A stretch of 64,000 nt of DNA from Nocardioides exalbidus (GTDB lineage: Bacteria; Actinomycetota; Actinomycetes; Propionibacteriales; Nocardioidaceae), in assembly GCF_900105585.1 (NCBI RefSeq), contig NZ_FNRT01000002.1:3348001-3412000 (forward strand). The letters are read 5' to 3'. Of this stretch, positions 1 to 64,000 are shown one piece after another. Each line of letters starts with the position of its first letter. The first letter of the stretch is position 1. Both the position numbers and the translations under genes were made by a program. The notes beneath the pieces were generated by a model. The model worked only from the letters and a program-made list of their open reading frames with translations. It ran no database searches and was not told the DNA's origin.

Positions 1-3000
1 TCGGGGTCCAAGGTGCCAAACCCCTCGTCGAGGAAGATCGAGTCGAGCTTCGCGTTTCCTCCGGCGGCCAACGTAGCCAGCTGCTCCGACAATGCCAGTG
101 CGAGCGCGAGGGAGGCCTGGAACGTCTCACCGCCGGAGAGGGTCTTCACCGACCGTTCGGAGTCGGCGTCGAAGTGGTCGATGACGTGGAAGTCGCCCTT
201 GATGTGCGTGAGCGTGAACTGTCCGTCCGAGAGCTGCATGAGGGAGTCTGAGGCGCCCGCAACCAGGGTGTCCAACGCTGCGGTCGCTAACCAGTTCCCG
301 AACTTGTCGGCCCGCAGCAGCGACCGCAGCTCGCCAGCCACCGTCGCGGTCTCCCTGGCGGCGTGCTCCTTCTCTGCCAGCGCTCCTGCACGCTCACGCG
401 CGTCACGTAGCGCCTTCGCCTGCGACGACGCCTCGGAGTGGGCCACGGCCACGATCCGTTCCGCCGCGCGGGGGTCGTCCGCCACAGTGCTGGCATCCAG
501 GCCGTGCTCGGTCAGCGTCTCCACCAGGGCGGTCAGGTGCCCGGCCGCGAGCTCGGCAGTCTCCGTGCCGGCGTGCAGTGCCACGTCCCGATCGTTCCGC
601 GTCTGCTCGACCTGTCCGGCAGCCCATGCCACCAGTTCGTTCCAGCAGCCGGGGAGGTCGTTCTCGAGGCGCTGAGCTTCGAACGCTGGCGGCGCCCACG
701 CCCCGGCCACGTCCCGGGCACGGCCCAGGGCGTCGCGGTCCTGGGCCACCGCAGCGACCGCACCGCGCACCTCGTCCGCGGCCTGCTGGGCAACTAGCCG
801 TGTCTGCTCCACCAGTGTCGATGCGATTGCACGAGCCTCCTCGAGCTCGCGGGCGTGCTCGAGCAGGCCCGGCAGGTCTGTGCGGGCTGGCGCCGTGGCG
901 AGCTGTGAGTCGATCTCGCCCTGGCGCGCGGCAAGACCGGCTGCTCGCGTCTGCGCCGCAGCGGCAGCGCCCGCGGCTTCACGCGAGAGCGCCGTAAGCT
1001 GCGTTGCGCGGGTCTCGGTCTGCGCGAGGAAGGTCTCGCTGTCGGCGAGCTGGTGCGCCGCCTCCTCGTGGGCGGAGCGGGCTGCCGGCAGGCGCGCACT
1101 GTCCACGGTGTCCAGCTCTACATGAGCCCAGGACGCGAGGGCCCGCCAGCCGGCTGCGGTTCCTTCCACGGTGGTGGTGTCCACCGTTGGGGCTCCGGCG
1201 TCGACGAGACCCGCGTGGGTGCGTGCGAGCGTCAGGCGAACCTCGTCCAGCTCGCCAGCGACCGCATCCCGGTCGCTCTGCGCGACGGCCAGGGTCGCCT
1301 CTGCCTGGACGACAGTGGTGCGCGCCTGGTCGCGGTCGGTGAGCCGCCGGGTCGTCTCGGTCATCGTCTGCTCCGCCGCCGCCAGCATCAGCGCGACGTT
1401 CTGCTCAACCTCGACCGGAGTCGGGGCCCAGGACTCGTCGGCCCAGGCTCCTACGGGTACGCCGACGCGGGTCGCGGCGCCGGCCAGCTCCTGGGCGACC
1501 GCGTGCGCGGTCCGACTCGCGTGCGCGGCCGTCTGCTCGGCACGGGCGAAGAGGGACGCCGCCTGCTCCTGCGACTCCTGCGCGCCCCGACGGGCCTCCT
1601 GGAGTCGCGTCTGTGCCTCGGACACCTTGTCCTGTGCAGCGTGCAGGTCGGGCGCGTCTTCTGTCGGCGGTACCTCCTGGACGGTCTGCGTGCACACCGG
1701 GCAGGCGTGCCCGACTTCGAGCGCAGGTCGCAGAGCTGCGGCACCGGCAGCCAGCCGGGCACGGTCGAGCTCGTCCTGTGCCCGGGCATGCAGAGCCTCG
1801 AGGGAGGCGACTTCGCCTTGGACGTGTTCGGCCAGCTCGCGCGCCGTCGCCAACGCCGCCTCGACATCACTGTGCTCCTGCGACTCGACGCGCAGTTGGT
1901 CAATCTGCGTGGTCAGCGCAGTGAGACGCCGCGGGTCGGGCAGTTCCCGCGAGGCTTCGTCGAGCCGCGTCAGGTTCTCTCGCGCCGAGACGACCAGGCG
2001 TTCGGCTTCGGCACGGGCGTCGCCTGCGCGTTGCGCACGCTCGAGGACGGTGTCGAGATTGGTGGGGACCGTGACACTGCGAAGTCGGGCGGCGCGCGCG
2101 TCGAGCGTGTCCAGCTCCTGCTTGGCGGCCGCAGTGGCGCGTTGTGCGTCGGTGGTTGCCGTGCGCGCCGTCGCGAGGGCTTCGCTCGCTTCGCGAGCGT
2201 CTTCGGCCGCGTCTTCGGCCGCGGTCGTCTGGGCCTGCTCGTCCTTGCGGGCCGCGACGAGCAGGGAGCCCACGTTGTCCGCCTCGCCGTAGAGCCGTTC
2301 GAAGCCCTCGATGGTCACACGCTGCGGACCGCTCGCAGCTGCTTCCACGGCACGGCGCATCGCGTCGGCGGCGTTCGTGGCCGAATCATCGGCTGTCGAG
2401 GCTGCCGCCCGTGCGGCGGTGAGGCGCTCGTGCCGTTCCTCCACGCCTGCGGGGGCGCTCAGATCGGCGAGTGCGGTGAGCTTCTTCTCCGCGGCCGCTT
2501 GTGCGTCCTGGTGCTCGCGCTGCCGCTCACGTGCGGAAGTCGTCAGGCTGACCTGGTCGGCGATCTTGGAGGAGATGTCGTCGAGGCGTGTGGCGTCCGC
2601 TTCGGCGGCGGCGAGCGCCTCGACGGAAGCGTGCGCCAGCGTGCCGAGCTGTTCGGCGTAGACCTCGGCCTCCTTCTGCGCGTCCGCTGCCCGGCGGCCG
2701 GCCCGCTTGGCAATCTCCTCGTAGTGCCCGGCGCCGAGCAGCTTGAGCAGGATGTCTTGGCGGTCTGAGGACTTGGCCTTGAGGAACCGCGCGAACTCCC
2801 CCTGGGGCAGGACGACGCACTGGCAGAAGTCGTCGAAGTCGAGGCCGAGGAGCTCGGAGACGGCCGGCGTCATGTCGCGGACTTCGCTGGCGAGGACCTC
2901 GCTGGGTGTCTCCTCACCCGGAGCCGGGGCCGCGGTGGGGTCGGCGAATCGTTCCAGGCGGGCGTTCTTCTGCTGGATGGTGTTCGTGCCGACGCGTCGC

Positions 3001-3275
3001 ACTTCGCGTGCCGCCTGATACCGCTGCCCGCCGACGTCGAAGATGAGGGAGACGGTGCACCGGTTCGTCGTGGGCGCGAGCGCGTAGGCGACTGCATTCG
3101 CGCGTTCCCACCGGTGAGCGGTGCCGTACAACGCGAACGTGATCGCGTCGATGATCGTCGACTTGCCGGATCCGGTGGGTCCGACGAGCGCGAAGTAGTC
3201 GACGTCGGTGAAGTCGACGGTGGTGGGTTCGCGGAACGAGGCGAACCCGTCGATGTCGAGACGAACTGGGCGCAT
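1..3275 (-). CDS. sbcC: SbcC/Rad50-type SMC-like ATPase, 3' end cut by window edge
   Basis: The large subunit of an SbcCD/Mre11-Rad50-type nuclease complex binds ATP and DNA ends and controls the SbcD nuclease. The frame is open from the ATG at 3275 to the left edge, giving about 1,091 visible codons. Residues near 34 show the Walker A GPTGSGKST. Long Ala/Glu/Gln-rich coiled-coil arms flank a CPVC zinc hook (C525 and C528, bases 1692-1703). Near the C-terminal end are the signature LSGGETFQ and the Walker B/D-loop LDEGFGTLDP, so only a short tail is missing. AGAAGGA precedes the ATG, which lies 12 bp after the sbcD stop. Opposite-strand reading frames here are GC-driven shadows. It belongs to an operon with sbcD and a HerA-like ATPase, so it may be a specialised mobile-element paralogue rather than the housekeeping copy; that is inference. 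Confidence 0.93.
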   Translation of the reverse strand, partial: MRPVRLDIDGFASFREPTTVDFTDVDYFALVGPTGSGKSTIIDAITFALYGTAHRWERANAVAYALAPTTNRCTVSLIFDVGGQRYQAAREVRRVGTNTIQQKNARLERFADPTAAPAPGEETPSEVLASEVRDMTPAVSELLGLDFDDFCQCVVLPQGEFARFLKAKSSDRQDILLKLLGAGHYEEIAKRAGRRAADAQKEAEVYAEQLGTLAHASVEALAAAEADATRLDDISSKIADQVSLTTSARERQREHQDAQAAAEKKLTALADLSAPAGVEERHERLTAARAAASTADDSATNAADAMRRAVEAAASGPQRVTIEGFERLYGEADNVGSLLVAARKDEQAQTTAAEDAAEDAREASEALATARTATTDAQRATAAAKQELDTLDARAARLRSVTVPTNLDTVLERAQRAGDARAEAERLVVSARENLTRLDEASRELPDPRRLTALTTQIDQLRVESQEHSDVEAALATARELAEHVQGEVASLEALHARAQDELDRARLAAGAAALRPALEVGHACPVCTQTVQEVPPTEDAPDLHAAQDKVSEAQTRLQEARRGAQESQEQAASLFARAEQTAAHASRTAHAVAQELAGAATRVGVPVGAWADESWAPTPVEVEQNVALMLAAAEQTMTETTRRLTDRDQARTTVVQAEATLAVAQSDRDAVAGELDEVRLTLARTHAGLVDAGAPTVDTTTVEGTAAGWRALASWAHVELDTVDSARLPAARSAHEEAAHQLADSETFLAQTETRATQLTALSREAAGAAAAAQTRAAGLAARQGEIDSQLATAPARTDLPGLLEHARELEEARAIASTLVEQTRLVAQQAADEVRGAVAAVAQDRDALGRARDVAGAWAPPAFEAQRLENDLPGCWNELVAWAAGQVEQTRNDRDVALHAGTETAELAAGHLTALVETLTEHGLDASTVADDPRAAERIVAVAHSEASSQAKALRDARERAGALAEKEHAARETATVAGELRSLLRADKFGNWLATAALDTLVAGASDSLMQLSDGQFTLTHIKGDFHVIDHFDADSERSVKTLSGGETFQASLALALALSEQLATLAAGGNAKLDSIFLDEGFGTLDP

Positions 3276-3287
3276 GGTGGGTCCTTC

Positions 3288-4457
3288 TCAGCGGGTGCTG
3301 GTGAGCTCGTCGTGCAGGGTGTCGAACAGCGCCTTCACGCGCTTGTCGTCGGACCCGACGTGGGCGCAGAAGTCGGCGAACAGCTCGGCGGGGGTCTTGG
3401 AGGCGACCTGCGCGCTGCTGACCTTCCCTGAGCTGGTGGCGGTGAAGTCGGGGTGGATGTGGATCTCGAGCGCGTTCGGGAGCACCTCGAGGATGTCGTC
3501 GCGAAGGCCGGCGTACGTGGACTGCTTGACCCGCACGCGCAGCCAGTCGTCACCGGCCGCATCCACCTGGGCCCGCAGCTCCTCCACGGACCCCTCCAGG
3601 GTCCGCAACCGACGCCCGGCGGTGATGGGCAGGTCGGTGACCTTCGCGGGCTTGCCCGGCTCGGTCTCGACGAGGACGACGACGGGCGTGTTGTCCTCCT
3701 CGCCGAAGTCGACGGGCAGCGGCGCACCGGAGTAGTGGACCGGGGCCGCGGCGGGGAGCTCCTGGCGCCGGTGTAGGTGCCCGAGGGCGACGTAGTGGGT
3801 CTCGATCGGGAAGATGGCGGCCGGGACGTGGTACTCGAAGATCGACTGGGCCACGCGCTCACCGCCACCGAACGTCCCCCCGGTGCACGTCAGGTGTGCG
3901 GTGAGGATGTTGACGCCAGCCGGGTCGTAGCCCTCGCCGAGATGGGTGACGATGTTGCGGACCCACTGGTCGTAGGAGCCGACGTTGCGGGCAGGGACGT
4001 TGTCGCCCGGCGCGATGAGCTGGGCGGCCCTGATGGCGTAGCGCTGGGACAGGAAGGGGATGGCGGCGACGTTGACGGGGGAGTCGTCGCTGCGCGCGGC
4101 GAACGTGTACACGCCGCCCTTGTCTCGGGCTCGTGCTTGTCCGAACAGCTGGATGCCGGCGCGACCCATGAGCGGCCGGTAGGCCTCGAACGTGCCGCCG
4201 TGGTCGTGGTTCCCGGCGATCGCGATGACCTCGACGCCGTCGCTGGCCATCGTCATCAGCGTGTTCACGACGAGACGCTGGGCGTCAGCGGTCGCGGCGG
4301 AGGAGTCGTAGATGTCTCCAGAGATGACGATCGCGTCAACGTCGTGGGCGCGGGTCAGGGCGACGATCTCGGCGAGGACGGCCTTGTGTTCGTCGAGCCG
4401 GTTGCGGCCCTTGAGGGTCTTGCCGACATGCCAGTCGGACGTGTGAATGAACTTCAT
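3288..4457 (-). CDS. sbcD: SbcD/Mre11-type metallophosphoesterase nuclease
   Basis: The nuclease subunit of SbcCD cleaves DNA ends and hairpins with a two-metal phosphoesterase site. The 389-residue protein shows the family motifs in order: SDWHVGK near the N-terminus, a GD motif (ISGDIYD), GNHDHGG, TAHLTCTGG, and GHLHRRQ. The frame continues upstream, but MKFIHTSDWH is the classical SbcD N-terminus, so ATG 4457 is chosen. The extra upstream sequence is low-complexity Pro/Ser/Arg. The gene is followed at 12 bp by sbcC and preceded by the HerA-like gene with an 82-bp gap, so it is likely co-transcribed. Identification is firm; the biological target (repair or defence) is not shown by sequence. 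Confidence 0.94.
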   Translation of the reverse strand: MKFIHTSDWHVGKTLKGRNRLDEHKAVLAEIVALTRAHDVDAIVISGDIYDSSAATADAQRLVVNTLMTMASDGVEVIAIAGNHDHGGTFEAYRPLMGRAGIQLFGQARARDKGGVYTFAARSDDSPVNVAAIPFLSQRYAIRAAQLIAPGDNVPARNVGSYDQWVRNIVTHLGEGYDPAGVNILTAHLTCTGGTFGGGERVAQSIFEYHVPAAIFPIETHYVALGHLHRRQELPAAAPVHYSGAPLPVDFGEEDNTPVVVLVETEPGKPAKVTDLPITAGRRLRTLEGSVEELRAQVDAAGDDWLRVRVKQSTYAGLRDDILEVLPNALEIHIHPDFTATSSGKVSSAQVASKTPAELFADFCAHVGSDDKRVKALFDTLHDELTSTR

Positions 4458-4539
4458 CGGCAGGGCTGCCTTCTCGTCAGGTCGGTTGTCGGTGGTCGGC
4501 TGCGGATCGTGGTCGGTCGGGTTCGTAGCGGGCTGTGGC

Positions 4540-6471
<1,932 letters not shown>

Positions 6472-6521
6472 GCTGGGATGCCCTTCGGTTGTCGTGTCAG
6501 AAGTTGACGATCGTCCTGCCC

Positions 6522-6590
6522 GTCAGGCTATGCCTGACTACCGACAACTGCCGTCGAAACGCCAAGTGGCCCCGTCCGCTGGGGGCGGAC
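6522..6590. promoter_or_regulatory. Two hairpins between the 329-aa gene and the HerA-like gene
   Basis: The 157-bp gap upstream of the HerA-like GTG contains two perfect inverted repeats. The first is GTCAGGC-TAT-GCCTGAC (6522-6538); the second is GTCCGC-tgggg-GCGGAC (6574-6579/6585-6590). They could be an attenuator or partial terminator within the operon, or an operator for the downstream three genes. No T-tract is visible. Confidence 0.5.
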
Positions 6591-6628
6591 CTCGTCAGAG
6601 GCGTCGAATCGGAGCCGCTTGAGCTAGG

Positions 6629-7618
6629 TCAGCGAGGCGGCTTCTCCGTGGCGATGTAGCCGAGGTCCGCCAGCATGGCGTGCGTGCCGGAGTCCAGCAT
6701 CAGGGAGTCCTCGTCGACGTCCGCGACGTAGTCCAGCAATGCTTCGGGACGGGACTGGTGGACCGCCAGAATGAGCGACTCGTTCGCCAGATCGACCTGT
6801 ACTCCGGGCGCCTTCATGTCGTCGCGGTCTTCGAAGACGCGGCCGCGTTCGGTGAAGAACTCGGCGATGCGCAATTCGGTGTCATCAGCGTTCGGGTACT
6901 CGAATGCCAGGTGGGCCAGGTCGTGGGCATCGGCCTCCCTGATCCAGGAAGCCAGGTGGACCGACGCGGGCGCGGTCAGGCCCTCGGTCGCCTCGATGTA
7001 GGCGTCGAAGTCGGACTTCATGAGTGGTGCAAGCTCGGCGAGCTTGCGTTGCAGGGTGACCTGGTCGACGTACGGGTGGATGACCGCGTCTGCGAGCGGA
7101 CCGTCGTACTCCGCGAGAAGGGCACGGAACTCTGCGCGGACCGGGTGCGGGTCGTCGAGATGGGGGAGTAGGGCCAGGATCCGTCGCAGGACGCGGCGGA
7201 ACGGGACGTGCTCGCCACCGTCCTCGTCGTGCAGGTACGCGACTGGGGACGGAGCCTCTTGGTCGGCGATCCGGGACAGGTGGAGGACGAAGTCCGCGAC
7301 TCCGTCGCGTTCTCGGACCTCGCACACGAGCTCGCCGAACGACCGGTCGGTCTCCTCGTCACCAGCGCCGAGTCCGACGACCACCGAGGGGAGGGTTTCG
7401 TGGCGGCTGGCCCACACGGGTAGGTGGAACGCGAGGGTGTTGAGATCGTCGACCAGCCACGAGGCCGCCAAGCTTGGATCCTTGAGCCCTGGTGCGACGT
7501 CACGCTGTACGAAAATGTCGGGCTGAGGTGCGAAGCGCAGGTCGGCGATCGTCCGGGTCCCGTCTGCGGTCGTGACGTGGAGCGCCTGGTCGGGGGTGAG
7601 GGAGTAGCGGGTGAGCAC
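6629..7618 (-). CDS. Unknown protein encoded upstream of HerA-SbcCD
   Basis: I do not recognise this 329-residue protein. It is soluble, acidic and rich in Asp/Glu/Leu, with no membrane segment, signal peptide, Cys cluster or obvious nuclease signature. The only short motif that caught the eye is ADGT at residues 18-21, too little to claim a NurA-like first catalytic Asp. Repeated LAEL/LADL helices suggest an alpha-helical C-terminal half. The GTG start at 7618 is preceded by GGAGG (4-nt spacing). Position is the main clue: it leads the cluster with the HerA-like ATPase, SbcD and SbcC, where archaeal operons carry nurA. It may be a nuclease, adaptor or sensor specific to this system. Confidence 0.7.
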   Translation of the reverse strand: MLTRYSLTPDQALHVTTADGTRTIADLRFAPQPDIFVQRDVAPGLKDPSLAASWLVDDLNTLAFHLPVWASRHETLPSVVVGLGAGDEETDRSFGELVCEVRERDGVADFVLHLSRIADQEAPSPVAYLHDEDGGEHVPFRRVLRRILALLPHLDDPHPVRAEFRALLAEYDGPLADAVIHPYVDQVTLQRKLAELAPLMKSDFDAYIEATEGLTAPASVHLASWIREADAHDLAHLAFEYPNADDTELRIAEFFTERGRVFEDRDDMKAPGVQVDLANESLILAVHQSRPEALLDYVADVDEDSLMLDSGTHAMLADLGYIATEKPPR

Positions 7619-7749
7619 AAGGCCTCCGAGTTAGAGGGCAACGACTAGGGGTGCGGCACAGCGCCGGCCGCTGTCCGAGCAGGTTGACAGGTGTAGGACG
7701 AAGGTGGCGAGTTGCCGCCGCCGGCGCCCAATGTGCCGCGAGGAGCTGC

Positions 7750-8154
7750 CTACGGGTACGCGGTGAAGGTCATGCCGTCCGCGCCGCCGATCGCACGTAC
7801 CTGATCGACGATGTAGGCGACCATCTCGTCCTCGGTCTTCCAGGACTTCTGTTCGTCGCTGAGACGCCAGATGTGGGCGTTGTGCTCGCCACTCAGTGTT
7901 TCGTCGGGCTCATAGCCGCGCGAGCGAAGATCGGTGGCGACAGCGTCACGCGACGCAGGGAAGCACATTTCCAGCACGTCGGCGTTCCACTCAGTGTCGC
8001 CGTCACTAGTGAGACACCACTGGACCCAGGCCCATTCGGTGTCGTTGAAGTCAAACGACACTCCCACCCCGTACCCCTCGTGCTCCCGTTCTTGAATGCG
8101 GCGCGCGGCGCGCACCGCGTCAAGAACGGTGTCGTAGGCGTTCTCGTCAGTCAT
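7750..8154 (-). CDS. Small hypothetical protein, head of the HerA-SbcCD cluster
   Basis: This 134-residue acidic protein is rich in Trp and Asp and has no recognised domain. It has a mixed alpha/beta look: an N-terminal helix of Ala/Arg/Glu, WAWVQW strands in the middle, and a C-terminal helix with DEMVAYIVDQV. It lies on the same strand as the cluster, 131 bp upstream of the 329-aa gene. It may be a fifth member or an independent accessory gene; the wider gap leaves this open. Start ATG 8154. Confidence 0.55.
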   Translation of the reverse strand: MTDENAYDTVLDAVRAARRIQEREHEGYGVGVSFDFNDTEWAWVQWCLTSDGDTEWNADVLEMCFPASRDAVATDLRSRGYEPDETLSGEHNAHIWRLSDEQKSWKTEDEMVAYIVDQVRAIGGADGMTFTAYP

Positions 8155-8263
8155 GCGGTCAACCTATGCGCCGGTAGTCGATGCCATCGGAGAATCGAAG
8201 ACATCGCGAGATGGCGTCTTGTTTCACAGACCGCACGTCGTCGGCGCCGCCCGTCACGACGAC

Positions 8264-8289
8264 GGCCCCGGCCTGGATGGACCGGGGCC
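8264..8289 (-). terminator. Hairpin terminator after the recombinase operon
   Basis: GGCCCCGG (8264-8271) and CCGGGGCC (8282-8289) form an 8-bp GC stem with a 10-nt loop, 47 bp beyond the stop of the 346-aa recombinase. No T-tract follows, which is common for actinobacterial terminators. Confidence 0.5.
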
Positions 8290-8335
8290 TTCGCCTGAGC
8301 GAGGTTCGGTTGACGCCCACCGTCGTCAGCGTTCG

Positions 8336-9376
8336 TCAGTCCTGGAGATCGCGTCGCCGACTCGTCTGAAACGCGCGCAGGGAGAGGGACTCGATAGCCG
8401 CGCGCTGTGCCTCGGCGGGGCGGCGATCGTACGCGGCGGTGGTCTCGGGGCGGACATGACCGGCGATGCGGCACACGAGGAGCAGGTCGTGGCCGTTGGC
8501 GAGCAGCGTGGTGATGACGAACCTGCGGAGGTCGTGCGGGGTGACGACCCCCAGCCCGGCCTCGGCTGCTCGCCGCCGCACGATCTTCCAGACCTGGTGG
8601 TAGCTGAGTGCCCCCCTATCGACCATCGGACGTCCGGTGCGCGAGAGGGGCACGAACAACGGGCCCGGCGCACGCCCGCGGATCGCCAACCACGCCTCGA
8701 GGGCCTCGATTGCGACCGGGTGCAGCCACGCCTCTCGGGGCCGGCTGCCTTTGGTGATGGTCAGGTCCAGTCGGTGCTCGTCGAGAGCGAAGTTGTCGAC
8801 CTCGAGGCCGGTGATTTCGACCGACCGGACGGCGGAGGAGGCGAGCACGGCGAGGAGGGCGTGGTCGCGAATGTGGACGGCCGCACCGCCCGTTCGCCCG
8901 TGGCGGCAGGCGTTGAGGAGGGCGTTGACCGACTCCTCGGACAGGTATCGCCCGGCGGGCTTGAGCACTTTGCCGCCGTCAGTGGTCTCGAACGCCGAGG
9001 CGCGGAGCAGCTCCTCGTGAGTCAGCAGGCCGACACGCCGGCAGCAGCTGAGCATGACTCGAATGGCGGTGGCCCACTTCAGTGCCGTGTTCCGGGACCG
9101 CGGGCCGATGACGTCGCGCCAGAGCTCCTCGACGATGAGCTCGTCGGTGAGCAGCTCCCAGGGGTAGTTCACCGCTTGGCAGTCGCCGTTGCTGCTGAGT
9201 CGGGCACAGGCTTCGAGGGCCCGCACCATGGTCTGCTGGCTGCCTGGGTTGTGGCGGTAGCGACGCTGGAAGCGGTCGAACGCCTCGGCGCGCAGCGCTA
9301 GGACCGCTGCCTCGCGTGCCTCGACGACGTGGAGGCGGCCCGTACGTGCCGCTGGGGACGAGGTGTGCAGGGTCAT
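8336..9376 (-). CDS. Tyrosine recombinase (distal member of coupled pair)
   Basis: This 346-residue site-specific recombinase has the full catalytic set: R184 (SSAVRSVEI), K209 (ITKGS), H281 and R284 (HDLRR), H307 (AGHVRP) and the nucleophile Y316 (TAAYDRR). The N-terminal 150 residues form the SAM-like core-binding domain. It therefore looks active. Its ATG overlaps the stop of a 43-codon ORF (ATGA), which in turn overlaps the upstream recombinase, so the three are probably translated in fixed proportion. Paired, translationally coupled recombinases are typical of elements needing two enzymes for asymmetric sites (known for Tn554 and for recombinase-in-trio elements). The protein is not XerC/D-like in context and probably moves part of this accessory region (inference). 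Confidence 0.9.
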   Translation of the reverse strand: MTLHTSSPAARTGRLHVVEAREAAVLALRAEAFDRFQRRYRHNPGSQQTMVRALEACARLSSNGDCQAVNYPWELLTDELIVEELWRDVIGPRSRNTALKWATAIRVMLSCCRRVGLLTHEELLRASAFETTDGGKVLKPAGRYLSEESVNALLNACRHGRTGGAAVHIRDHALLAVLASSAVRSVEITGLEVDNFALDEHRLDLTITKGSRPREAWLHPVAIEALEAWLAIRGRAPGPLFVPLSRTGRPMVDRGALSYHQVWKIVRRRAAEAGLGVVTPHDLRRFVITTLLANGHDLLLVCRIAGHVRPETTAAYDRRPAEAQRAAIESLSLRAFQTSRRRDLQD

Positions 9377-9504
9377 GCGTCACCGCCCCGGCCCGTGCTG
9401 AGCTGGACGACGGCTGCGTGGTTCTCATCCGGGACACTCAGGTAGAGGGAGGTGGCGGGTGGCCGTCGGTCTCGAAGATGCCCCGTCAGGGTGGCGTCGT
9501 TCAT
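9373..9504 (-). CDS. 43-codon ORF linking two recombinases
   Basis: This small ORF starts at ATG 9504 inside the stop of the upstream recombinase (ATGA) and ends at TGA 9373, which overlaps the ATG of the downstream recombinase (again ATGA). The predicted product is 43 residues with an Arg/Pro-rich centre and no known domain. Double ATGA coupling argues that it is translated, either as a functional small protein or simply to pass ribosomes to the downstream gene. It is much shorter than TnpC-type third proteins of Tn554. Confidence 0.6.
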   Translation of the reverse strand: MNDATLTGHLRDRRPPATSLYLSVPDENHAAVVQLSTGRGGDA

Positions 9505-10721
9505 GCCGCCCCGCCCTCGTGAAAGGGGCCCAGCGCGATAGACGCGACCGCGTGGCGCATCTCGTCGTCGGTGGACATGTCGTAGATGAGGGTGCTGGAG
9601 AGCTTGCGGTGGTTGAGCAGCTTGCTGACCAGCGCAGCGTCGTACTGCCGCAGCATCTCGGTGGCGAAGGTCCTGCGAAAGTCGTGGGTACCGAAGTGCG
9701 GGATGCCGGCGACGTCGCAGCGGTTCGCCAGCATGTACCGGACCGAGGACGGCGTCATGGCGCGGTCGATGGGGCCGTGCATGCTGCAGAACAACTTGCC
9801 GGGCTTCGTGCCGCGCACGGCGAGCCAGTCCACGAGCAGAGCCTTGGTCCCGGGGTGCAGGAACAAGGTGTGCGGGTCTGCGTTCTTCGTCATGCGCAGG
9901 TGGATGGTGTCCTCACGTCGGTCCCAGTCGCACAGGTCGATCCGGGTGAGCTCGCTAACCCGCAGGCCAGTGGTACGGAACAAGGCGATGATGGCGCTGT
10001 TGCGGGCACGGGCGAATGCGGTGCCGGTGGTCAGGCAGACCTCCATGAGTGCGTCGAACTCGTCGTCGGTGATGCGGTGGCGGCGGGTCGAGCGCCCGGG
10101 GGCGAGCGTGTTCAGGGCTTCGAGGAGTTCCTCTCGTCGAAGCGCGCTGATCAGACCGGTGGCGTAGCACTGGACGACGATCGCGCGGAGCGGGCAGACG
10201 ATGTCGTTGCGCGACGACTGCTTGTCGTAGCGGCGGTAGACGGCCCGGTGGAAGTCCTGAGCATCTTCGACGCTGAGCTGGTGCCACGGGAAGGCGCGGA
10301 GGTCCTGTGCCTCGACAGGGGTGTCCATGTCCGCGACGAGCAGCCGCTTGGCCATTCGGAACCTGGTGCGGGCGCGGGAGCGGCTCACGCCGTCGGCCCA
10401 CCGGTTGAGGGCACGGTCGTAGGGGGTGCGCCCCTCCCCGAGGTGGGAACCGGCGCCCGGGTCGGGGTCGTGCCAGCTGCGGTTGCCGTCCCTGTCGGGG
10501 CCGTCCTCGGGTGTCGGGACTCGGAAGGAGGCGGCTGCGGTCAGCCGGTCGAACGGCGATGACTTGGCGTCGCCCCTGGGCGGCGTGGTGCCGTCGGGGA
10601 CGTCCAAGGGTGAGGGGGTGGGGGAGTGGTGTCCGGTCGGCTGGCCGCCGGGCAGGGGACGGAGCCTCGGCGTCTGGTGGCCGGGGGGTGCGGGGGGTCC
10701 CGCGTTGACCATGGTGCTCAC
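9501..10721 (-). CDS. Tyrosine recombinase (proximal member of coupled pair)
   Basis: This 406-residue recombinase has a disordered Pro/Gly-rich N-terminus (about 1-95) followed by a core-binding domain and a full catalytic domain: R254 (TGLRVSEL), K279 (MTKNA), H346 and R349 (HDFRR), H371 (LNHRKL) and Y380 (TLIYDMS). All catalytic residues are present. GTG 10721 is preceded by AGAAGGG at good spacing, and an in-frame ATG lies three codons inside. Its stop overlaps the start of the small ORF that leads into the second recombinase. It is the first gene of a three-gene unit; the intergenic region upstream holds a 40-bp palindrome that may be its operator or site. Confidence 0.9.
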   Translation of the reverse strand: MSTMVNAGPPAPPGHQTPRLRPLPGGQPTGHHSPTPSPLDVPDGTTPPRGDAKSSPFDRLTAAASFRVPTPEDGPDRDGNRSWHDPDPGAGSHLGEGRTPYDRALNRWADGVSRSRARTRFRMAKRLLVADMDTPVEAQDLRAFPWHQLSVEDAQDFHRAVYRRYDKQSSRNDIVCPLRAIVVQCYATGLISALRREELLEALNTLAPGRSTRRHRITDDEFDALMEVCLTTGTAFARARNSAIIALFRTTGLRVSELTRIDLCDWDRREDTIHLRMTKNADPHTLFLHPGTKALLVDWLAVRGTKPGKLFCSMHGPIDRAMTPSSVRYMLANRCDVAGIPHFGTHDFRRTFATEMLRQYDAALVSKLLNHRKLSSTLIYDMSTDDEMRHAVASIALGPFHEGGAA

Positions 10722-11197
10722 TGTAGGAGCCCTTCTGGCGGGTTGACCCCGCCGACTTCGAAGGGCAAAGGATTAGCTCATCCCTTGCTCTTCGCCGCCC
10801 GATCTGAGCGTGCTGGTGGAATGTCCGGACCCTGAACTTGTCGGCAAGTAGCACTCCGACTGGCCCCGGCGCGGAGGCCTAGCCGTGCTAGCCCTGTCTG
10901 CGCTTGCTTCAACAGTCCTCGAAACTTGCACGGCTGGAATGGGGCGTTTGCGGGAGTGAGCCATCCCCCAAACGCCCCAGATTGCGCGGCGGTAGAGCGG
11001 GGTGCTTGGCTTGACTCCGTGAAGCCAGGTCCTCACGAGGTCTGACTAGCTGCTGCAGGGCCTACCGTCACTGCCACGACGAGCCGAGCATCCGCCACCT
11101 CGGTTGTCGGGCACCGCCCGGAGCAGCGCACCCTCGGCACGCGCTCTTAGGGCACGCGATGTCCCCGAGGGCAGGAATGAACCGCCCCGGCGGTTCC
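10722..11197. other. Gene-poor stretch upstream of the recombinase operon
   Basis: No reading frame in this stretch has plausible composition or a start with support. It contains the imperfect palindrome listed separately and runs into the transposase remnant. It probably carries the promoter and possibly a recombination site for the recombinases. Confidence 0.5.
10940..10979. repeat. 40-bp imperfect palindrome
   Basis: TGGGGCGTTTG (10940-10950) pairs perfectly with CAAACGCCCCA (10969-10979). Inside, after one mismatch, GGGA pairs with TCCC around an 8-nt loop. It lies about 220 bp upstream of the recombinase operon and could be an operator, terminator or recombination site. The 18-bp spacing between the 11-bp arms is longer than the 6-8 bp usual for tyrosine-recombinase cores. 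Confidence 0.55.
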
Positions 11198-11545
11198 GAC
11201 CTCATAGAGCCCGATCACGGACTCGGCCAGGCGTTGCCGTGCGATTAGCCGACGCCACCGAGCCGGGCGGCCGCGAGGTGCTCGGAGTAGGCCACGCAGA
11301 GCTACCTGGAATCGGTGGTCGTGGTGCGCATCGAGGAGCGCCAGTTCACAGCCATCGCGACCTCGGGTCCAGATGGCCTGCTCGACGCCGTTGACGGTGA
11401 ACTGATTGCTCATGGTGGTCTCGACCGCCCAGCCCAGGGTCCGCCGCGCGCATGGCGTCGTCACGAACGCGGTAGCACCAGCCCGACCCTGTCGAAACAT
11501 ACGTGAAGTCCGCTGTCCAGAGCCGGTCGGGTACACGCGGACATG
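11198..11545 (-). pseudogene. IS3-family transposase OrfB remnant, frameshifted
   Basis: The minus strand shows pieces of an IS3-type DDE transposase in two frames. One frame holds DRLWTADFTYV (the first catalytic Asp region) and GSGWCY (about 11480-11535). The adjoining frame holds TLGWAVETTM, EQAIWTRGRDG and, after a damaged stretch, LAESVIGLYE (about 11200-11460), which normally follows the last catalytic Glu region. The HHSDRGSQY block is corrupted and sequence after GLYE does not match. It is a dead fragment of less than half of OrfB, with no inverted repeats identified. Confidence 0.75.
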
Positions 11546-11622
11546 GACCAGGGTGGTGGCCGCCGCTGGCGGTGCCTCACGAGGTGTCAGCGCGGCGCGC
11601 GCGGACTGTCGTACCCCACGGA

Positions 11623-11628
11623 TAACGT
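11623..11628 (+). promoter_or_regulatory. -10 box of the methyltransferase gene (leaderless)
   Basis: TAACGT matches TANNNT and is followed by exactly 7 nt before GTG 11636, so the predicted transcript begins at or next to the start codon. The -35 region is weak (only a GAC core). No ribosome-binding site at proper spacing exists for this GTG. Confidence 0.55.
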
Positions 11629-11635
11629 TTGTGAG

Positions 11636-12586
11636 GTGATCGACCTCCTCGAACTTGCCCCTTCCGTCGGCGCGGACGGAATCCTCACCGTGCTCCCGGC
11701 CAAGCTCGACTGCCTCGTTGACGTGCCTCACCCGTTCCCCTACCAAGGGAGCAAGCGCGCCCTCGCTCACGCGATCCTCCGGTACCTGCCGGACGACACC
11801 GCGACCTTGGTCGAGCCCTTCGCAGGATCTGCGGCCATCAGCATCGCTGCTCGCTACGCCAACGTTGCCGATCGAGCCGTCATCAACGACGTCAACGCGC
11901 CGCTCATGGCGATGTGGCGGGCGATCATCGATCAGCCAGTCGAGCTAGCGGACCAGTACGAAGCGATGTGGCAAGACTCACTGGAAGACCCCAAGGCGTT
12001 CTTCCTCGCCAAGCGCAGCGAGTTCAACGAAACGAACGATCCGGCGCTGCTGCTGTACCTGTTGAACCGGATAGTCAAGGGCGCTGTCCGTTACGGCAAG
12101 ACCGGGCTGTTCAACCAGTCGGCCGACAACAGGCGCCTAGGCGCCAAGCCCGCCACAGTTCGCGAGCGCCTCGTCCGAACGTCGAAGGTGATGCAGGGAA
12201 CCGACGTCCACTCAGGTTCCTATGCGCCGCTCTTGATCGACGCCGGAGCTTCCGATGTCGTCTACATGGACCCACCGTACCAGGGCGTGACTAATGTCCG
12301 GGACCACCGATACATGTCCGGACTGGCTCGCGAGGATTTTGAGCAGGCGCTACACAAGGCCAACGACAACAACGTCTCCTACGTGATCTCGTACGACGTC
12401 GTCCGCGAGGACAACAAGTACGGCGAGCCGATCGATAGCGAGCTTGGGCTGACACATCTTCATGTCATCGCTGGCCGGTCGGCGCAATCCACGCTCTCGG
12501 GCGGCAGCGACGTAACCGTGGAGTCGCTGTACCTCTCACCCGCGCTGGTCGACCGGCTGGGCGGGATAGATCACCTGATCGCCTGA
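11636..12586 (+). CDS. D12-class adenine-N6 DNA methyltransferase
   Basis: This 316-residue Dam-like enzyme transfers methyl from S-adenosylmethionine to adenine. It shows motif X PFPYQGSKR (33-41), motif I LVEPFAGSAA (58-67), INDVN (83-87), and the catalytic motif IV VVYMDPPYQG with DPPY at 212-215. The frame is open further upstream but that part overlaps the transposase remnant; GTG 11636 is preferred because a TAACGT -10 box lies 7 nt before it. A gene for an HNH nuclease follows 32 bp later, so the pair reads as a restriction-modification system in which this protein protects the host. The target sequence cannot be read from the protein. Confidence 0.88.
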   Translation: MIDLLELAPSVGADGILTVLPAKLDCLVDVPHPFPYQGSKRALAHAILRYLPDDTATLVEPFAGSAAISIAARYANVADRAVINDVNAPLMAMWRAIIDQPVELADQYEAMWQDSLEDPKAFFLAKRSEFNETNDPALLLYLLNRIVKGAVRYGKTGLFNQSADNRRLGAKPATVRERLVRTSKVMQGTDVHSGSYAPLLIDAGASDVVYMDPPYQGVTNVRDHRYMSGLAREDFEQALHKANDNNVSYVISYDVVREDNKYGEPIDSELGLTHLHVIAGRSAQSTLSGGSDVTVESLYLSPALVDRLGGIDHLIA

Positions 12587-12611
12587 CAGGCCGAAGGCAC
12601 CTCTCTACTGT
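12583..12611 (+). promoter_or_regulatory. Near-consensus promoter of the HNH gene
   Basis: CTGACA (12583-12588), a 17-bp spacer and TACTGT (12606-12611) are followed by 7 nt and GTG 12619. The -35 element overlaps the stop codon of the methyltransferase. This predicts a separate leaderless transcript for the nuclease rather than strict co-transcription. Confidence 0.65.
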
Positions 12612-12618
12612 GGGGCGC

Positions 12619-13329
12619 GTGTCTTACGCGTCGACCTACAGTGCCGAGTTCATCGACTGGGCCCGCTCGCAGCCCATGTCCGCCCGCGCCCGCAAGGCAC
12701 TGGAGTTCATGTTGGAGCACGGGAGTGTCACGACGGGCGACCTGAAGGCTGCCGGGTACGACCACCCACCGCGCGCGGTCCGCGACGTCAAAGACGCGGG
12801 GCTGATGGTTGAGAGCAAGCTCGTCAACGTCGGCGGTACGCGCATGAGTAGGTACACGCTCCTGGACACGATGAGCGAAGGCTTTGTGCAGCGTAGGCCG
12901 ATTTCGAACGCGTTTCGTAACGCGCTGTTCGACCAACATGACCACCGCTGCGCGGTCTGTGGCGAGAAGTTCATCACGCGGATGCTCCAAGCGGACCACC
13001 GAGTGCCGTTCGCCATCGGTGGAGATCCAGCACCCGAGCTCCAGCACTACATGCCGTTGTGCGGCTCCGACAATCGGGCCAAGTCGATGTCCTGCGAGAA
13101 TTGTCCCAACTGGTCAGTGCGGGACGTCGATACCTGCAAGACCTGTTACTGGCACGACCCCGCGCACTACTCGCACGTGGCCACCGTTGACGAACGCCGC
13201 CTGGCGATCACGGCACGCGGAATGGACGTCGCTAACTTCGATCAACTGGCGGAAGAGGCTGCTCAACAGGGACTGACGTTCGGCGAATACCTACTTGAGG
13301 TCATCGACGGGCTGACGCAGCCGAGGTAG
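12619..13329 (+). CDS. HNH endonuclease, probable restriction partner
   Basis: This 236-residue protein has an N-terminal winged-helix-like segment (about 20-85) and a C-terminal HNH nuclease with zinc-binding cysteines: C111/C114 (CAVC), D126-H127 (ADHRVPF), C148, N152, then C159/C162 and C173/C176. It likely cuts DNA that lacks the methylation made by the neighbouring D12 methyltransferase. GTG 12610 is also in frame, but GTG 12619 sits 7 nt after a TACTGT -10 box and is preferred. The separate promoter would allow delayed nuclease expression after entry into a new host (inference). An alternative reading as a homing nuclease is less likely given the adjacent methyltransferase. Confidence 0.82.
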   Translation: MSYASTYSAEFIDWARSQPMSARARKALEFMLEHGSVTTGDLKAAGYDHPPRAVRDVKDAGLMVESKLVNVGGTRMSRYTLLDTMSEGFVQRRPISNAFRNALFDQHDHRCAVCGEKFITRMLQADHRVPFAIGGDPAPELQHYMPLCGSDNRAKSMSCENCPNWSVRDVDTCKTCYWHDPAHYSHVATVDERRLAITARGMDVANFDQLAEEAAQQGLTFGEYLLEVIDGLTQPR

Positions 13330-13493
13330 AAGGGGCTGCTGCACGATCGGGTAACAGGTTGAGAAGGCACCTATCCGTGCAGAAGTCCCGTTCGAGGTCG
13401 AAGACGGGGACGGAGAGTGCGGCGCCCATGAGCCGACGCCAGCCGTTATCACCGACGCCACCGGGAGGCCGGTAAGAGTCCGCTGTCGGTGGC

Positions 13494-14174
13494 GTGCGGT
13501 ACCAGTGTTACGTGCCAGCCACCCAGCCACCGTCCTCGCAGCGCGGAAGCGTCGCACTGGTGGTTGACGTCGACGGTGTCGTATCGGCTGTGCATCCGGT
13601 CTCGGAGGTGTGGGGTGATGAGGTCACGGCTGGACATCTGTTCGGGCCGGTGCGGGTCTCTCCGACGTTATGCCGACGATTGGACGCGCTCGGGGCGCTG
13701 CCGGGAGTGGTGCCGATGTGGTTGACGAGCTGGCCCGCATCCAGCCGTTCCCGGATGAACCCGTTTCCTGGCCGGGAATGGGCTGCGCTCGTTGAGGCGG
13801 AGGACTTCGCAGACCAAGGGCTTGATGAGGACCGGATTGGCTGGTGGAAGTGGGACGCTCTGCGTGCGTGGCTTCAAGCCCACCGGGAGGTCCGGTCACT
13901 GGTGTGGTGTGACGACCACTTGGGACAACTGCTTTGGGACGACACGGCGGAGGGTGCCGTGGATCCGGGTGGGGGTCCGCGGAGACGGCCCCTAATGGCA
14001 GCGTTGGAGCCAGATGATGCGCCGTTCCTAACGACGGCAGCGGCGCTCATCGCTCCGCGGCTGACACAGCTGGGAGTGGCCGCGACGCTGCTGGCGCCGG
14101 AACCCGGCGTCGGTTTGCGCCCGGCCGACCTCGACCGGATGCAGGCGGCACTGGGGCAGCGCCGCCAGACCTGA
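13494..14174 (+). CDS. HAD-like hydrolase domain protein
   Basis: This 226-residue soluble protein has haloacid-dehalogenase motifs: DVDGVV with D25 and D27, a motif II Thr/Ser in MWLTSW (T78/S79), a candidate motif III Lys in WWKWDAL (K119), and acidic motif IV CDDH (D140/D141). It is probably a small-molecule or nucleotide phosphatase. Proteins of this type are common near mobile genes in actinobacteria, but the substrate is unknown. The start is uncertain: GTG 13494 or GTG 13512 are both possible and neither has a strong ribosome-binding site. It lies 164 bp after the HNH gene and may be cargo of the same island. Confidence 0.7.
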   Translation: MRYQCYVPATQPPSSQRGSVALVVDVDGVVSAVHPVSEVWGDEVTAGHLFGPVRVSPTLCRRLDALGALPGVVPMWLTSWPASSRSRMNPFPGREWAALVEAEDFADQGLDEDRIGWWKWDALRAWLQAHREVRSLVWCDDHLGQLLWDDTAEGAVDPGGGPRRRPLMAALEPDDAPFLTTAAALIAPRLTQLGVAATLLAPEPGVGLRPADLDRMQAALGQRRQT

Positions 14175-14710
14175 GTTCCGTTTCGTTTCAGTCAAGCGGT
14201 TGTTTGCTCGTGGACGGGGCCAGCCGAGTGGATGCGAACCGCGCGCGATCGTGGCGATGGGAAGTCCTTCAACGACCTGCTCGACAGACTTGCCGAAGCC
14301 GCGTGCCGGCCGGCGAGCCCCCTTAGCCGGGGCCGTGACTCGGGCTGAGCCGGCCCTACGACGAAGCGGGACCCGGTGCGACGTCTCCGATCTGCAACTG
14401 CGTACGCCTCGGCGATGTCTACGCGGGGATGGGCCCACCGGGCGCTAGCAGTCACGGGCGCTGGACGTGCAGGTGGGCCGGGAAGTGGCCAGACCTTTAT
14501 GCCGGCGTTGGCCGGCTGGGCGACGTCAGCGGGAGAACCGACGTCGACCCGCCACCCTCAGCTCCGCCCGCACCCTGTGCGCGCACGCCCCATCCGTGTT
14601 GCGTTCGACCGGGTGGTTGGAGGGCTGAAGAACCGGAAGTCGCTCGTCCAGCGTGTCCGTGCGGTTGCGGTGTGTGCCGTGCGGTGGCCCGTGATGCGCC
14701 GCGCGCGGCC
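14175..14710. other. Gene-poor stretch between HAD gene and excisionase-like gene
   Basis: I see no gene I can support in this 536-bp stretch. Several short frames are open on both strands because of high GC, but none shows a recognisable domain or consistent actinobacterial codon use. It may hold decayed mobile-element sequence. Confidence 0.5.
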
Positions 14711-15163
14711 TCAGCGTCCCCTGCGTGGCCGGTACGTCGGGCCGGAGGTCGTCCGTCGGGCCGTCGTGGACGCAGTGGACGCGGTGGACGCGGTGGACGC
14801 GGTGGACGCGGTGGACGCGGTGGACGTGGTGGACGCGGGACCGGGCGACGCCCTTCTGGCCGATGGCGTCCGCGTGGGTGCCTGTGCTGCCGTGGCAACC
14901 TCGCGAGCGCGACGCTCCATGGCCGCCGTGGCGGGAATCCCGTCGAGATCGCGGAACCACGCGAGCACCTCGTCACGGCAGTACAGGTTCGTGTCGAAGC
15001 CCTGCTTGGGGCGCGGGAAGCCAGGGCGGTAGGTGTGCCGGCGGGCGCGGTCCTCGGTGATGTTGAAGGCCTTAGCGACGTGCTTGACGGTCCAGATGGG
15101 GTCGGAGAGGTGCAGGTTCGGGCGTCGCGTGGGGGTGCCCGTGAGCTTCAGTTTCGTGGTCAT
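14711..15163 (-). CDS. Excisionase-like winged-helix protein with repeat tail
   Basis: This 150-residue protein has an N-terminal DNA-binding segment (about 18-70): IWTVKHVAKAFNITEDRARR followed by a conserved-looking YRPGFPRP and a recognition-wing region ending EVLAWFRDL. This is the layout of MerR/AlpA-type excisionases (Xis). It lies just downstream of a phage-type integrase on the same strand, which fits a directionality factor. The C-terminal half is low complexity: repeated Ser-Thr-Ala encoded by a 9-bp tandem repeat. ATG 15163 is chosen over an upstream TTG; the ribosome-binding site is weak. The repeat tail is probably dispensable and length-variable. Confidence 0.65.
   Translation of the reverse strand: MTTKLKLTGTPTRRPNLHLSDPIWTVKHVAKAFNITEDRARRHTYRPGFPRPKQGFDTNLYCRDEVLAWFRDLDGIPATAAMERRAREVATAAQAPTRTPSARRASPGPASTTSTASTASTASTASTASTASTTARRTTSGPTYRPRRGR
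14766..14837. repeat. Eight tandem copies of a 9-bp unit
   Basis: The unit gtggacgcg is repeated eight times without gaps; the first copy ends in gca and the seventh in gtg, the rest are identical. On the minus strand it encodes a Ser-Thr-Ala repeat in the tail of the excisionase-like protein. Such an array is prone to copy-number change without frameshift. Confidence 0.9.
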
Positions 15164-15273
15164 GTTGCTACTGGTCCCGCTCAAGCGGATCCTCGGCAAT
15201 CAGCGCACGTGGTCAGCGCCTGTGTGCCGCCTCACACCCGATCGGCGTCGCGACGCCTGCCTCTGAGGACATG

Positions 15274-15312
15274 CGAAGTCCCCGTCCAGGCAGGGCCTGG
15301 ACGGGGACTTCG
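15274..15312 (-). terminator. Strong hairpin between integrase and excisionase-like gene
   Basis: CGAAGTCCCCGTCCAGG (15274-15290) and its exact complement (15296-15312) form a perfect 17-bp stem with a 5-nt loop, 26 bp after the integrase stop. There is no T-tract. It likely terminates integrase transcription and separates it from the gene downstream. Confidence 0.8.
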
Positions 15313-15337
15313 GTCCGGAGGTAGCTCGTCCGGCGAG

Positions 15338-16785
15338 TCAGTCGAAGGCGGCGAGGCCACCGTTCATGTTGTCGTCGCCGCTGCGGTAGTAGCGGGTCTG
15401 GACGGTGTTGATGTTCTCCCAGCCGCCGATGGCCATGAGCTTGCCCTCAGTCATGTTGTGGATGTCCACGCACACGCGGGCGAACCTGTGGCGGAGACTG
15501 TGCCACGTGAAAACGGCGTGGCGCTCGGTGCGGGTACGGAGGACGTAGGCGCCGCGCTCCTCATCCCAGACGTGCTCGGTGATGTCCCAAGTCTCGACCG
15601 GCAGGCCGGCGTCGATCATGGCGGGCAGCAGGTGGTCGCCGTAGAACGAGGTGTGCCACAGCAGCCCGCCGCGCTCGGCGGGGAACAGGAGGCCCTCGGG
15701 GTTGGTGCCGGCGGCCTTCTCGGCGCGGGCGGCCGCGACGCGCTCGCGGAGTGCGTCGCGGAGCGGGTATCCGGTGATGGAGCGCTTGGCGACGGGGACG
15801 ACCCGGGTCTTGTTGCCCTTGGGGCGGTCACGTCGGTTGCCCTTGCGGTTCTTGCCGGCCTTGCCCGTGGGGGCGATCTGCCAGTCGACGTGGATGTGGG
15901 GGCGGGGGTAGCGCTGGCATCCGTCGAGGTGCACGTCGCTGACCTTGAGCTGGAACTGCTCGCCCCAGCGGGGACCGCTGTTGGCGGCGAGCTCGCAGGC
16001 GAGGGCCCCCAGAGCGGGAAGCGCATCTGGAGCTGGTCGCGGAGGTTCTCGATCTGCTCGGCGTTGGGGCAGTCCTCGTCGTCGATGTACTCCTCGTCCG
16101 AGCCGTTGGTGCGGGCTCGCCCGGGGGTGGGAGCGTCGTCGTCGCCGTCTACGCGGGTGCGGGTGCTCGGTCGGATCGGCTCGGGGACGGCGCCGCCGCG
16201 GGGGAGGAGCTCGGCCTGCTCGGCGGTGAAGTACTGGTGCTGGTAGCCCCAGCGGAGCATCGCGCGCACGGCGCTCGTCGTGGCGGTGACCCCGTTGTGG
16301 GTGCCGGCCTGCTGGCGCATGGTGTCGCACACCTTGCGGTCGACGTCCATGGCGCGGGTGTACTCCTGCCCGTGGAGTGCGCGGGTGAGGTCGGTGCGGA
16401 GGCCGTCGAGGTGCGTCTGCTTGTAGGGCAGCTTCTTCTTGTACGGGCTGTGGCCGTCGGCGAGGAAGGCGTCGACGACGTGCTGGAGGGTGTGGGTGGC
16501 CTTCGGGCCGGCCGCCTGGGCGAGGCGGTCGTTGATCTCGTGGGCCTTCGCCACCGCGTAGTCGTAGTCGCGGCCGCCGGTGGTGTCGCCGGGGGTGCCG
16601 TCCGGCTCTGTCCACTTGAGCCGGTAGTAGCCCTTGGTGTTGGGGCCGCTGACGGTGACGCCGCCGACGTAGGTCGGCTCGCTGGCGGGGGTGGACTCGG
16701 AGGTCAACTCGGACTGGGACTCGGACTGGGACTGCAGGGACTGGGTGTGTGCCGGGCGCTCGGGCCGGGCCCGTGAACTGGTCAT
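15338..16785 (-). pseudogene. Phage-type tyrosine integrase, frameshifted
   Basis: The coding sequence begins at ATG 16785 and reads about 255 residues of an integrase N-terminus, including an arm-binding domain (YYRLKW) and a SAM-like core-binding domain. After PLWG it continues in a different frame with ACELAANSGPRWGEQF (catalytic Arg), then HSLRHRF (HxxR) and GGWENINTVQTRYY (Tyr). The two halves join at a C5 run (16006-16010 on the plus strand, G5 in the message), needing a -1 shift. No stop separates the catalytic boxes once the shift is made. It is either a recent inactivating indel, a sequencing error in a homopolymer, or a slippage site. Its position beside glnA suggests it inserted the adjoining element. 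Confidence 0.8.
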
Positions 16786-17046
16786 GGCGCGGAACGTCCG
16801 CGCCGAGAGGGGCTGTGCAATCGACGCACGTTGCCGGATGTGCGGCCTCGTGGCGCACGGTCCGGAGGGGCCGAGGTGGGCCGCTGTGACGGCGACCGGG
16901 CGGGGCGGTCACGGCAGGCCACCCAGGATCGCCCGGGTCCCGCCGAGGGCGGGGGATGAGCGCCGGAGACGGCGCAGCCCCCGGCCGCCGTCACCCCGGG
17001 GAGAACGCGGGGAAACGGGGACCGGGGGCTGGAGAACCCGCAGGTC

Positions 17047-17066
17047 AGACGCCTACAAAGGCGTCT
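17047..17066 (-). terminator. glnA terminator hairpin
   Basis: AGACGCC (17047-17053), a 6-nt loop and GGCGTCT (17060-17066) form a 7-bp stem starting 2 bp beyond the glnA stop codon. It probably ends the glnA transcript and marks the border with the accessory region. Confidence 0.65.
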
Positions 17067-17068
17067 TC

Positions 17069-18490
17069 TCAGATGTCGTAGTAGAGCTCGAACTCGTGCG
17101 GGTGCGGCCGCAGCTGGACCGGAGCGATCTCCTGGGTCCGCTTGAAGTCGACCCAGGTCTCGATCAGGTCGTCCGTGAACACACCACCGCGGGTGAGGTA
17201 GTCGTGGTCGTCCTCGAGGGCGTCGAGGACGGCATCGAGCGACGTCGGCACCTGGGCGATGTCGGCCATCTCGTCCGGCGGCAGCTCGTAGATGTCCTTG
17301 TCGATCGGGTCGGCGGGCTCGGTCTTGTTCTGGACACCGTCGAGGCCGGCCAGCATGAGCGCGGCGAAGGCGAGGTAGGGGTTCGCCGACGGGTCGGGGA
17401 AGCGGGTCTCGACGCGCTTGGCCTTCGGGTTCGCGCCCGTGATCGGGATGCGGACCGACGCGGAGCGGTTGCGCGAGGAGTAGACCAGCGAGATCGGGGC
17501 CTCGAAGCCCGGGACCAGGCGGTGGTAGGAGTTCACCGTGGGGTTGGTGAAGGCCAGCAGCGACGGGGCGTGCTTCAGGATGCCGCCGATGTACCAGCGC
17601 GCGGTGTCGGACAGGCCGGCGTATCCGGTCTCGTCGAAGAACAGCGGCTCGCCGTCCTTCCACAGCGACTGGTGGACGTGCATGCCCGAGCCGTTGTCAC
17701 CGAAGATGGGCTTCGGCATGAAGGTGACCGACTTGCCCTGCTCCCACGCGGTGTTCTTGATGAGGTACTTGAACTTCATCACGTCGTCCGCGGCCTTGAG
17801 CAGCGTGTCGAAGCGGTAGTTGATCTCCGCCTGGCCGGCGGTGCCGACCTCGTGGTGGGCGCGCTCGACGAGCAGGCCGCACGCCTCGAGGTTCTTCACC
17901 ATGTCGGCGCGCAGGTCGCTGTAGTGGTCGTAGGGCTCGACGGGGAAGTAGCCACCCTTGAGACGGGTCTTGTAGCCCTTGTTCTCCTCGCCCTCCTTGC
18001 CGGAGTTCCACCAGCCCTCGACGGAGTCGATGTGGTAGTAGCCCTCGTTGACGCCCGTGCTGTAGCGGACGTTGTCGAAGATGTAGAACTCGGCCTCGGG
18101 GGCGAAGTACGCGGTGTCCGCGATGCCGGTCGAGTCGAGGTACGCCAGCGCCTTGCGTGCGATGTTGCGCGGGTCGCGGCTGTAGGCCTCACCCGTGATC
18201 GGGTCGTGGATGAAGAAGTTGACGTTGAGCGTCTTCGACTTGCGGAAGGGGTCGACGTAGGCCGTCGTCGGGTCGGGGAAGAGCGACATGTCGGACTCGT
18301 TGATGGCCTGGAAGCCGCGGATCGAGGAGCCGTCGAACCCGAGGCCGTCGTCGAAGACGCTCTGGTCGAACGACGACACCGGCACCGTGAAGTGCTGCAT
18401 CACGCCGGGCAGGTCGCAGAAGCGAACGTCGACCATCTCGACGCCCTCGTCCTTGATGAACTTCAAGAGCTCATCGGAGTTGTTGAACAT
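17069..18490 (-). CDS. glnA: Glutamine synthetase type I
   Basis: This 473-residue enzyme makes glutamine from glutamate, ammonia and ATP, the main ammonium-assimilating step. Family features include FDGSSIRGF near residue 65, the ATP-site region [16 protein letters not shown], the Arg-rich active-site segment [11 protein letters not shown], and DIYELPP carrying the tyrosine that GlnE adenylylates in GlnA-I enzymes. ATG 18490 follows AAGGAGG closely; an upstream in-frame extension is noncoding. Length matches the family. Regulation is visible: a perfect tandem GlnR box lies at 18584-18621 and a TAGCGT -10 box at 18568-18573. It is monocistronic with a terminator directly after it. Confidence 0.97.
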
Positions 18491-18583
18491 TCGGTTCCTC
18501 CTTGACGGCGACGGGCGCGCGTCGAGTTGCAGCGTTCGGGAACGGAGCGTCGTTGCACCGTGCCGCCACGCTAGGGGGGAGCA

Positions 18584-18621
18584 GTTTCTAGACCGTATCC
18601 CGTTTGTTTCGGGCGTGTTAC
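18584..18621 (-). promoter_or_regulatory. Tandem GlnR operator upstream of glnA
   Basis: On the minus strand the order is GTAAC-N6-GAAAC-N6-GATAC-N6-GAAAC, matching the two-repeat GlnR consensus (gTnAC-N6-GaAAC, twice) with every spacer exactly 6 nt. It ends 10 bp upstream of a TAGCGT -10 box for glnA, so bound GlnR would sit over the -35 region, as expected for an activator. The RDD gene starts 48 bp away on the other side and may share control. Confidence 0.85.
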
Positions 18622-18669
18622 AAGCGCCCGATGGATGGAGCGTGTCGGCCCCGCACCTAGGCTGGCGGG

Positions 18670-19053
18670 GTGACGAGTGCTGTAACAAGCGACCTCCGGT
18701 CGGCCACGTGGGGACGCCGGATCCTGGCCCTGTGCATCGACTGGGTCGCGTGCCTGGCCGTCGTGGAGGGGCTCGTCGCGACCGGAGTCATCGCCGCCAA
18801 CCCGAATGGCCTCGGCACGCTGGCGCTCTTCGTCGTGGAGTCGGCGCTGTTCACCGCGACGGTGGGCGGCTCGTTCGGCAAGCTCGCCACGCGTCTCCGG
18901 GTGGTGCGCCAGAAGGACCCGTCGAGGCCGGTCTCGCTGCTGGCGGCGGTGGTGCGCAGCGTCCTGGTCGCGCTCGTCGTACCGCCGCTGCTGACGTTCG
19001 ACGAGCGCGGGCTCCACGACCTCGCCGCGGGGACGCGGACCGTGGCGCTCTAG
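18670..19053 (+). CDS. RDD-family membrane protein
   Basis: This 127-residue integral membrane protein has about three hydrophobic segments (about 17-40, 47-66 and 92-110) and the RDD pattern: an Arg in the first helix region ([12 protein letters not shown], with the typical Asp), and a C-terminal [15 protein letters not shown]. The function of RDD proteins is poorly known; some act in transport or ion exchange. GTG 18670 is preceded by a TAGGCT -10 box with 6 nt between, so it is probably leaderless. It is divergent from glnA, and this neighbourhood (RDD, glnA, DUF4191, lipA) is a familiar actinobacterial arrangement. Confidence 0.88.
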
Positions 19054-19079
19054 CCCGGGACCGTCAGCTCAGGGCCGGA

Positions 19080-19790
19080 TCAGCGGCCGCGCTGCTGCGA
19101 GCGCATGCCCTTCATCGAGGTGGGGACCGGGCCCTTGGGCAGCGGCACCTTGCCGCGCTGGGCGTCGAGCGCCTTGAGGCGCTGCAGGATGTCGGTCATC
19201 TCGGCCGGCTTGACCGAGCGGCCGAGCTTCTGGACGTGGCGCACCAGCTTGGGCAGCGGGACCTCGCCGTCGCCGCGACCGGCGACGACCTCGTGGATCG
19301 GCACCTCGTAGGCGACGCGCTCGTGCTTCTTGCGCTCGGTGGCGAGCAGCGACCGCACGCGGGTCGGGCTCGAGCCCTCGCCGACCAGGACGATGCCGGG
19401 CGGTCCGACCACGCGGTGCACGACGTCCTGCTGCTTGGTGAAGCCCACGACCGGCTCGACCTTCCAGCCCCGGCGCAGCATCTGGAGCGCGCCCGCCGCG
19501 GCTGCCGGCTGGCCCTCCATCTGCGTGTACGCCGCCTTCTGCGCGCGGCGGCCGAAGACGAGCAGCGCGCACAGCAGGCCGATCATCAGCGCACCGACGA
19601 TCGTGATGATGATGCTGATGACACCCGTGCCGGGGAGCAGCGACAGCAGGCCGAAGCCGACAGCCGCGCCGAGCACGAAGACACCCGCGATGATCAGGCC
19701 CAGGCGCGGGTCCGTGCGCTTGGCCATCGTGTAGGTCTGCATGATCTGCGCACGACGGGAGCTCGGCGCGGAGGGTGCGGGGGTCGACAT
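19080..19790 (-). CDS. DUF4191 membrane protein
   Basis: This 236-residue protein has two adjacent membrane helices (about 29-52 and 58-80) and a cytoplasmic C-terminal part with conserved RGWKVEPVVGFTKQQDVVHRVVG and VLVGEG. It matches the actinobacterial DUF4191 family, usually encoded beside lipA. No catalytic motif is seen and the role is unknown; the constant linkage to lipoate synthesis hints at a membrane partner for that pathway or merely conserved order. It ends in a basic tail. It sits 36 bp downstream of lipA on the same strand and is probably co-transcribed. Confidence 0.85.
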   Translation of the reverse strand: MSTPAPSAPSSRRAQIMQTYTMAKRTDPRLGLIIAGVFVLGAAVGFGLLSLLPGTGVISIIITIVGALMIGLLCALLVFGRRAQKAAYTQMEGQPAAAAGALQMLRRGWKVEPVVGFTKQQDVVHRVVGPPGIVLVGEGSSPTRVRSLLATERKKHERVAYEVPIHEVVAGRGDGEVPLPKLVRHVQKLGRSVKPAEMTDILQRLKALDAQRGKVPLPKGPVPTSMKGMRSQQRGR

Positions 19791-19826
19791 GGTGAAACCT
19801 GTCCAGCTAGACGGTGAAGGGTGTGA

Positions 19827-20777
19827 TCAGGCGGTCGCCGGGGTGGCGGCGGCACGCGCGTCCATGGCCTGACCGTACAGCCGTCCGGCGCGGTAGGACG
19901 AGCGGACGAGCGGGCCCGACAGCGCGCCGGCGAAGCCGATCTCGTCGGCCTCGGCCTTGAGCTCGACGAACTCCTCGGGCTTGACCCAGCGCTCGACGGG
20001 GTGGTGGCGCGGGGAGGGGCGGAGGTACTGGGTGATGGTGATCAGCTCGCAGCCGGCGTCGTGGAGGTCGCGCAACGCCTGGCTGATCTCCCCGCGGGTC
20101 TCGCCCATGCCGAGGATCAGGTTGGACTTGGTGACCAGGCCGAAGTCGCGGGCCTGGGTGATCACGTCGAGCGAGCGGTCGTAGCGGAAGGCCGGGCGGA
20201 TCCGCTTGAAGATCCGCGGCACGGTCTCGACGTTGTGGGCCAGCACCTCGGGACTGCTCTCGAAGACCTCGGTGAGGAGGTCGGGCTTGCCGTTGAAGTC
20301 GGGGATCAGGTTCTCCACGCCGGTGCCCGGGTTGAGCTCGTGGATCGCGCGGACCGTCTCGGCGTAGAGCCACGCACCACCGTCGGGCAGGTCGTCGCGC
20401 GCGACGCCGGTGATGGTGGCGTACTTCAGCTGCATCTTCTGCACCGACTCGGCCACGCGGCGCGGCTCGTCACGGTCGAGCGGCTGCGGCTTGCCGGTGT
20501 CGATCTGGCAGAAGTCGCAGCGCCGGGTGCACTGGTCGCCGCCGATGAGGAACGTCGCCTCGCGGTCCTCCCAGCACTCGTAGATGTTGGGGCAGCCGGC
20601 TTCCTGGCAGACCGTGTGGAGGCCCTCGCCCTTCACCAGCTCCTGGAGGGCCGTGTATTCCGGGCCCATCCGCGCGCGGGTCTTGATCCACTCCGGCTTC
20701 TTCTCGATGGGAGTCTCCGCGTTGCGGATCTCGAGGCGGAGAAGCTTGCGTCCTTCGGGTGCTGGAGCCGTCGTCAC
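19827..20777 (-). CDS. lipA: Lipoyl synthase
   Basis: This 316-residue radical-SAM enzyme inserts two sulfurs into octanoyl groups on E2 and GcvH proteins. Both iron-sulfur clusters are visible: the auxiliary cluster [12 protein letters not shown] and the radical-SAM CTRRCDFC. The C-terminal SSYRAG supplies the expected serine ligand region. An in-frame extension upstream exists, but GTG 20777 is chosen because a TAGAGT -10 box lies exactly 7 nt before it, predicting a leaderless message. lipB lies about 3.7 kb away, separated by an oxidoreductase operon that looks inserted between them. Confidence 0.96.
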
Positions 20778-20853
20778 ACCCGCAACTCTACGACGGCGTG
20801 TCGACCGCCCCAATTCACGGTCGGGAGCCGGGACGGTCGCTCACGCCGACAGC

Positions 20854-23016
20854 TCAGAGCAGGAGGTCCGGCGTGATCGGCAGTCGGCGGATGCGTCGCC
20901 CCGTCGCGTGGAAGACCGCGTTGCCGATCGCGGCCGCGACACCGCAGAGCCCGACCTCACCGACCCCCTTGACCCCTACGGGGTTGAGCCGGTCCGGACC
21001 ACCCACGAACTCGACCTCGAGGTCGGGCACGTCGGCGTTCACGGCGATCAGGTAGTCGGCCATGTGCGCGTTGGTGATGCGCCCCGTCTGCGGGCCGGCG
21101 TGCAGGTCGGTGACGGTGTGCTCGAGCAACGCGTGGCCGATGCCGCCAACCGCTCCGCCGACGACCTGGCTGCGGGCGGTGCGCTCGTTGAGCACCTGGC
21201 CGCAGTCGATGACCGACACCAGCCGCTCGACGCGGACCAGTCCCAGGTCGGCGTCCACGCGCACCTTGGCGAACTTCGCGCCGAACGCGCCCGAGGGCGA
21301 CATGCCCATCTCGGCAGGGTCCGGCGGCGCGGCCGTGGCCTCGGCCGCGACCTCGTCACGGTCGCCCACCGCGCGCGCCAGCGCCTCGCGACCGGGCGTG
21401 CCGGACAGGTCGAGGTCGTCCAGCACCTCGGCCACGGCCAGTGCGACCGCGTTGGAGATCGCCGTCGCCAGACCCGATCCGCCGGCCGGGGGAGATGCGG
21501 GCAGCGAGCTGTCGCCCAGCACCACCTCGACGTCGTCGAGCTCGAGCCCGAGCCGGTCGGCGGCCACCTGGGTGACCACCGTGTAGGTGCCCGTGCCGAT
21601 GTCCATGGCGGAGGAGTGCACGGCCGCGGTGCCGTCACGGTGGACGACGACGCGGACGGTGCAGGGCTGCTGGAAGTAGAAGAACGACACGGCCGCCACG
21701 CCGTAGCCCACGAGCTGGTCGCCATCGCGCATCGAGCGGGGCGCCGGGTCGCGGTCGTCCCACCCGATGATCTCCGCGCCCCTGCGCAGGCACTGGTCCA
21801 GCGCCTTGCTCGACCACGGCAGGTCGTCCTGGTCGGGGTTGGTGGCCGTGTCGTTGCGCAGGCGCAGCTCGACCGGGTCGATGCCCAGCTCCACGGCCAG
21901 CTCGTCGAGTGCGGTCTCGAGGGCGAAGTTGCCCTGGGCCTCACCGGGGGCTCGCATCGATCCGGGGGGCGAGATGTGCAGTCGCACCTGGTCGACGTCG
22001 GCGCGCAGGTGCTCCACGGCGTAGCCCTGACGGGTGCCGGAGACGACGTTCTCCGGGTTGTCGTCGTCGACCGCGACGGGGATCGTCGCGGTGTGCTCGA
22101 CCGCCGTCAGGGTGCCGTCGCGGCGAGCGCCGAGACGCACGTGCTGCACCGTCTCCGGCCGGTGCCCGACGGCGGTGAACATCTGCGGCCGGCTGAGCAC
22201 CACCCGCACCGGCTGCCCCACGACCTTCGCGGCCATCGCCGCGGCGTGGATGTAGGGCCATGGACGCAGACCCGATCCGAAGCCGCCGCCGAGGTAGGGA
22301 CACTCGACCCGGACGTCCTCGCGCGCCATGCCCCACGCCTCGGCCAGGCAGTCGGCGGTGTTGAAGGGCCACTGGGTGGTGGCCCACATGTGCAGGGCGT
22401 CGCCGTCCCACTGTGCGCACGCCGAGAACAGGCCGATCGGGTTGTTGGTGTTGTCGCCGGTGACGTAGTCGGCCTCGACCACCACGTCGGCCTCGGCCAG
22501 ACCTCGCTCGAGGTCGCCGCGGACGCTGTCCGCGCCCGCCGGGTCGTCGGTCTCGCGCGTGGCCCGCGGGTCGTTGAGGTCCACGACCGGCTCGGTGACG
22601 TCGTAGGTCACGTGCAGCAGGCTGGCGGCGTGCACGGCCTCCTCGCGGGTCTGCGCGACCACCAGCGCGACGTGGTCGCCGTGGAAGCGGACGGTGGCGT
22701 CCTGGAACGGCGGACGCGGTGCCCGATCGTCCGCGGAAGCCTCGTCGGGGCGTACGACCCGGGGCGCGTCGTGGTGCGAGATGACGGCCACCACTCCGGG
22801 AGCCGCGAGCGCGTCGCTGGTGTCGACCAGCGAGATCTCGCCCGCCGCGATCGTCGCGCCCACCAGCACCCCGACCAGGGCGTCGCGGGGCGCGAGGTCG
22901 TCGGCGTAGGGCACCGCGCCGGTGACCTTCAACGGGCCGTCGACGCGCCTGACACCCGCGCCGACGACGGGTGTGCCCGTGCTCGGGACTGCGGTGGTGT
23001 CGGTCGCGGTGCTCAT
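20854..23016 (-). CDS. Molybdenum-binding subunit of PaoABC-type aldehyde oxidoreductase
   Basis: This 720-residue large subunit of the xanthine-dehydrogenase family oxidises an aldehyde or heterocycle at a molybdopterin-cytosine cofactor. Family features include GGGFGSGL, the R/G-rich region SMRAPGEAQGNFALE, and the C-terminal GVKGVGEVG with the catalytic Glu. The true start is ATG 23016, which overlaps the FAD subunit stop (ATGA); the longer frame upstream runs through the previous gene. The order FeS-FAD-Mo matches E. coli paoABC/yagTSR rather than xanthine dehydrogenase xdhAB. No Tat signal is seen on the FeS subunit, so the complex is probably cytoplasmic here. Substrate unknown. Confidence 0.9.
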   Translation of the reverse strand: MSTATDTTAVPSTGTPVVGAGVRRVDGPLKVTGAVPYADDLAPRDALVGVLVGATIAAGEISLVDTSDALAAPGVVAVISHHDAPRVVRPDEASADDRAPRPPFQDATVRFHGDHVALVVAQTREEAVHAASLLHVTYDVTEPVVDLNDPRATRETDDPAGADSVRGDLERGLAEADVVVEADYVTGDNTNNPIGLFSACAQWDGDALHMWATTQWPFNTADCLAEAWGMAREDVRVECPYLGGGFGSGLRPWPYIHAAAMAAKVVGQPVRVVLSRPQMFTAVGHRPETVQHVRLGARRDGTLTAVEHTATIPVAVDDDNPENVVSGTRQGYAVEHLRADVDQVRLHISPPGSMRAPGEAQGNFALETALDELAVELGIDPVELRLRNDTATNPDQDDLPWSSKALDQCLRRGAEIIGWDDRDPAPRSMRDGDQLVGYGVAAVSFFYFQQPCTVRVVVHRDGTAAVHSSAMDIGTGTYTVVTQVAADRLGLELDDVEVVLGDSSLPASPPAGGSGLATAISNAVALAVAEVLDDLDLSGTPGREALARAVGDRDEVAAEATAAPPDPAEMGMSPSGAFGAKFAKVRVDADLGLVRVERLVSVIDCGQVLNERTARSQVVGGAVGGIGHALLEHTVTDLHAGPQTGRITNAHMADYLIAVNADVPDLEVEFVGGPDRLNPVGVKGVGEVGLCGVAAAIGNAVFHATGRRIRRLPITPDLLL

Positions 23017-24020
23017 GCGGTCACCTCCGTGACGTCGCGGAGCTGGCGCACGAGGGTGCGTCGGGCCAGCTCGGGCTTGAAGGCGGTGCCGGGAACGGTG
23101 AAGGCGTCGGCCAGCTCGGCGGCCGCGGCCTCCTCGAAGAGCGCGAGCGAGGCCGGACGCCCGCGCAGGACCTCCTCGGCGCGGTGCGCGCGCCACGGCA
23201 CCGACCCGACGCCGCCGAGGCCGATGGCCACGTGGGCCAGCACGCCCTCCTCGAGGCGGGCGACCACCGCGGCGGAGGTCAGGGCGAACTCGTAGGACGC
23301 GCGGTCGCGCACCTTGAGGTAGCCGGAGCGGGCGTCGGGCAGGGGGACCTCCAGGTGTGTGACGAGCTCACCGGGCGCCAGCACGTTGTCGCGGCCGGGA
23401 TCGTCGTCGGCCCGCACGTGCAGCTCGGCGACCGGGATCGTCCGCTCGCCGTCGGCACCGTGGAGGCGCACCCGGGCGTCGAGCGCGACGAGGGCCACGG
23501 CCAGGTCGGAGGCGTGGACGGCGATGCAGCCGGCGTCGACGCCGAGCACCGCGTGGGTGCGTGCCGTCCCCTCGATCGCCGCGCATCCGCTGCCGGGGCG
23601 ACGCTTGTTGCACTGGGTCACCTCGGGATCGCGGAAGTAGCGGCACCGGGTGCGCTGCAGGACGTTGCCGCCGATGGTCGCCATCGCGCGCAGCTGGGGC
23701 GAGGCCGCGAGCAGCAGCGAGTCGCGCAGGACGGGAAGGTCGACCACCGTCCTGTGCCGGGCGAGGTCGGCCATCGTGACGGCGGCGCCGACCACCAGGG
23801 TGCCGTCCTCGACGGTGACCTCGGCCAGAGGCAGTCGACTGATGTCGACGACCGTGCCGGGTGACCACACCCCGTCGCGCATCAGGTCGAGCTGCGTGGT
23901 GCCGCCGGCGATGAAGACGGTGTCGTCGGGCTGCTGGACGGCGCGGGAGACGGCATCGGTCGTGACCGCCGCGCTGGCCGCCTCCACGTCGTCGACGCGG
24001 GTGTAGGTGAAGGGGTGCAC
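23013..24020 (-). CDS. FAD subunit with extra 4Fe-4S cluster, PaoB-like
   Basis: This 335-residue subunit carries FAD between the iron-sulfur clusters and the acceptor. It shows FIAGGTTQLDL (FAD pyrophosphate site), TIGGNVLQRTRC, then a cysteine-bearing insertion CRYFRDPEVTQCNKRR and PGSGCAA. That insertion is the additional [4Fe-4S] site known from PaoB and 4-hydroxybenzoyl-CoA reductase-type enzymes, and it separates this protein from ordinary xanthine dehydrogenase FAD subunits. GTG 24020 starts 1 nt after the FeS gene stop; the stop overlaps the large subunit start. The three genes are thus tightly coupled. Confidence 0.88.
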   Translation of the reverse strand: MHPFTYTRVDDVEAASAAVTTDAVSRAVQQPDDTVFIAGGTTQLDLMRDGVWSPGTVVDISRLPLAEVTVEDGTLVVGAAVTMADLARHRTVVDLPVLRDSLLLAASPQLRAMATIGGNVLQRTRCRYFRDPEVTQCNKRRPGSGCAAIEGTARTHAVLGVDAGCIAVHASDLAVALVALDARVRLHGADGERTIPVAELHVRADDDPGRDNVLAPGELVTHLEVPLPDARSGYLKVRDRASYEFALTSAAVVARLEEGVLAHVAIGLGGVGSVPWRAHRAEEVLRGRPASLALFEEAAAAELADAFTVPGTAFKPELARRTLVRQLRDVTEVTA

Positions 24021-24021
24021 G

Positions 24022-24495
24022 TCACGCCCCCTGCGCCGAGCGGACCGACATGACGGCGTCCACGATGCGTGGATAGGCCCCGCACCGGCACAGGTTGCCG
24101 CTCATCAGCTCGCGCACGTCGTCGCGAGTGGACCACCCGTCGTCGTCGAGGAGGGCGACGGCCGACATGACCTGTCCGGCCGTGCACGCACCGCACTGGA
24201 ACGCGTCGCAGTCGAGGAAGGCCTGCTGCACGGGGTGGAGCTCGTCGGTCGAGCCGACGCCCTCGATCGTGGTCACCTCGCGGCCCTCGACCTGCGCGGC
24301 CAGGGTGAGGCAGGAGAGCACACGCCGCCCGTCGACGTGCACCGTGCACGCGCCGCAGGCCCCCTGGTCACAGCCCTTCTGGGTGCCGGTGAGGCCGAGG
24401 TCGTCGCGCAGCAGGTCGAGCAGCGAGCGACGCGTGTCGACCTCGACCGAGTGAGGATCGCCGTTGATGGTCGTCTGGACTGTGTGCCGGCTCAT
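24022..24495 (-). CDS. 2Fe-2S subunit of the aldehyde oxidoreductase
   Basis: This 157-residue small subunit holds two [2Fe-2S] clusters: a plant-ferredoxin type (CDQGACGACTVHV then C in RVLSC) and the family-specific helical one (QCGACTAG and LCRCGAYPRI). It passes electrons from the Mo site to FAD. ATG 24495 is chosen; four extra codons upstream are possible. It has no twin-arginine leader, unlike periplasmic PaoA. It follows lipB by 34 bp on the same strand, so it may be co-transcribed with it. Confidence 0.93.
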   Translation of the reverse strand: MSRHTVQTTINGDPHSVEVDTRRSLLDLLRDDLGLTGTQKGCDQGACGACTVHVDGRRVLSCLTLAAQVEGREVTTIEGVGSTDELHPVQQAFLDCDAFQCGACTAGQVMSAVALLDDDGWSTRDDVRELMSGNLCRCGAYPRIVDAVMSVRSAQGA

Positions 24496-24529
24496 CCAGC
24501 GACCCAACCAGAGCGACGCGGGCGTCGCC

Positions 24530-25300
24530 TCACCCCGTCGCGCGGGCCGTTCCGCCTCCGGGCGTGACCAGCTGGATCCGCGGTCCGTGCGCGGGCTCGG
24601 GCCGTGCGTCGTAGTCGGGCGTCGCGACGTAGGGCTGCCACGCGAGGTACGTCGACAGGTGGCGGCGCACGCTCGGCAGCACGTCGTGCACGGTGACGTC
24701 GCGACCCAGCTCCGAGCTGAGCGAGGTGACCCCCGCGTCGTCGATGCCGCAGGCGACGAACCGGTCGTACCAGCCGAGGTCGACGTCGCAGTTGAGCGAG
24801 AAGCCGTGCATCGTCACGCCGCGCGCCATCCGGATCCCGATGGCGGCGATCTTGCGCTCCGGGCCGCGGTCGTCGGCGCGCAGCCACACGCCGCTGCGAC
24901 CCGGGATGCGGGCGGTGGTGACGCCGAAGTCGGTGCACACCGCGATCAGCGCCTCCTCGACGCGACGGACGTAGTCGACGACCTTGACGTGCTCGGGGAG
25001 CGCGACGATCGGGTAGCCGACGAGCTGGCCGGGGCCGTGGAAGGTGATCTTGCCGCCGCGGTCGACGTCGATCACGGGAGCGCCGGGGTCGAGCGGGCGC
25101 TCGTGGTCGTCGGTGCGCTTGCCGGCGGTGAAGACGGCCGGGTGCTCGAGCAGCAGGACGGTGCCGGGACGCGTGCCGGCGACGACGTCCACGTGGACGC
25201 CGCGCTGGAGGTCCCACGCGGCGAGGTAGTCGACCGCGTCGTCGCCGAGACCGGCGATCTCGTAGGTCAGGCCCGTGTCGGTCTGCTGGTCCAACGACAT
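24530..25300 (-). CDS. lipB: Octanoyltransferase
   Basis: This 256-residue enzyme moves octanoyl from acyl carrier protein to lipoyl-domain lysines, the first step of lipoate assembly, before LipA acts. Motifs are present: [25 protein letters not shown] with the catalytic Lys, GFSLNCD and the acyl-accepting Cys in FVACGIDD. The C-terminal tail of about 30 residues is longer and poorly conserved. ATG 25300 has a TAGGCT -10 box 6 nt upstream, consistent with a leaderless transcript. The lipoyl acceptors include the E2 encoded at 30507-32423. Confidence 0.96.
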
Positions 25301-25392
25301 GCCGCGAGCCTACGCCCGCGCACGCCGCCCGATCGGCGCGGCCCTGTGGATGAGCGCCGACGCCGCGGCGTGGGATCGGCGAGGCTGGACGC

Positions 25393-25962
25393 GTGGATCC
25401 CCGCCGACTGCTCCCCGTCCTGACGGCCGTGGCCTGCGCGTGCGTGGTCGCCACCCTGGTGGTCCGGATCGGGGGACCGGACCGCGCCCGGGGCGGCGAC
25501 GGCACCCCACGCCCGGCCGCGAGCGGGAGTGGAGCGGTGGCGGAGATCCTCGCCGGGTGGGACCGGCGTCGCTCGTCCGCGTGGGCGGCGGGCGACGCCG
25601 GGGTCCTCCGCGCTCTCTACACCGACGACTCGCGCGCCGGCGCGGCCGACGTGCGCCACCTGCGCGCCTGGACGCGGCGCGGCCTGACGGTCCAGGGGCT
25701 CGAGACCCAGGTGCTCGCGCTCGAGGTCGCGGAGCGTACGCCGCACCGGCTGGTGCTCGCGGTCACCGACCGGGTGGTCGGCGGTCAAGCGGTCGGCGGC
25801 GCGGCACCGGTCGCCCTGCCGGTCGACCGGGCCTCGACCCGGACGGTCGAGCTGGTGCGGGTGGGGGAGGAGTGGCTCGTGTCGGAGGTCCGACGGGCCG
25901 ACCCCGGTCAGGACAGGGCGGCGGAGAGGACTTCGCGGACGTCCTCGTCCTCGAAGTCGTAG
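25393..25962 (+). CDS. Hypothetical secreted or membrane-anchored protein
   Basis: This 189-residue protein has an N-terminal hydrophobic segment (about 7-25, LLPVLTAVACACVVATLVV) that could be a signal anchor. The rest is soluble and resembles small cone-fold proteins: a helix with WDRRRSSAWAAGDAGVLRALYTD and a C-terminal strand ending VGEEWLVSEV. I do not recognise a specific family. Its last 55 bp overlap the end of the convergent epimerase gene, and the Ser-rich tail lies in the overlap. Confidence 0.65.
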   Translation: MDPRRLLPVLTAVACACVVATLVVRIGGPDRARGGDGTPRPAASGSGAVAEILAGWDRRRSSAWAAGDAGVLRALYTDDSRAGAADVRHLRAWTRRGLTVQGLETQVLALEVAERTPHRLVLAVTDRVVGGQAVGGAAPVALPVDRASTRTVELVRVGEEWLVSEVRRADPGQDRAAERTSRTSSSSKS

Positions 25963-26798
25963 CCGGCCCGCTCGAGCGCGGCCGGGCGGGCGTTGACCGA
26001 GCCGAGCAGCTCGGGCGCCATGTCGCCGGCGGCAGCCTTCATCAGCGGCGCCGGGACGGCGAGGAACGCCTTGCGGTGCACCGCCGAGGCGAGCTCGTGG
26101 GTGAACTCGGCGTTGGTCGGCGTGCGTGGGCAGCACAGGTTGAAGGCGCCCGAGACGTCGCGCGAGCCGATGAGGAAGGTCACCGCGCCGACCCAGTCGC
26201 GCAGCGAGATCATCGGCATGTACTGCTCGCCAGAGCCGAGCTTCGCGCCACCGCCGAGCTTGAAGAGCAGGGCGAGCTGCTTGAGCGGCGGCGAGGTGCG
26301 GTCCATGACGGGAGAGGTGCGGAGCACGCAGACCCGCGACCCCGCGGCCTTCGCCGGCTCGGTCGCGGCCTGCCACTCCCGCGCGACGCGGGTGAGCAGG
26401 GCGTCCCCGGCGCTGTCGGTCTCCTCGGTCACGACCGCGTCCCCGTGGTCGCCGTACACGCTGATGCCGTTGCCAGCCAGGAACGCCGGCGGTCGCTCGG
26501 CGGCCGCGATCGTCTCGGCGAGGAGCCGGGTGGTGGAGACGCGCGAGTCCATCACCTCGCGGGCGTACGCCTTCGAGTGCGGGTTGCTCGCGATGCTCTT
26601 GCCCGCGAGGTTGACCACCGCGTCGGCGCGGCCGATGACAGCGGCGTCGACCTCCCTGGCGGCCGGGTCCCACTGCGACTCGTGCTCGGTGGTCGGCGTC
26701 CGCCGGACCAGTGCGGTCACCTCGTGCCCCTGGACCCGCAGGTGGTCGGAGAGGTGGGTGCCGAGGAACCCGGACGCTCCGGCGATGACGACGCGCAT
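25908..26798 (-). CDS. TIGR01777-type NAD(P)-dependent epimerase
   Basis: This 296-residue protein is of the SDR39U1 group of atypical short-chain dehydrogenases. It begins MRVVIAGASGFLGTHL, the Rossmann GxxGxxG, and carries the family patterns AVVNLAGKSI, the VYGDHG segment and FNLCCPRTPTN. The role is unclear; relatives are linked to cell division in cyanobacteria and sugar metabolism elsewhere. Start ATG 26798 replaces a slightly longer frame. It overlaps the convergent hypothetical gene by 55 bp and lies just after the ABC exporter gene on the same strand (48-bp gap). Confidence 0.88.
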   Translation of the reverse strand: MRVVIAGASGFLGTHLSDHLRVQGHEVTALVRRTPTTEHESQWDPAAREVDAAVIGRADAVVNLAGKSIASNPHSKAYAREVMDSRVSTTRLLAETIAAAERPPAFLAGNGISVYGDHGDAVVTEETDSAGDALLTRVAREWQAATEPAKAAGSRVCVLRTSPVMDRTSPPLKQLALLFKLGGGAKLGSGEQYMPMISLRDWVGAVTFLIGSRDVSGAFNLCCPRTPTNAEFTHELASAVHRKAFLAVPAPLMKAAAGDMAPELLGSVNARPAALERAGYDFEDEDVREVLSAALS

Positions 26799-26846
26799 GC
26801 CTCCACCCAACCATGCGCGCCAAAGCGCCTGCGCCGATGCGTCGGG

Positions 26847-29800
26847 TCAGCCCGCCAGGTGCGCCCAGCGAGCGGAGAGCTCGGTCCACGGGCCGTCGTC
26901 GACCACGCGACCGGAGTCGAGCACCAGGACGCGGTCGGCCTGCGCGAGGGCGGCGACCTTGCTGGTCGCGCCGATGACCGTCGCGCCCCGCTCGCGCAGC
27001 GCGCGCCACAGCTCGATCTCCGTGGCGGCGTCGAGCGCGGACGAGACGTCGTCGGCGAGCAGCACGTCGGCCTCGGTGGCGAGCGCACGTGCGAGGGCGA
27101 GCCGCTGCACCTGGCCTCCAGAGAGGCGGACCCCGCGGTGGCCGACGAGCGACTCCGGGCCTCCGGCCTCCGACACGTCGCGGCCCATCCGGGCCGCCTC
27201 GATGGCGGGCATGACCGTGCGCCCGGCGTGGTCGAGACCGACGTTGCCGTTGAAGGTGCCCGACAGGACGCGCGGCACCTGGGCGACGTGGGCCACCCGT
27301 GCCGGGCGGAGCGTGGTCTGCGGGTCGTCGACGACCTGGCCGTTCCAGACGATCTCGCCGGTGCTGCTCACGAGGCCGGCGAGCGCGCCGAGCAGGCTGG
27401 ACTTGCCGGAGCCGACCTGGCCGAGCAGCAGCACGAGCTCACCGGCGCGGACCTCGAGGTCGACGTCCTGGACGCCGAGGGTGCCGTCGTCGTGGACGGC
27501 CGAGAGGTCGCGCAGGGTCAGGGTGCGCAGCGGCTCGCGCACGGCCGCGGCGGGTGCGGCGGCGGTGCCGGCGGACAGGTCCATGCCGCCGGGCAGCACC
27601 ATCAGGTCGCCGCCTCCGGCGAGGGCGCTGGTGGCATGCATCCAGGCGCGTGTCCCGGGAGCCTCGGTGACGACCGCACCGGCGACCCGGCCGAACCAGT
27701 CGAACCCGCTGACCGCGTTGGCGACCAGCAGGGCGGTCGCGAGCTCCCAGTGACCGGACAGCAGGCCCGCCCAGGCGGCGACCACGCCGCACTGCACCAT
27801 GACGACGGGGACACCGTCGAGGAGCGACTGGACGCGGTGCTCGCGGACCGCGGCGTCGACACGTCCGCCGTCGACCTCGCGCAGGTGGCGGTGGAGGTGC
27901 GGGGTGGCCGCGGCGAGCTTGACCGTGCGGATCGACTCGAGCGTCGACACGAGCGCCTGGCCGAACCCGGCGCGGGCCGCGGAGGCTGCGGCCGCCGACC
28001 GGCCGGCGACCGGGCGTCCGAGCGAGGAGGCGAGGGCGGAGGCGACCATGACCGCGAGCAGGATCGCCCCGGCGAGCCAGGTGCCGGCGATGAGGGCGGT
28101 CAGGACGGCGACGAGCAGGCCGTTGACGAAGTCGACCCAGCGGTCGGTGTAGCGCGCGATGCGGTCGGCGTCCATGGCGCGGGCGACGACCTCGCCCGGC
28201 GGCGTACGGACGAGGCGGCGCTGGTCGGTCTGGCCGGCGAGGACGGCGGCGCGCACCCGCATGCGGACCTCGACCCACCAGTGCGGATAGGTCCAGAACG
28301 CCTGCGACAGCAGCAGCGGGCCGATCATCAGCGAGGCGACGAGCGCGAGCAGCAGGAGACCGGGGTTGTCGCCGTCCTGGAGCGTGGTGACGACGTGGCC
28401 CCAGACGAAGCCGGTGATCGCACCGTAGGCGCCCGTGATCGAGGCCACGAGGAAGAGCAGCGCGCCGAGGAGGCCCCACTCGGGCTTGAGGCGGATGACG
28501 TGCCAGACCTGGCGCATCAGGCCGAGCGGCGGGTCGACGTGGGGCGGTTCGGGCGGCGTGGTGCTGCGGCGCACGGAGCCGATGGAGGAGTCGTCGTGGT
28601 GGTGCTCCTCGATGACCACCTCGTGGGCGGCGGCGTCGAGGAGGTCGCGGAACGGCCCGTTGGTGACCGCCAGCCGGTCGCGTGGACCCTGCTGCACCAC
28701 GCGGCCGGCCTCGAGCACGGCGACCTGCTCCGCGCGCTCGGTGGTGGACAGGCGGTGGGCGACGAGGATGCCGGTGCGGCCGGAGATCAGGCGGTCGGCG
28801 GCGCGCACGACGCGCGCCTCGGTGACCGGGTCCATCCGGGCGGTGGCCTCGTCGAGCACCACGACGCTGACGTCGCGGACCAGCAGCCGGGCGAAGGCGA
28901 CGAGCTGCTCCTCGCCGGCGGACAGGCTGGTGCCGCCGGGGCCGAGCAGCGTGTCGAGGCCTTCGGGGAGACCGGCGACCCACTCGGTGAGGCCGAGCTC
29001 CTCGACGGCCGCGACGACCGACTCGCGGGGTGCCTCGCCGAAGAGGGTGATGTTGTCGACCAGCGTGCCGGCGAGGATCTCGGTGCGCTGGGTGACGACG
29101 CCCACGGCCGACCGGAGCTGCTGGAGGTCGAGCTCGAGGACGTCGGTGCCGCCGAGGAAGACGGTGCCGGGCGGCGGCTCGACCGCACGGGAGAGGAACG
29201 ATGCGAGCGTCGACTTGCCCGACCCGGTGCGGCCCACGAGTGCGCAGGTGTGCCCGGCGGGGACGCTCAGGTCGATGTCGCGCAGGGCGAAGCTGCCGGT
29301 GCCGTAGGAGAAGGCCAGGCCACGGAGCTCGACGTCGAGCGGGCCGTGGGGGAGCGAGAGCCCGCCGACCGGCTCGGCGGGGACCGACATCATCCCGCGC
29401 AGGCGGAGCACCGCGCCCATGCCCTCCTGCAGGTCGGGGAGGTGCCGGGCGAGCATGTCGACCTGGCCGACGAACATCGTCGTCACCAGGAACAGCGTCA
29501 CCAGCCGGGCCGTCGACAGGTCGCCGTGCAGCACGAGGGCGACGCCGAGGAGGCCCGTGGCGGCCAGGACGCCGTGCAGCAGGCCGCCGCTGCGCCTCGT
29601 CACGCTGACCTCGACGGCCAGCACGCCGCGCAGCCTGCGGTGGATCTCGGCGGCGAGCTCGGCGTTGCGCCGGAGCACGTGGGGCTGGCCCAGCGAGGTG
29701 CGGACGTCGTCGCGCGCGGCGATGCCCTCCTCGGTCGAGGCGGCGTGGTCGGTCCACGCGGCCTCCTCGAGCACCTTGCGCTCGGCGATGAGCGGGAGCA

Positions 29801-30356
29801 GGCGACGGATCGCGAACCAGACCGCCACGCCGCACAGTGGGAAGAGGAAGGCCGCCGGCCACCAGGTGATCGCGGCGACGATCCAGAGCGGCCCGGCGGA
29901 CAGGACGGTGCGGATGGCCATCCACACCCCCCAGCGCATGAGCTGGCCGACCTCCCAGGTGTCGTCGTCGATCCGGTCGAGCACCTCGCCGACCGCCTGC
30001 TCCGACAGCTCGGACAGCGGCTGGGCCATCGCGGCGTCGATGAGGTCGGCGCGCAGCCGACCCTCGGCCCGGTCGACCACGACGCCCCAGATCGTGCGCG
30101 CGGCGGTGTCGACGAACGCCCCGCCGACCACGCACAGCGCGAGGACCCCGACGAGCATCGAGGTGGGGGAGTCGGCCAGCCGGCCGGCGACGACGCTGCC
30201 CAGCGAGGAGGCGACCGCCCCCACGAAGGCCAGCGAGAGGCAGACGACGGAGAGGGGACGGCGCACTCGCCGCCAGTCAACGGGCTGGCGGTCTGTGGTG
30301 GGCTCCGACACCGGGGTGGTGGCGTCCGTGGAGCGGGAGGTCTCGGTGATCGTCAC
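26847..30356 (-). CDS. Fused heterodimeric-type ABC exporter
   Basis: This 1,169-residue protein is a head-to-tail fusion of two ABC half-transporters, each with a six-helix membrane domain and an ATPase. Site sequences in the first ATPase are GRTGSGKST, LSAGEEQ, VVVLDEATARMD and the switch His in VAHRLST. The second has GQVGSGKSS and an intact LSGGQ, but VLLADDVSSALD has Asp in place of the catalytic Glu, and the switch His is missing (GATSKVA). So one composite site is probably degenerate, as in many heterodimeric exporters (TM287/288, BmrCD). Start GTG 30356 with GAGGG upstream. The substrate is unknown; drug or lipid export is likely. Confidence 0.9.
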   Translation of the reverse strand: MTITETSRSTDATTPVSEPTTDRQPVDWRRVRRPLSVVCLSLAFVGAVASSLGSVVAGRLADSPTSMLVGVLALCVVGGAFVDTAARTIWGVVVDRAEGRLRADLIDAAMAQPLSELSEQAVGEVLDRIDDDTWEVGQLMRWGVWMAIRTVLSAGPLWIVAAITWWPAAFLFPLCGVAVWFAIRRLLPLIAERKVLEEAAWTDHAASTEEGIAARDDVRTSLGQPHVLRRNAELAAEIHRRLRGVLAVEVSVTRRSGGLLHGVLAATGLLGVALVLHGDLSTARLVTLFLVTTMFVGQVDMLARHLPDLQEGMGAVLRLRGMMSVPAEPVGGLSLPHGPLDVELRGLAFSYGTGSFALRDIDLSVPAGHTCALVGRTGSGKSTLASFLSRAVEPPPGTVFLGGTDVLELDLQQLRSAVGVVTQRTEILAGTLVDNITLFGEAPRESVVAAVEELGLTEWVAGLPEGLDTLLGPGGTSLSAGEEQLVAFARLLVRDVSVVVLDEATARMDPVTEARVVRAADRLISGRTGILVAHRLSTTERAEQVAVLEAGRVVQQGPRDRLAVTNGPFRDLLDAAAHEVVIEEHHHDDSSIGSVRRSTTPPEPPHVDPPLGLMRQVWHVIRLKPEWGLLGALLFLVASITGAYGAITGFVWGHVVTTLQDGDNPGLLLLALVASLMIGPLLLSQAFWTYPHWWVEVRMRVRAAVLAGQTDQRRLVRTPPGEVVARAMDADRIARYTDRWVDFVNGLLVAVLTALIAGTWLAGAILLAVMVASALASSLGRPVAGRSAAAASAARAGFGQALVSTLESIRTVKLAAATPHLHRHLREVDGGRVDAAVREHRVQSLLDGVPVVMVQCGVVAAWAGLLSGHWELATALLVANAVSGFDWFGRVAGAVVTEAPGTRAWMHATSALAGGGDLMVLPGGMDLSAGTAAAPAAAVREPLRTLTLRDLSAVHDDGTLGVQDVDLEVRAGELVLLLGQVGSGKSSLLGALAGLVSSTGEIVWNGQVVDDPQTTLRPARVAHVAQVPRVLSGTFNGNVGLDHAGRTVMPAIEAARMGRDVSEAGGPESLVGHRGVRLSGGQVQRLALARALATEADVLLADDVSSALDAATEIELWRALRERGATVIGATSKVAALAQADRVLVLDSGRVVDDGPWTELSARWAHLAG

Positions 30357-30419
30357 GGTGCCCTCAGGTTAGGCCGTGGCACCGACGATCGCCCCCCGAT
30401 TTTCCGGGGGTGAGCCGAA

Positions 30420-30461
30420 CGTCATACGACCCCGCACCGATGGGTGCGGGGTCGTATGACG
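30420..30461 (-). terminator. Terminator after sucB
   Basis: A perfect 19-bp stem (30420-30438 with 30443-30461) around the 4-nt loop GATG lies 45 bp beyond the sucB stop. It should end the lpdA-sucB transcript. A second small C5/G5 hairpin follows at about 30392-30410 on the way to the ABC exporter gene. Confidence 0.85.
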
Positions 30462-30506
30462 GATGGTGCGCCGCCCCTGCTCGCTTCGCTCGCGGGGCGA
30501 CCGGGC

Positions 30507-32423
30507 TCAGACCTCGAACTGACCGGCCTCGAGGCGCTTCTTGACCTCCTGGAGGAAGCGACCGGCGTCGGCGCCGTCGACCAGGCGGTGGTCGTAGGTC
30601 AGCGACAGGTAGACCATGTGGCGCACGGCGATCGTCTCGCCGAGGTTGGCGTCGTCGATCACGACGGGACGCTTCACCACGGCACCGGGGCCGAGGATCG
30701 CGACCTGCGGCTTGTTGATGATCGGGGTGTCGAAGAGCGCCCCGAAGCTGCCGAGGTTGGTGATCGTGAAGGTGCCGCCGGAGAGCTCGTCGGGCGTCAC
30801 CTTGTTGGTGCGGGTGCGCTCGGCGATGTCGGCGATCTTCTTGGCGAGCCCGGCGATCGAGAGGTCACCGGCCTCCTTGACGACGGGCGTCAGCAGGCCC
30901 TTCTCGGTGTCCACGGCGAACGCGATGTTCTCGCGGTCGAAGTAGGTCACCTCGCCCTTCTCGGCGTCGATCGTGGCGTTGAGCTTCGGGTGGACCTTCA
31001 GCGCGTCGATCGCAGCCTTCGCGAAGAACGGCAGGTAGGTCAGCTTCACGCCCTCGCGCGCCAGGAAGTCGGCCTTGGCCGCCTCGCGGAGGCGGGCGAT
31101 CGAGGTGACGTCGACCTCCATGACCTGCGTCAGCTGCGCGGCCTCGTGGAGCGACTCGGTCATGCGCGAGGCGATGACCTTGCGCAGGCGCGAGAGCGGC
31201 TCGACCGTGCCGCGCAGCGGCGACGGGGACGGGGACGCGGCAGCCGGAGCGGCGGCCGGAGCCGCGGCGGCGGGTGCAGCCGGGGCGGCGGCAGGGGCAG
31301 CAGCCGGGGCGGCGGCCTTCTGCGCGGCAGCGGCGGCGTCGAGGACGTCCTGCTTGCGGATGCGGCCACCGACGCCGGTGCCCTGGACCTGCGAGAGGTC
31401 GACGTTGTTCTGGTCGGCCATCTTGCGCACCAGCGGAGTGACGTACGTCGTCTGGTCGCGACCGCCCTCGCTGGGTGCTGCGGGAGCCGCCGGGGCCTCC
31501 TGCTTCGGGGCCTCCTGCTTCGGAGCCTCCTGCTGCGGGGCCTCCTGGGCCGCCGGCTGGGCCGCGGGCTCGGGCTGCTTCTCGGACTCGGGGGTCTCGT
31601 CGCCGGCGGGGAGCTCACCCGTCTCCTCGACGATCTGCTCCTCCTGCTCGGCCTTCTTCTCCGCGTTGGCGTCGTCCTTGGGCTGGGCCTCGGCCGACTG
31701 CGGCTCGCCGCCGGCGTCACCGGAGCCGATGATCGCGAGCTCGGCGCCGACCTCGACGGTCTCGTCCTCCTCGGCCTTGATCTCCAGCAGGGTGCCGGCG
31801 ACGGGCGAGGGGATCTCGGTGTCGACCTTGTCGGTCGAGACCTCGAGCAGCGGCTCGTCGACGGCGACCTCGTCGCCGACCTGCTTGAGCCAGCGGGTGA
31901 CGGTGCCCTCGGTGACGGACTCGCCGAGCGCGGGCAGCGTGACCGGCGTACCGGCGCCGCCACCGCCGCCGCCACCGGACGAACCGGACGAGGCCTGCTC
32001 GGCAGCGGGCTCCGACTGGGCCGGTGCGTCGTCCTTCTCGGACTCGGGGGTCTCGTCGCCGGCCGGGAGCTCGCCCGTCTCCTCGGCGATCTGCTCCTCC
32101 TGCTCGGCCTTCTTCTCCGACTCCTGCTCGTCGGCGGGCTGCGCCTCGGGCTCGGCGGAGCCGGACGCGTCGCCGGTCGACTCGCCCTCGTCGCCGACGA
32201 CGGCCAGGACCGCGCCGACCTCGACGGTGTCGTCCTCGTTGGCCTTGATCTCCAGCAGGGTGCCGGCGACGGGGGACGGGATCTCGGTGTCGACCTTGTC
32301 GGTGGAGACCTCCAGCAGCGGCTCGTCGACGGCGACCGTGTCACCGACCTGCTTGAGCCAGCGGGTGACGGTGCCCTCGGTGACGGACTCGCCGAGTGCG
32401 GGGAGGGTGACTTCGGAGGCCAA
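30507..32423 (-). CDS. sucB: Dihydrolipoamide acyltransferase (E2) with two lipoyl domains
   Basis: This 638-residue E2 core carries acyl groups on lipoyl-lysine and passes them to CoA. Domains: lipoyl 1 (5-77, Lys43 in STDKVDTEI), acidic linker, lipoyl 2 (161-233, Lys199), Ala/Pro/Gln linker, E1/E3-binding domain (about 325-365), Ala/Pro-rich linker and the catalytic domain ending with DHRLVDG. The two lipoyl-plus-linker units are almost identical, a recent duplication or gene conversion. In actinobacteria this E2 serves 2-oxoglutarate and pyruvate dehydrogenase complexes. The start appears to be TTG 32423 with AAGGA upstream. It lies 59 bp downstream of lpdA on the same strand, with a strong terminator after it. 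Confidence 0.93.
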
Positions 32424-32482
32424 TGTGGTTCCTTCGCTCGCGGTGGGGTGTGTGTGGTTCTGGTGGTTCAGGGCGGTGTGGA

Positions 32483-33859
32483 TCAGGAGTGGGCGTGCAG
32501 CGGCTTGCCGGCCAGGGCCAGGTGGGCCTCGCCGAGCGCTTCGTTCTGGGTGGGGTGAGCGTGCACGAGCGGCGCGACGTCGTCGGCGTGTGCCTCCCAG
32601 TTGTAGATCAGCTGGGCCTCGCCGATGAGCTCACCCACCCGATCGCCCACCATGTGGACGCCGAGGACCGGGCCGTCGACCAGGCCGACGAGCTTGACGA
32701 AGCCCTGGGTCTGGAGGATCTGGCTCTTGCCGTTGCCGCCGAGGTTGTAGGTCACCGTGGTGACGGCGTCGCCGTGCAGCTCGCGCGCCTTCGCCTCGTC
32801 GAGGCCGACGGAGGCGATCTCGGGGTGGGAGTACGTCACCCGCGGGATGCCGGCCTCGTCGACCGGGCGCGGGTCGAGGCCGGCGATCTCCTCGGCCACG
32901 AAGATGCCCTGCTGGAAGCCGCGGTGGGCCAGCTGCAGGCCGGGGACGATGTCGCCGACCGCGTAGACGCCCTCGACGTTGGTGCGGCAGCGCTCGTCGG
33001 CGAGCACGAAGCCGCGGTCCATCGCGATGCCCTGCTCGGCGTAGCCCAGGCCGTCGGTGGACGGGCCGCGGCCGACGGCGACGAGGAGCACCTCGGCCTC
33101 GATGACGTCACCCCCCTCGACCGTGACGGCGACCCCGGTGTCGGTGTGCTTGACGCTCTGGAAGGGGGTGCCGGTGAGGAAGGAGATCTTCCGCTTGCGG
33201 AAGGCGCGCTCGAGGGCCTTCGACGACGCCTCGTCCTCGACGGCGACCAGGCGCGGCAGCGCCTCGATGATCGTGACGTCGGAGCCGAACGACTTCCACA
33301 CGCTGGCGAACTCGCAGCCGATGACGCCACCGCCGAGCACGATGGCCGACGCCGGCACGCGGTCGAGGCGCAGGGCGTGCTCGGAGGTGAGGACGCGCTC
33401 GCCGTCGACCTCGAGGCCGGGCAGGCTCCTGCTGTAGGAGCCGGAGGCCAGGACGACGGCCTTGCCGGTGTAGGCGGTGCCGTCGACGGTCACCTCACGT
33501 GGACCGGTCAGCGTGCCCGACCCCTGGATGACGTCGATGCCGCGCGACTTGATGAGCCCGGTGAGGCCCTTGAACAGCCGGTCGACGACCTTGTCCTTGT
33601 AGGCGTTCACGCCGGCCATGTCGATGCCGTCGAGCGTGGCGCTGACCCCGAACTGCGAGGCCTCGCGCGCTGAGTCGGCGACCTCCGCGGCGTGCAGGAG
33701 GGCCTTGGTCGGGATGCACCCGACGTGGAGGCAGGTGCCGCCGAGGTTGCCCTTCTCGACCAGTCCGACCTTCAGTCCGAGCTGGGCCGCTCGCAGGGCG
33801 CAGGCGTAGCCGCCCGATCCAGCCCCGAGGACGAGTACGTCGTACTCACCGTCCGCCAC
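32483..33859 (-). CDS. lpdA: Dihydrolipoyl dehydrogenase (E3)
   Basis: This 458-residue FAD-dependent disulfide oxidoreductase reoxidises the dihydrolipoyl groups of E2 and GcvH. It shows the FAD site [17 protein letters not shown], the redox-active pair in [13 protein letters not shown], the NAD site [12 protein letters not shown] and the C-terminal catalytic [15 protein letters not shown] 33859 has GGAGGG upstream at 6-nt spacing. It is the first gene of the lpdA-sucB unit. The same enzyme could also serve the glycine cleavage system, whose T protein is encoded nearby at 35922. Confidence 0.97.
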
Positions 33860-34005
33860 AGATTCCCTCCACCATGTCGCAACTCGATCGTCTCTTCAGG
33901 CGGATCCATCTTTGCACTCTTCACGAGCCTGTCCACACCGGGTCGGGCCACACCAGATTCGTGGAGTGCGGGCGTCGTGAGGCAGGTCCCGGCAGAATGG
34001 GCGTC

Positions 34006-34365
34006 ATGGGCTTGTTCGATCGATTCCGGCGCAGTGGGCGCACCAGCCGTCCGGCACGCAACGCGGAGCGCACCGGTTCGACGCGCGTGCGCTCCGCGGA
34101 CGGTGAGGACGTACGCCACCTGGAGACGTTCGTGCGCACCAAGCAGGGGGTCGAGGGGTTCGTCGAGCCGCGCACCGCGGTCAGCGACGTGACGCTGCTC
34201 CTGGTCGCCCACGACGGCGAGTGGACGCGGCGCCGGGTGCCCAGCGTGAAGTGGGCCCACGAGTTCGCCAACCACCACCGCGTGCCGTCCTACGACGCCG
34301 CGGTGGTCGGCGTGCCGCAGCGGATGCGCGACTACAACCGGCGCAAGAAGGCCGGAGGGATCTGA
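34006..34365 (+). CDS. Conserved small hypothetical protein
   Basis: This 119-residue basic soluble protein begins MGLFDRFRR and has a central conserved-looking block VTLLLVAHDGEWTRRRVPS followed by a C-terminal amphipathic helix and RMRDYNRRKKAGGI. Similar proteins occur between lpdA and pepA in related actinobacteria as I recall them, without a known role. ATG 34006 is preferred over ATG 33997 because a CAGAAT -10-like box sits 7 nt before it. It is divergent from lpdA and convergent with pepA, whose stop lies 3 bp away. Confidence 0.7.
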   Translation: MGLFDRFRRSGRTSRPARNAERTGSTRVRSADGEDVRHLETFVRTKQGVEGFVEPRTAVSDVTLLLVAHDGEWTRRRVPSVKWAHEFANHHRVPSYDAAVVGVPQRMRDYNRRKKAGGI

Positions 34366-34368
34366 CCC

Positions 34369-35877
34369 TCAGCCGGCCGAGGAGAGCGAGCGCGCGAGCT
34401 CGACGAGCGTCGTGACTCCGAAGCCGGTCGCGCCCGAGGGGACGTGGCCGTAGGGAGCGCCGGTGTTCATCTCCTTGCCGGCGATGTCGAGGTGCGCCCA
34501 CGGCAGGCCGCCGGAGAACTCGCGCAGGAACGCCGAGGCGTAGAGCCCGCCGCCCCAGCGCACCCAGTCGTGCTGGAGCAGGTCGGCGACGCGGGAGCTG
34601 GTGATCCGCTCCTTCATCTCCTCGGGGATCGGCATCCGCCAGTGCTGCTCACCCGCCGCCGCGCCCGCGGCGAGGACCGCGGGGACCTGGTCGTCGGTGC
34701 CCATCACGGCACCCACCTTGTCGCCGAGGGCGAGCTGCATGTGCCCGGTGAGCGTGGCGATGTCGACGAGGACGTCGGGCCCCTCCGCGACCGCGAGCGA
34801 CATCGCGTCGCCGAGCAGCATCCGACCCTCGGCGTCGGTGTTGGCGATCTCGACGGTCGTGCCGCTGTGCATGGTGATCACGTCACCGGGGCGGGTCGAG
34901 GTGGCGGACACCATGTTCTCCGCCATCGGGGCGAAGGCGGTGACCTTGATCGGCAGGCCGAGCCGGGCGATGGCGAGGGTGACGTTGACGACCGTGGCCG
35001 CGCCGGCCATGTCGCCCTTCATGTGGAGCATGCTCGACGACGGCTTGATGGTGAGGCCGCCGGAGTCGAAGGTGACGCCCTTGCCGACGAGCGCGAGGTG
35101 GGTGACCGCGTCCCGGGGCGCCCAGGTGAGCTTCACCAGCCGCGACGGGGCGGCCGAGGAGTTGCCGACGCTGAGGATGCCGCCGCAGCCCATCTCCTCG
35201 AGCTGCTCGTGGTCGAAGACCTCGATCGCCACCTTCGGGGCACCGCGGCCCTTGGTGACCTCCTTGTGCGCTGCCGTCACGAGCTCGGCGAGCAGCGGGG
35301 GAGTGCAGTCCTTCGGCGGCGTGTTCACCCAGTCGCGGGTGCGGGCGACCGCCTCCGCGAGCACCTCGGCCCGCTCCAGCGCGGCGACGGCCTCGGCCCG
35401 GCGCGCGATCGGGCTCAGCACCACGACGTCGTTCGGCTCGGTGGTCTCGGCCTTCTTCGACTTGTAGGCCGTGAAGGTGTAGCCGCCGAGCCGGTGGCCC
35501 TCGACGACCGCGGCGACCAGCTCGGGGGTGTCGCTCGGCAGGGCGAGGGCGACCGACGCCGCGTTGGCCACGCTGCGGGCGGCGACGCCGGCGGCGCGTC
35601 GTACGGCGATCGTGTCGGTCGGGTCGTCGCCCAGGCCGACGAAGACCAGCAGCGGGGCGTTGACCTCGTCGCGCGTCGGCGCCTTGACCGCCTCGCCCGC
35701 CTTGCCCGTGATCCCCATGGTGGAGAGGAACGGTCGCAGCCTGCGGCCGTAGGCGGCGCTCACGTCCTCCGCGGCCTCGCAGAGCCGGGGCCCCTTCGGG
35801 CCGGACACCACTCCCACCACGACAGCATCGGCTCGGGTCTTGGCGGGGCTGGCGCTGCGGAGGGAGTACGTCGTCAC
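34369..35877 (-). CDS. pepA: Leucyl aminopeptidase
   Basis: This 502-residue M17 metallo-aminopeptidase removes N-terminal residues from peptides. The two-zinc catalytic domain shows GKGVTFDSGGLTIKP (Lys and Asp ligands), the GDMAGAATV region and the signature NTDAEGRMLLGDA. The N-terminal domain (1-170) is the variable oligomerisation domain. GTG 35877 has TAACAT 7 nt upstream, so it is probably leaderless. It is divergent from gcvT with only 44 bp between their starts. Confidence 0.96.
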   Translation of the reverse strand: MTTYSLRSASPAKTRADAVVVGVVSGPKGPRLCEAAEDVSAAYGRRLRPFLSTMGITGKAGEAVKAPTRDEVNAPLLVFVGLGDDPTDTIAVRRAAGVAARSVANAASVALALPSDTPELVAAVVEGHRLGGYTFTAYKSKKAETTEPNDVVVLSPIARRAEAVAALERAEVLAEAVARTRDWVNTPPKDCTPPLLAELVTAAHKEVTKGRGAPKVAIEVFDHEQLEEMGCGGILSVGNSSAAPSRLVKLTWAPRDAVTHLALVGKGVTFDSGGLTIKPSSSMLHMKGDMAGAATVVNVTLAIARLGLPIKVTAFAPMAENMVSATSTRPGDVITMHSGTTVEIANTDAEGRMLLGDAMSLAVAEGPDVLVDIATLTGHMQLALGDKVGAVMGTDDQVPAVLAAGAAAGEQHWRMPIPEEMKERITSSRVADLLQHDWVRWGGGLYASAFLREFSGGLPWAHLDIAGKEMNTGAPYGHVPSGATGFGVTTLVELARSLSSAG

Positions 35878-35884
35878 CCGGGCG

Positions 35885-35914
35885 ATGTTAGGCGAGAGCC
35901 CGGGAAGGTAGGTT
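35885..35914. promoter_or_regulatory. Back-to-back leaderless promoters for pepA and gcvT
   Basis: In the 44-bp gap, TAACAT (minus strand, 35885-35890) stands 7 nt before pepA GTG, and TAGGTT (plus strand, 35909-35914) stands 7 nt before gcvT ATG. The -35 region of each must lie over or beyond the other promoter, so RNA polymerase binding should be mutually exclusive. Confidence 0.65.
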
Positions 35915-35921
35915 TCGCGGC

Positions 35922-37031
35922 ATGGACGGATCGCTCAAGCAGTCGCCCCTCCACGGCCGTCACGAGGCCCTCGGCGCGAAGTTCTCCGAGTTCGGCGGTT
36001 GGTCGATGCCGCTGGAGTACCCGACCGGCGTCGTCAAGGAGCACACGGCCGTGCGCGAGTCCGTCGGGATCTTCGACGTGAGCCACCTCGGCAAGGCGAT
36101 GGTGTCGGGCCCGGGGGCCGCCGAGTTCGTGAATGCGACGCTGTCCAACGACCTCGCCAAGATCGAGCCCGGCAAGGCGCAGTACACCCTCTGCCTCGAC
36201 GACACCGGCGGCATCGTCGACGACCTGATCGCCTACTGGCACGACGACGAGCACGTGCTGCTCGTCCCCAACGCGGCCAACACCGCGGAGGTCGTACGAC
36301 GCCTCCAGGCCGTCACGCCCGCGGGCGTGAAGGTGGTCGACCACCACGACGACTACGCCGTCCTCGCCGTGCAGGGCACCCGCTCCGACGAGGTGCTCGA
36401 CAAGGTCGGCCTGCCGACGGGACACGGCTACATGTCCTTCGTCGAGGCGCCCTGGGGCGACAGCGACCTCGGTGTCGTCGTCTGCCGCACCGGCTACACC
36501 GGCGAGCGGGGCTACGAGCTCGTCGTCGCCAACAGTGCGGCCGGCGAGGTCTGGGACGCCCTCATGGCCGCCGGCGAGGAGTGGGGCATCACCGCGTGCG
36601 GGCTCGGTGCCCGCGACACGCTCCGCACCGAGATGGGCTACCCGCTGCACGGCCAGGACATCAGCCTCGACACCAACCCGGTCGAGGCCGGTCTCTCGTG
36701 GGCGGTCGGCTGGAAGAAGGACGCCTTCTTCGGCCGCGACGCGGTGACGAGGGTGAAGGAGGAGGGCCCGAAGCGACGCCTCCGCGGGCTGGTCGCGGTC
36801 GGGCGCGGCATCCCGCGCCCCGGCATGGGCATCACGCTCACCCAGGACATCCCCCTCGCCGACATCACCTCCGGCACCTTCTCGCCCACGCTGAGGAAGG
36901 GGATCGGGCTCGCGCTGATCCCGGTGATGGTCAACGAGGACGCCGAGGTCGGCGTCGACGTGCGCGGACGTCGCGAGATCTTCCAGCTGGTCAAGCCGCC
37001 CTTCGTCGACCCCTCGGTGAAGGAGTCCTGA
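35922..37031 (+). CDS. gcvT: Glycine cleavage system T protein
   Basis: This 369-residue aminomethyltransferase uses tetrahydrofolate to release ammonia from aminomethyl-lipoyl GcvH and forms methylene-THF. It shows the expected GGWSMPLEY start region, FDVSHLGK, the folate-site Asp region SNDLAKIEPG, CRTGYTGERGYEL and the C-terminal barrel. Unusual for gcv genes, the other subunits are not adjacent. Methylene-THF links it to thyA and dfrA 1-3 kb downstream. ATG 35922 follows TAGGTT by 7 nt. The next gene starts at GTG 37033, directly after the stop. Confidence 0.95.
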   Translation: MDGSLKQSPLHGRHEALGAKFSEFGGWSMPLEYPTGVVKEHTAVRESVGIFDVSHLGKAMVSGPGAAEFVNATLSNDLAKIEPGKAQYTLCLDDTGGIVDDLIAYWHDDEHVLLVPNAANTAEVVRRLQAVTPAGVKVVDHHDDYAVLAVQGTRSDEVLDKVGLPTGHGYMSFVEAPWGDSDLGVVVCRTGYTGERGYELVVANSAAGEVWDALMAAGEEWGITACGLGARDTLRTEMGYPLHGQDISLDTNPVEAGLSWAVGWKKDAFFGRDAVTRVKEEGPKRRLRGLVAVGRGIPRPGMGITLTQDIPLADITSGTFSPTLRKGIGLALIPVMVNEDAEVGVDVRGRREIFQLVKPPFVDPSVKES

Positions 37032-37032
37032 C

Positions 37033-37281
37033 GTGCTTCCCGGACAGCCCCCGACCTTCCGCCCGCCGTCGGCCTCCGAGCGCCCGTGGTGGTGGCGCCT
37101 GGAGGACGCCTCCGGTGAGGCCATCGAGCTCGCCGACTTCTCCGACCGGTTCAGCAACCAGGGCGACGCCGAGTCGTGGGTCGGCGAGATCTGGGCCGAC
37201 CTGGCCGAGCACGGGGTCGCCGCGGTGACCCTCTTCGAGCACGAGCGGCAGGTCTACGGACCGATGTCGCTGAGCGCCTAG
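37033..37281 (+). CDS. Small conserved hypothetical protein downstream of gcvT
   Basis: This 82-residue acidic protein, rich in Trp (PWWWRLEDA near residue 18, ESWVGEIWADL near residue 48), has no known motif. It starts with GTG 1 nt after the gcvT stop and is probably translationally coupled to it. Similar short proteins with a central GDAESWVGE pattern are common in actinobacteria as I recall them; the role is unknown. Confidence 0.72.
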   Translation: MLPGQPPTFRPPSASERPWWWRLEDASGEAIELADFSDRFSNQGDAESWVGEIWADLAEHGVAAVTLFEHERQVYGPMSLSA

Positions 37282-37357
37282 CAGTCCATCCGGGACCCCG
37301 GCCCGCTCCGAAGACGCACCAGGAGCGGGCGACGTGGGCGAGGCGGGCGAGGTGGGC

Positions 37358-38221
37358 ATGGCGGGTGACACGGACTTCGATCGCTACCTCGCTGCGCGCT
37401 GGGACGACCTGGTCGCCGGGCTCGAGGCCGAGGGCGTCGCGCCCGGGGAGGCCCGGCTGGCCGTGGCGGAGGTCCTGCTCGCCAGCCGGCGCGGGTGGTC
37501 ACGACGGGTGCGCGACGAGCAGGTCGACGTGACGGTCTGGGCCGACGTGCGCGAGCGCGCCGGGCTCCCGCAGCGATCGGGCGAGCCCGTGCCCCACGGC
37601 GGACGCAGTCCCGATCCCGGCGACGGGCCGGAGGACTGGCTGGACCGGGCCCGGGCACTGCGGACGGTGCGCCGGCGACGTGGTGTGCGCCGGGGAGCGG
37701 TCGCCGTCGCGGCCCTCGCGGTGCTCGCGGCCGGCTGGCAGTGGTGGGCGTCGCGTCCGCCTCCGGCCGAGGTGCGCGAGGAGGTCAACGCGCTGCCGGT
37801 CGTCTGGTACTCCGCGAGCGAGCTCCACCTCGCCGACGTGGTCGTCACGCTGCCGGGGATCGCGGAGTTCGCACCGTCCGGCGACGCGGTCGTCGCGCGC
37901 CTGGAGTCCGGCCGGGTGGTGCAGGTCTCCGCCGACGGGAAGGTCTCGTCGGGTGGCCCGACCGACGCGCTGGACGACCCTCCGGAGGCGCCGACCTTCA
38001 TCGCCATCACGCAGTACGACGTCGTGCTGCAGAGCGCGCCGCTGCCCGGCGGCGGCTGGGCCTACCTGCTCGACTCGTCACGGCGCGAGGCGGCCGCCCA
38101 GCAGGACGCCCTGCGCCAGTCGGAGTCGGGGCGCCGTGCGCTCGTGCTCTGCGACGCGGACCTGTCCTGCGAGGCTCCGCGCACGATCATCGAGTCCGGC
38201 GGGGCGATCCGGCTGCGGTGA
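37358..38221 (+). CDS. Hypothetical single-pass membrane protein
   Basis: This 287-residue protein has a cytoplasmic helical N-terminal part (about 1-105), a basic stretch RTVRRRRGVRRG, one membrane helix (about 112-130) and an extracellular beta-rich C-terminal part (about 140-285) with repeated strands (VVTLPGIAEFAPSG, VVARLESGRVVQVSADGK). Two cysteines near the end (LCDADLSCEAP) may form a disulfide. The layout resembles anti-sigma-like or sensor membrane proteins, but no sigma factor is adjacent, so no function is assigned. ATG 37358 is chosen over an upstream GTG. Confidence 0.68.
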   Translation: MAGDTDFDRYLAARWDDLVAGLEAEGVAPGEARLAVAEVLLASRRGWSRRVRDEQVDVTVWADVRERAGLPQRSGEPVPHGGRSPDPGDGPEDWLDRARALRTVRRRRGVRRGAVAVAALAVLAAGWQWWASRPPPAEVREEVNALPVVWYSASELHLADVVVTLPGIAEFAPSGDAVVARLESGRVVQVSADGKVSSGGPTDALDDPPEAPTFIAITQYDVVLQSAPLPGGGWAYLLDSSRREAAAQQDALRQSESGRRALVLCDADLSCEAPRTIIESGGAIRLR

Positions 38222-38243
38222 CCCCGAGTCGTAGAGTCGGGTC

Positions 38244-39038
38244 GTGCGCGCCTACCTCGACCTCCTCCAGCGGATCCTCGACGAGGGCGTCGAGAAGACC
38301 GACCGCACCGGCACCGGGACGCTGAGCGTCTTCGGCCACCAGATGCGCTTCGACCTGTCCGAGGGCTTCCCCCTCGTGACCACCAAGAAGGTGCACACCC
38401 GGTCGGTCTTCGGCGAGCTGCTGTGGTTCCTGCGCGGCGACACCAACGTGAAGTGGCTGCAGGACCGCGGCATCACGATCTGGGACGAGTGGGCCGACGA
38501 CAACGGGGACCTCGGGCCGGTCTACGGCTACCAGTGGCGCTCGTGGCCCACCCCCGACGGCCGCCACGTCGACCAGATCAGCCGGCTCGTCGAGGGCATC
38601 CGCACCAACCCCGACTCGCGCCGCCACATCGTCTCGGCGTGGAACGTCGCCGACGTCGACGACATGGCGCTGCCGCCGTGCCACACGCTCTTCCAGTTCT
38701 ACGTCGCTGACGGGAGGCTCTCCTGCCAGCTCTACCAGCGCTCGGCCGACACCTTCCTCGGTGTGCCCTTCAACATCGCGTCCTACGCCCTGCTCACCCA
38801 CATGGTCGCCCAGGTCACGGGCCTCGAGGTCGGCGAGTTCGTGCACACCATGGGCGACGCGCACCTCTACCTCAACCATGTCGAGCAGGCGAGGCTCCAG
38901 CTCGGTCGTGAGCCGCGCGCCCTCCCGACGCTCGTGCTCAACCCGGCCATCACCGAGATCGACGGCTTCGACCTCGAGGACGTCGCCGTCGAGGGCTACG
39001 ACCCGCACCCGGTCATCAAGGCGCCGATCGCCGTCTGA
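38244..39038 (+). CDS. thyA: Thymidylate synthase
   Basis: This 264-residue enzyme makes dTMP from dUMP with methylene-THF, producing DHF. It shows [18 protein letters not shown], the catalytic Cys in [28 protein letters not shown] and the C-terminal APIAV. GTG 38244 has a TAGAGT -10 box 6 nt before it, so it is likely leaderless. dfrA follows after 9 bp, the usual pairing that recycles the DHF formed here. The neighbouring gcvT supplies methylene-THF. Confidence 0.97.
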
Positions 39039-39047
39039 GAGGACACC

Positions 39048-39554
39048 GTGAGCTCGCTCCGCCCCGACCAGCGGGTCGTCCTCGTCGCCGCCCACGCCCG
39101 CAACCGGGTGATCGGCAACCGCGGCGAGATCCCGTGGCACCTGCCGCACGACTTCGCCCACTTCAAGCGCGAGACGCTCGGCCACACGCTGGTCATGGGT
39201 CGCCGGACGTGGGACTCGATCGGCCGCCCGCTCCCGGGGCGCGCCACGATCGTGGTGACGCGCGACGAGTCGTTCGACCCCGGCTTCGACGGCGTACAGG
39301 TCGCGCACTCGCTCGAGGACGCGTTCGCCCGCGCCGCGCTGCTGCCCGGTGACGTGATGGTCGCCGGGGGCGGGGAGATCTACGCGCTCGCGCTGCCCTG
39401 GGCGACGCACCAGGTGCTGACCGAGGTCGACCTCGAGCCCGAGGGCGACGCGTTCTACCCCGAGCTCGCCGCCGACGAGTGGGTGGAGGTACGCCGCGAG
39501 GTCGGCGAGGGCTGCCAGTGGACGTGGCTCGAGCGGATGGAGGCGGCGGCGTGA
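39048..39554 (+). CDS. dfrA: Dihydrofolate reductase
   Basis: This 168-residue enzyme reduces DHF to THF with NADPH. Typical segments are VAAHARNRVIGNRGEIPWHLPHD, GRRTWDSIGRPLPGR and VAGGGEIYALALP. It follows thyA by 9 bp and its stop overlaps the GTG of a GntR-type gene (GTGA), forming a thyA-dfrA-gntR operon. GTG start. Confidence 0.96.
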   Translation: MSSLRPDQRVVLVAAHARNRVIGNRGEIPWHLPHDFAHFKRETLGHTLVMGRRTWDSIGRPLPGRATIVVTRDESFDPGFDGVQVAHSLEDAFARAALLPGDVMVAGGGEIYALALPWATHQVLTEVDLEPEGDAFYPELAADEWVEVRREVGEGCQWTWLERMEAAA

Positions 39555-39901
39555 GGCTGGTCGTCGACCCCGGGTCCGGCGTGCCGCCCTTCGAGCAGGT
39601 GCGCGAGGCGATCAGGTCGCAGGTCGAGGACGGCGAGCTCGAGCCCGGCTTCCGGCTGCCGCCGGTGCGGACCCTCGCGTCCTCGCTCGACCTGGCGCCG
39701 GGCACGGTCGCCCGCGCCTACAAGGAGCTCGAGGCGCTCGGCGTCGTCGAGACCCGGGGCCGCGCGGGCACCGTGGTCACCGGCACCGGCGTGGAGTCGT
39801 CGGTGCGCGCCGCCGCGTCGGCCTACGTCGCCACGGTGCGCCAGCTCGGGCTCGCCGACGACGCCGCGCTCGACGCCGTACGCCGCGCGCTCGGGCAGTG
39901 A
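39551..39901 (+). CDS. Short GntR-family (YtrA-like) regulator
   Basis: This 116-residue regulator has an N-terminal winged helix (VPPFEQVREAIRSQVEDGELEPG, then LPPVRTLASSLDLAPGTVARAYKELEALGVVETRGRAGT) and a short helical tail of about 40 residues in place of a large effector domain. This is the YtrA layout, often tied to ABC exporters. Here it is translationally coupled to dfrA; whether it regulates the folate genes or another locus is not visible. GTG 39551 overlaps the dfrA stop. Confidence 0.88.
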   Translation: MRLVVDPGSGVPPFEQVREAIRSQVEDGELEPGFRLPPVRTLASSLDLAPGTVARAYKELEALGVVETRGRAGTVVTGTGVESSVRAAASAYVATVRQLGLADDAALDAVRRALGQ

Positions 39902-39908
39902 CCCGGAC

Positions 39909-40451
39909 GTGACCCGGCTGATCCTGCTCAACGGGGCTCCCGGGGTCGGGAAGTCGACGCTCGCGCGTCGGTGGGCCGACGACCACCCGGGCACGCTCGT
40001 GTGCGACATCGACCTGCTGCGCACGTGGGTCGGCGGCTGGCGGGAGTCGTTCTCCGCGGTGGGTGGCCACGTCCGGCCGGCTGCCCAGGCGCTGATCGGG
40101 GGCTACCTCCCCTCGGGCGACGTGGTGCTGCCGCAGCTGCTCGCCAACGGCGCCGAGCTCGACGCCTTCGCCGCCGTGCCGGTCGGCGTGGGGTCCGACT
40201 TCGTGCACGTGGTGCTCCGCGACCCGGCCGGTGATGTCACCGGACGCTTCCGGCGGCGCGCGGGCGACGACCCGTGGCACGCCGAGGTGCAGCGGCTGGT
40301 CGAGGACGCCGGTGGTGACGCCGTCATCGCGAGCCATGCGCAGCGGCTCGACGCGCTGGTCGCCAGCCGTCCCGGCACCCTCGTCGTCGACTCGGTCGAG
40401 GGCGACGAGGACGGGACCTACGCCGCACTGGTCGCGGCGCTCGGCCGATAA
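39909..40451 (+). CDS. P-loop kinase-like protein
   Basis: This 180-residue protein starts with a clear Walker A, LLNGAPGVGKSTLARRWA (residues about 5-22), followed by VCDIDLLRTWVGGW and an Arg-rich lid segment DVTGRFRRRAGDD. It resembles small shikimate/gluconate kinase-type AAA_33 proteins that phosphorylate small molecules, but the substrate is not apparent. GTG 39909 follows the GntR gene by 7 bp, so it may be the last gene of the thyA operon. Confidence 0.75.
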   Translation: MTRLILLNGAPGVGKSTLARRWADDHPGTLVCDIDLLRTWVGGWRESFSAVGGHVRPAAQALIGGYLPSGDVVLPQLLANGAELDAFAAVPVGVGSDFVHVVLRDPAGDVTGRFRRRAGDDPWHAEVQRLVEDAGGDAVIASHAQRLDALVASRPGTLVVDSVEGDEDGTYAALVAALGR

Positions 40452-40492
40452 CCGGTTGTCCGCCTGACCCGCGCCACGTCAGGGTGGCGGCC

Positions 40493-41287
40493 ATGACCGA
40501 CGAGTCGCCCTTCGCCGCCGTCGACCGGGCCGCGGAGGCCAACGAGCTCCACCGGCCCGTCTCGTTCGACGCAGGGGTCGTCACCCGGCCCGCCGGCCCC
40601 GGCAGCGCGACCGTCCACGCCTACCTCCACCACCTCCGCGCGCAGGGCCTCGACTGCGTGCCCGAACCGCTGGGCATCGACGGCGGCGTGGAGACCCTGC
40701 GGTTCATCGAGGGCGAGGACGGCGGGCAGGGCTGGTACCACCAGCACACCGACCAGGGCCTCGCGTCGGCCGCACGCCTGCTGCGGCGCGTCCACGACGC
40801 CGGTGCCGGCTGGACGCCGCCGGCCGACGCGGTGTGGGGTGCGCCGGCGACCACGGGCGGCGACACCGTCTTCTGCCACGGCGACCCGGGGCCCTGGAAC
40901 TTCATCTGGCACGACAACGAGGCCGTCGCGCTCATCGACTGGGACTTCCTCCACCCGGCCCCGCGCGTGGACGACGTGGCGTACGCGCTGCACTGGTTCG
41001 CGCCGCTCCGCTCGGACCTGCACGCACTCGAGTGGCACCACTTCCCGGAGGTCCCCGACCGGGGTGCGCGGGTGCGCACGTTCGTCGAGGCGTACGGCGA
41101 CCTGCCGCCGTTCGACGTCGCCGACGCCGTCATCGAGCGGATCCGTGCGGTCATCCGGCTCCAGCAGGACCTGGCGGCGCGCGGGGTCGAGCCGCAGGCC
41201 ACGTGGGTCGCCGACGGCTCGATCGAGCGCGACCTCGAGGAGATCGCGTGGGTCGAGGCCCACCGGAGCGGGCTCGGAGGCGCATGA
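40493..41287 (+). CDS. Aminoglycoside-phosphotransferase-family kinase
   Basis: This 264-residue protein has the APH/choline kinase catalytic core: Brenner motif FCHGDPGPWNFIWHD with the catalytic Asp, and the metal-binding LIDWDFLHP. The N-terminal lobe is short and lacks an obvious nucleotide loop. Proteins of this group phosphorylate varied metabolites and sometimes antibiotics; no resistance role can be claimed. A CAGGGT -10-like box lies 7 nt before ATG 40493. Confidence 0.83.
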   Translation: MTDESPFAAVDRAAEANELHRPVSFDAGVVTRPAGPGSATVHAYLHHLRAQGLDCVPEPLGIDGGVETLRFIEGEDGGQGWYHQHTDQGLASAARLLRRVHDAGAGWTPPADAVWGAPATTGGDTVFCHGDPGPWNFIWHDNEAVALIDWDFLHPAPRVDDVAYALHWFAPLRSDLHALEWHHFPEVPDRGARVRTFVEAYGDLPPFDVADAVIERIRAVIRLQQDLAARGVEPQATWVADGSIERDLEEIAWVEAHRSGLGGA

Positions 41288-41300
41288 CAGGCTCCACCCC

Positions 41301-41720
41301 GTGGAGCAGATGCCCGACGAGCGCGCCGACAAGCACATCGTGGTGGCCGCGATCGCACTCGTGCGCGACGGCTGCGTGCTGACCGTGCGGAAGCGCGGCA
41401 CCGAGCGGTTCATGCTGGTCGGCGGGAAGCTCGAGCCGGGGGAGTCCGCGCTCGAGGCGGCGCTGCGCGAGACCCACGAGGAGGTCGGCCTGCAGGTCGA
41501 GGAAGCGACGCTGCTGGGCGAGTTCCTCTCCGAGGCGGCCAACGAGCCGGGCCACACGCTCCACTCCACGGTGTTCCACGTCGTGTCCGACGACGAGCCC
41601 GTGGCGTCCGCCGAGATCGCCGAGGTGCGGTGGACCCCGCTCGAGGGTCATCCCGACGACCTCGCGCCGATGCTCGAGCACCACGTGCTCCCCGTTCTCA
41701 GGCGACTCTCAGGTCTCTGA
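41301..41720 (+). CDS. NUDIX hydrolase
   Basis: This 139-residue pyrophosphohydrolase has a complete Nudix box GGKLEPGESALEAALRETHE continuing to EVGL, with all catalytic glutamates. It hydrolyses nucleoside diphosphate-linked compounds; house-cleaning of damaged nucleotides is possible, since GERF-type residues before the box resemble MutT-like members, but substrate cannot be fixed. GTG 41301 is preferred to ATG 41310 because CAGGCT lies 7 nt upstream. It follows the phosphotransferase by 13 bp. Confidence 0.88.
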   Translation: MEQMPDERADKHIVVAAIALVRDGCVLTVRKRGTERFMLVGGKLEPGESALEAALRETHEEVGLQVEEATLLGEFLSEAANEPGHTLHSTVFHVVSDDEPVASAEIAEVRWTPLEGHPDDLAPMLEHHVLPVLRRLSGL

Positions 41721-41872
41721 CCTGCGGTTTTGCCCGAGGCGCGGTGTGATCCCGGGCACGTTACCCAACGGGCTACTTACCGTCGATCGCATGTAGACAA
41801 ATAGTGAACTACCGGTCGGTTTCATGGTCATGTCCCCACTCGGGGGCATCGACTTCCACCAGAGGAACCTCC

Positions 41873-43699
41873 GTGTCCGTTCGGTCGCACCGCCGCCCCG
41901 CCCTCGTCGTACGTGCCTTCGTGGCAGCGGCGCTCGGCCTCTCGGGCTTCGCCGCCACCACTGCACTCGCCCCCCAGGCGGGTGCCGCGTCGGTGACCGA
42001 CCCCCTCTGCCTCTCGGCGCCGCTGTCCGCGCCCGTGCGCCTCGACGAGGCCATCGCGACCGGCGTCAGCGCCGCGCTCATCCGCTCGATCAACAACCTC
42101 ACGCTCGGCCAGCTCGACCACTTCTCCGAGGACGGCACCACGTGGGTCGACCGATGCGGTCGCCTCTACGTCGCCGACGAGGCGGCGCCCGCGAGCGTGC
42201 AGCGGGACGTGCCGGCGCAGCTGGCCGCCTCCCAGGTGCCCGCCGACGTCTTCGACCTCTCCTCGCGCCCGCAGTCGAGCCGCACCATCTACCTCGACTT
42301 CGACGGCGCCACCTACTCCGGCACCAAGTGGAAGAACGGCGCGGAGATCGTCTCGGCCCCGTTCTCGATCGACGACGACGCGAGCACGTTCAACGAGGAG
42401 GAGCGGGCGCAGATCTTCCTGGCCTGGAAGGTCGTCTCGGAGGACTACGCGCCCTTCGACGTCAACGTGACCACCAAGAAGCCCGACACGTCGGCGCTGA
42501 CCCGCACCAGCACCGCCGACACGACCTACGGCATGCCGATCGTGATCACCCCGACCAACTCGGTCGGCGAGAGCTGCGCCTGCGGCGGCCTGTCCTACGT
42601 CGGCATGTTCGGCACCGTCAACGGCACGGGCTACCAGCCGTCGTGGGCCTTCACCTACGGCGCCGGCACCAACGGCTACAACATCGGCCAGGTCGTCAGC
42701 CACGAGATCGGCCACAGCTTCGGCCTCAGCCACGAGGGCACCAGCGACACCAACTACTACGGCGGCGCCAAGGGCTGGGCCCCCATCATGGGCACGTCCT
42801 ACAACGCCCGGGTCTCGCAGTGGTCGCTGGGCGAGTACTCCGGTGCCAACAACACCGAGGACGACCTCGCGATCATCGCGAAGAACGCGCCCCTCCTCGC
42901 CGACGACCACGGCGACGACAAGGTCAGCGCCACCCGGATCACCGTGGGCAGCACCACCTCCGGCGTGATCGGCACCCGGACCGACGTCGACGCGTTCACC
43001 TTCACCGCCAGCGGCACGACCACGCTCTCGGTGTCCGGGCCTGCCGGTCTGTCCAACACCGACGTCCAGGTGAGCATCCAGAACGCCGTCGGCCTCACCA
43101 TCGCCGCGGCCAACCCGGTGGGCGACGAGGCCTCCGACGAGACCATGTCGGCGACGTGGACCGCCGATCTGCCCAGCACCCCCTCCACCTACACCGCCGT
43201 CATCGACGGTGTCGGCTACGGCAACCCCCAGGAGGCCGGCCGCTACAGCGACTACGGCTCGATCGGCAACTACCGGGTCGACCTCTACGCGGGTCGTCCG
43301 ACCACGACGACCGAGACCACGGACATCCCGACCACCACGACCGAGACCGGCACGTCGACGCACGGCGGGACGCAGACCTCGAGCACGCAGTCCTCGAGCT
43401 CGCAGTCGTCCTCGTCCACCACGACCGCGCCGCGCTCCACGCAGGACATCTCCTTCCTGACCCGCGCCCTCCCGCGCGCCAAGGTCGGCAAGAAGTACCG
43501 CGCCGAGATCCGCTTCGACGGCCCGGTGACCGACGCCAGCGTCGACTACCGCCTGCCCGCCGGCCTCCGGTGGCGCGTGCTCACCGACCGCATCGTCATC
43601 ACGGGCAAGGTGAAGGCGCGCGCCACGAGCACCTTCAACGTCGACCTCGACGGTGCCGACAGCTCGACGCGGATGAAGTTCCGCCTCGTCGCGCGCTGA
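41873..43699 (+). CDS. Secreted metzincin-like zinc metallopeptidase
   Basis: This 608-residue secreted protein has a signal peptide (about 1-38: twin basic residues, LVVRAFVAAALGLSGFAATTALA, AGAAS cleavage). The catalytic zinc motif HEIGHSFGLSH (HExxHxxGxxH) lies near residue 279 and is followed by a Met-turn-like APIMGTS, the hallmark of metzincins. A preceding YLDFDGATYSG block and a CACG cysteine pair belong to the same family. After it come a pre-peptidase C-terminal-like domain (about 360-465), a long Thr/Ser linker and a C-terminal beta domain. GTG 41873 has AGAGGA upstream. It probably acts outside the cell on peptides or proteins; no partner gene is adjacent. Confidence 0.85.
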   Translation: MSVRSHRRPALVVRAFVAAALGLSGFAATTALAPQAGAASVTDPLCLSAPLSAPVRLDEAIATGVSAALIRSINNLTLGQLDHFSEDGTTWVDRCGRLYVADEAAPASVQRDVPAQLAASQVPADVFDLSSRPQSSRTIYLDFDGATYSGTKWKNGAEIVSAPFSIDDDASTFNEEERAQIFLAWKVVSEDYAPFDVNVTTKKPDTSALTRTSTADTTYGMPIVITPTNSVGESCACGGLSYVGMFGTVNGTGYQPSWAFTYGAGTNGYNIGQVVSHEIGHSFGLSHEGTSDTNYYGGAKGWAPIMGTSYNARVSQWSLGEYSGANNTEDDLAIIAKNAPLLADDHGDDKVSATRITVGSTTSGVIGTRTDVDAFTFTASGTTTLSVSGPAGLSNTDVQVSIQNAVGLTIAAANPVGDEASDETMSATWTADLPSTPSTYTAVIDGVGYGNPQEAGRYSDYGSIGNYRVDLYAGRPTTTTETTDIPTTTTETGTSTHGGTQTSSTQSSSSQSSSSTTTAPRSTQDISFLTRALPRAKVGKKYRAEIRFDGPVTDASVDYRLPAGLRWRVLTDRIVITGKVKARATSTFNVDLDGADSSTRMKFRLVAR

Positions 43700-43717
43700 A
43701 CCCGGCTCGCCGGTCGG

Positions 43718-44050
43718 TCACTTCGGCGGCAGCGTCCGGACGAAGGCCGCACCGCGCCCGACCCACAGCCCGATCTGCTCCTCGGTGGCCAGCGCCGACC
43801 GGTCCACGAGGAGCCACCCGCTCATCTCACGGCCACGCATCTCCATCGGCGCGACCGCGCCGCCGTCGATCCAGGCCTCACCGTCGGCGGGGTCGACGCG
43901 CACCATCAGCGCACCTCCACTGCCCGCGGCGACCGCCATGTGTCCGTCGAGCATGAAGCCGAGACCGCCGAACATCTTCTTCGTCGTGAGCCCCGGCTCG
44001 CCGTCGAGGACGTCGTGGATCCGCTGCGCCAGCACCTCGTCGTAGGCCAT
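43718..44050 (-). CDS. TfoX N-terminal domain protein
   Basis: This 110-residue protein contains the TfoX_N fold with the diagnostic TKKMFGGLGFMLDGHMAVAA and a C-terminal LVDRSALATEEQIGLWVGRG. Full TfoX/Sxy proteins regulate competence in gammaproteobacteria, but the stand-alone domain is widespread in actinobacteria with unknown role. ATG 44050. It is convergent with the metallopeptidase gene and divergent from dapA. Confidence 0.86.
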   Translation of the reverse strand: MAYDEVLAQRIHDVLDGEPGLTTKKMFGGLGFMLDGHMAVAAGSGGALMVRVDPADGEAWIDGGAVAPMEMRGREMSGWLLVDRSALATEEQIGLWVGRGAAFVRTLPPK

Positions 44051-44123
44051 GGTCCAGAGTAGGGCCACGCCGACGTGGCTCGGCGCTGACAGCGGAGCCG
44101 AGCGGGAGGGATAACCTTCGGCC

Positions 44124-45014
44124 ATGAGCACTTCTGCACCGTTCGGCCGCCTGCTCACGGCGATGGCCACTGCGTTCCACGAGGACGGCAGCGTCGACCT
44201 CGACGGCACCGCGAAGATCGCCGCGCACCTCGTCGCCCACGGCAACGACGGCGTCGTGGTGAGCGGGACGACCGGTGAGAGCCCCACCACCTCCGTCGCC
44301 GAGGACGGCGACATCCTCCGCGCGGTGCAGGACGCGGTCGGCGACCGCGCCACCGTGATCGCCGGCGTCGGCACCAACGCGACCGCGCACTCGGTCGAGC
44401 TGGCCCGCCAGGCCGAGAAGATCGGCGTCGACGGCATCCTGCTCGTCAGCCCCTACTACAACAAGCCCGGCCAGGTCGGCGTACGCCACCACTTCACCTC
44501 CGTCGTCGAGGCGTCCGACCTGCCGGTGATGCTCTACGACGTCCCGGGCCGCACGGCGACCCTGATCGAGCTCGAGACCTACGAGGCGATGCGGTCCTAC
44601 GACCACGTCGTCTCGGTCAAGGACGCCACCGGGCTCCTCCCGCGCACGGCCGAGCTCGTCGAGCTGGGCTACTCCGTCTACTCCGGTGACGACGTCAACA
44701 CGCTCGGCTACCTCGCCTACGGCGGCGTCGGCCTCGTGTCCGTGTGCGCCCACGCGGCCGGCACCCGGCTCGCCGCGATGATCGACAGCTGGTCCACCGG
44801 CGACCACGCCGAGGCGCTGCGCATCCACAGCAGCCTCGCCCCGGCGTTCGCCGCCATCATGGGGGTCCCCAACTACGGGGCCACCACCGCCAAGGCAGCG
44901 CTCGAGCTGCTCGGCGTGCTCGACAACCGCCGCGTGCGCGGCCCGCTGGTCGCCCTGGACGACGACGAGGTGGCGGCGCTGCGCGCCGGCCTGGTCGCCG
45001 CCGGCCTCCTCTGA
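44124..45014 (+). CDS. dapA: 4-Hydroxy-tetrahydrodipicolinate synthase
   Basis: This 296-residue TIM-barrel aldolase condenses pyruvate and aspartate semialdehyde, the first committed step to lysine and diaminopimelate for the cell wall. It shows GTTGESPTT, the Tyr in SPYYNKPGQ, DVPGRT and the Schiff-base Lys in VSVKDATG. A TAACCT -10 box stands 6 nt before ATG 44124. The gene is followed by RNase J after 52 bp, a conserved actinobacterial pairing. Confidence 0.97.
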   Translation: MSTSAPFGRLLTAMATAFHEDGSVDLDGTAKIAAHLVAHGNDGVVVSGTTGESPTTSVAEDGDILRAVQDAVGDRATVIAGVGTNATAHSVELARQAEKIGVDGILLVSPYYNKPGQVGVRHHFTSVVEASDLPVMLYDVPGRTATLIELETYEAMRSYDHVVSVKDATGLLPRTAELVELGYSVYSGDDVNTLGYLAYGGVGLVSVCAHAAGTRLAAMIDSWSTGDHAEALRIHSSLAPAFAAIMGVPNYGATTAKAALELLGVLDNRRVRGPLVALDDDEVAALRAGLVAAGLL

Positions 45015-45066
45015 CCACTCCACCGGTCAGGCTGCGACGCACCCGTCCGACAACGTAAGGATTCCC

Positions 45067-46752
45067 TTGAGCCACACCCACCCCGAGCTGAGCGCACCCG
45101 CCCCCCTCCCCGCAGGAGGCCTCCGGGTCATCCCGCTCGGTGGACTGGGCGAGGTCGGCCGCAACATGACCGCGTTCGAGTACGACGGCAGGCTGCTGCT
45201 CGTCGACTGCGGCGTGCTCTTCCCCGAGGACCACCACCCCGGCGTCGACCTGATCCTGCCCGACTTCGAGCCCATCCGGGACCGCCTCGACGCGGTCGAG
45301 GCACTGGTGCTGACGCACGGCCACGAGGACCACATCGGCGCCACGCCCTACCTCCTGCGCGAGCGCGGCGACATCCCACTGGTCGGCTCCAAGCTCACCC
45401 TCGCGCTCCTCGGGTCGAAGCTCCGCGAGCACCGGCTCAAGGAGACGGTGCACTACGAGGTCGCCGAGGGCCAGACGATCACCTTCGGTCCGTTCGTGCT
45501 CGAGTTCGTCGCGGTCAACCACTCGATCCCCGACGCGCTCGCGGTCGTGATCCGCACCGGCGCCGGCGTGGTGCTCCACACCGGCGACTTCAAGATGGAC
45601 CAGCTGCCGCTCGACGGCCGCATCACCGACCTCAACGAGTTCGCCCGGCTCGGCGACGAGGGCGTCGACCTGTTCCTCACCGACTCCACCAACGCCGAGG
45701 TCCCCGGCTTCACGACCTCGGAGAAGGACATCTCCCCGGTCCTCGAGCGGGTCTTCGCCAAGAGCGACCAGCGCATCATCGTGGCCTGCTTCGCCTCCCA
45801 CGTGCACCGCGTCCAGCAGGTGCTCGACGCCGCGGTCGCGCACGGCCGCAAGGTCGGCTACGTCGGCCGCTCGATGGTGCGCAACATGGCCATCGCCCAG
45901 GAGCTCGGCTACCTCACCGTGCCGCCCGGGGTGATGGTCGACGCCAAGGAGCTCGCCGACCTGCCGCCGCACAAGCAGGTGCTGATCTCGACCGGCTCGC
46001 AGGGCGAGCCCCTGTCGGCGCTGAGCCGGATCGCCCAGCGCAGCCACAGCTTCGTGCACCTCGAGGAGGGCGACACCGTCGTCCTGGCCAGCTCGCTGAT
46101 CCCCGGCAACGAGAACGCCGTCTACCGCGTCATCAACGGACTGTCCCGCCTCGGCGCCAACGTCGTGCACAAGGGCAACGCGCTCGTCCACGTCTCCGGC
46201 CACGCCAGCGCCGGCGAGCTCCTCTACTGCTACAACATCGTCAAGCCGCGCAACGTGATGCCGGTGCACGGCGAGATCCGCCACATGCGCGCCAACGCCG
46301 ACCTCGCCCGCGCCACCGGCGTGCAGAACGTCGTGCTGGCCGAGGACGGCGTCGTGGTCGACCTGGTCGACGGCGTCGCGAAGGTCACCGGCAAGGTCGA
46401 GGTGGGCTACGTCTTCGTCGACGGCACCACGATCGGCGACATCTCCGAGGCCTCGATGAAGGACCGCCGGATCCTCGGCGAGGAGGGCTTCCTGTCGGTG
46501 ATCGTGGTCGTCGACTCCGCGACCGGCAAGGTCGTCTCCGGGCCCGAGATCCACGCGCGCGGGTTCGCCGAGGACGAGACGACGTTCGACGAGATCCGCC
46601 AGCCGATCATCGACGCCATCAACGCCGCGGTCGCCGACGGGGCGACCGACGCCCACCAGCTCCAGCAGACCGTGCGACGCGTCGTCGGCCGGTGGGTCAA
46701 CCGTGCGCACCGTCGACGTCCGATGATCATTCCTGTGGTGATCGAGGCCTGA
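45067..46752 (+). CDS. rnj: Ribonuclease J
   Basis: This 561-residue metallo-beta-lactamase/beta-CASP nuclease has both endoribonuclease and 5'-exonuclease activity and matures or degrades RNA. The metal site HGHEDHIG lies near residue 80, followed by HTGDFKMD, the beta-CASP block ACFASHVHRVQQVLDAA, the SGHASAGEL motif and PVHGEIRH. TTG 45067 is chosen: AAGGA lies 6 nt upstream and no better codon is near. It is downstream of dapA and probably co-transcribed. Confidence 0.96.
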   Translation: MSHTHPELSAPAPLPAGGLRVIPLGGLGEVGRNMTAFEYDGRLLLVDCGVLFPEDHHPGVDLILPDFEPIRDRLDAVEALVLTHGHEDHIGATPYLLRERGDIPLVGSKLTLALLGSKLREHRLKETVHYEVAEGQTITFGPFVLEFVAVNHSIPDALAVVIRTGAGVVLHTGDFKMDQLPLDGRITDLNEFARLGDEGVDLFLTDSTNAEVPGFTTSEKDISPVLERVFAKSDQRIIVACFASHVHRVQQVLDAAVAHGRKVGYVGRSMVRNMAIAQELGYLTVPPGVMVDAKELADLPPHKQVLISTGSQGEPLSALSRIAQRSHSFVHLEEGDTVVLASSLIPGNENAVYRVINGLSRLGANVVHKGNALVHVSGHASAGELLYCYNIVKPRNVMPVHGEIRHMRANADLARATGVQNVVLAEDGVVVDLVDGVAKVTGKVEVGYVFVDGTTIGDISEASMKDRRILGEEGFLSVIVVVDSATGKVVSGPEIHARGFAEDETTFDEIRQPIIDAINAAVADGATDAHQLQQTVRRVVGRWVNRAHRRRPMIIPVVIEA

Positions 46753-46820
46753 CGGTCCTAGAGTCACACGTGGGCGGGCGGTCCTGACGACGTCGGCCAG
46801 AGCCTCGGGGGGAGGTGGAG

Positions 46821-48596
46821 ATGCCGCACAACCAGGGTGCGCTGCGCCGGCTGGCGGAGCTGATGCGCCGCGTGAACTCCTCCACCGACACCGAGGTGAT
46901 CCTCGAGGAGATCGCGCACGGCGTGGTCGACGTCCTCGGCTACGGCGTGGCCGCGATCGCCCGGCTCGACGGCGACACCCTCGTGATGACCAACGTCGCC
47001 GGCCCGCCGGAGGTCGTCAGCCAGATCCTGCACCGGCGCACGCCGGCCGAGCAGATCCTCGACGAGTTCCGCGAGGCCGACAAGTGGGGCATCCTCCGCT
47101 TCGTCCCCGCCGGCCGGATGTCGGAGGAGCGCCTGCGTGCGGCCTGGATCCCCGACTTCGAGCCCGCGGCGGACCCCGACGCCTGGCACCCCGAGCACGC
47201 GCTCTACGCCCCGCTCTACTCCGCGAGCGGCGAGCTCCTGGGCAACATGGCGGTCGACCTCCCGGCCGACGGCAAGGTGCCGCACGAGGCCGATCGCGAG
47301 CTGCTGGAGATGTTCGCGGTGCAGGCCGGCGTGGCGCTGTCCAACGCCCGTGAGCGCGAGCGCCTCACCGACCGTGCCCGGCTCGACCGGATGCTCACCA
47401 CCGTCGCCGGTGCCGGCACGCACCAGGGGCTGGCCCAGGCGCTCCGCACCGGGGTCGGTGCCGTCGGCGACGCGCTGGGGGCGGTGGTCGCGTGGGTGCG
47501 GACGTTCCCGACCGACGCCCAGGGCAGCCAGCTCGGCGCGGCGTGGCCGATGGCCTTCACCGCGGAGCTCGACCTGCCCGAGGTCCGCGAGGACCTGCTC
47601 GCCCTCGACCTGCGGCCCGTGGTGCTCGAGCTCGAGGCGGGCGACAGCGGGTCCGACCTGCTGCCCCGCAGCGCCAAGGGCCTCCGCGAGGTGATGCACG
47701 GCCTGCGCGCCGAGCGCCTGGTCGTGTGCCCGCTCGTCTCCCAGGACGACCTGGTCGGCTACCTCGTGCTCGCTCACTCGCGCAACGCACCCCTGCTGAC
47801 CCAGGTGGAGACCGATGCGGTCCTCGAGGTCGCGCGGCTGCTGGCCCAGATCGTGCGTGCCTCGCGGGTCCTCGAGACCGAGCAGCGTCTCGTGCAGGAG
47901 CTGCGCGAGCTGGCGCGCTACCGCAGCGAGCTGATCGCCACCATCTCCCACGAGCTCAAGACACCGCTGACCGCGATCCTGGGCCACGCCGAGCTGATCT
48001 CCGACCGGCACCCGGAGCTGACCTCGATCGACGCGATCATCCGCAACGCCGGCCGGCTCAGCAACCTCGTGGCCAACCTGCTCCACTACTCCCGCATCCA
48101 GGGCCGGCGCGAGACCGTGCGTCGCGCGGTCGACCTCGCCGAGCTGTGCGAGGCCAGCGTCGACCTGCTGGAGATCCGGGCCAAGCAGGCCGGGGTCCGC
48201 CTCGAGTTCCTCAACTCGGGGTCGCCGCCGGTCATCGTGTTCGGCGACCCCGAGGAGCTCGCCCGGGTCATCGACAACATGGTCGACAACGCCGTGAAGT
48301 ACACGCCCGAGGACGGCTCGGTGACGGTGGCGATGACCGTGGGCGACGACGAGGTGAGTGTCGACGTCAGCGACACTGGCATCGGCATCTCCCCGGCCGA
48401 CCAGGGCCACGTCTTCTCCGCGTTCCACCGCTCGACCAACCCCAACGCGCTCTCGATCCCCGGCACCGGGCTCGGCCTGCCCATCGCCCAGCGCATCGCC
48501 GAGTCCCACGGCGGCGCCCTGACGCTGACCTCACAGCTCGGTGCGGGCAGCACCTTCCGGTTCACCTTGCCGCTGCGCTCGCCCCGGGACGACTGA
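46821..48596 (+). CDS. Soluble GAF-domain sensor histidine kinase
   Basis: This 591-residue kinase has no membrane segment. Two GAF-like sensor domains (about 20-185 and 200-355) precede a HisKA dimerisation domain with the phospho-acceptor His in ISHELKTPLTAILGHAEL (about 378) and an ATPase domain with N box VDNAVKY, G1 DTGIGIS, F box FHRS and G2 GTGLGLPIAQRIAESHGG. It should respond to a cytoplasmic signal, possibly redox or a bound ligand. No response regulator is adjacent, so it is an orphan; the convergent neighbour is the cytochrome bd operon, and the reading frames overlap by 66 bp. ATG 46821 follows GGAGG. Confidence 0.9.
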   Translation: MPHNQGALRRLAELMRRVNSSTDTEVILEEIAHGVVDVLGYGVAAIARLDGDTLVMTNVAGPPEVVSQILHRRTPAEQILDEFREADKWGILRFVPAGRMSEERLRAAWIPDFEPAADPDAWHPEHALYAPLYSASGELLGNMAVDLPADGKVPHEADRELLEMFAVQAGVALSNARERERLTDRARLDRMLTTVAGAGTHQGLAQALRTGVGAVGDALGAVVAWVRTFPTDAQGSQLGAAWPMAFTAELDLPEVREDLLALDLRPVVLELEAGDSGSDLLPRSAKGLREVMHGLRAERLVVCPLVSQDDLVGYLVLAHSRNAPLLTQVETDAVLEVARLLAQIVRASRVLETEQRLVQELRELARYRSELIATISHELKTPLTAILGHAELISDRHPELTSIDAIIRNAGRLSNLVANLLHYSRIQGRRETVRRAVDLAELCEASVDLLEIRAKQAGVRLEFLNSGSPPVIVFGDPEELARVIDNMVDNAVKYTPEDGSVTVAMTVGDDEVSVDVSDTGIGISPADQGHVFSAFHRSTNPNALSIPGTGLGLPIAQRIAESHGGALTLTSQLGAGSTFRFTLPLRSPRDD

Positions 48597-51500
48597 CTCC
48601 GCAAGCCTCGCCGGCGAGAGGTGCACGACCCGGTCCATCCGGTCGAGGCCCACCGTGCCGTGGGTGATCCACACGACGGAACGACCGGCGCGGGTGGCCG
48701 ACTCGATCAGGCCGGTCGCGACGGCGCGCGCGGTCGGGCCGTCGAGGTGGGCGGTCGGCTCGTCGAGCACCAGCACCGCGGGGTCGGCGAGCAGCGAGCG
48801 GGCGAGCGCCAGCCGGGCGCGTTCGCCTCCCGAGACCTCACGGGACCCCGCACCGACGTGCGTGCCGATCCCGTCGGGCAGCCCGGCCACCCATGGGCCC
48901 AGGCGGGCCGCGGTCAGGGCTGCGCGGACCTCGTCGTCGCTCGCGCCGGGCCGGGCCAGCCGGACGTTCTCGGCGACCGTGGAGGCGAAGACGTGGGGGT
49001 CGTCGTCGACCAGCCCGACGGTGCGGCGCACGTCATCGAGCGTGAGACGGCGCAGGTCGACCGCACCCGACTCGACGGGGCCCAGTCGTACGTCGCCCGC
49101 GACCGGGTCGATGAAGCGCACCAGCGTCGCGGCGAGCGTCGACTTCCCGCTGCCCGAGGCGCCGGTGACCCCGACGTGCTCGCCGGCGCGGAGGGTGAGG
49201 TCGAGCGAGAGCACGGGCACGTCGTCCCACCCGAGTGCGACCTCGTCGAGCACGAGGTCGTGGGTGCCGGGCAGTGGATCGGGGACGGCCGGTGAGAGGA
49301 CGGCCGGAGCGGTGGCCGAGAGCCGGTCGAGCCGCCGGCGTGCCGCCCGCGCGCGCACGGAGAGCGCGCCCGCGTCGGCGAGCCCGGACGTCACGTCGGA
49401 CAGGGCGAGCGGGACCAGCAGGAGGAGGGCCAGCAGGGCGGGGGAGACCCGTGCCGGGTCGACCAGCGTCGCGACCGCCACGACCCCAATGCCGGCCGCA
49501 GCCGTGGTCAGGGCAGCACCGGCAGCGCTCGCGCGGGAGGAGCGTCGTACGGCGTCGGAGAGGGCGGTGGACTGCTCGTCGACCAGGCGGAGTGCGGCCT
49601 CCGTAGCGCCCCACTGCTCGAGCTCGCGCAGGCCGTGCGCGACCTCCTCGACCCGGGTGCCGAGCGCGGCCCGGTGGGCGACGACGGCTGGCTCGGCGGT
49701 GGCCGCCCCGCGCCGGGCGAGGAGGAAGGCCACCACCCCGGTCGCGACGACGGCGGCGACCACGACTCCGGCCGTGGGGGCGACGAGGCCGGCGAGGACC
49801 GCCGCGGCCACGCCGACGAGCGCCGCGGTGACGACGGGCTGGCGCACCCGGAGGCGCTCGTCGAGCAGCGCGTCGACGTCGTCGACGACGCTCGTGAGCA
49901 GGTCGCCGCGACGCGGGCCGAGCCGGCCGGGCACGAGCGGGACGAGGTCGGCGTACACGCGTGCGCGCCGCTCGGCCAGCTCGCGCAGGACCACGTCGTG
50001 GCTGAGCACCCGCTCCGCGTGCCGCAGCACGGGACGGGCGAGGCCGAAGAGCCGCACACCCACGATCGCGACCATCAGGTGCAGCACCGGCGGCTGCTCG
50101 CTCGCCCGGGTGATCAGCCACCCGGCGGTGGCGGTGAGGGCGACACCTGATGCGGTGCTCAGGGCGCCGAGGAGGGTCGCGGTGCCGATGCCCCAGCGGG
50201 GTAGTGGGTCGTCCTCCTCGGCCGCGACCACGGAGGGCGTCGGCGCAGGGGTCGGGTCGGGAGCGGCCACGGGCGCGGGAGAGGGTGCGCGGGCCGCCGC
50301 AGGGGCCAGCGTGACCACCCGGTCGGCGGCGTCGAGCACGGCCGGACGGTGCGCGACGACGAGCACCAGGCTGGTGCGCGCGAGCAGCGTCAGCGTCTCG
50401 ACGAGGACCTGCTCGGTCTCCTCGTCGAGGTGGGCGCTCGGCTCGTCGAGCAGCACGACCGGGCGGCGTGCCAGCACGACCCGGGCCAGGGCCACGCTGG
50501 CGCGCTGGCCGGCCGACAGCCCCGCGCCGTCCTCGCCGAGGACGGTCGCGAGCCCGTCGGGCAGGTCGCGCACGACGTCCGCGAGCCCGACGCTCGCCAG
50601 TGCCGACCAGACCTCGTGGTCCCCGGCCTCGGGGCGTCCGACCCTGACGTTGGCGGCGATCGTGTCGGGGAGCAGCCACGGCCGCTGCGGAGCCCAGGCG
50701 ACCTGGGCCCGCCACCACGCGGGATCGACCTCGGGGAGCGGCGTGCCGCCGACCAGCACCTCGCCGGAGGCCGGCGGCAGCTCGCCGCGCAGGGTGGCGA
50801 GGAGGGTCGACTTCCCGCACCCGGACGGACCGGCGACGGCGACGAGCCCGCGCTTCGGGAGGGCGAGGTGGAGGCACTCGGTGAGCGGCTCGTCGTGGCC
50901 GACCCGGAGGACGGAGAGGGCCAGCCGGGTGCTGGTGGGTCGCGCGGTGCCGGTCGCGGTCGACGAGGCGGCGGCCAGCAGCGCGTCCGCGTCGGCGAGC
51001 GCGGCCGTGCCCTCGGCAGCGGCGTGGAACTCCGCGCCCACGCGGCGCAGCGGCCAGTAGGCCTCCGGCGCCAGCAGCAGCACCGTCAGCGCGACCTGGA
51101 AGTCCACCGATCCGGAGGCGAGCCGCAGGCCGACCGTCACCGCGACGAGGGCGACCGACAAGGTGGCGACCAGCTCGAGCACCGACGAGGAGGCGAAGGC
51201 GACCTTGAGGGTGTCGACGGTGGCGCGGCGGTAGCGGTGGGTGACGGCGCGGATCGTGCCCACCTGGGCGTCCGCGCGTCGGTGGGCGACCAGGGTCGGG
51301 AGCCCGCGCACGACGTCGAGGAAGTGCCCCGACAGCACCTCGAGGGCGCGCCACTGGGCCTGTGCGCGGTCGCGGGTGGTCATTCCGACGAGGATGGCGA
51401 AGACCGGGACGAGCGGGAGGGTCAGCGCCACCACGAGCCCGGAGAGCGGGTCGAGCCAGGTGATCGCGGCCAGCGTCACGACCGGCAGGACGACGGCCGG

Positions 51501-51893
51501 GACGAGGGCCGGGAGGTAGCGGGTGACGTAGGGCTCGACCCCGGCGACACCGCGGGTGGCGAGCACCGAGAGTCGTGAGGGGGAGACGTCCCCGCCCCGG
51601 CGCGCGGCCCTCAGCAGCCGGTCTCGCAGTGCCTCGGAGACCTGCCCGGCTGCGCGTGCGGCCGCGCGCTGGGCGGCGTACGACGTCGCGGTGCGGAGCA
51701 GCACCAGCGCGACCAGCCACCACCCGGCCGTCGTCCAGTCGTGCCCGCCGACGGCCGCGACGACCAGCGCCGCGAGCGCGAACGCCTGGGCGACCGTCGC
51801 CAGGCCGCCCGCGACCCCGCTCGCGACGACGAGCGCGAGCGCCCGTCGCGCGGGCAGCAGGTGGGGGAGCGTCTGCCGGTCGAGCGGCCTCAT
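48531..51893 (-). CDS. cydDC: Fused CydDC thiol ABC exporter for cytochrome bd assembly
   Basis: This 1,120-residue protein joins CydD and CydC, normally separate, in one chain. The exporter moves cysteine/glutathione-type thiols and is required to assemble cytochrome bd. First ATPase: GPSGCGKSTLL, LSAGQRASVALAR, VVLLDEPSAHLD. Second: GASGSGKSTLAA, VSGGERARLALAR, AVLVLDEPTAHLD. Both sites keep the catalytic Glu. Each half begins with a six-helix membrane domain. ATG 51893 overlaps the cydB stop (ATGA). The C-terminal end overlaps the convergent histidine kinase gene by 66 bp. Fused CydDC is a known actinobacterial form. Confidence 0.93.
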   Translation of the reverse strand: MRPLDRQTLPHLLPARRALALVVASGVAGGLATVAQAFALAALVVAAVGGHDWTTAGWWLVALVLLRTATSYAAQRAAARAAGQVSEALRDRLLRAARRGGDVSPSRLSVLATRGVAGVEPYVTRYLPALVPAVVLPVVTLAAITWLDPLSGLVVALTLPLVPVFAILVGMTTRDRAQAQWRALEVLSGHFLDVVRGLPTLVAHRRADAQVGTIRAVTHRYRRATVDTLKVAFASSSVLELVATLSVALVAVTVGLRLASGSVDFQVALTVLLLAPEAYWPLRRVGAEFHAAAEGTAALADADALLAAASSTATGTARPTSTRLALSVLRVGHDEPLTECLHLALPKRGLVAVAGPSGCGKSTLLATLRGELPPASGEVLVGGTPLPEVDPAWWRAQVAWAPQRPWLLPDTIAANVRVGRPEAGDHEVWSALASVGLADVVRDLPDGLATVLGEDGAGLSAGQRASVALARVVLARRPVVLLDEPSAHLDEETEQVLVETLTLLARTSLVLVVAHRPAVLDAADRVVTLAPAAARAPSPAPVAAPDPTPAPTPSVVAAEEDDPLPRWGIGTATLLGALSTASGVALTATAGWLITRASEQPPVLHLMVAIVGVRLFGLARPVLRHAERVLSHDVVLRELAERRARVYADLVPLVPGRLGPRRGDLLTSVVDDVDALLDERLRVRQPVVTAALVGVAAAVLAGLVAPTAGVVVAAVVATGVVAFLLARRGAATAEPAVVAHRAALGTRVEEVAHGLRELEQWGATEAALRLVDEQSTALSDAVRRSSRASAAGAALTTAAAGIGVVAVATLVDPARVSPALLALLLLVPLALSDVTSGLADAGALSVRARAARRRLDRLSATAPAVLSPAVPDPLPGTHDLVLDEVALGWDDVPVLSLDLTLRAGEHVGVTGASGSGKSTLAATLVRFIDPVAGDVRLGPVESGAVDLRRLTLDDVRRTVGLVDDDPHVFASTVAENVRLARPGASDDEVRAALTAARLGPWVAGLPDGIGTHVGAGSREVSGGERARLALARSLLADPAVLVLDEPTAHLDGPTARAVATGLIESATRAGRSVVWITHGTVGLDRMDRVVHLSPARLAESVVPGRAQRQGEPEGAARTEL

Positions 51894-52906
51894 CGCGCCT
51901 CGGCCAGCTCCGCGTCGGGGATGTGGTGCACGGCGATCCGCTTGCGGAAGACCCAGTAGGTCCACGCCTGGTAGCCCATCACGATCGGCGTGAAGACGAC
52001 CGCGACCCACGTCATCACCTTCAGCGTGTACGCCGTCGCGGCGGCGTTGGTGGTGGTGAGGGAGTACGCCGGGTCGGTCGTCGACGGCATCACGTCGGGG
52101 AACAGCGCGAGGAAGAGGCCGAGGACCGCGAGGCCGATGGTGACGAACGTGCCGGTGAACGCCCAGCCCTCACGCCCGGCCTGCGCTGCGCCGAGGCCAC
52201 CCACGAGCGACAGGGCGGCGACCACGAAGACGACGGCGGACGCGGCCGAGCCGGTCCTCACCTGGGTCCAGGCCATGTACACCACGGCCAGCACGGCCGC
52301 CACGGCCCCGATCCGGACGGCGAGCTTGCGGGCGCGGTGCCGGATCTCGCCGTCGGTCTTGAGCGCGACGAACATCGCGCCGTGCGCCGCGAAGAGGGTC
52401 AGCATCACGAGACCACCGAGCAGTCCGAACGGGTTGAGCAGGGTCAGCATGCTGCCGGTGAACTCCTTGTCGGCGTCGATCGGCACCCCGGCCGCGATGT
52501 TGGCGAACGCGACGCCCCACAGCAGCGACGGGACGAGCGAGCCCCAGAAGATCGCCAGGTCCCAGCGCGCCTTCCAGCGGGCGTCGTCGCGCTTGTGGCG
52601 GTACTCGAACGACAGCCCCCGCACGATCAGGGCGACCAGGATCAGCAGGAGCGGCAGGTAGAACCCGCTGAAGAGGGTGGCGTACCACTCCGGGAACGCG
52701 GCGAACGTGGCGCCGCCGGCGACGAGCAGCCACACCTCGTTGCCGTCCCAGACGGGGCCGATGGTGTTGATCATGACGCGACGCTCGGTCTCGTTGCGGG
52801 AGAGCACGGGCAGCAGCATGCCCACGCCGAAGTCGAAGCCCTCGAGGCAGAAGTAGCCGATCCAGAGCAGCGCGATCAGGGCGAACCAGACGGTGGTGAG
52901 CTCCAT
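51890..52906 (-). CDS. cydB: Cytochrome bd oxidase subunit II
   Basis: This 338-residue membrane subunit has about nine hydrophobic helices and begins with MELTTVWFALIALLWIGYFCLEGFDFGVG, the family hallmark, followed by RVMINTIGPVWDGNEVWL. It pairs with CydA in the quinol oxidase used at low oxygen. The longer upstream frame is discarded: ATG 52906 with GGGACCTCCC context sits 35 bp after cydA. Its stop overlaps the start of cydDC. Confidence 0.96.
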   Translation of the reverse strand: MELTTVWFALIALLWIGYFCLEGFDFGVGMLLPVLSRNETERRVMINTIGPVWDGNEVWLLVAGGATFAAFPEWYATLFSGFYLPLLLILVALIVRGLSFEYRHKRDDARWKARWDLAIFWGSLVPSLLWGVAFANIAAGVPIDADKEFTGSMLTLLNPFGLLGGLVMLTLFAAHGAMFVALKTDGEIRHRARKLAVRIGAVAAVLAVVYMAWTQVRTGSAASAVVFVVAALSLVGGLGAAQAGREGWAFTGTFVTIGLAVLGLFLALFPDVMPSTTDPAYSLTTTNAAATAYTLKVMTWVAVVFTPIVMGYQAWTYWVFRKRIAVHHIPDAELAEAR

Positions 52907-52941
52907 GGGAGGTCCCCTTTCGGTGGGGAGGTCGATCGGGG

Positions 52942-54360
52942 TCAGTAGGCGAAGGTCAGGGGACGGTCGTCGTCGGCGCCGCCGACCGTGACGTCCGGCG
53001 GTTCGACGAAGGGGTCGGCGCCCTTCCTGATGTAGGTGACGAGGAGCTTCATCTCGATCACGAACAGGACGGCGTAGAGGAGCGTCAGCACGATCAGCGA
53101 GGTGGCGGCCTCGAAGACCGAGACGCCGGGGGAGACGGCGTCCTCGGTGCGCATCAGGCCGAACACCACCCAGGGCTGGCGGCCCATCTCGGTGAAGATC
53201 CAGCCCCACGAGGAGGCCAGCGTGGTCGCGATCGGCAGCGACAGCCCGAGCCAGCCCACCCACCGCACCGACGGCGTACGCCCCCTGCGGGTCAGCCACA
53301 GGATCAGCGCGGCGCCCGCGGCGGCGAACATGCCGAGGCCCATCATGAAGCGGAAGGACCAGTAGGTCACCGGGATGACGGGCGTGTAGTCGGCCTCGCC
53401 GTAGGTCTGGGAGTACTCCTCCTTGAGCGGGTTGATGCCCTGCACCGTGCCGTCGAAGGAGCCGGTGCCGAGGAAGGACAGCAGGCACGGCACCGTGATC
53501 GCGAACTTCTCGTGCTCACCGTCGGGCGTGCCGACCGTGAGGACCGAGAACGGTGCACAGCCCTCGCTGGTCTCGTAGAGCCCCTCGGCGGCCGCCATCT
53601 TCATCGGCTGGACCTCGGTCATCACCTTGCCCTGGAGGTCGCCGGTGACGGCCACGCCGATGCCCGCCAGCAGGGTGATCGCGGCGCCGATGCGGATGGC
53701 CCGGTGGTACATCGGGCGGTCGGCCTCGTGCTTCCGCCTCATGTAGAGGTACGCCGAGACGCCGAGCAGGAAGGCGCCGGCGGTCATGTAGGCGGCGAAG
53801 ATCACGTGCGGGAACGTCACCAGCTGGACCTTGTTGAACATCACCGCCCAGAAGTCGGTGAGCTCGGCGCGACCCGACTCCTCGTTGAAGCGGTAGCCGA
53901 CCGGGTGCTGCATCCACGAGTTGGCCGCGAGGATGAACCACGACGAGGCGAGCGTGCCCACGTGCACGGTCCACATGCAGGCCGCGTGCAGGCCCCGGGG
54001 GAGCTTGTCCCAGCCGAAGATCCACAGGCCGAGGAAGGTCGACTCCATGAAGAAGGCCAGCAGGCCCTCGATCGCGAGCGGTGCGCCGAACACGTCGCCG
54101 ACGAAGCGGGAGTAGTCCGACCAGTTCATCCCGAACTGGAACTCCTGCACGATCCCGGTCACCACGCCGATGGCGAAGTTGATGAGGAAGAGCTTGCCGA
54201 AGAACTTCGTCAGCCGGAGGTAGTCCTCGTTGCGGGTGCGCACCCACGCGGTCTCCAGGCCGGCGATGACGGCGGTCAGTCCGATGGAGAGCGGGACGAA
54301 GAGGAAGTGGTAGACGGTGATGATCCCGAACTGCCAGCGAGCGATGTCGAGGACTTCCAT
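52942..54360 (-). CDS. cydA: Cytochrome bd oxidase subunit I
   Basis: This 472-residue subunit binds haems b558, b595 and d and oxidises quinol. It shows RWQFGIITVYHFLFVPLSIG with the haem-ligand His, GIVQEFQFGMNWSDYSRFVGDVFG and GWIFTEMGRQPWVVFGLMRTEDAVSP. The Q-loop is of the short type. ATG 54360 is preceded by GAAGGG; six extra codons upstream are possible but less likely. It is the first gene of cydA-cydB-cydDC, and the region upstream shares two BlaI-type dyads with the divergent blaI gene, suggesting repression by it. Confidence 0.96.
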   Translation of the reverse strand: MEVLDIARWQFGIITVYHFLFVPLSIGLTAVIAGLETAWVRTRNEDYLRLTKFFGKLFLINFAIGVVTGIVQEFQFGMNWSDYSRFVGDVFGAPLAIEGLLAFFMESTFLGLWIFGWDKLPRGLHAACMWTVHVGTLASSWFILAANSWMQHPVGYRFNEESGRAELTDFWAVMFNKVQLVTFPHVIFAAYMTAGAFLLGVSAYLYMRRKHEADRPMYHRAIRIGAAITLLAGIGVAVTGDLQGKVMTEVQPMKMAAAEGLYETSEGCAPFSVLTVGTPDGEHEKFAITVPCLLSFLGTGSFDGTVQGINPLKEEYSQTYGEADYTPVIPVTYWSFRFMMGLGMFAAAGAALILWLTRRGRTPSVRWVGWLGLSLPIATTLASSWGWIFTEMGRQPWVVFGLMRTEDAVSPGVSVFEAATSLIVLTLLYAVLFVIEMKLLVTYIRKGADPFVEPPDVTVGGADDDRPLTFAY

Positions 54361-54399
54361 GGCGACCCTTCGGAGCACGAGTGTTGATCGAGGAGGGAT

Positions 54400-54437
54400 T
54401 ACTACGACTTGTAGTAGATACTACGCCGTGTCGTAGT
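54400..54437. promoter_or_regulatory. Two BlaI/MecI-type operators between cydA and blaI
   Basis: Dyad 1 is TACTAC-N5-GTAGTA (54400-54416). Dyad 2 is ACTACG-N6-CGTAGT (54420-54437). Their centres are about 20 bp apart, two helical turns. BlaI/MecI operators have the form TACTA...TAGTA around TACA/TGTA half-sites. Dyad 2 lies in the -35 region of blaI, and dyad 1 lies 40 bp upstream of cydA, so one repressor could control both directions. Confidence 0.8.
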
Positions 54438-54453
54438 TCGTGGCGAAGTGGCC

Positions 54454-54459
54454 TAGACT
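54454..54459 (+). promoter_or_regulatory. -10 box of blaI (leaderless)
   Basis: TAGACT lies exactly 7 nt before ATG 54467. No ribosome-binding site precedes this ATG, so the message is probably leaderless. The -35 position coincides with the right arm of the second BlaI dyad. Confidence 0.6.
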
Positions 54460-54466
54460 TCCCGCC

Positions 54467-54829
54467 ATGAGTCCGAGGTCGCGCATGGGTGAGCTGGAGC
54501 AGGCCGTGCTGGAGACCCTCTGGGACAGCGCCGGTCCCGCCAGCGGCCGGCAGGTCCACGAGCGCCTCGCCGACCGCGACCTCGCCTACACGACCGTGAT
54601 GACGGTGCTCGACCGGCTGGTCGCCAAGGACGTCGTCGCCCGCGAGCGCGACGGCCGCGCCTTCCGCTACGCACCGCGCCGCAGCCGGGCCGCGATGACC
54701 GCCGACCTCATGCACGAGGCGCTCCAGGGCACCGGCGCCGACCGCGACCAGGCCCTCGTGTCGTTCGTCGGCGAGGCCAGCGCCGACGACCTCGCCGCCC
54801 TGCGGCGCGCCCTCGCCGACCTGACCTGA
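54467..54829 (+). CDS. blaI: BlaI/MecI-family repressor
   Basis: This 120-residue repressor has the winged-helix domain of the BlaI/CopY family: MGELEQAVLETLWDSAGPASGRQVHERL, AYTTVMTVLDRLVAKDVVARERDGRAFRYAP, and a short C-terminal dimerisation helix bundle ending DLAALRRALADL. Such repressors are inactivated by cleavage by an M56 peptidase, and one is encoded 10 bp downstream. Two matching operators lie upstream, beside the cydA promoter. The likely target is its own operon plus cydABDC rather than a beta-lactamase, since none is present. Confidence 0.92.
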   Translation: MSPRSRMGELEQAVLETLWDSAGPASGRQVHERLADRDLAYTTVMTVLDRLVAKDVVARERDGRAFRYAPRRSRAAMTADLMHEALQGTGADRDQALVSFVGEASADDLAALRRALADLT

Positions 54830-54839
54830 CGGGCTGCCC

Positions 54840-55709
54840 GTGCTCACCCCTGTCCTGCTGGGGGCACTCGCCGTGCTGCTGGCCGGACCCTTCCCCTCGC
54901 TGCTGTCGCGCTGGTCGCGCCTGAGACGTACGCCGGCCGCGGCGATGCTGTTGTGGCAGAGCACCGCGCTTGCCGCCGTCCTGGCGGCCCTCGGCGCCGG
55001 GCTCTCGCTGGCGACCGACCGGCTCTGGACCCCGCCGATCGCGACCGCCGACCTCGTCGTCGCCGTCCTCGCCGGGGCGTTGACGCTGATCGTCCTGGCC
55101 CGGCTGCTCCTCAGCGCGCACCGCACCGGCACCGAGCTGCGACGGATGCGCCGGCGCCACCGCGAGCGCGTCGACCTCGTGGCCCGCGTCGACGGGGGAG
55201 TGTCGGTGCTAGAGCACGACCTGCCGGTCGCCTACTGCGTGCCCGGGATGACCGGCTCGCGGATCGTCGTCTCCCGCTCGACGCTCACCCGCCTCACGCC
55301 CGACGAGCTCGGTGCCGTCCTCGACCACGAGCGCTCGCACCTGCGCGCGCGTCACGACCTGGTCCTCGAGGCCTTCGCCGTGCTGCACCGTGCCTTCCCG
55401 CGCTGGGTCGCGAGCGGTGCCGCCCAGCACGAGGTCGAGGTGCTGGTGGAGGTCCTCGCCGACCGCGCCGCCGTACGCTCCGGCGACCGGCGCGCGCTCC
55501 TGGCCGCGCTGGTCACGCTCGCGGGCTCGGCGGCGCCCGCGGGCTCGCTGGGCTCGGCCGGGTCGTCACTGGTGGCGCGCGTCGAGGTGCTCCGTGACGA
55601 CGAGCCGCACCGGCTCCAGTCGGTCTCCGCGGTGGTGCTCGCGGCGGCGATCCTGGCGCTCCCCACGGTCCTGGTCGTGCTGCCCTGGCTGACGGGGCTG
55701 CGGGACTAG
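54840..55709 (+). CDS. M56-family (BlaR1-like) membrane metallopeptidase
   Basis: This 289-residue membrane protein has about four hydrophobic helices (near 2-20, 36-57, 68-90 and 263-284) and a cytoplasmic zinc-peptidase segment with LDHERSHLRARHD (HExxH), preceded by CVPGMTGSRIVVSRSTL and followed by a conserved VEVLVEVLADRAAV. It lacks the extracellular penicillin-sensor domain of true BlaR1, so the signal must come through the membrane helices or another protein. Probably it cleaves BlaI. GTG 54840 lies 10 bp after the blaI stop, typical blaI-M56 coupling in actinobacteria. Confidence 0.88.
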   Translation: MLTPVLLGALAVLLAGPFPSLLSRWSRLRRTPAAAMLLWQSTALAAVLAALGAGLSLATDRLWTPPIATADLVVAVLAGALTLIVLARLLLSAHRTGTELRRMRRRHRERVDLVARVDGGVSVLEHDLPVAYCVPGMTGSRIVVSRSTLTRLTPDELGAVLDHERSHLRARHDLVLEAFAVLHRAFPRWVASGAAQHEVEVLVEVLADRAAVRSGDRRALLAALVTLAGSAAPAGSLGSAGSSLVARVEVLRDDEPHRLQSVSAVVLAAAILALPTVLVVLPWLTGLRD

Positions 55710-55723
55710 CAGCGGCACGCCGA

Positions 55724-55753
55724 AGGCCCCGGCGGATCGCTCCGCAGGGGCCT
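55724..55753. terminator. Bidirectional hairpin between convergent genes
   Basis: AGGCCCC (55724-55730) pairs with GGGGCCT (55747-55753), and inside it GCGGA pairs with TCCGC, giving a long GC stem. It lies 14 bp after the M56 gene stop and about 32 bp beyond the stop of the M4 peptidase gene, so it can serve both. Confidence 0.7.
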
Positions 55754-55784
55754 CCGGGTGGTGCTGCTCAGCTGTCGTCCGAGG

Positions 55785-58700
55785 TCAGCGAACGACCCTG
55801 AACGTCATCTTCTCCTTGCTCTTCCTCACGTCCTTGCTGCCCTTGTAGGTCACGACGAGCTTGTGCTTGCCGATGGCGTAGTCCTTGCGCACCATCAGCA
55901 CCAGTCGGCCCTTCTTGAGCTTCTTGGTCGCGACCTTCTTGCCGTCGATCTTGACGACGACCTTGCCCTTCGGCTTCTCGCCCTTCGCCTTGACCTTCAC
56001 GACCACCTTGAAGTCCTCGCGGAACTTCGGCTTGGCCGGGACGATCTTGGCGTCGGTCTTCGACTTCGCCTTCGGCTCGGACGGCGGTGTCACCTTGTCC
56101 TTCACCGTCACCTTGACGGTGCCGGACGAGGCCTTAAACCCGCCGTTGCCTGTGTAGTTGACCGTCAGGACGTGGGTCCCGACAGGCAGGTCCGCCGGCA
56201 GTGCGACAGATGCCTTGCCGCCGCTCAGGGCAGCCGATCCGAGCTTGGTGCCGTCGGCCTTGAGCACGTCGACCGAGCCGGTCGGGGTACCTGTCGTCGC
56301 GGCCACCGTGACGTCGATCTTCGACGCCGTACCGAACTCGGACGGCTCGGGGGTGTGGATCGCCGTGACCGTGGTGTTGGTGTCGTCGCAGACCGTCACC
56401 GACACGTTGTCGACGTACCATCCGTCGACGCCGCCGCATCCGTCACGGCCCATGTCGAAGCGGATCTGGATGGTGTCGCCGACCTTGGCGCCGGCCGCCT
56501 CGAGGTTGACCTGCGAGTTGCCCCAGGAGCCGGTCGCTCGGCCCGGGTTGGTCCCGCTGAAGCCGGGCTCGCCCGCGAGCGGGTTGGTGTTCGTCCCGTC
56601 GTTGGTCAGCGTCGTGTTCGGTGCGTTGAACACGTATGCCGATGCCGGGATCGGGGCGAAGTCACCTCCGTTGACGCTCAGCTTCACGTTGCCACCGTCG
56701 TAGCCCGCCTCCGTGGAGACGTAGTGGTCGAACGAGAGACGCAGTGCCTTTCCGGACGGCACCAGGATCGCCGGGCTGGTGATGGCGTCGCTGCTCGAGA
56801 TGTCGTTGGCAGCGCAGTCACCGGCGTCGGGGTCGGCACCGAAGGCAACGCGACCGACGTTGTCGCGCCCCGGGTAGACAGCGGTGGAGCGCCACGGGTA
56901 GTGGTTCTCACCCTCGGAGCTATCGGTCCAGGCAGAGATACCGGAGTCGAAGTTGTCGCTGAAGACGACCCGGCTCGTGGTTCCCTCACCGCACAGAGTC
57001 GGCGCGGGGCCCTTATCGAGCAGCGGCTTCCACTGGCACTGGACGGTCGGGTCGGTGCGCAGCTCGACGGCCGCCACCACCTTGGTCACCTGGGCGCAGT
57101 CGTCGGCCGTGATCTCGTCGGCGAGGCCGGGTTCGGCGTCCTGGGTGACGGTCAGCTCGTTGATGGGCTCGCCGGTCAGGTCCGAGCAGGCCTGCTCGAG
57201 AGAGTCGGCGTGGTCCACGAAGTCCGACGTCGGGCCCATGTAGTTCTGGGCGTAGAAGTAGATGTTCGCAGCCTTGTCGATTCCCAGTCCGCGAACCGTC
57301 TGGCCGTTGTAGGTACCTCCGTCGACGAGCAGGGCGTAGCCGTGGTTGGGCACGGCCGAGTTGCCGTGGACACCGCCGTTGTCGTCGGACGTGCAGTAGT
57401 ACTCAGCGTCCGAGACCTTGCCCGGGTCGCCGTAGCACGTCGGATTCCACATGTCGCGGATCGCGCCGCCGAAGGCCGGAGACTTCTCACCGATCAACCA
57501 GCGGTAGGAGTCGAACGCGTTTCGCGGCTGCTCCTTGACCGTCAGCGACACGGCGCCTGCGGACTTGATGCGGGTGCCGTCGGCCTGGCTGACCATCACG
57601 CCGTAGATGTCCGGGTAGTTGCCGGACACCGAGACAGCGCCGGGCCCGGTGTTGCCGAAGACGATGCCGGTTGCGTCAGTGGCAAGCACGTTCTTGACCT
57701 TGAGCGCGAACGCGCAGGTGCCACGGTCGACGTAGGCCCACTTGCCCGCCAGAGCCGCTGCGTTGGTGATGGTCGAACACCCGTCTGTGGTGCTCGGACC
57801 AGCCTGGTCCGATGCGTCGGTGGCCACCACGACGTCCGCAGTGACGCCCGAGGGCGTGAACTGAGGGCCGAATGCAGCAGGTGCCGCGCTCGCGCAGTCC
57901 CCGGCCACAGCTGCCGGCGAGTTGATCGTTGCGGTCACGCCCCCACGCGTGTGGGTGGAGCACAGCCCGTCGGGGCGCTTCGTGGTCAGGTTGCCCTCGC
58001 CCTCGTCCTCGCGGCCGTTGAGCAGGTCGACGGTCTCCCCCCAGATGTCGGAGTAGGCCTCGTTGAGGGCACCTGACTGCCACTGGTAGATCAGGCCGGT
58101 CTGGTACTCGGTGTAGGCGTGTCCCCACTCGTGCGCCACGACGTCGTCGGCGTAGACGCCGTCGCAGTAGCTGGTGTAGGAGCCGTTCCACGAGGCGTTC
58201 GGGCAGGCGTCCGGACGGTTGTGCAGTGTGGTCCGGGTACCGCCTTCGTTGTCGTAGGAGTCAATGCCCCACGTGTTGAAGTGCATCCAGTACGACTCGG
58301 CGGAGGAGTCCATCAGGTTCTGCTGGTCCTGGTTCATGACCGACGGGTCGTCGCCCTCTGCCCAGACAGGGGATACGGCGACCTCGCCGGGCGCGTCCCC
58401 GTCGTGGGCCGGGTCGTCCGGGTCGTAGTTCGTCGTGTAGAGCTCGCGGTCGAGGTCGTCGGCCATCATCGAGAAGCGGTTGATGGGCTTGAGGGTGTTC
58501 GCGTCCAGGATGACCCGGTCGCGGATCGAGCCGCTGTCCTTGGTGACGTTGGACACCTCGAGGTCGTAGGCCAGGACAGCCTTGCCCTGCTCGCCCTTGA
58601 CGACGCCCTCGCGGTAGATCACGAGGTTGTTGGACACGGCCTTGACGCCCTCGGTGGAGACGACGCTGCCGTCCTCCTTCGTGGCCGGGTCGCCCTTGAC

Positions 58701-59222
58701 GACCATGACCGCGCGCTCGGCGGCGGCGGTGGCCGACTTCGCCGGTGTCACGCTGAGGGACAGGTCGGGTGCTGCGAAGCCCGTGACCGCGGTGAGGTCG
58801 CCGTCGTCGGCAACATGGGCCTTCAGTTCGCCGGCCCACACGGGAACGCCCTTGTAGGACTGCTGGTAGGAGACGGTCCACCCGTAGGGCGTCGTCGAGA
58901 CGCCGGTCTGGGTCAACTCGCCGGACCTGGCACCGAAGAGAGAGGCGTACTTGTCGACGTAGGCGTCGGCCTTGGCGCCGGCACTCGTCGCGTCAGAGGC
59001 CTGGCGAGCGGGCATCAGGTCGCCCTTCGTCCGGACGAAGCCGATCTCGCCCGATGCCGCCTGGTCGGTGACAGTGACAGACCTGTCGGCCTGGTTGCGC
59101 AACTGCGAGAGCAGCGATGCGTCGGCACTGGGTGCCGCTGATGCCTGCATCCCGAGCGTGGGAAGGGCCGCCAGGCCCGCCCCTACGACTGCGAGTGCAA
59201 GCCCCCTGTTGAGGAGCTTCAC
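55785..59222 (-). CDS. Large secreted M4 zinc metallopeptidase with PA insert
   Basis: This 1,145-residue secreted protease starts with a signal peptide (KLLNRGLALAVVGAGLAALPTLGMQASA) and an FTP/PepSY-type propeptide region (about 40-220). The M4 catalytic domain has HEWGH near residue 360 and GALNEAYSDIWGE near 385. A PA domain (about 440-545) is inserted before the second half, which contains NGGVHGNSAVPNH with the thermolysin-type active-site His. C-terminal parts include a beta-sandwich with paired Cys (about 745-930) and two Ig-like repeats rich in Lys. GTG 59222 is chosen over ATG 59237 because GGAGG lies 8 nt upstream of GTG. It probably digests environmental protein. Confidence 0.9.
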   Translation of the reverse strand: MKLLNRGLALAVVGAGLAALPTLGMQASAAPSADASLLSQLRNQADRSVTVTDQAASGEIGFVRTKGDLMPARQASDATSAGAKADAYVDKYASLFGARSGELTQTGVSTTPYGWTVSYQQSYKGVPVWAGELKAHVADDGDLTAVTGFAAPDLSLSVTPAKSATAAAERAVMVVKGDPATKEDGSVVSTEGVKAVSNNLVIYREGVVKGEQGKAVLAYDLEVSNVTKDSGSIRDRVILDANTLKPINRFSMMADDLDRELYTTNYDPDDPAHDGDAPGEVAVSPVWAEGDDPSVMNQDQQNLMDSSAESYWMHFNTWGIDSYDNEGGTRTTLHNRPDACPNASWNGSYTSYCDGVYADDVVAHEWGHAYTEYQTGLIYQWQSGALNEAYSDIWGETVDLLNGREDEGEGNLTTKRPDGLCSTHTRGGVTATINSPAAVAGDCASAAPAAFGPQFTPSGVTADVVVATDASDQAGPSTTDGCSTITNAAALAGKWAYVDRGTCAFALKVKNVLATDATGIVFGNTGPGAVSVSGNYPDIYGVMVSQADGTRIKSAGAVSLTVKEQPRNAFDSYRWLIGEKSPAFGGAIRDMWNPTCYGDPGKVSDAEYYCTSDDNGGVHGNSAVPNHGYALLVDGGTYNGQTVRGLGIDKAANIYFYAQNYMGPTSDFVDHADSLEQACSDLTGEPINELTVTQDAEPGLADEITADDCAQVTKVVAAVELRTDPTVQCQWKPLLDKGPAPTLCGEGTTSRVVFSDNFDSGISAWTDSSEGENHYPWRSTAVYPGRDNVGRVAFGADPDAGDCAANDISSSDAITSPAILVPSGKALRLSFDHYVSTEAGYDGGNVKLSVNGGDFAPIPASAYVFNAPNTTLTNDGTNTNPLAGEPGFSGTNPGRATGSWGNSQVNLEAAGAKVGDTIQIRFDMGRDGCGGVDGWYVDNVSVTVCDDTNTTVTAIHTPEPSEFGTASKIDVTVAATTGTPTGSVDVLKADGTKLGSAALSGGKASVALPADLPVGTHVLTVNYTGNGGFKASSGTVKVTVKDKVTPPSEPKAKSKTDAKIVPAKPKFREDFKVVVKVKAKGEKPKGKVVVKIDGKKVATKKLKKGRLVLMVRKDYAIGKHKLVVTYKGSKDVRKSKEKMTFRVVR

Positions 59223-59403
59223 GTGGTCTTCCTCCATGAGTGGTTCGCCCCGACCCGAATAGTGGGGTGACCCGGCTCACCCTAGGCACCGTCCGTTCGG
59301 TCAGGAACCCCCCTGCGTTCGATTTTTCGTCATCGAAACATCCGGCGGGAAGATCTGCGGCGCTCGGCACGGCCGCTGGACGCACTCGCGTGCGACACGC
59401 ACT

Positions 59404-59442
59404 CGTGTGATCCGTGTGACTGGTGTGACTGCGCCGTAGGGT
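59404..59442 (+). promoter_or_regulatory. Three 9-bp direct repeats and -10 box before ftsK
   Basis: The units cGTGTGAtc, cGTGTGAct and gGTGTGAct follow each other at exactly 9-bp steps (59404-59430). TAGGGT (59437-59442) is the -10 box, 7 nt before ATG 59450. The repeats cover the -35 position, so a regulator bound there could block or replace -35 contacts. The bound protein is unknown. Confidence 0.6.
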
Positions 59443-59449
59443 TCGGACC

Positions 59450-62062
59450 ATGGCGACCCGTACGTCTTCCCCGCCGGGGTCGCGGAGCTCGAGCACGTCC
59501 AAGAAGGGTTCGAGCACCCGATCACGGAGTACCAGCAAGCGCCCGGCCCCTCGCAGCACTGCGAAGGGCCGGAGCCGATCGAGCGCGTCCTCGCGCCCTG
59601 CCCCGCGCGCCGTGCGCAGCGGGCAGGGTCCGGTGGCACGGTCCTTCGGCGCGCTCTTCCGCGGCGTCGCCGCCGTGTGGCTGGGCATCGCCCACGGCCT
59701 CGGCGCGGTCGCCCGGTCGATCGGGCAGTCCGCGCGTGACCTCGACCCCGAGCACCGTCGCGACGGTGCCGGCCTGTTCCTCATCGGCGTCGCGATGGTC
59801 GTCGCCGCCGCCGTGTGGTGGCAGCTCCCCGGTGGCGTCATGGAGCTCGCCCGCTCCGTCACCGCCGGCGCGGTGGGCAAGGTCGGCTGGTTCGTCCCGC
59901 TCTTCCTCGTCTACGCCGGCTGGCGCACCTTGCGCGACCCCGAGCGCAACGGTCCGGTGGGCCGCCAGGTGATCGGCTGGGTCGCCTTCGGCCTCGGCCT
60001 GCTCGGCATCGTGCACATCGCCAACGGCAACCCACAGCCCGTCCTGGGCGACGCCTCCAACCTCCAGGAGGCCGGGGGAGCGGTCGGCTACGTCACCTCG
60101 AGCCTGCTGCTCGACCTCATGCAGACGCCCTACGTCGTCGTTCCGCTCCTGGTGCTGCTCGCCGTCTTCGGCATCCTGATCATCACCGCCACGCCGGTCT
60201 ACCAGATCCCGGTCAAGCTCGCCGCGCTGCGTGACAAGGCCCTCGGCCGCACCTCAGTCGAGGAGGCCGCCGCGGACGAGCCGACGAAGCCGGTGCGCGC
60301 CCGCCGCCGCTCGATGCTCGACGAGGACGTCGACCCCGACATGGGCGACCCCGCCTACGACAGCCCGGTCCTGTCGGACCGCGAGCTCAAGAAGCGTCGG
60401 CGGAAGAAGCCCGTGCTCGACGGCGCGGAGGAGCCGAGCGAGGACTACGGCATCGACCTCTTCGCCGACCCGATCGGCGCCGACGCGCCGACCGAGGTCA
60501 CGCCCGCCGTGGGCAAGGACGACACCGGCAAGGTCGAGCCGCCGCCGCACACCCCGCTCCCCGCGCGCGTCGAGCAGCTCGCTCTGTCCGGCGACATCAC
60601 GTACTCGCTCCCCGACAACTCCGCGCTCAAGCCCGGTTCGGTGCACAAGGCGCGGTCGAAGGCGAGCGACGCGGTCGTCGAGCGACTCATGCAGGTGATG
60701 GACGAGTTCGGCATCGACGCCACGGTCACCGGCTACACCCGCGGCCCGACCGTCACCCGCTACGAGGTCGAGCTCGGCCCGGCGGTCAAGGTGGAGAAGG
60801 TCACGGCGCTGTCCAAGAACATCGCCTACGCCGTCGCCTCCGCCGACGTGCGGATCCTCAGCCCGATCCCCGGCAAGTCGGCGATCGGCATCGAGATCCC
60901 CAACACGGACAAGGAGATCGTCTCCCTCGGCGACGTGCTCCGGTCCACCACGGCCCGCTCGGACCACCACCCGATGGTGGCGGGACTCGGCAAGGACGTC
61001 GAGGGCGGCTTCGTGGTGGCCAACATGGCCAAGATGCCGCACCTCCTCGTCGCCGGAGCCACCGGCTCGGGAAAGTCGTCGTTCATCAACTCGCTGATCA
61101 CCTCGATCCTGATGCGCTCCACGCCCGACGAGGTGCGGATGATCATGGTCGACCCGAAGCGGGTCGAGCTCAACGCCTACGAGGGCGTGCCGCACCTGAT
61201 CACGCCGATCATCACGAACCCGAAGAAGGCCGCCGAGGCGCTGGCCTGGGTCGTGCGCGAGATGGACATGCGCTACGACGACCTGGCCAACTTCGGCTTC
61301 CGCCACATCGACGACTTCAACAAGGCCGTCCGGGCCGGGAAGGTCGAGGTCCCGGCGGGCAGCGAGCGCACGCTGACGCCGTACCCCTATCTCCTCGTCA
61401 TCGTCGACGAGCTCGCCGACCTGATGATGGTCGCGCCGCGCGACGTGGAGGACTCGGTCGTCCGCATCACCCAGCTCGCCCGCGCCGCCGGCATCCACCT
61501 GGTGCTGGCCACGCAGCGACCGTCGGTCGACGTCGTCACCGGCCTGATCAAGGCCAACGTGCCGTCGCGACTGGCGTTCGCGACCAGCTCGCTGGGCGAC
61601 AGCCGGGTCATCCTCGACCAGCCGGGAGCCGAGAAGCTGGTCGGCCAGGGTGACGGCCTCTTCCTGCCGATGGGCTCCTCGAAGCCCGTGCGTGTGCAGG
61701 GTGCGTGGGTCACCGAGGCCGAGATCCACGCGGTCGTCAAGCACTGCAAGGACCAGCTCGAGCCGACCTACGTCGAGGACGTGACGGCGCCGAAGGAGTC
61801 CAAGCGCGACCTCGACGACGACATCGGCGACGACATGGAGCTGGTCGTCCAGGCGATCGAGCTCGTCGTGTCGACGCAGTTCGGCTCGACGTCGATGCTT
61901 CAGCGCAAGCTGCGCGTCGGTTTCGCCAAGGCCGGGCGACTGATGGACATCATGGAGAGCCGTGGTGTCGTCGGCCCGAGCGAGGGCTCGAAGGCGCGTG
62001 ACGTCCTGGTCAAGCCGGACGAGCTCGATTCCGTGATCGCCACGTTGGAGGGGGGAGCCTGA
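59450..62062 (+). CDS. ftsK: DNA translocase FtsK/SpoIIIE family
   Basis: This 870-residue motor pumps chromosomal DNA toward the dif site at division and activates XerCD. After a basic Ser/Arg/Lys N-terminus (1-75) come about four membrane helices (about 85-245), an acidic linker, the alpha-beta motor with Walker A VAGATGSGKSSFINS (about 533), Walker B LLVIVDELADLMM (about 645) and ATQRPSVDVVTG, and a C-terminal gamma domain (about 800-870) that reads KOPS sites. ATG 59450 is preceded by a TAGGGT -10 box at 7 nt and no ribosome-binding site. The stop overlaps the next start (TGATG). Confidence 0.96.
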   Translation: MATRTSSPPGSRSSSTSKKGSSTRSRSTSKRPAPRSTAKGRSRSSASSRPAPRAVRSGQGPVARSFGALFRGVAAVWLGIAHGLGAVARSIGQSARDLDPEHRRDGAGLFLIGVAMVVAAAVWWQLPGGVMELARSVTAGAVGKVGWFVPLFLVYAGWRTLRDPERNGPVGRQVIGWVAFGLGLLGIVHIANGNPQPVLGDASNLQEAGGAVGYVTSSLLLDLMQTPYVVVPLLVLLAVFGILIITATPVYQIPVKLAALRDKALGRTSVEEAAADEPTKPVRARRRSMLDEDVDPDMGDPAYDSPVLSDRELKKRRRKKPVLDGAEEPSEDYGIDLFADPIGADAPTEVTPAVGKDDTGKVEPPPHTPLPARVEQLALSGDITYSLPDNSALKPGSVHKARSKASDAVVERLMQVMDEFGIDATVTGYTRGPTVTRYEVELGPAVKVEKVTALSKNIAYAVASADVRILSPIPGKSAIGIEIPNTDKEIVSLGDVLRSTTARSDHHPMVAGLGKDVEGGFVVANMAKMPHLLVAGATGSGKSSFINSLITSILMRSTPDEVRMIMVDPKRVELNAYEGVPHLITPIITNPKKAAEALAWVVREMDMRYDDLANFGFRHIDDFNKAVRAGKVEVPAGSERTLTPYPYLLVIVDELADLMMVAPRDVEDSVVRITQLARAAGIHLVLATQRPSVDVVTGLIKANVPSRLAFATSSLGDSRVILDQPGAEKLVGQGDGLFLPMGSSKPVRVQGAWVTEAEIHAVVKHCKDQLEPTYVEDVTAPKESKRDLDDDIGDDMELVVQAIELVVSTQFGSTSMLQRKLRVGFAKAGRLMDIMESRGVVGPSEGSKARDVLVKPDELDSVIATLEGGA

Positions 62063-63681
62063 TGAGCACGATGATCGACGACCACGAGGTCCACGAGGAT
62101 GCCGCAGGCCCGGTGCCTGCCGCCGTCCCCGACCACGTGGAGGTACGCCGCCACGCCGGCGTCGCCGCCGGGGTCGGCCTGACCGCCTCGGCGGTCGCCA
62201 TCGCCTACTTCGGTCGCGCGACCCAGTCCGGCTCGGCCCTCGACTGGGCCTTCGTCGTGGCGATGGGGCTGCTCGGCGCCTACTGGCTCGTGGGCCTCGT
62301 CGACGCGCGCACGCCGCTGCTGGTCGCGGACGCCCAGGGCATCCGGATCCGGCTCGGGCGCACCTGGCGCGGCCTGCCGTGGACCGCGGTGCACCACGTC
62401 GAGCACACGCCGCGCCGGGGCCTGCTCCGCGACGGCCGCCTCGTGGTGGTGCCGCACAACCTCGAGCTGATCGAGTCCGAGCTGACCGGTGCGGGCAAGC
62501 GCCACACCACCTTCTCCCGGCTGCTGCACGGCGCCCCGTTCGCCGTGCCGCTGGGGCTGTCCACGCGTGTCGTCGGCGCCGGTGACGACCTCACCGGGGC
62601 GCTCGGCCGGGTCGCCCGCGACGCCAGCCAGATCGTCGTGCTCGAGCCCACCGTCGAGGACGAGATCACCGAGGACGAGGTCGTCGAGGACGAGGTCGTC
62701 GTCGAGGTGCCCGTGGTCGCGAGCCCGACGCCCGCCGCCCTCCGCGAGACCGGTGTGGCGCGGCGTTCGGAGGTCCGCCGCGACTTCGTGCCCGCCGACG
62801 ACGCGGACCTCGACGACGAGCCCGTCGGGCGCGAGCTGCGCAGCCCCGGCCGGGTGAGCCTGGTCGAGGAGACCCAGTCGTGGGGCGACCGCGTCCGCGC
62901 GATCGCCCGTGCCGGCGAGCCCGTCGAGCCGCTGGTGCTCGACGACTTCGAGGTCGAGCCGGCCGAGGACCCGGTCATCGGGCCGGAGCTCGCCGCGGCC
63001 CGCACCCGGCTCGGACTGACGGTCGACCAGCTCGCCGATCGCACCCGCATCCGTCCCCATGTGATCGAGGCCGTCGAGGTCGACGACTTCGAGCCGTGCG
63101 GTGGCGACTTCTACGCCCGCGGGCACCTGCGCACCCTGGCCCGGGTGCTCGGCATCGACGTGGCCCCGCTGCTGGCGTCGTACGACGAGCGCTACGCCCA
63201 CGCCCCGATCAACCCGCGCCGGGTCTTCGAGGCCGAGCTGGCGACCGGTGCGAACGGTTCGATCCGCGGCACCCGCGGTGGCCCGAACTGGTCGGTCCTC
63301 GTCGCCGTCGTGATGGCGGTGGTGCTCGCCTGGTCGATCGCCCGGCTGGTGATGGACACCCCGCCCGACGTGCGTGGCAACACCCCGGTCCTCAACGGCT
63401 CCGGCGGTCCGCAGGGCACGGGCAACGCCGCGCCCGCCGACCCGGTCGCCGTCGTGGTGACGGCGCCGTCCGGCGGCGCCCAGGTCGTCGTCCGCGACGG
63501 CACGGGCGAGGAGGTCTTCAAGGGCAACCTGGCCGTGGGGCAGACGCGCGAGCTCGAGGCGTCCCCTCCGGTCCGCGTGATGTCCACCGACGGCTCCGTC
63601 ACCGTCTCCCTCGCCGGCGGCGACGCCCGCGCGGTCGGCGAGCCCGGCGTCGCCGGGCAGGGGACCTACGTCGTCGACTGA
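62062..63681 (+). CDS. RodZ-like HTH_25/DUF4115 protein with N-terminal membrane/PH-like domain
   Basis: This 539-residue protein combines two parts. The N-terminal part (1-185) has two membrane helices (about 30-55 and 58-75) followed by a PH-like beta segment (TPLLVADAQGIRIRLGRTWRGLPW and VHHVEHTPRRG). An acidic hinge (DEITEDEVVEDEVVVEV) follows. The C-terminal part is RodZ-like: an HTH_25 domain (ARTRLGLTVDQLADRTRIRP, then DFYARGHLRTLARVLGID), one membrane helix (about 412-432) and a DUF4115 beta domain. RodZ links MreB to the wall machinery in rods; here the role is unknown. It overlaps ftsK (TGATG) and is co-transcribed with it. Confidence 0.85.
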   Translation: MSTMIDDHEVHEDAAGPVPAAVPDHVEVRRHAGVAAGVGLTASAVAIAYFGRATQSGSALDWAFVVAMGLLGAYWLVGLVDARTPLLVADAQGIRIRLGRTWRGLPWTAVHHVEHTPRRGLLRDGRLVVVPHNLELIESELTGAGKRHTTFSRLLHGAPFAVPLGLSTRVVGAGDDLTGALGRVARDASQIVVLEPTVEDEITEDEVVEDEVVVEVPVVASPTPAALRETGVARRSEVRRDFVPADDADLDDEPVGRELRSPGRVSLVEETQSWGDRVRAIARAGEPVEPLVLDDFEVEPAEDPVIGPELAAARTRLGLTVDQLADRTRIRPHVIEAVEVDDFEPCGGDFYARGHLRTLARVLGIDVAPLLASYDERYAHAPINPRRVFEAELATGANGSIRGTRGGPNWSVLVAVVMAVVLAWSIARLVMDTPPDVRGNTPVLNGSGGPQGTGNAAPADPVAVVVTAPSGGAQVVVRDGTGEEVFKGNLAVGQTRELEASPPVRVMSTDGSVTVSLAGGDARAVGEPGVAGQGTYVVD

Positions 63682-63686
63682 CTCCC

Positions 63687-64000
63687 TCAGCGCCCGACGG
63701 GCACGCAGAGCACCGGGCGGTTGGCCAGGTGCAGCAGCTTGTGGGGCGTGGAGCCGAGGAGCGCGCCGCGGAAGGGGCTGTCGCCCGCGGTGCCGACGAC
63801 GATGACGGTCGCGTCGAGCTCGTCGCCGACCTGCACGAGGGCGTCGGCCGGCTTCGCGTCGACCAGCCGGACGGTGGTCTCGATGCCAGCGTCCTGCGCG
63901 AGCGACAGGGCGCGCGCGGTCGCCGTACGCCCCATCTCCATCAGCGCCTCGCGGTGCACGCGCGCCTCGTCGCCCATCCCGCCGGGTGGCGCGGCACCGT
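63687..64000 (-). CDS. Universal stress protein, 5' end cut by window edge
   Basis: The visible 100 or so codons are the C-terminal part of a UspA-domain protein: ALSLAQDAGIETTVRLVDAKPADALVQ, then ATVIVVGTAGDSPFRGALLGSTPHKLLHLANRPVLCVPVG, which includes the ATP-binding G-2x-G-9x-G(S/T) pattern. The frame stays open to the right edge, so the ATG at 63977 is internal, not the start. It is convergent with the RodZ-like gene at 5 bp. The role is general stress or ATP sensing; no specific partner is visible. Confidence 0.85.
   Translation of the reverse strand, partial: GAAPPGGMGDEARVHREALMEMGRTATARALSLAQDAGIETTVRLVDAKPADALVQVGDELDATVIVVGTAGDSPFRGALLGSTPHKLLHLANRPVLCVPVGR

Follow-up and report, generated by a model that had tools for sequence, protein, structure and literature searches.

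A BlaI-M56 pair without a penicillin sensor as the probable switch for cytochrome bd in Nocardioides exalbidus

Introduction

What does a BlaI-type repressor regulate, together with its partner membrane protease, when their genes adjoin those of cytochrome bd oxidase in divergent orientation? The question is raised by a locus of Nocardioides exalbidus contained in the stretch of DNA analyzed here (64,000 nucleotides, positions 3,348,001 to 3,412,000 of contig NZ_FNRT01000002.1; hereafter the window), in which blaI and a gene for an M56-type protein diverge from cydA. The pair resembles the staphylococcal systems BlaR1-BlaI and MecR1-MecI in the BlaI family membership of its repressor, in the pairing of the genes, and in a membrane protein with four helices and an HExxH protease. 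It differs from them in having no C-terminal penicillin-binding sensor, in facing a respiratory oxidase as its target, and in a putative operator of the form TACTAC-N5-GTAGTA.

A connection between BlaI and cyd is already known for Mycobacterium tuberculosis, whose BlaI is reported to bind the cyd promoter (PMC5473688, citing Sala 2009) and to repress Rv1303 (PMC12565901). An earlier sequence-only reading of the N. exalbidus locus had cited mycobacterial BlaI as a reported regulator of energy genes, and PMC5473688, which places it at the cyd and ATP synthase promoters, agrees. What is new here is the hard-wired locus, its co-evolution, and its alternation with Rex; among titles and opening lines of abstracts in the open-licence literature, none described a blaI-M56-cyd locus of this dedicated kind, the co-evolution of its parts, or an alternation with Rex. 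In mycobacteria, cytochrome bd is reported as the basis of tolerance to respiratory drugs (PMC5874750).

The BlaI-M56 Pair and the cyd Genes

The cyd genes occupy the minus strand. Subunit I of the oxidase is encoded by cydA (52942-54360; PF01654, E = 7.6e-165) and subunit II by cydB (51890-52906; PF02322, E = 6.1e-114, and TIGR00203). Next to them, cydDC (48531-51893) is one fused frame of some 1120 residues, the CydD half preceding the CydC half, and both halves pass their NCBIfam cut-offs (TIGR02857 and TIGR02868).

On the plus strand, blaI (54467-54829) encodes a winged-helix repressor of the BlaI/MecI type with 120 amino acids. It belongs to the family by its match to PF03965, which spans the winged-helix and dimerization domain (E = 1.2e-26; 93.7 bits against a cut-off of 22.6), and it is the only PF03965 match in the genome. 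A profile of 13 BlaI relatives matched PDB 2g9w best (E = 9.2e-45), a structure that we take to be Rv1846c of M. tuberculosis, followed by the penicillinase repressor 1sd4 (3.4e-11) and by MecI (1.1e-9). The C-terminal arm of BlaI has S-F at the stretch aligned with the site of cleavage by BlaR1, which we take to be N-F in the C-terminal arm of the Staphylococcus aureus repressor and which presumably falls here on S99-F100; F100 is invariant (13 of 13), and the residue before it is variable.

The M56 gene (54840-55709, plus strand) begins 10 bases after blaI and encodes a sensorless M56/M48-like membrane metalloprotease of 289 amino acids, which matches PF01435 above the cut-off (E = 1.2e-9) and PF05569 just below the curated one (E = 1e-6). 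The protein has four hydrophobic segments, with HERSH at residues 163-167 and with E204, in the BlaR1/M56 layout that puts HExxH between helices 3 and 4. Ahead of the active-site motif, an alignment of M56 proteins (A1) has an invariant P-x-A-Y-C-x-P motif containing C133. A C-terminal extracytoplasmic penicillin-binding domain is absent: the protein stops at about the end of the fourth transmembrane helix, at residue 289, and therefore has no beta-lactam sensor domain, just as the sequence-only reading had claimed. When an AlphaFold model of middling confidence (mean pLDDT 72.8) was compared by VIA-align, BlaR1 chains led the list, the best of them being residues 1-288 of S. aureus BlaR1, the portion before the sensor, with a Z score of 7.7, which is below the level that settles homology. 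A Foldseek search with the same model returned nothing at E < 0.001, and its BlaR1 match was weak (probability 0.33). By its motif, its topology and the order of the VIA-align matches, the M56 protein is BlaR1-like in layout and without a penicillin sensor. A similar pair is the BlaI-BlaR of M. tuberculosis (Rv1846c-Rv1845c): the profile of BlaI matches 2g9w, and the BlaR homologue is reported to be sensorless (PMC5473688). Facing the M56 gene from the minus strand is a large secreted-looking metallopeptidase of the M4/M36 type with PA and Ig-like domains (55785-59237).

Tandem Dyads between blaI and cydA

The space between the two divergent genes is exactly 54361-54466, bounded by the ATG of cydA at 54360 (minus strand) and that of blaI at 54467 (plus strand). 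Two dyads of the BlaI type had been proposed to lie within it, and both are there. Dyad 1, TACTACGACTTGTAGTA (54400-54416), is a perfect 6-5-6 dyad, matching at 12 of 12 positions, and is the genome's only exact site; dyad 2, TACTACGCCGTGTCGTA (54419-54435), matches at 11 of 12 and may alternatively be drawn at 54420-54437 with a six-base spacer. The two, which have no strand and start 19 bases apart, are probable BlaI operators. Their distance from the start of blaI is roughly 30 to 70 bases, and the predicted palindromic operator is thus present at blaI's own promoter.

Thirteen dyad matches with three mismatches or fewer were found in the window, against 1.59 expected. At 11 of 12 or better, the window holds the two tandem dyads only, and 100 order-1 random sequences of equal length held none. 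Across the 4.6-Mb genome, a single additional site with at most one mismatch was found (C2:4203064), and it lies within a coding frame. Sites with at most two mismatches numbered 37 in the genome against 232 in a reversed control; neighborhoods were inspected for five of the 37, and the class was dropped as unreliable. One dyad with two mismatches, ahead of an nrdR-like gene (C2:614572, L214), was left uncounted because it resembles what we take to be an NrdR box, which is its more likely identity.

How do the dyads stand to the promoters? A candidate -10 element of cydA, TAGTAT (54418-54423, minus strand), lies between the dyads and overlaps them, and was recognized from conservation in seven close relatives. 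The candidate for blaI, TAGACT (54454-54459, plus strand), is contained in a stretch that reads AGTCTAG on the minus strand and is kept in 7/7 close relatives, the window included; it ends only 7 bases before the ATG, so that blaI may be leaderless. The putative -10 elements thus sit between or beside the dyads. Because a sigma-70 consensus scan of the cydA-blaI promoters found no standard promoter, the covering of these promoters by BlaI is something that we infer. Among the seven close relatives (again counting the window), the half-sites of the dyads are kept and the five-base spacers and flanks diverge. Over all loci, 19 is the commonest spacing of tandem dyads (49 of 82).

Co-inheritance of the Dyads and blaI

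Exact dyads occur in 38 of 149 genomes of the family, and in 26 of 29 dyad loci of relatives the dyad is flanked by cydA and blaI within 1.5 kb. A dyad-independent test began instead from cydA matches in 148 genomes and comprised 105 cydA loci, 36 from earlier sets and 69 newly taken, a dyad being scored at 10 of 12 or better within 400 bases. The dyad and an adjacent blaI were both present at 57 of the 105 loci and both missing from 48, with no mixed case, and M56 accompanied them at 56 of the 57. The dyads are therefore conserved in all relatives with the same gene order (57/57), which favors the earlier proposal that they tie the pair to cytochrome bd.

How independent are these observations? 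Mapped onto a tree of CydA, blaI requires nine changes and so does the dyad, in identical rows. When only well-supported branches were considered, 5/5 independent pairs were concordant (sign test, p = 0.0625). Since the dyads adjoin blaI in the divergent layout, one rearrangement could remove dyads and blaI together.

Linkage in Other Gene Orders and BlaI in Trans

A scan for CydA across lineages gave 80 loci, 79 of them with a usable upstream region (L092, with 34 bases upstream, was dropped). All 16 loci with BlaI in the locus carried a dyad of at least 10/12 upstream of cydA, compared with 10 of the other 63. Fisher's test gave p = 2.5e-10 when the tree was disregarded, and a tree-based sign test gave a median p of 0.03. 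The weakest dyad row is that of Kytococcus (L105), with 10/12 at -99 and no site in the genome with one mismatch or fewer. The position of blaI varies: it is divergent from cydA in Nocardioides, Aeromicrobium and Kribbella, upstream of cyd and codirectional with it in Serinicoccus, and at the distal end of the cyd cluster in six Intrasporangiaceae loci (Terracoccus, Phycicoccus, Knoellia and Janibacter). Because the linkage of blaI and cyd has been kept through such rearranged gene orders, it argues for a function in common rather than a chance neighborhood. Some Micromonosporaceae carry a further, more distant cydA, which has BlaI-M56 as its partner and a dyad (L210, L211 and L213; also L307 and L310).

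The BlaI of M. tuberculosis is a trans-acting regulator of blaC, sigC, atp and cyd, whereas the sole BlaI of N. exalbidus is divergent from cydA and its genome has no other exact site. We also searched dyad-bearing genomes in which blaI is not adjacent. All 14 own a PF03965 gene elsewhere, exactly one in 11 of them, and in seven that gene has a dyad (at least 10/12) before its own start; in the other seven, no dyad was found at the promoter of blaI. Presence of PF03965 by itself was rejected as a discriminator, as 10 of 14 genomes without cyd dyads also match, two only marginally. It is conceivable that a different regulator binds the dyads and that blaI is a mere neighbor, but this is scarcely credible given that in 7/14 genomes a BlaI gene situated elsewhere is itself preceded by this dyad and that co-presence of blaI and dyad is exact in 105/105 loci. 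In genomes without cyd dyads, three blaI upstream regions (L298, L300 and L320) have instead a different dyad, resembling TACGATG-N3-CATAGTA, which suggests a second operator specificity among the BlaI genes of such genomes.

Probable Respiratory Control rather than Antibiotic Resistance

Because it lacks the penicillin sensor and lies back to back with the cyd genes, and because its putative operators are conserved in relatives, the pair most probably governs respiration and not resistance to antibiotics. The same claim in the sequence-only reading is thereby well supported, with dyads at every one of the family loci that have an adjacent blaI. Could the locus instead mediate an ordinary beta-lactam response, in which M56 senses cell-wall damage, BlaI controls a beta-lactamase, and the nearness of cydA is incidental? 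The family names BlaI and BlaR recall such a role, seven proteins of the PF00144 serine hydrolase/beta-lactamase family are encoded in the genome, and in M. tuberculosis BlaI is reported to control blaC as well, with cydAB rising under amoxicillin-clavulanate (PMC5473688). Set against this are the missing sensor domain of the M56 protein, the co-inheritance of blaI with the cydA dyads, and the lack of any dyad with one mismatch or fewer at genes other than cydA and blaI, the remaining site being intragenic. Moreover, no adjacent or co-regulated beta-lactamase came to light: a search of the genome for class A beta-lactamases (PF13354) found none, and no further non-coding site has one mismatch or fewer. 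We consider a beta-lactam response very improbable.

What can be observed in the sequence is the dyads, the gene order, the missing sensor, the single BlaI, the co-inheritance, and the self-directed dyads of trans-acting BlaI genes. From these, it is likely, and we hold with some confidence, that the sensorless BlaI-M56 pair represses and releases cydABDC. A dimer of BlaI would bind the tandem dyads and, as these cover the likely promoter cores, would repress both divergent units, cydABDC and blaI-M56. Upon failure of the main respiratory route, the four-helix M56 protease, although sensorless, would become active and would remove BlaI, most likely by cutting the C-terminal dimer arm as BlaR1 does. 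Loss of BlaI would release cydABDC and blaI-M56 jointly, and fresh synthesis of BlaI would then reset the switch. Since the genome's only BlaI faces cydABDC, this appears to be a one-target system, whose signal could be found by plain reporter assays.

Alternation with Rex and a Possible Membrane Signal

Which signal would the M56 protein read? Rex is an NADH-sensing repressor whose operator is unlike that of BlaI. In Streptomyces, Rex acts on the same gene, cyd; it is an unrelated repressor, and a Rex site takes the place of the BlaI dyad. We scanned for Rex-type sites, scored as matches of 11/14 or better to the Rex consensus. Among the 79 upstream regions of cydA, 26 had a Rex-type site, 26 had a dyad, none had both, and 27 had neither; in the family set, a Rex-type site was found at 6 of the 48 dyad-less loci and at 0 of the 57 dyad-bearing ones. 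Within Nocardioides and Aeromicrobium, tree neighbors differ in having a dyad or a Rex-type site. As a statistical result, the alternation was set aside: the hypergeometric p of 2e-6 takes no account of the tree, and on the tree the sign test gave p = 0.5 to 1. Both trees show no more than about four origins of Rex-type sites, and the alternation is for this reason a pattern that is not significant alone. It suggests two independent solutions to the problem of choosing a backup oxidase.

The alternation is one ground for supposing that the pair is a functional stand-in for Rex, with the helices of M56 sensing how the membrane stands in redox or energy terms (the menaquinol pool, the proton motive force or low oxygen). 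A second is provided by dyads away from cyd in relatives, which lie near an MFS transporter (L201, and L203 by sequence) that we read as NarK-like, near PPDK (L202), near a pyridine nucleotide-disulphide oxidoreductase (L198), and beside proteins that we judge by look to be DoxX-like and that have no Pfam match (L196 and L205). No sensing residue or domain was identified in the M56 protein, however, and the four independent origins of Rex sites deprive the alternation of significance on the tree. We regard a membrane signal as having a real chance, though short of an even one. The sequence-only reading had suggested that the pair may sense membrane or quinone state; its respiratory part is well supported, and its choice of signal is one candidate among others: in view of the cyanobacterial system PetR-PetP, copper or the status of the terminal oxidase is at least as good a candidate.

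Copper as a Possible Signal

PetR-PetP likewise consists of a BlaI-type factor and a BlaR1-type membrane protease and is reported to swap plastocyanin and cytochrome c6, electron-transport metalloproteins, in response to copper (PMC7896320; PMC13421787). By gene order and conservation, the locus of N. exalbidus has the same type of arrangement, a BlaI with a sensorless BlaR1-type protease linked to a gene of an electron-transport swap. In PetRP, copper plastocyanin is exchanged for heme cytochrome c6; in N. exalbidus, the swap would be from copper-dependent aa3 to copper-free bd. Differences would lie in the petE and petJ targets of PetR-PetP, in its copper signal, and in a PetR that both represses and activates. 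By analogy, PetRP suggests that the signal is copper or oxidase status.

The signal might accordingly be copper itself or a breakdown of the bc1-aa3 branch, which depends on copper, with heme-only bd replacing aa3. Consistent with this are dyads away from cyd in some relatives near genes for CopC and a P-type ATPase (L065) and for CtaG/CopD (L195), and the invariant C133 ahead of the protease motif in alignment A1. In M. tuberculosis, moreover, SigC is reported to belong to the BlaI regulon (PMC8265638), to serve copper supply and, when mutated under copper starvation, to leave cyd raised (PMC7924339). The polarity is wrong, however: copper activates PetP, and with BlaI as a plain repressor cyd would then rise with copper. 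The copper-linked dyads are in addition few, are found in one genome each, and are absent from the genome of N. exalbidus. A copper signal is possible but, in our judgment, somewhat unlikely. Similarly tentative is our conjecture that, in Actinomycetes, sensorless BlaI-M56 takes the role at cytochrome bd that Rex has elsewhere, as a protease-driven terminal-oxidase switch and a counterpart of PetRP, reading copper supply or bc1-aa3 failure through M56 (perhaps by way of C133), and that the penicillinase role is a later offshoot. If that reading were true, it would also supply the missing signal of the mycobacterial BlaR; how a sensorless BlaR is switched on is a question raised for M. tuberculosis in PMC5473688.

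Other Dyads Away from cyd

Dyads away from cyd in relatives also lie near a DsbA-like thioredoxin (L064) and near Pyridox_ox_2 proteins (L037 and L206). We rejected this wider set of sites as proof of the signal, since the sites are scattered, some fall within genes, and none was seen in more than a few genomes; we treat them as hints only. Their theme is respiration and redox, to which we attach little weight: the sites are few, and other dyads adjoin genes without such a theme. Pfam searches of three short frames (L068, L199 and L207) gave no match; these, together with L066, are membrane-protein-like frames from several genera, with exact dyads just upstream of them or at their start. Recurrent exact dyads in family f5 adjoin a DUF4383 membrane protein (L225 by Pfam; L051, L057 and L061 by look), and one precedes the gene for a small protein without a Pfam match (L224).
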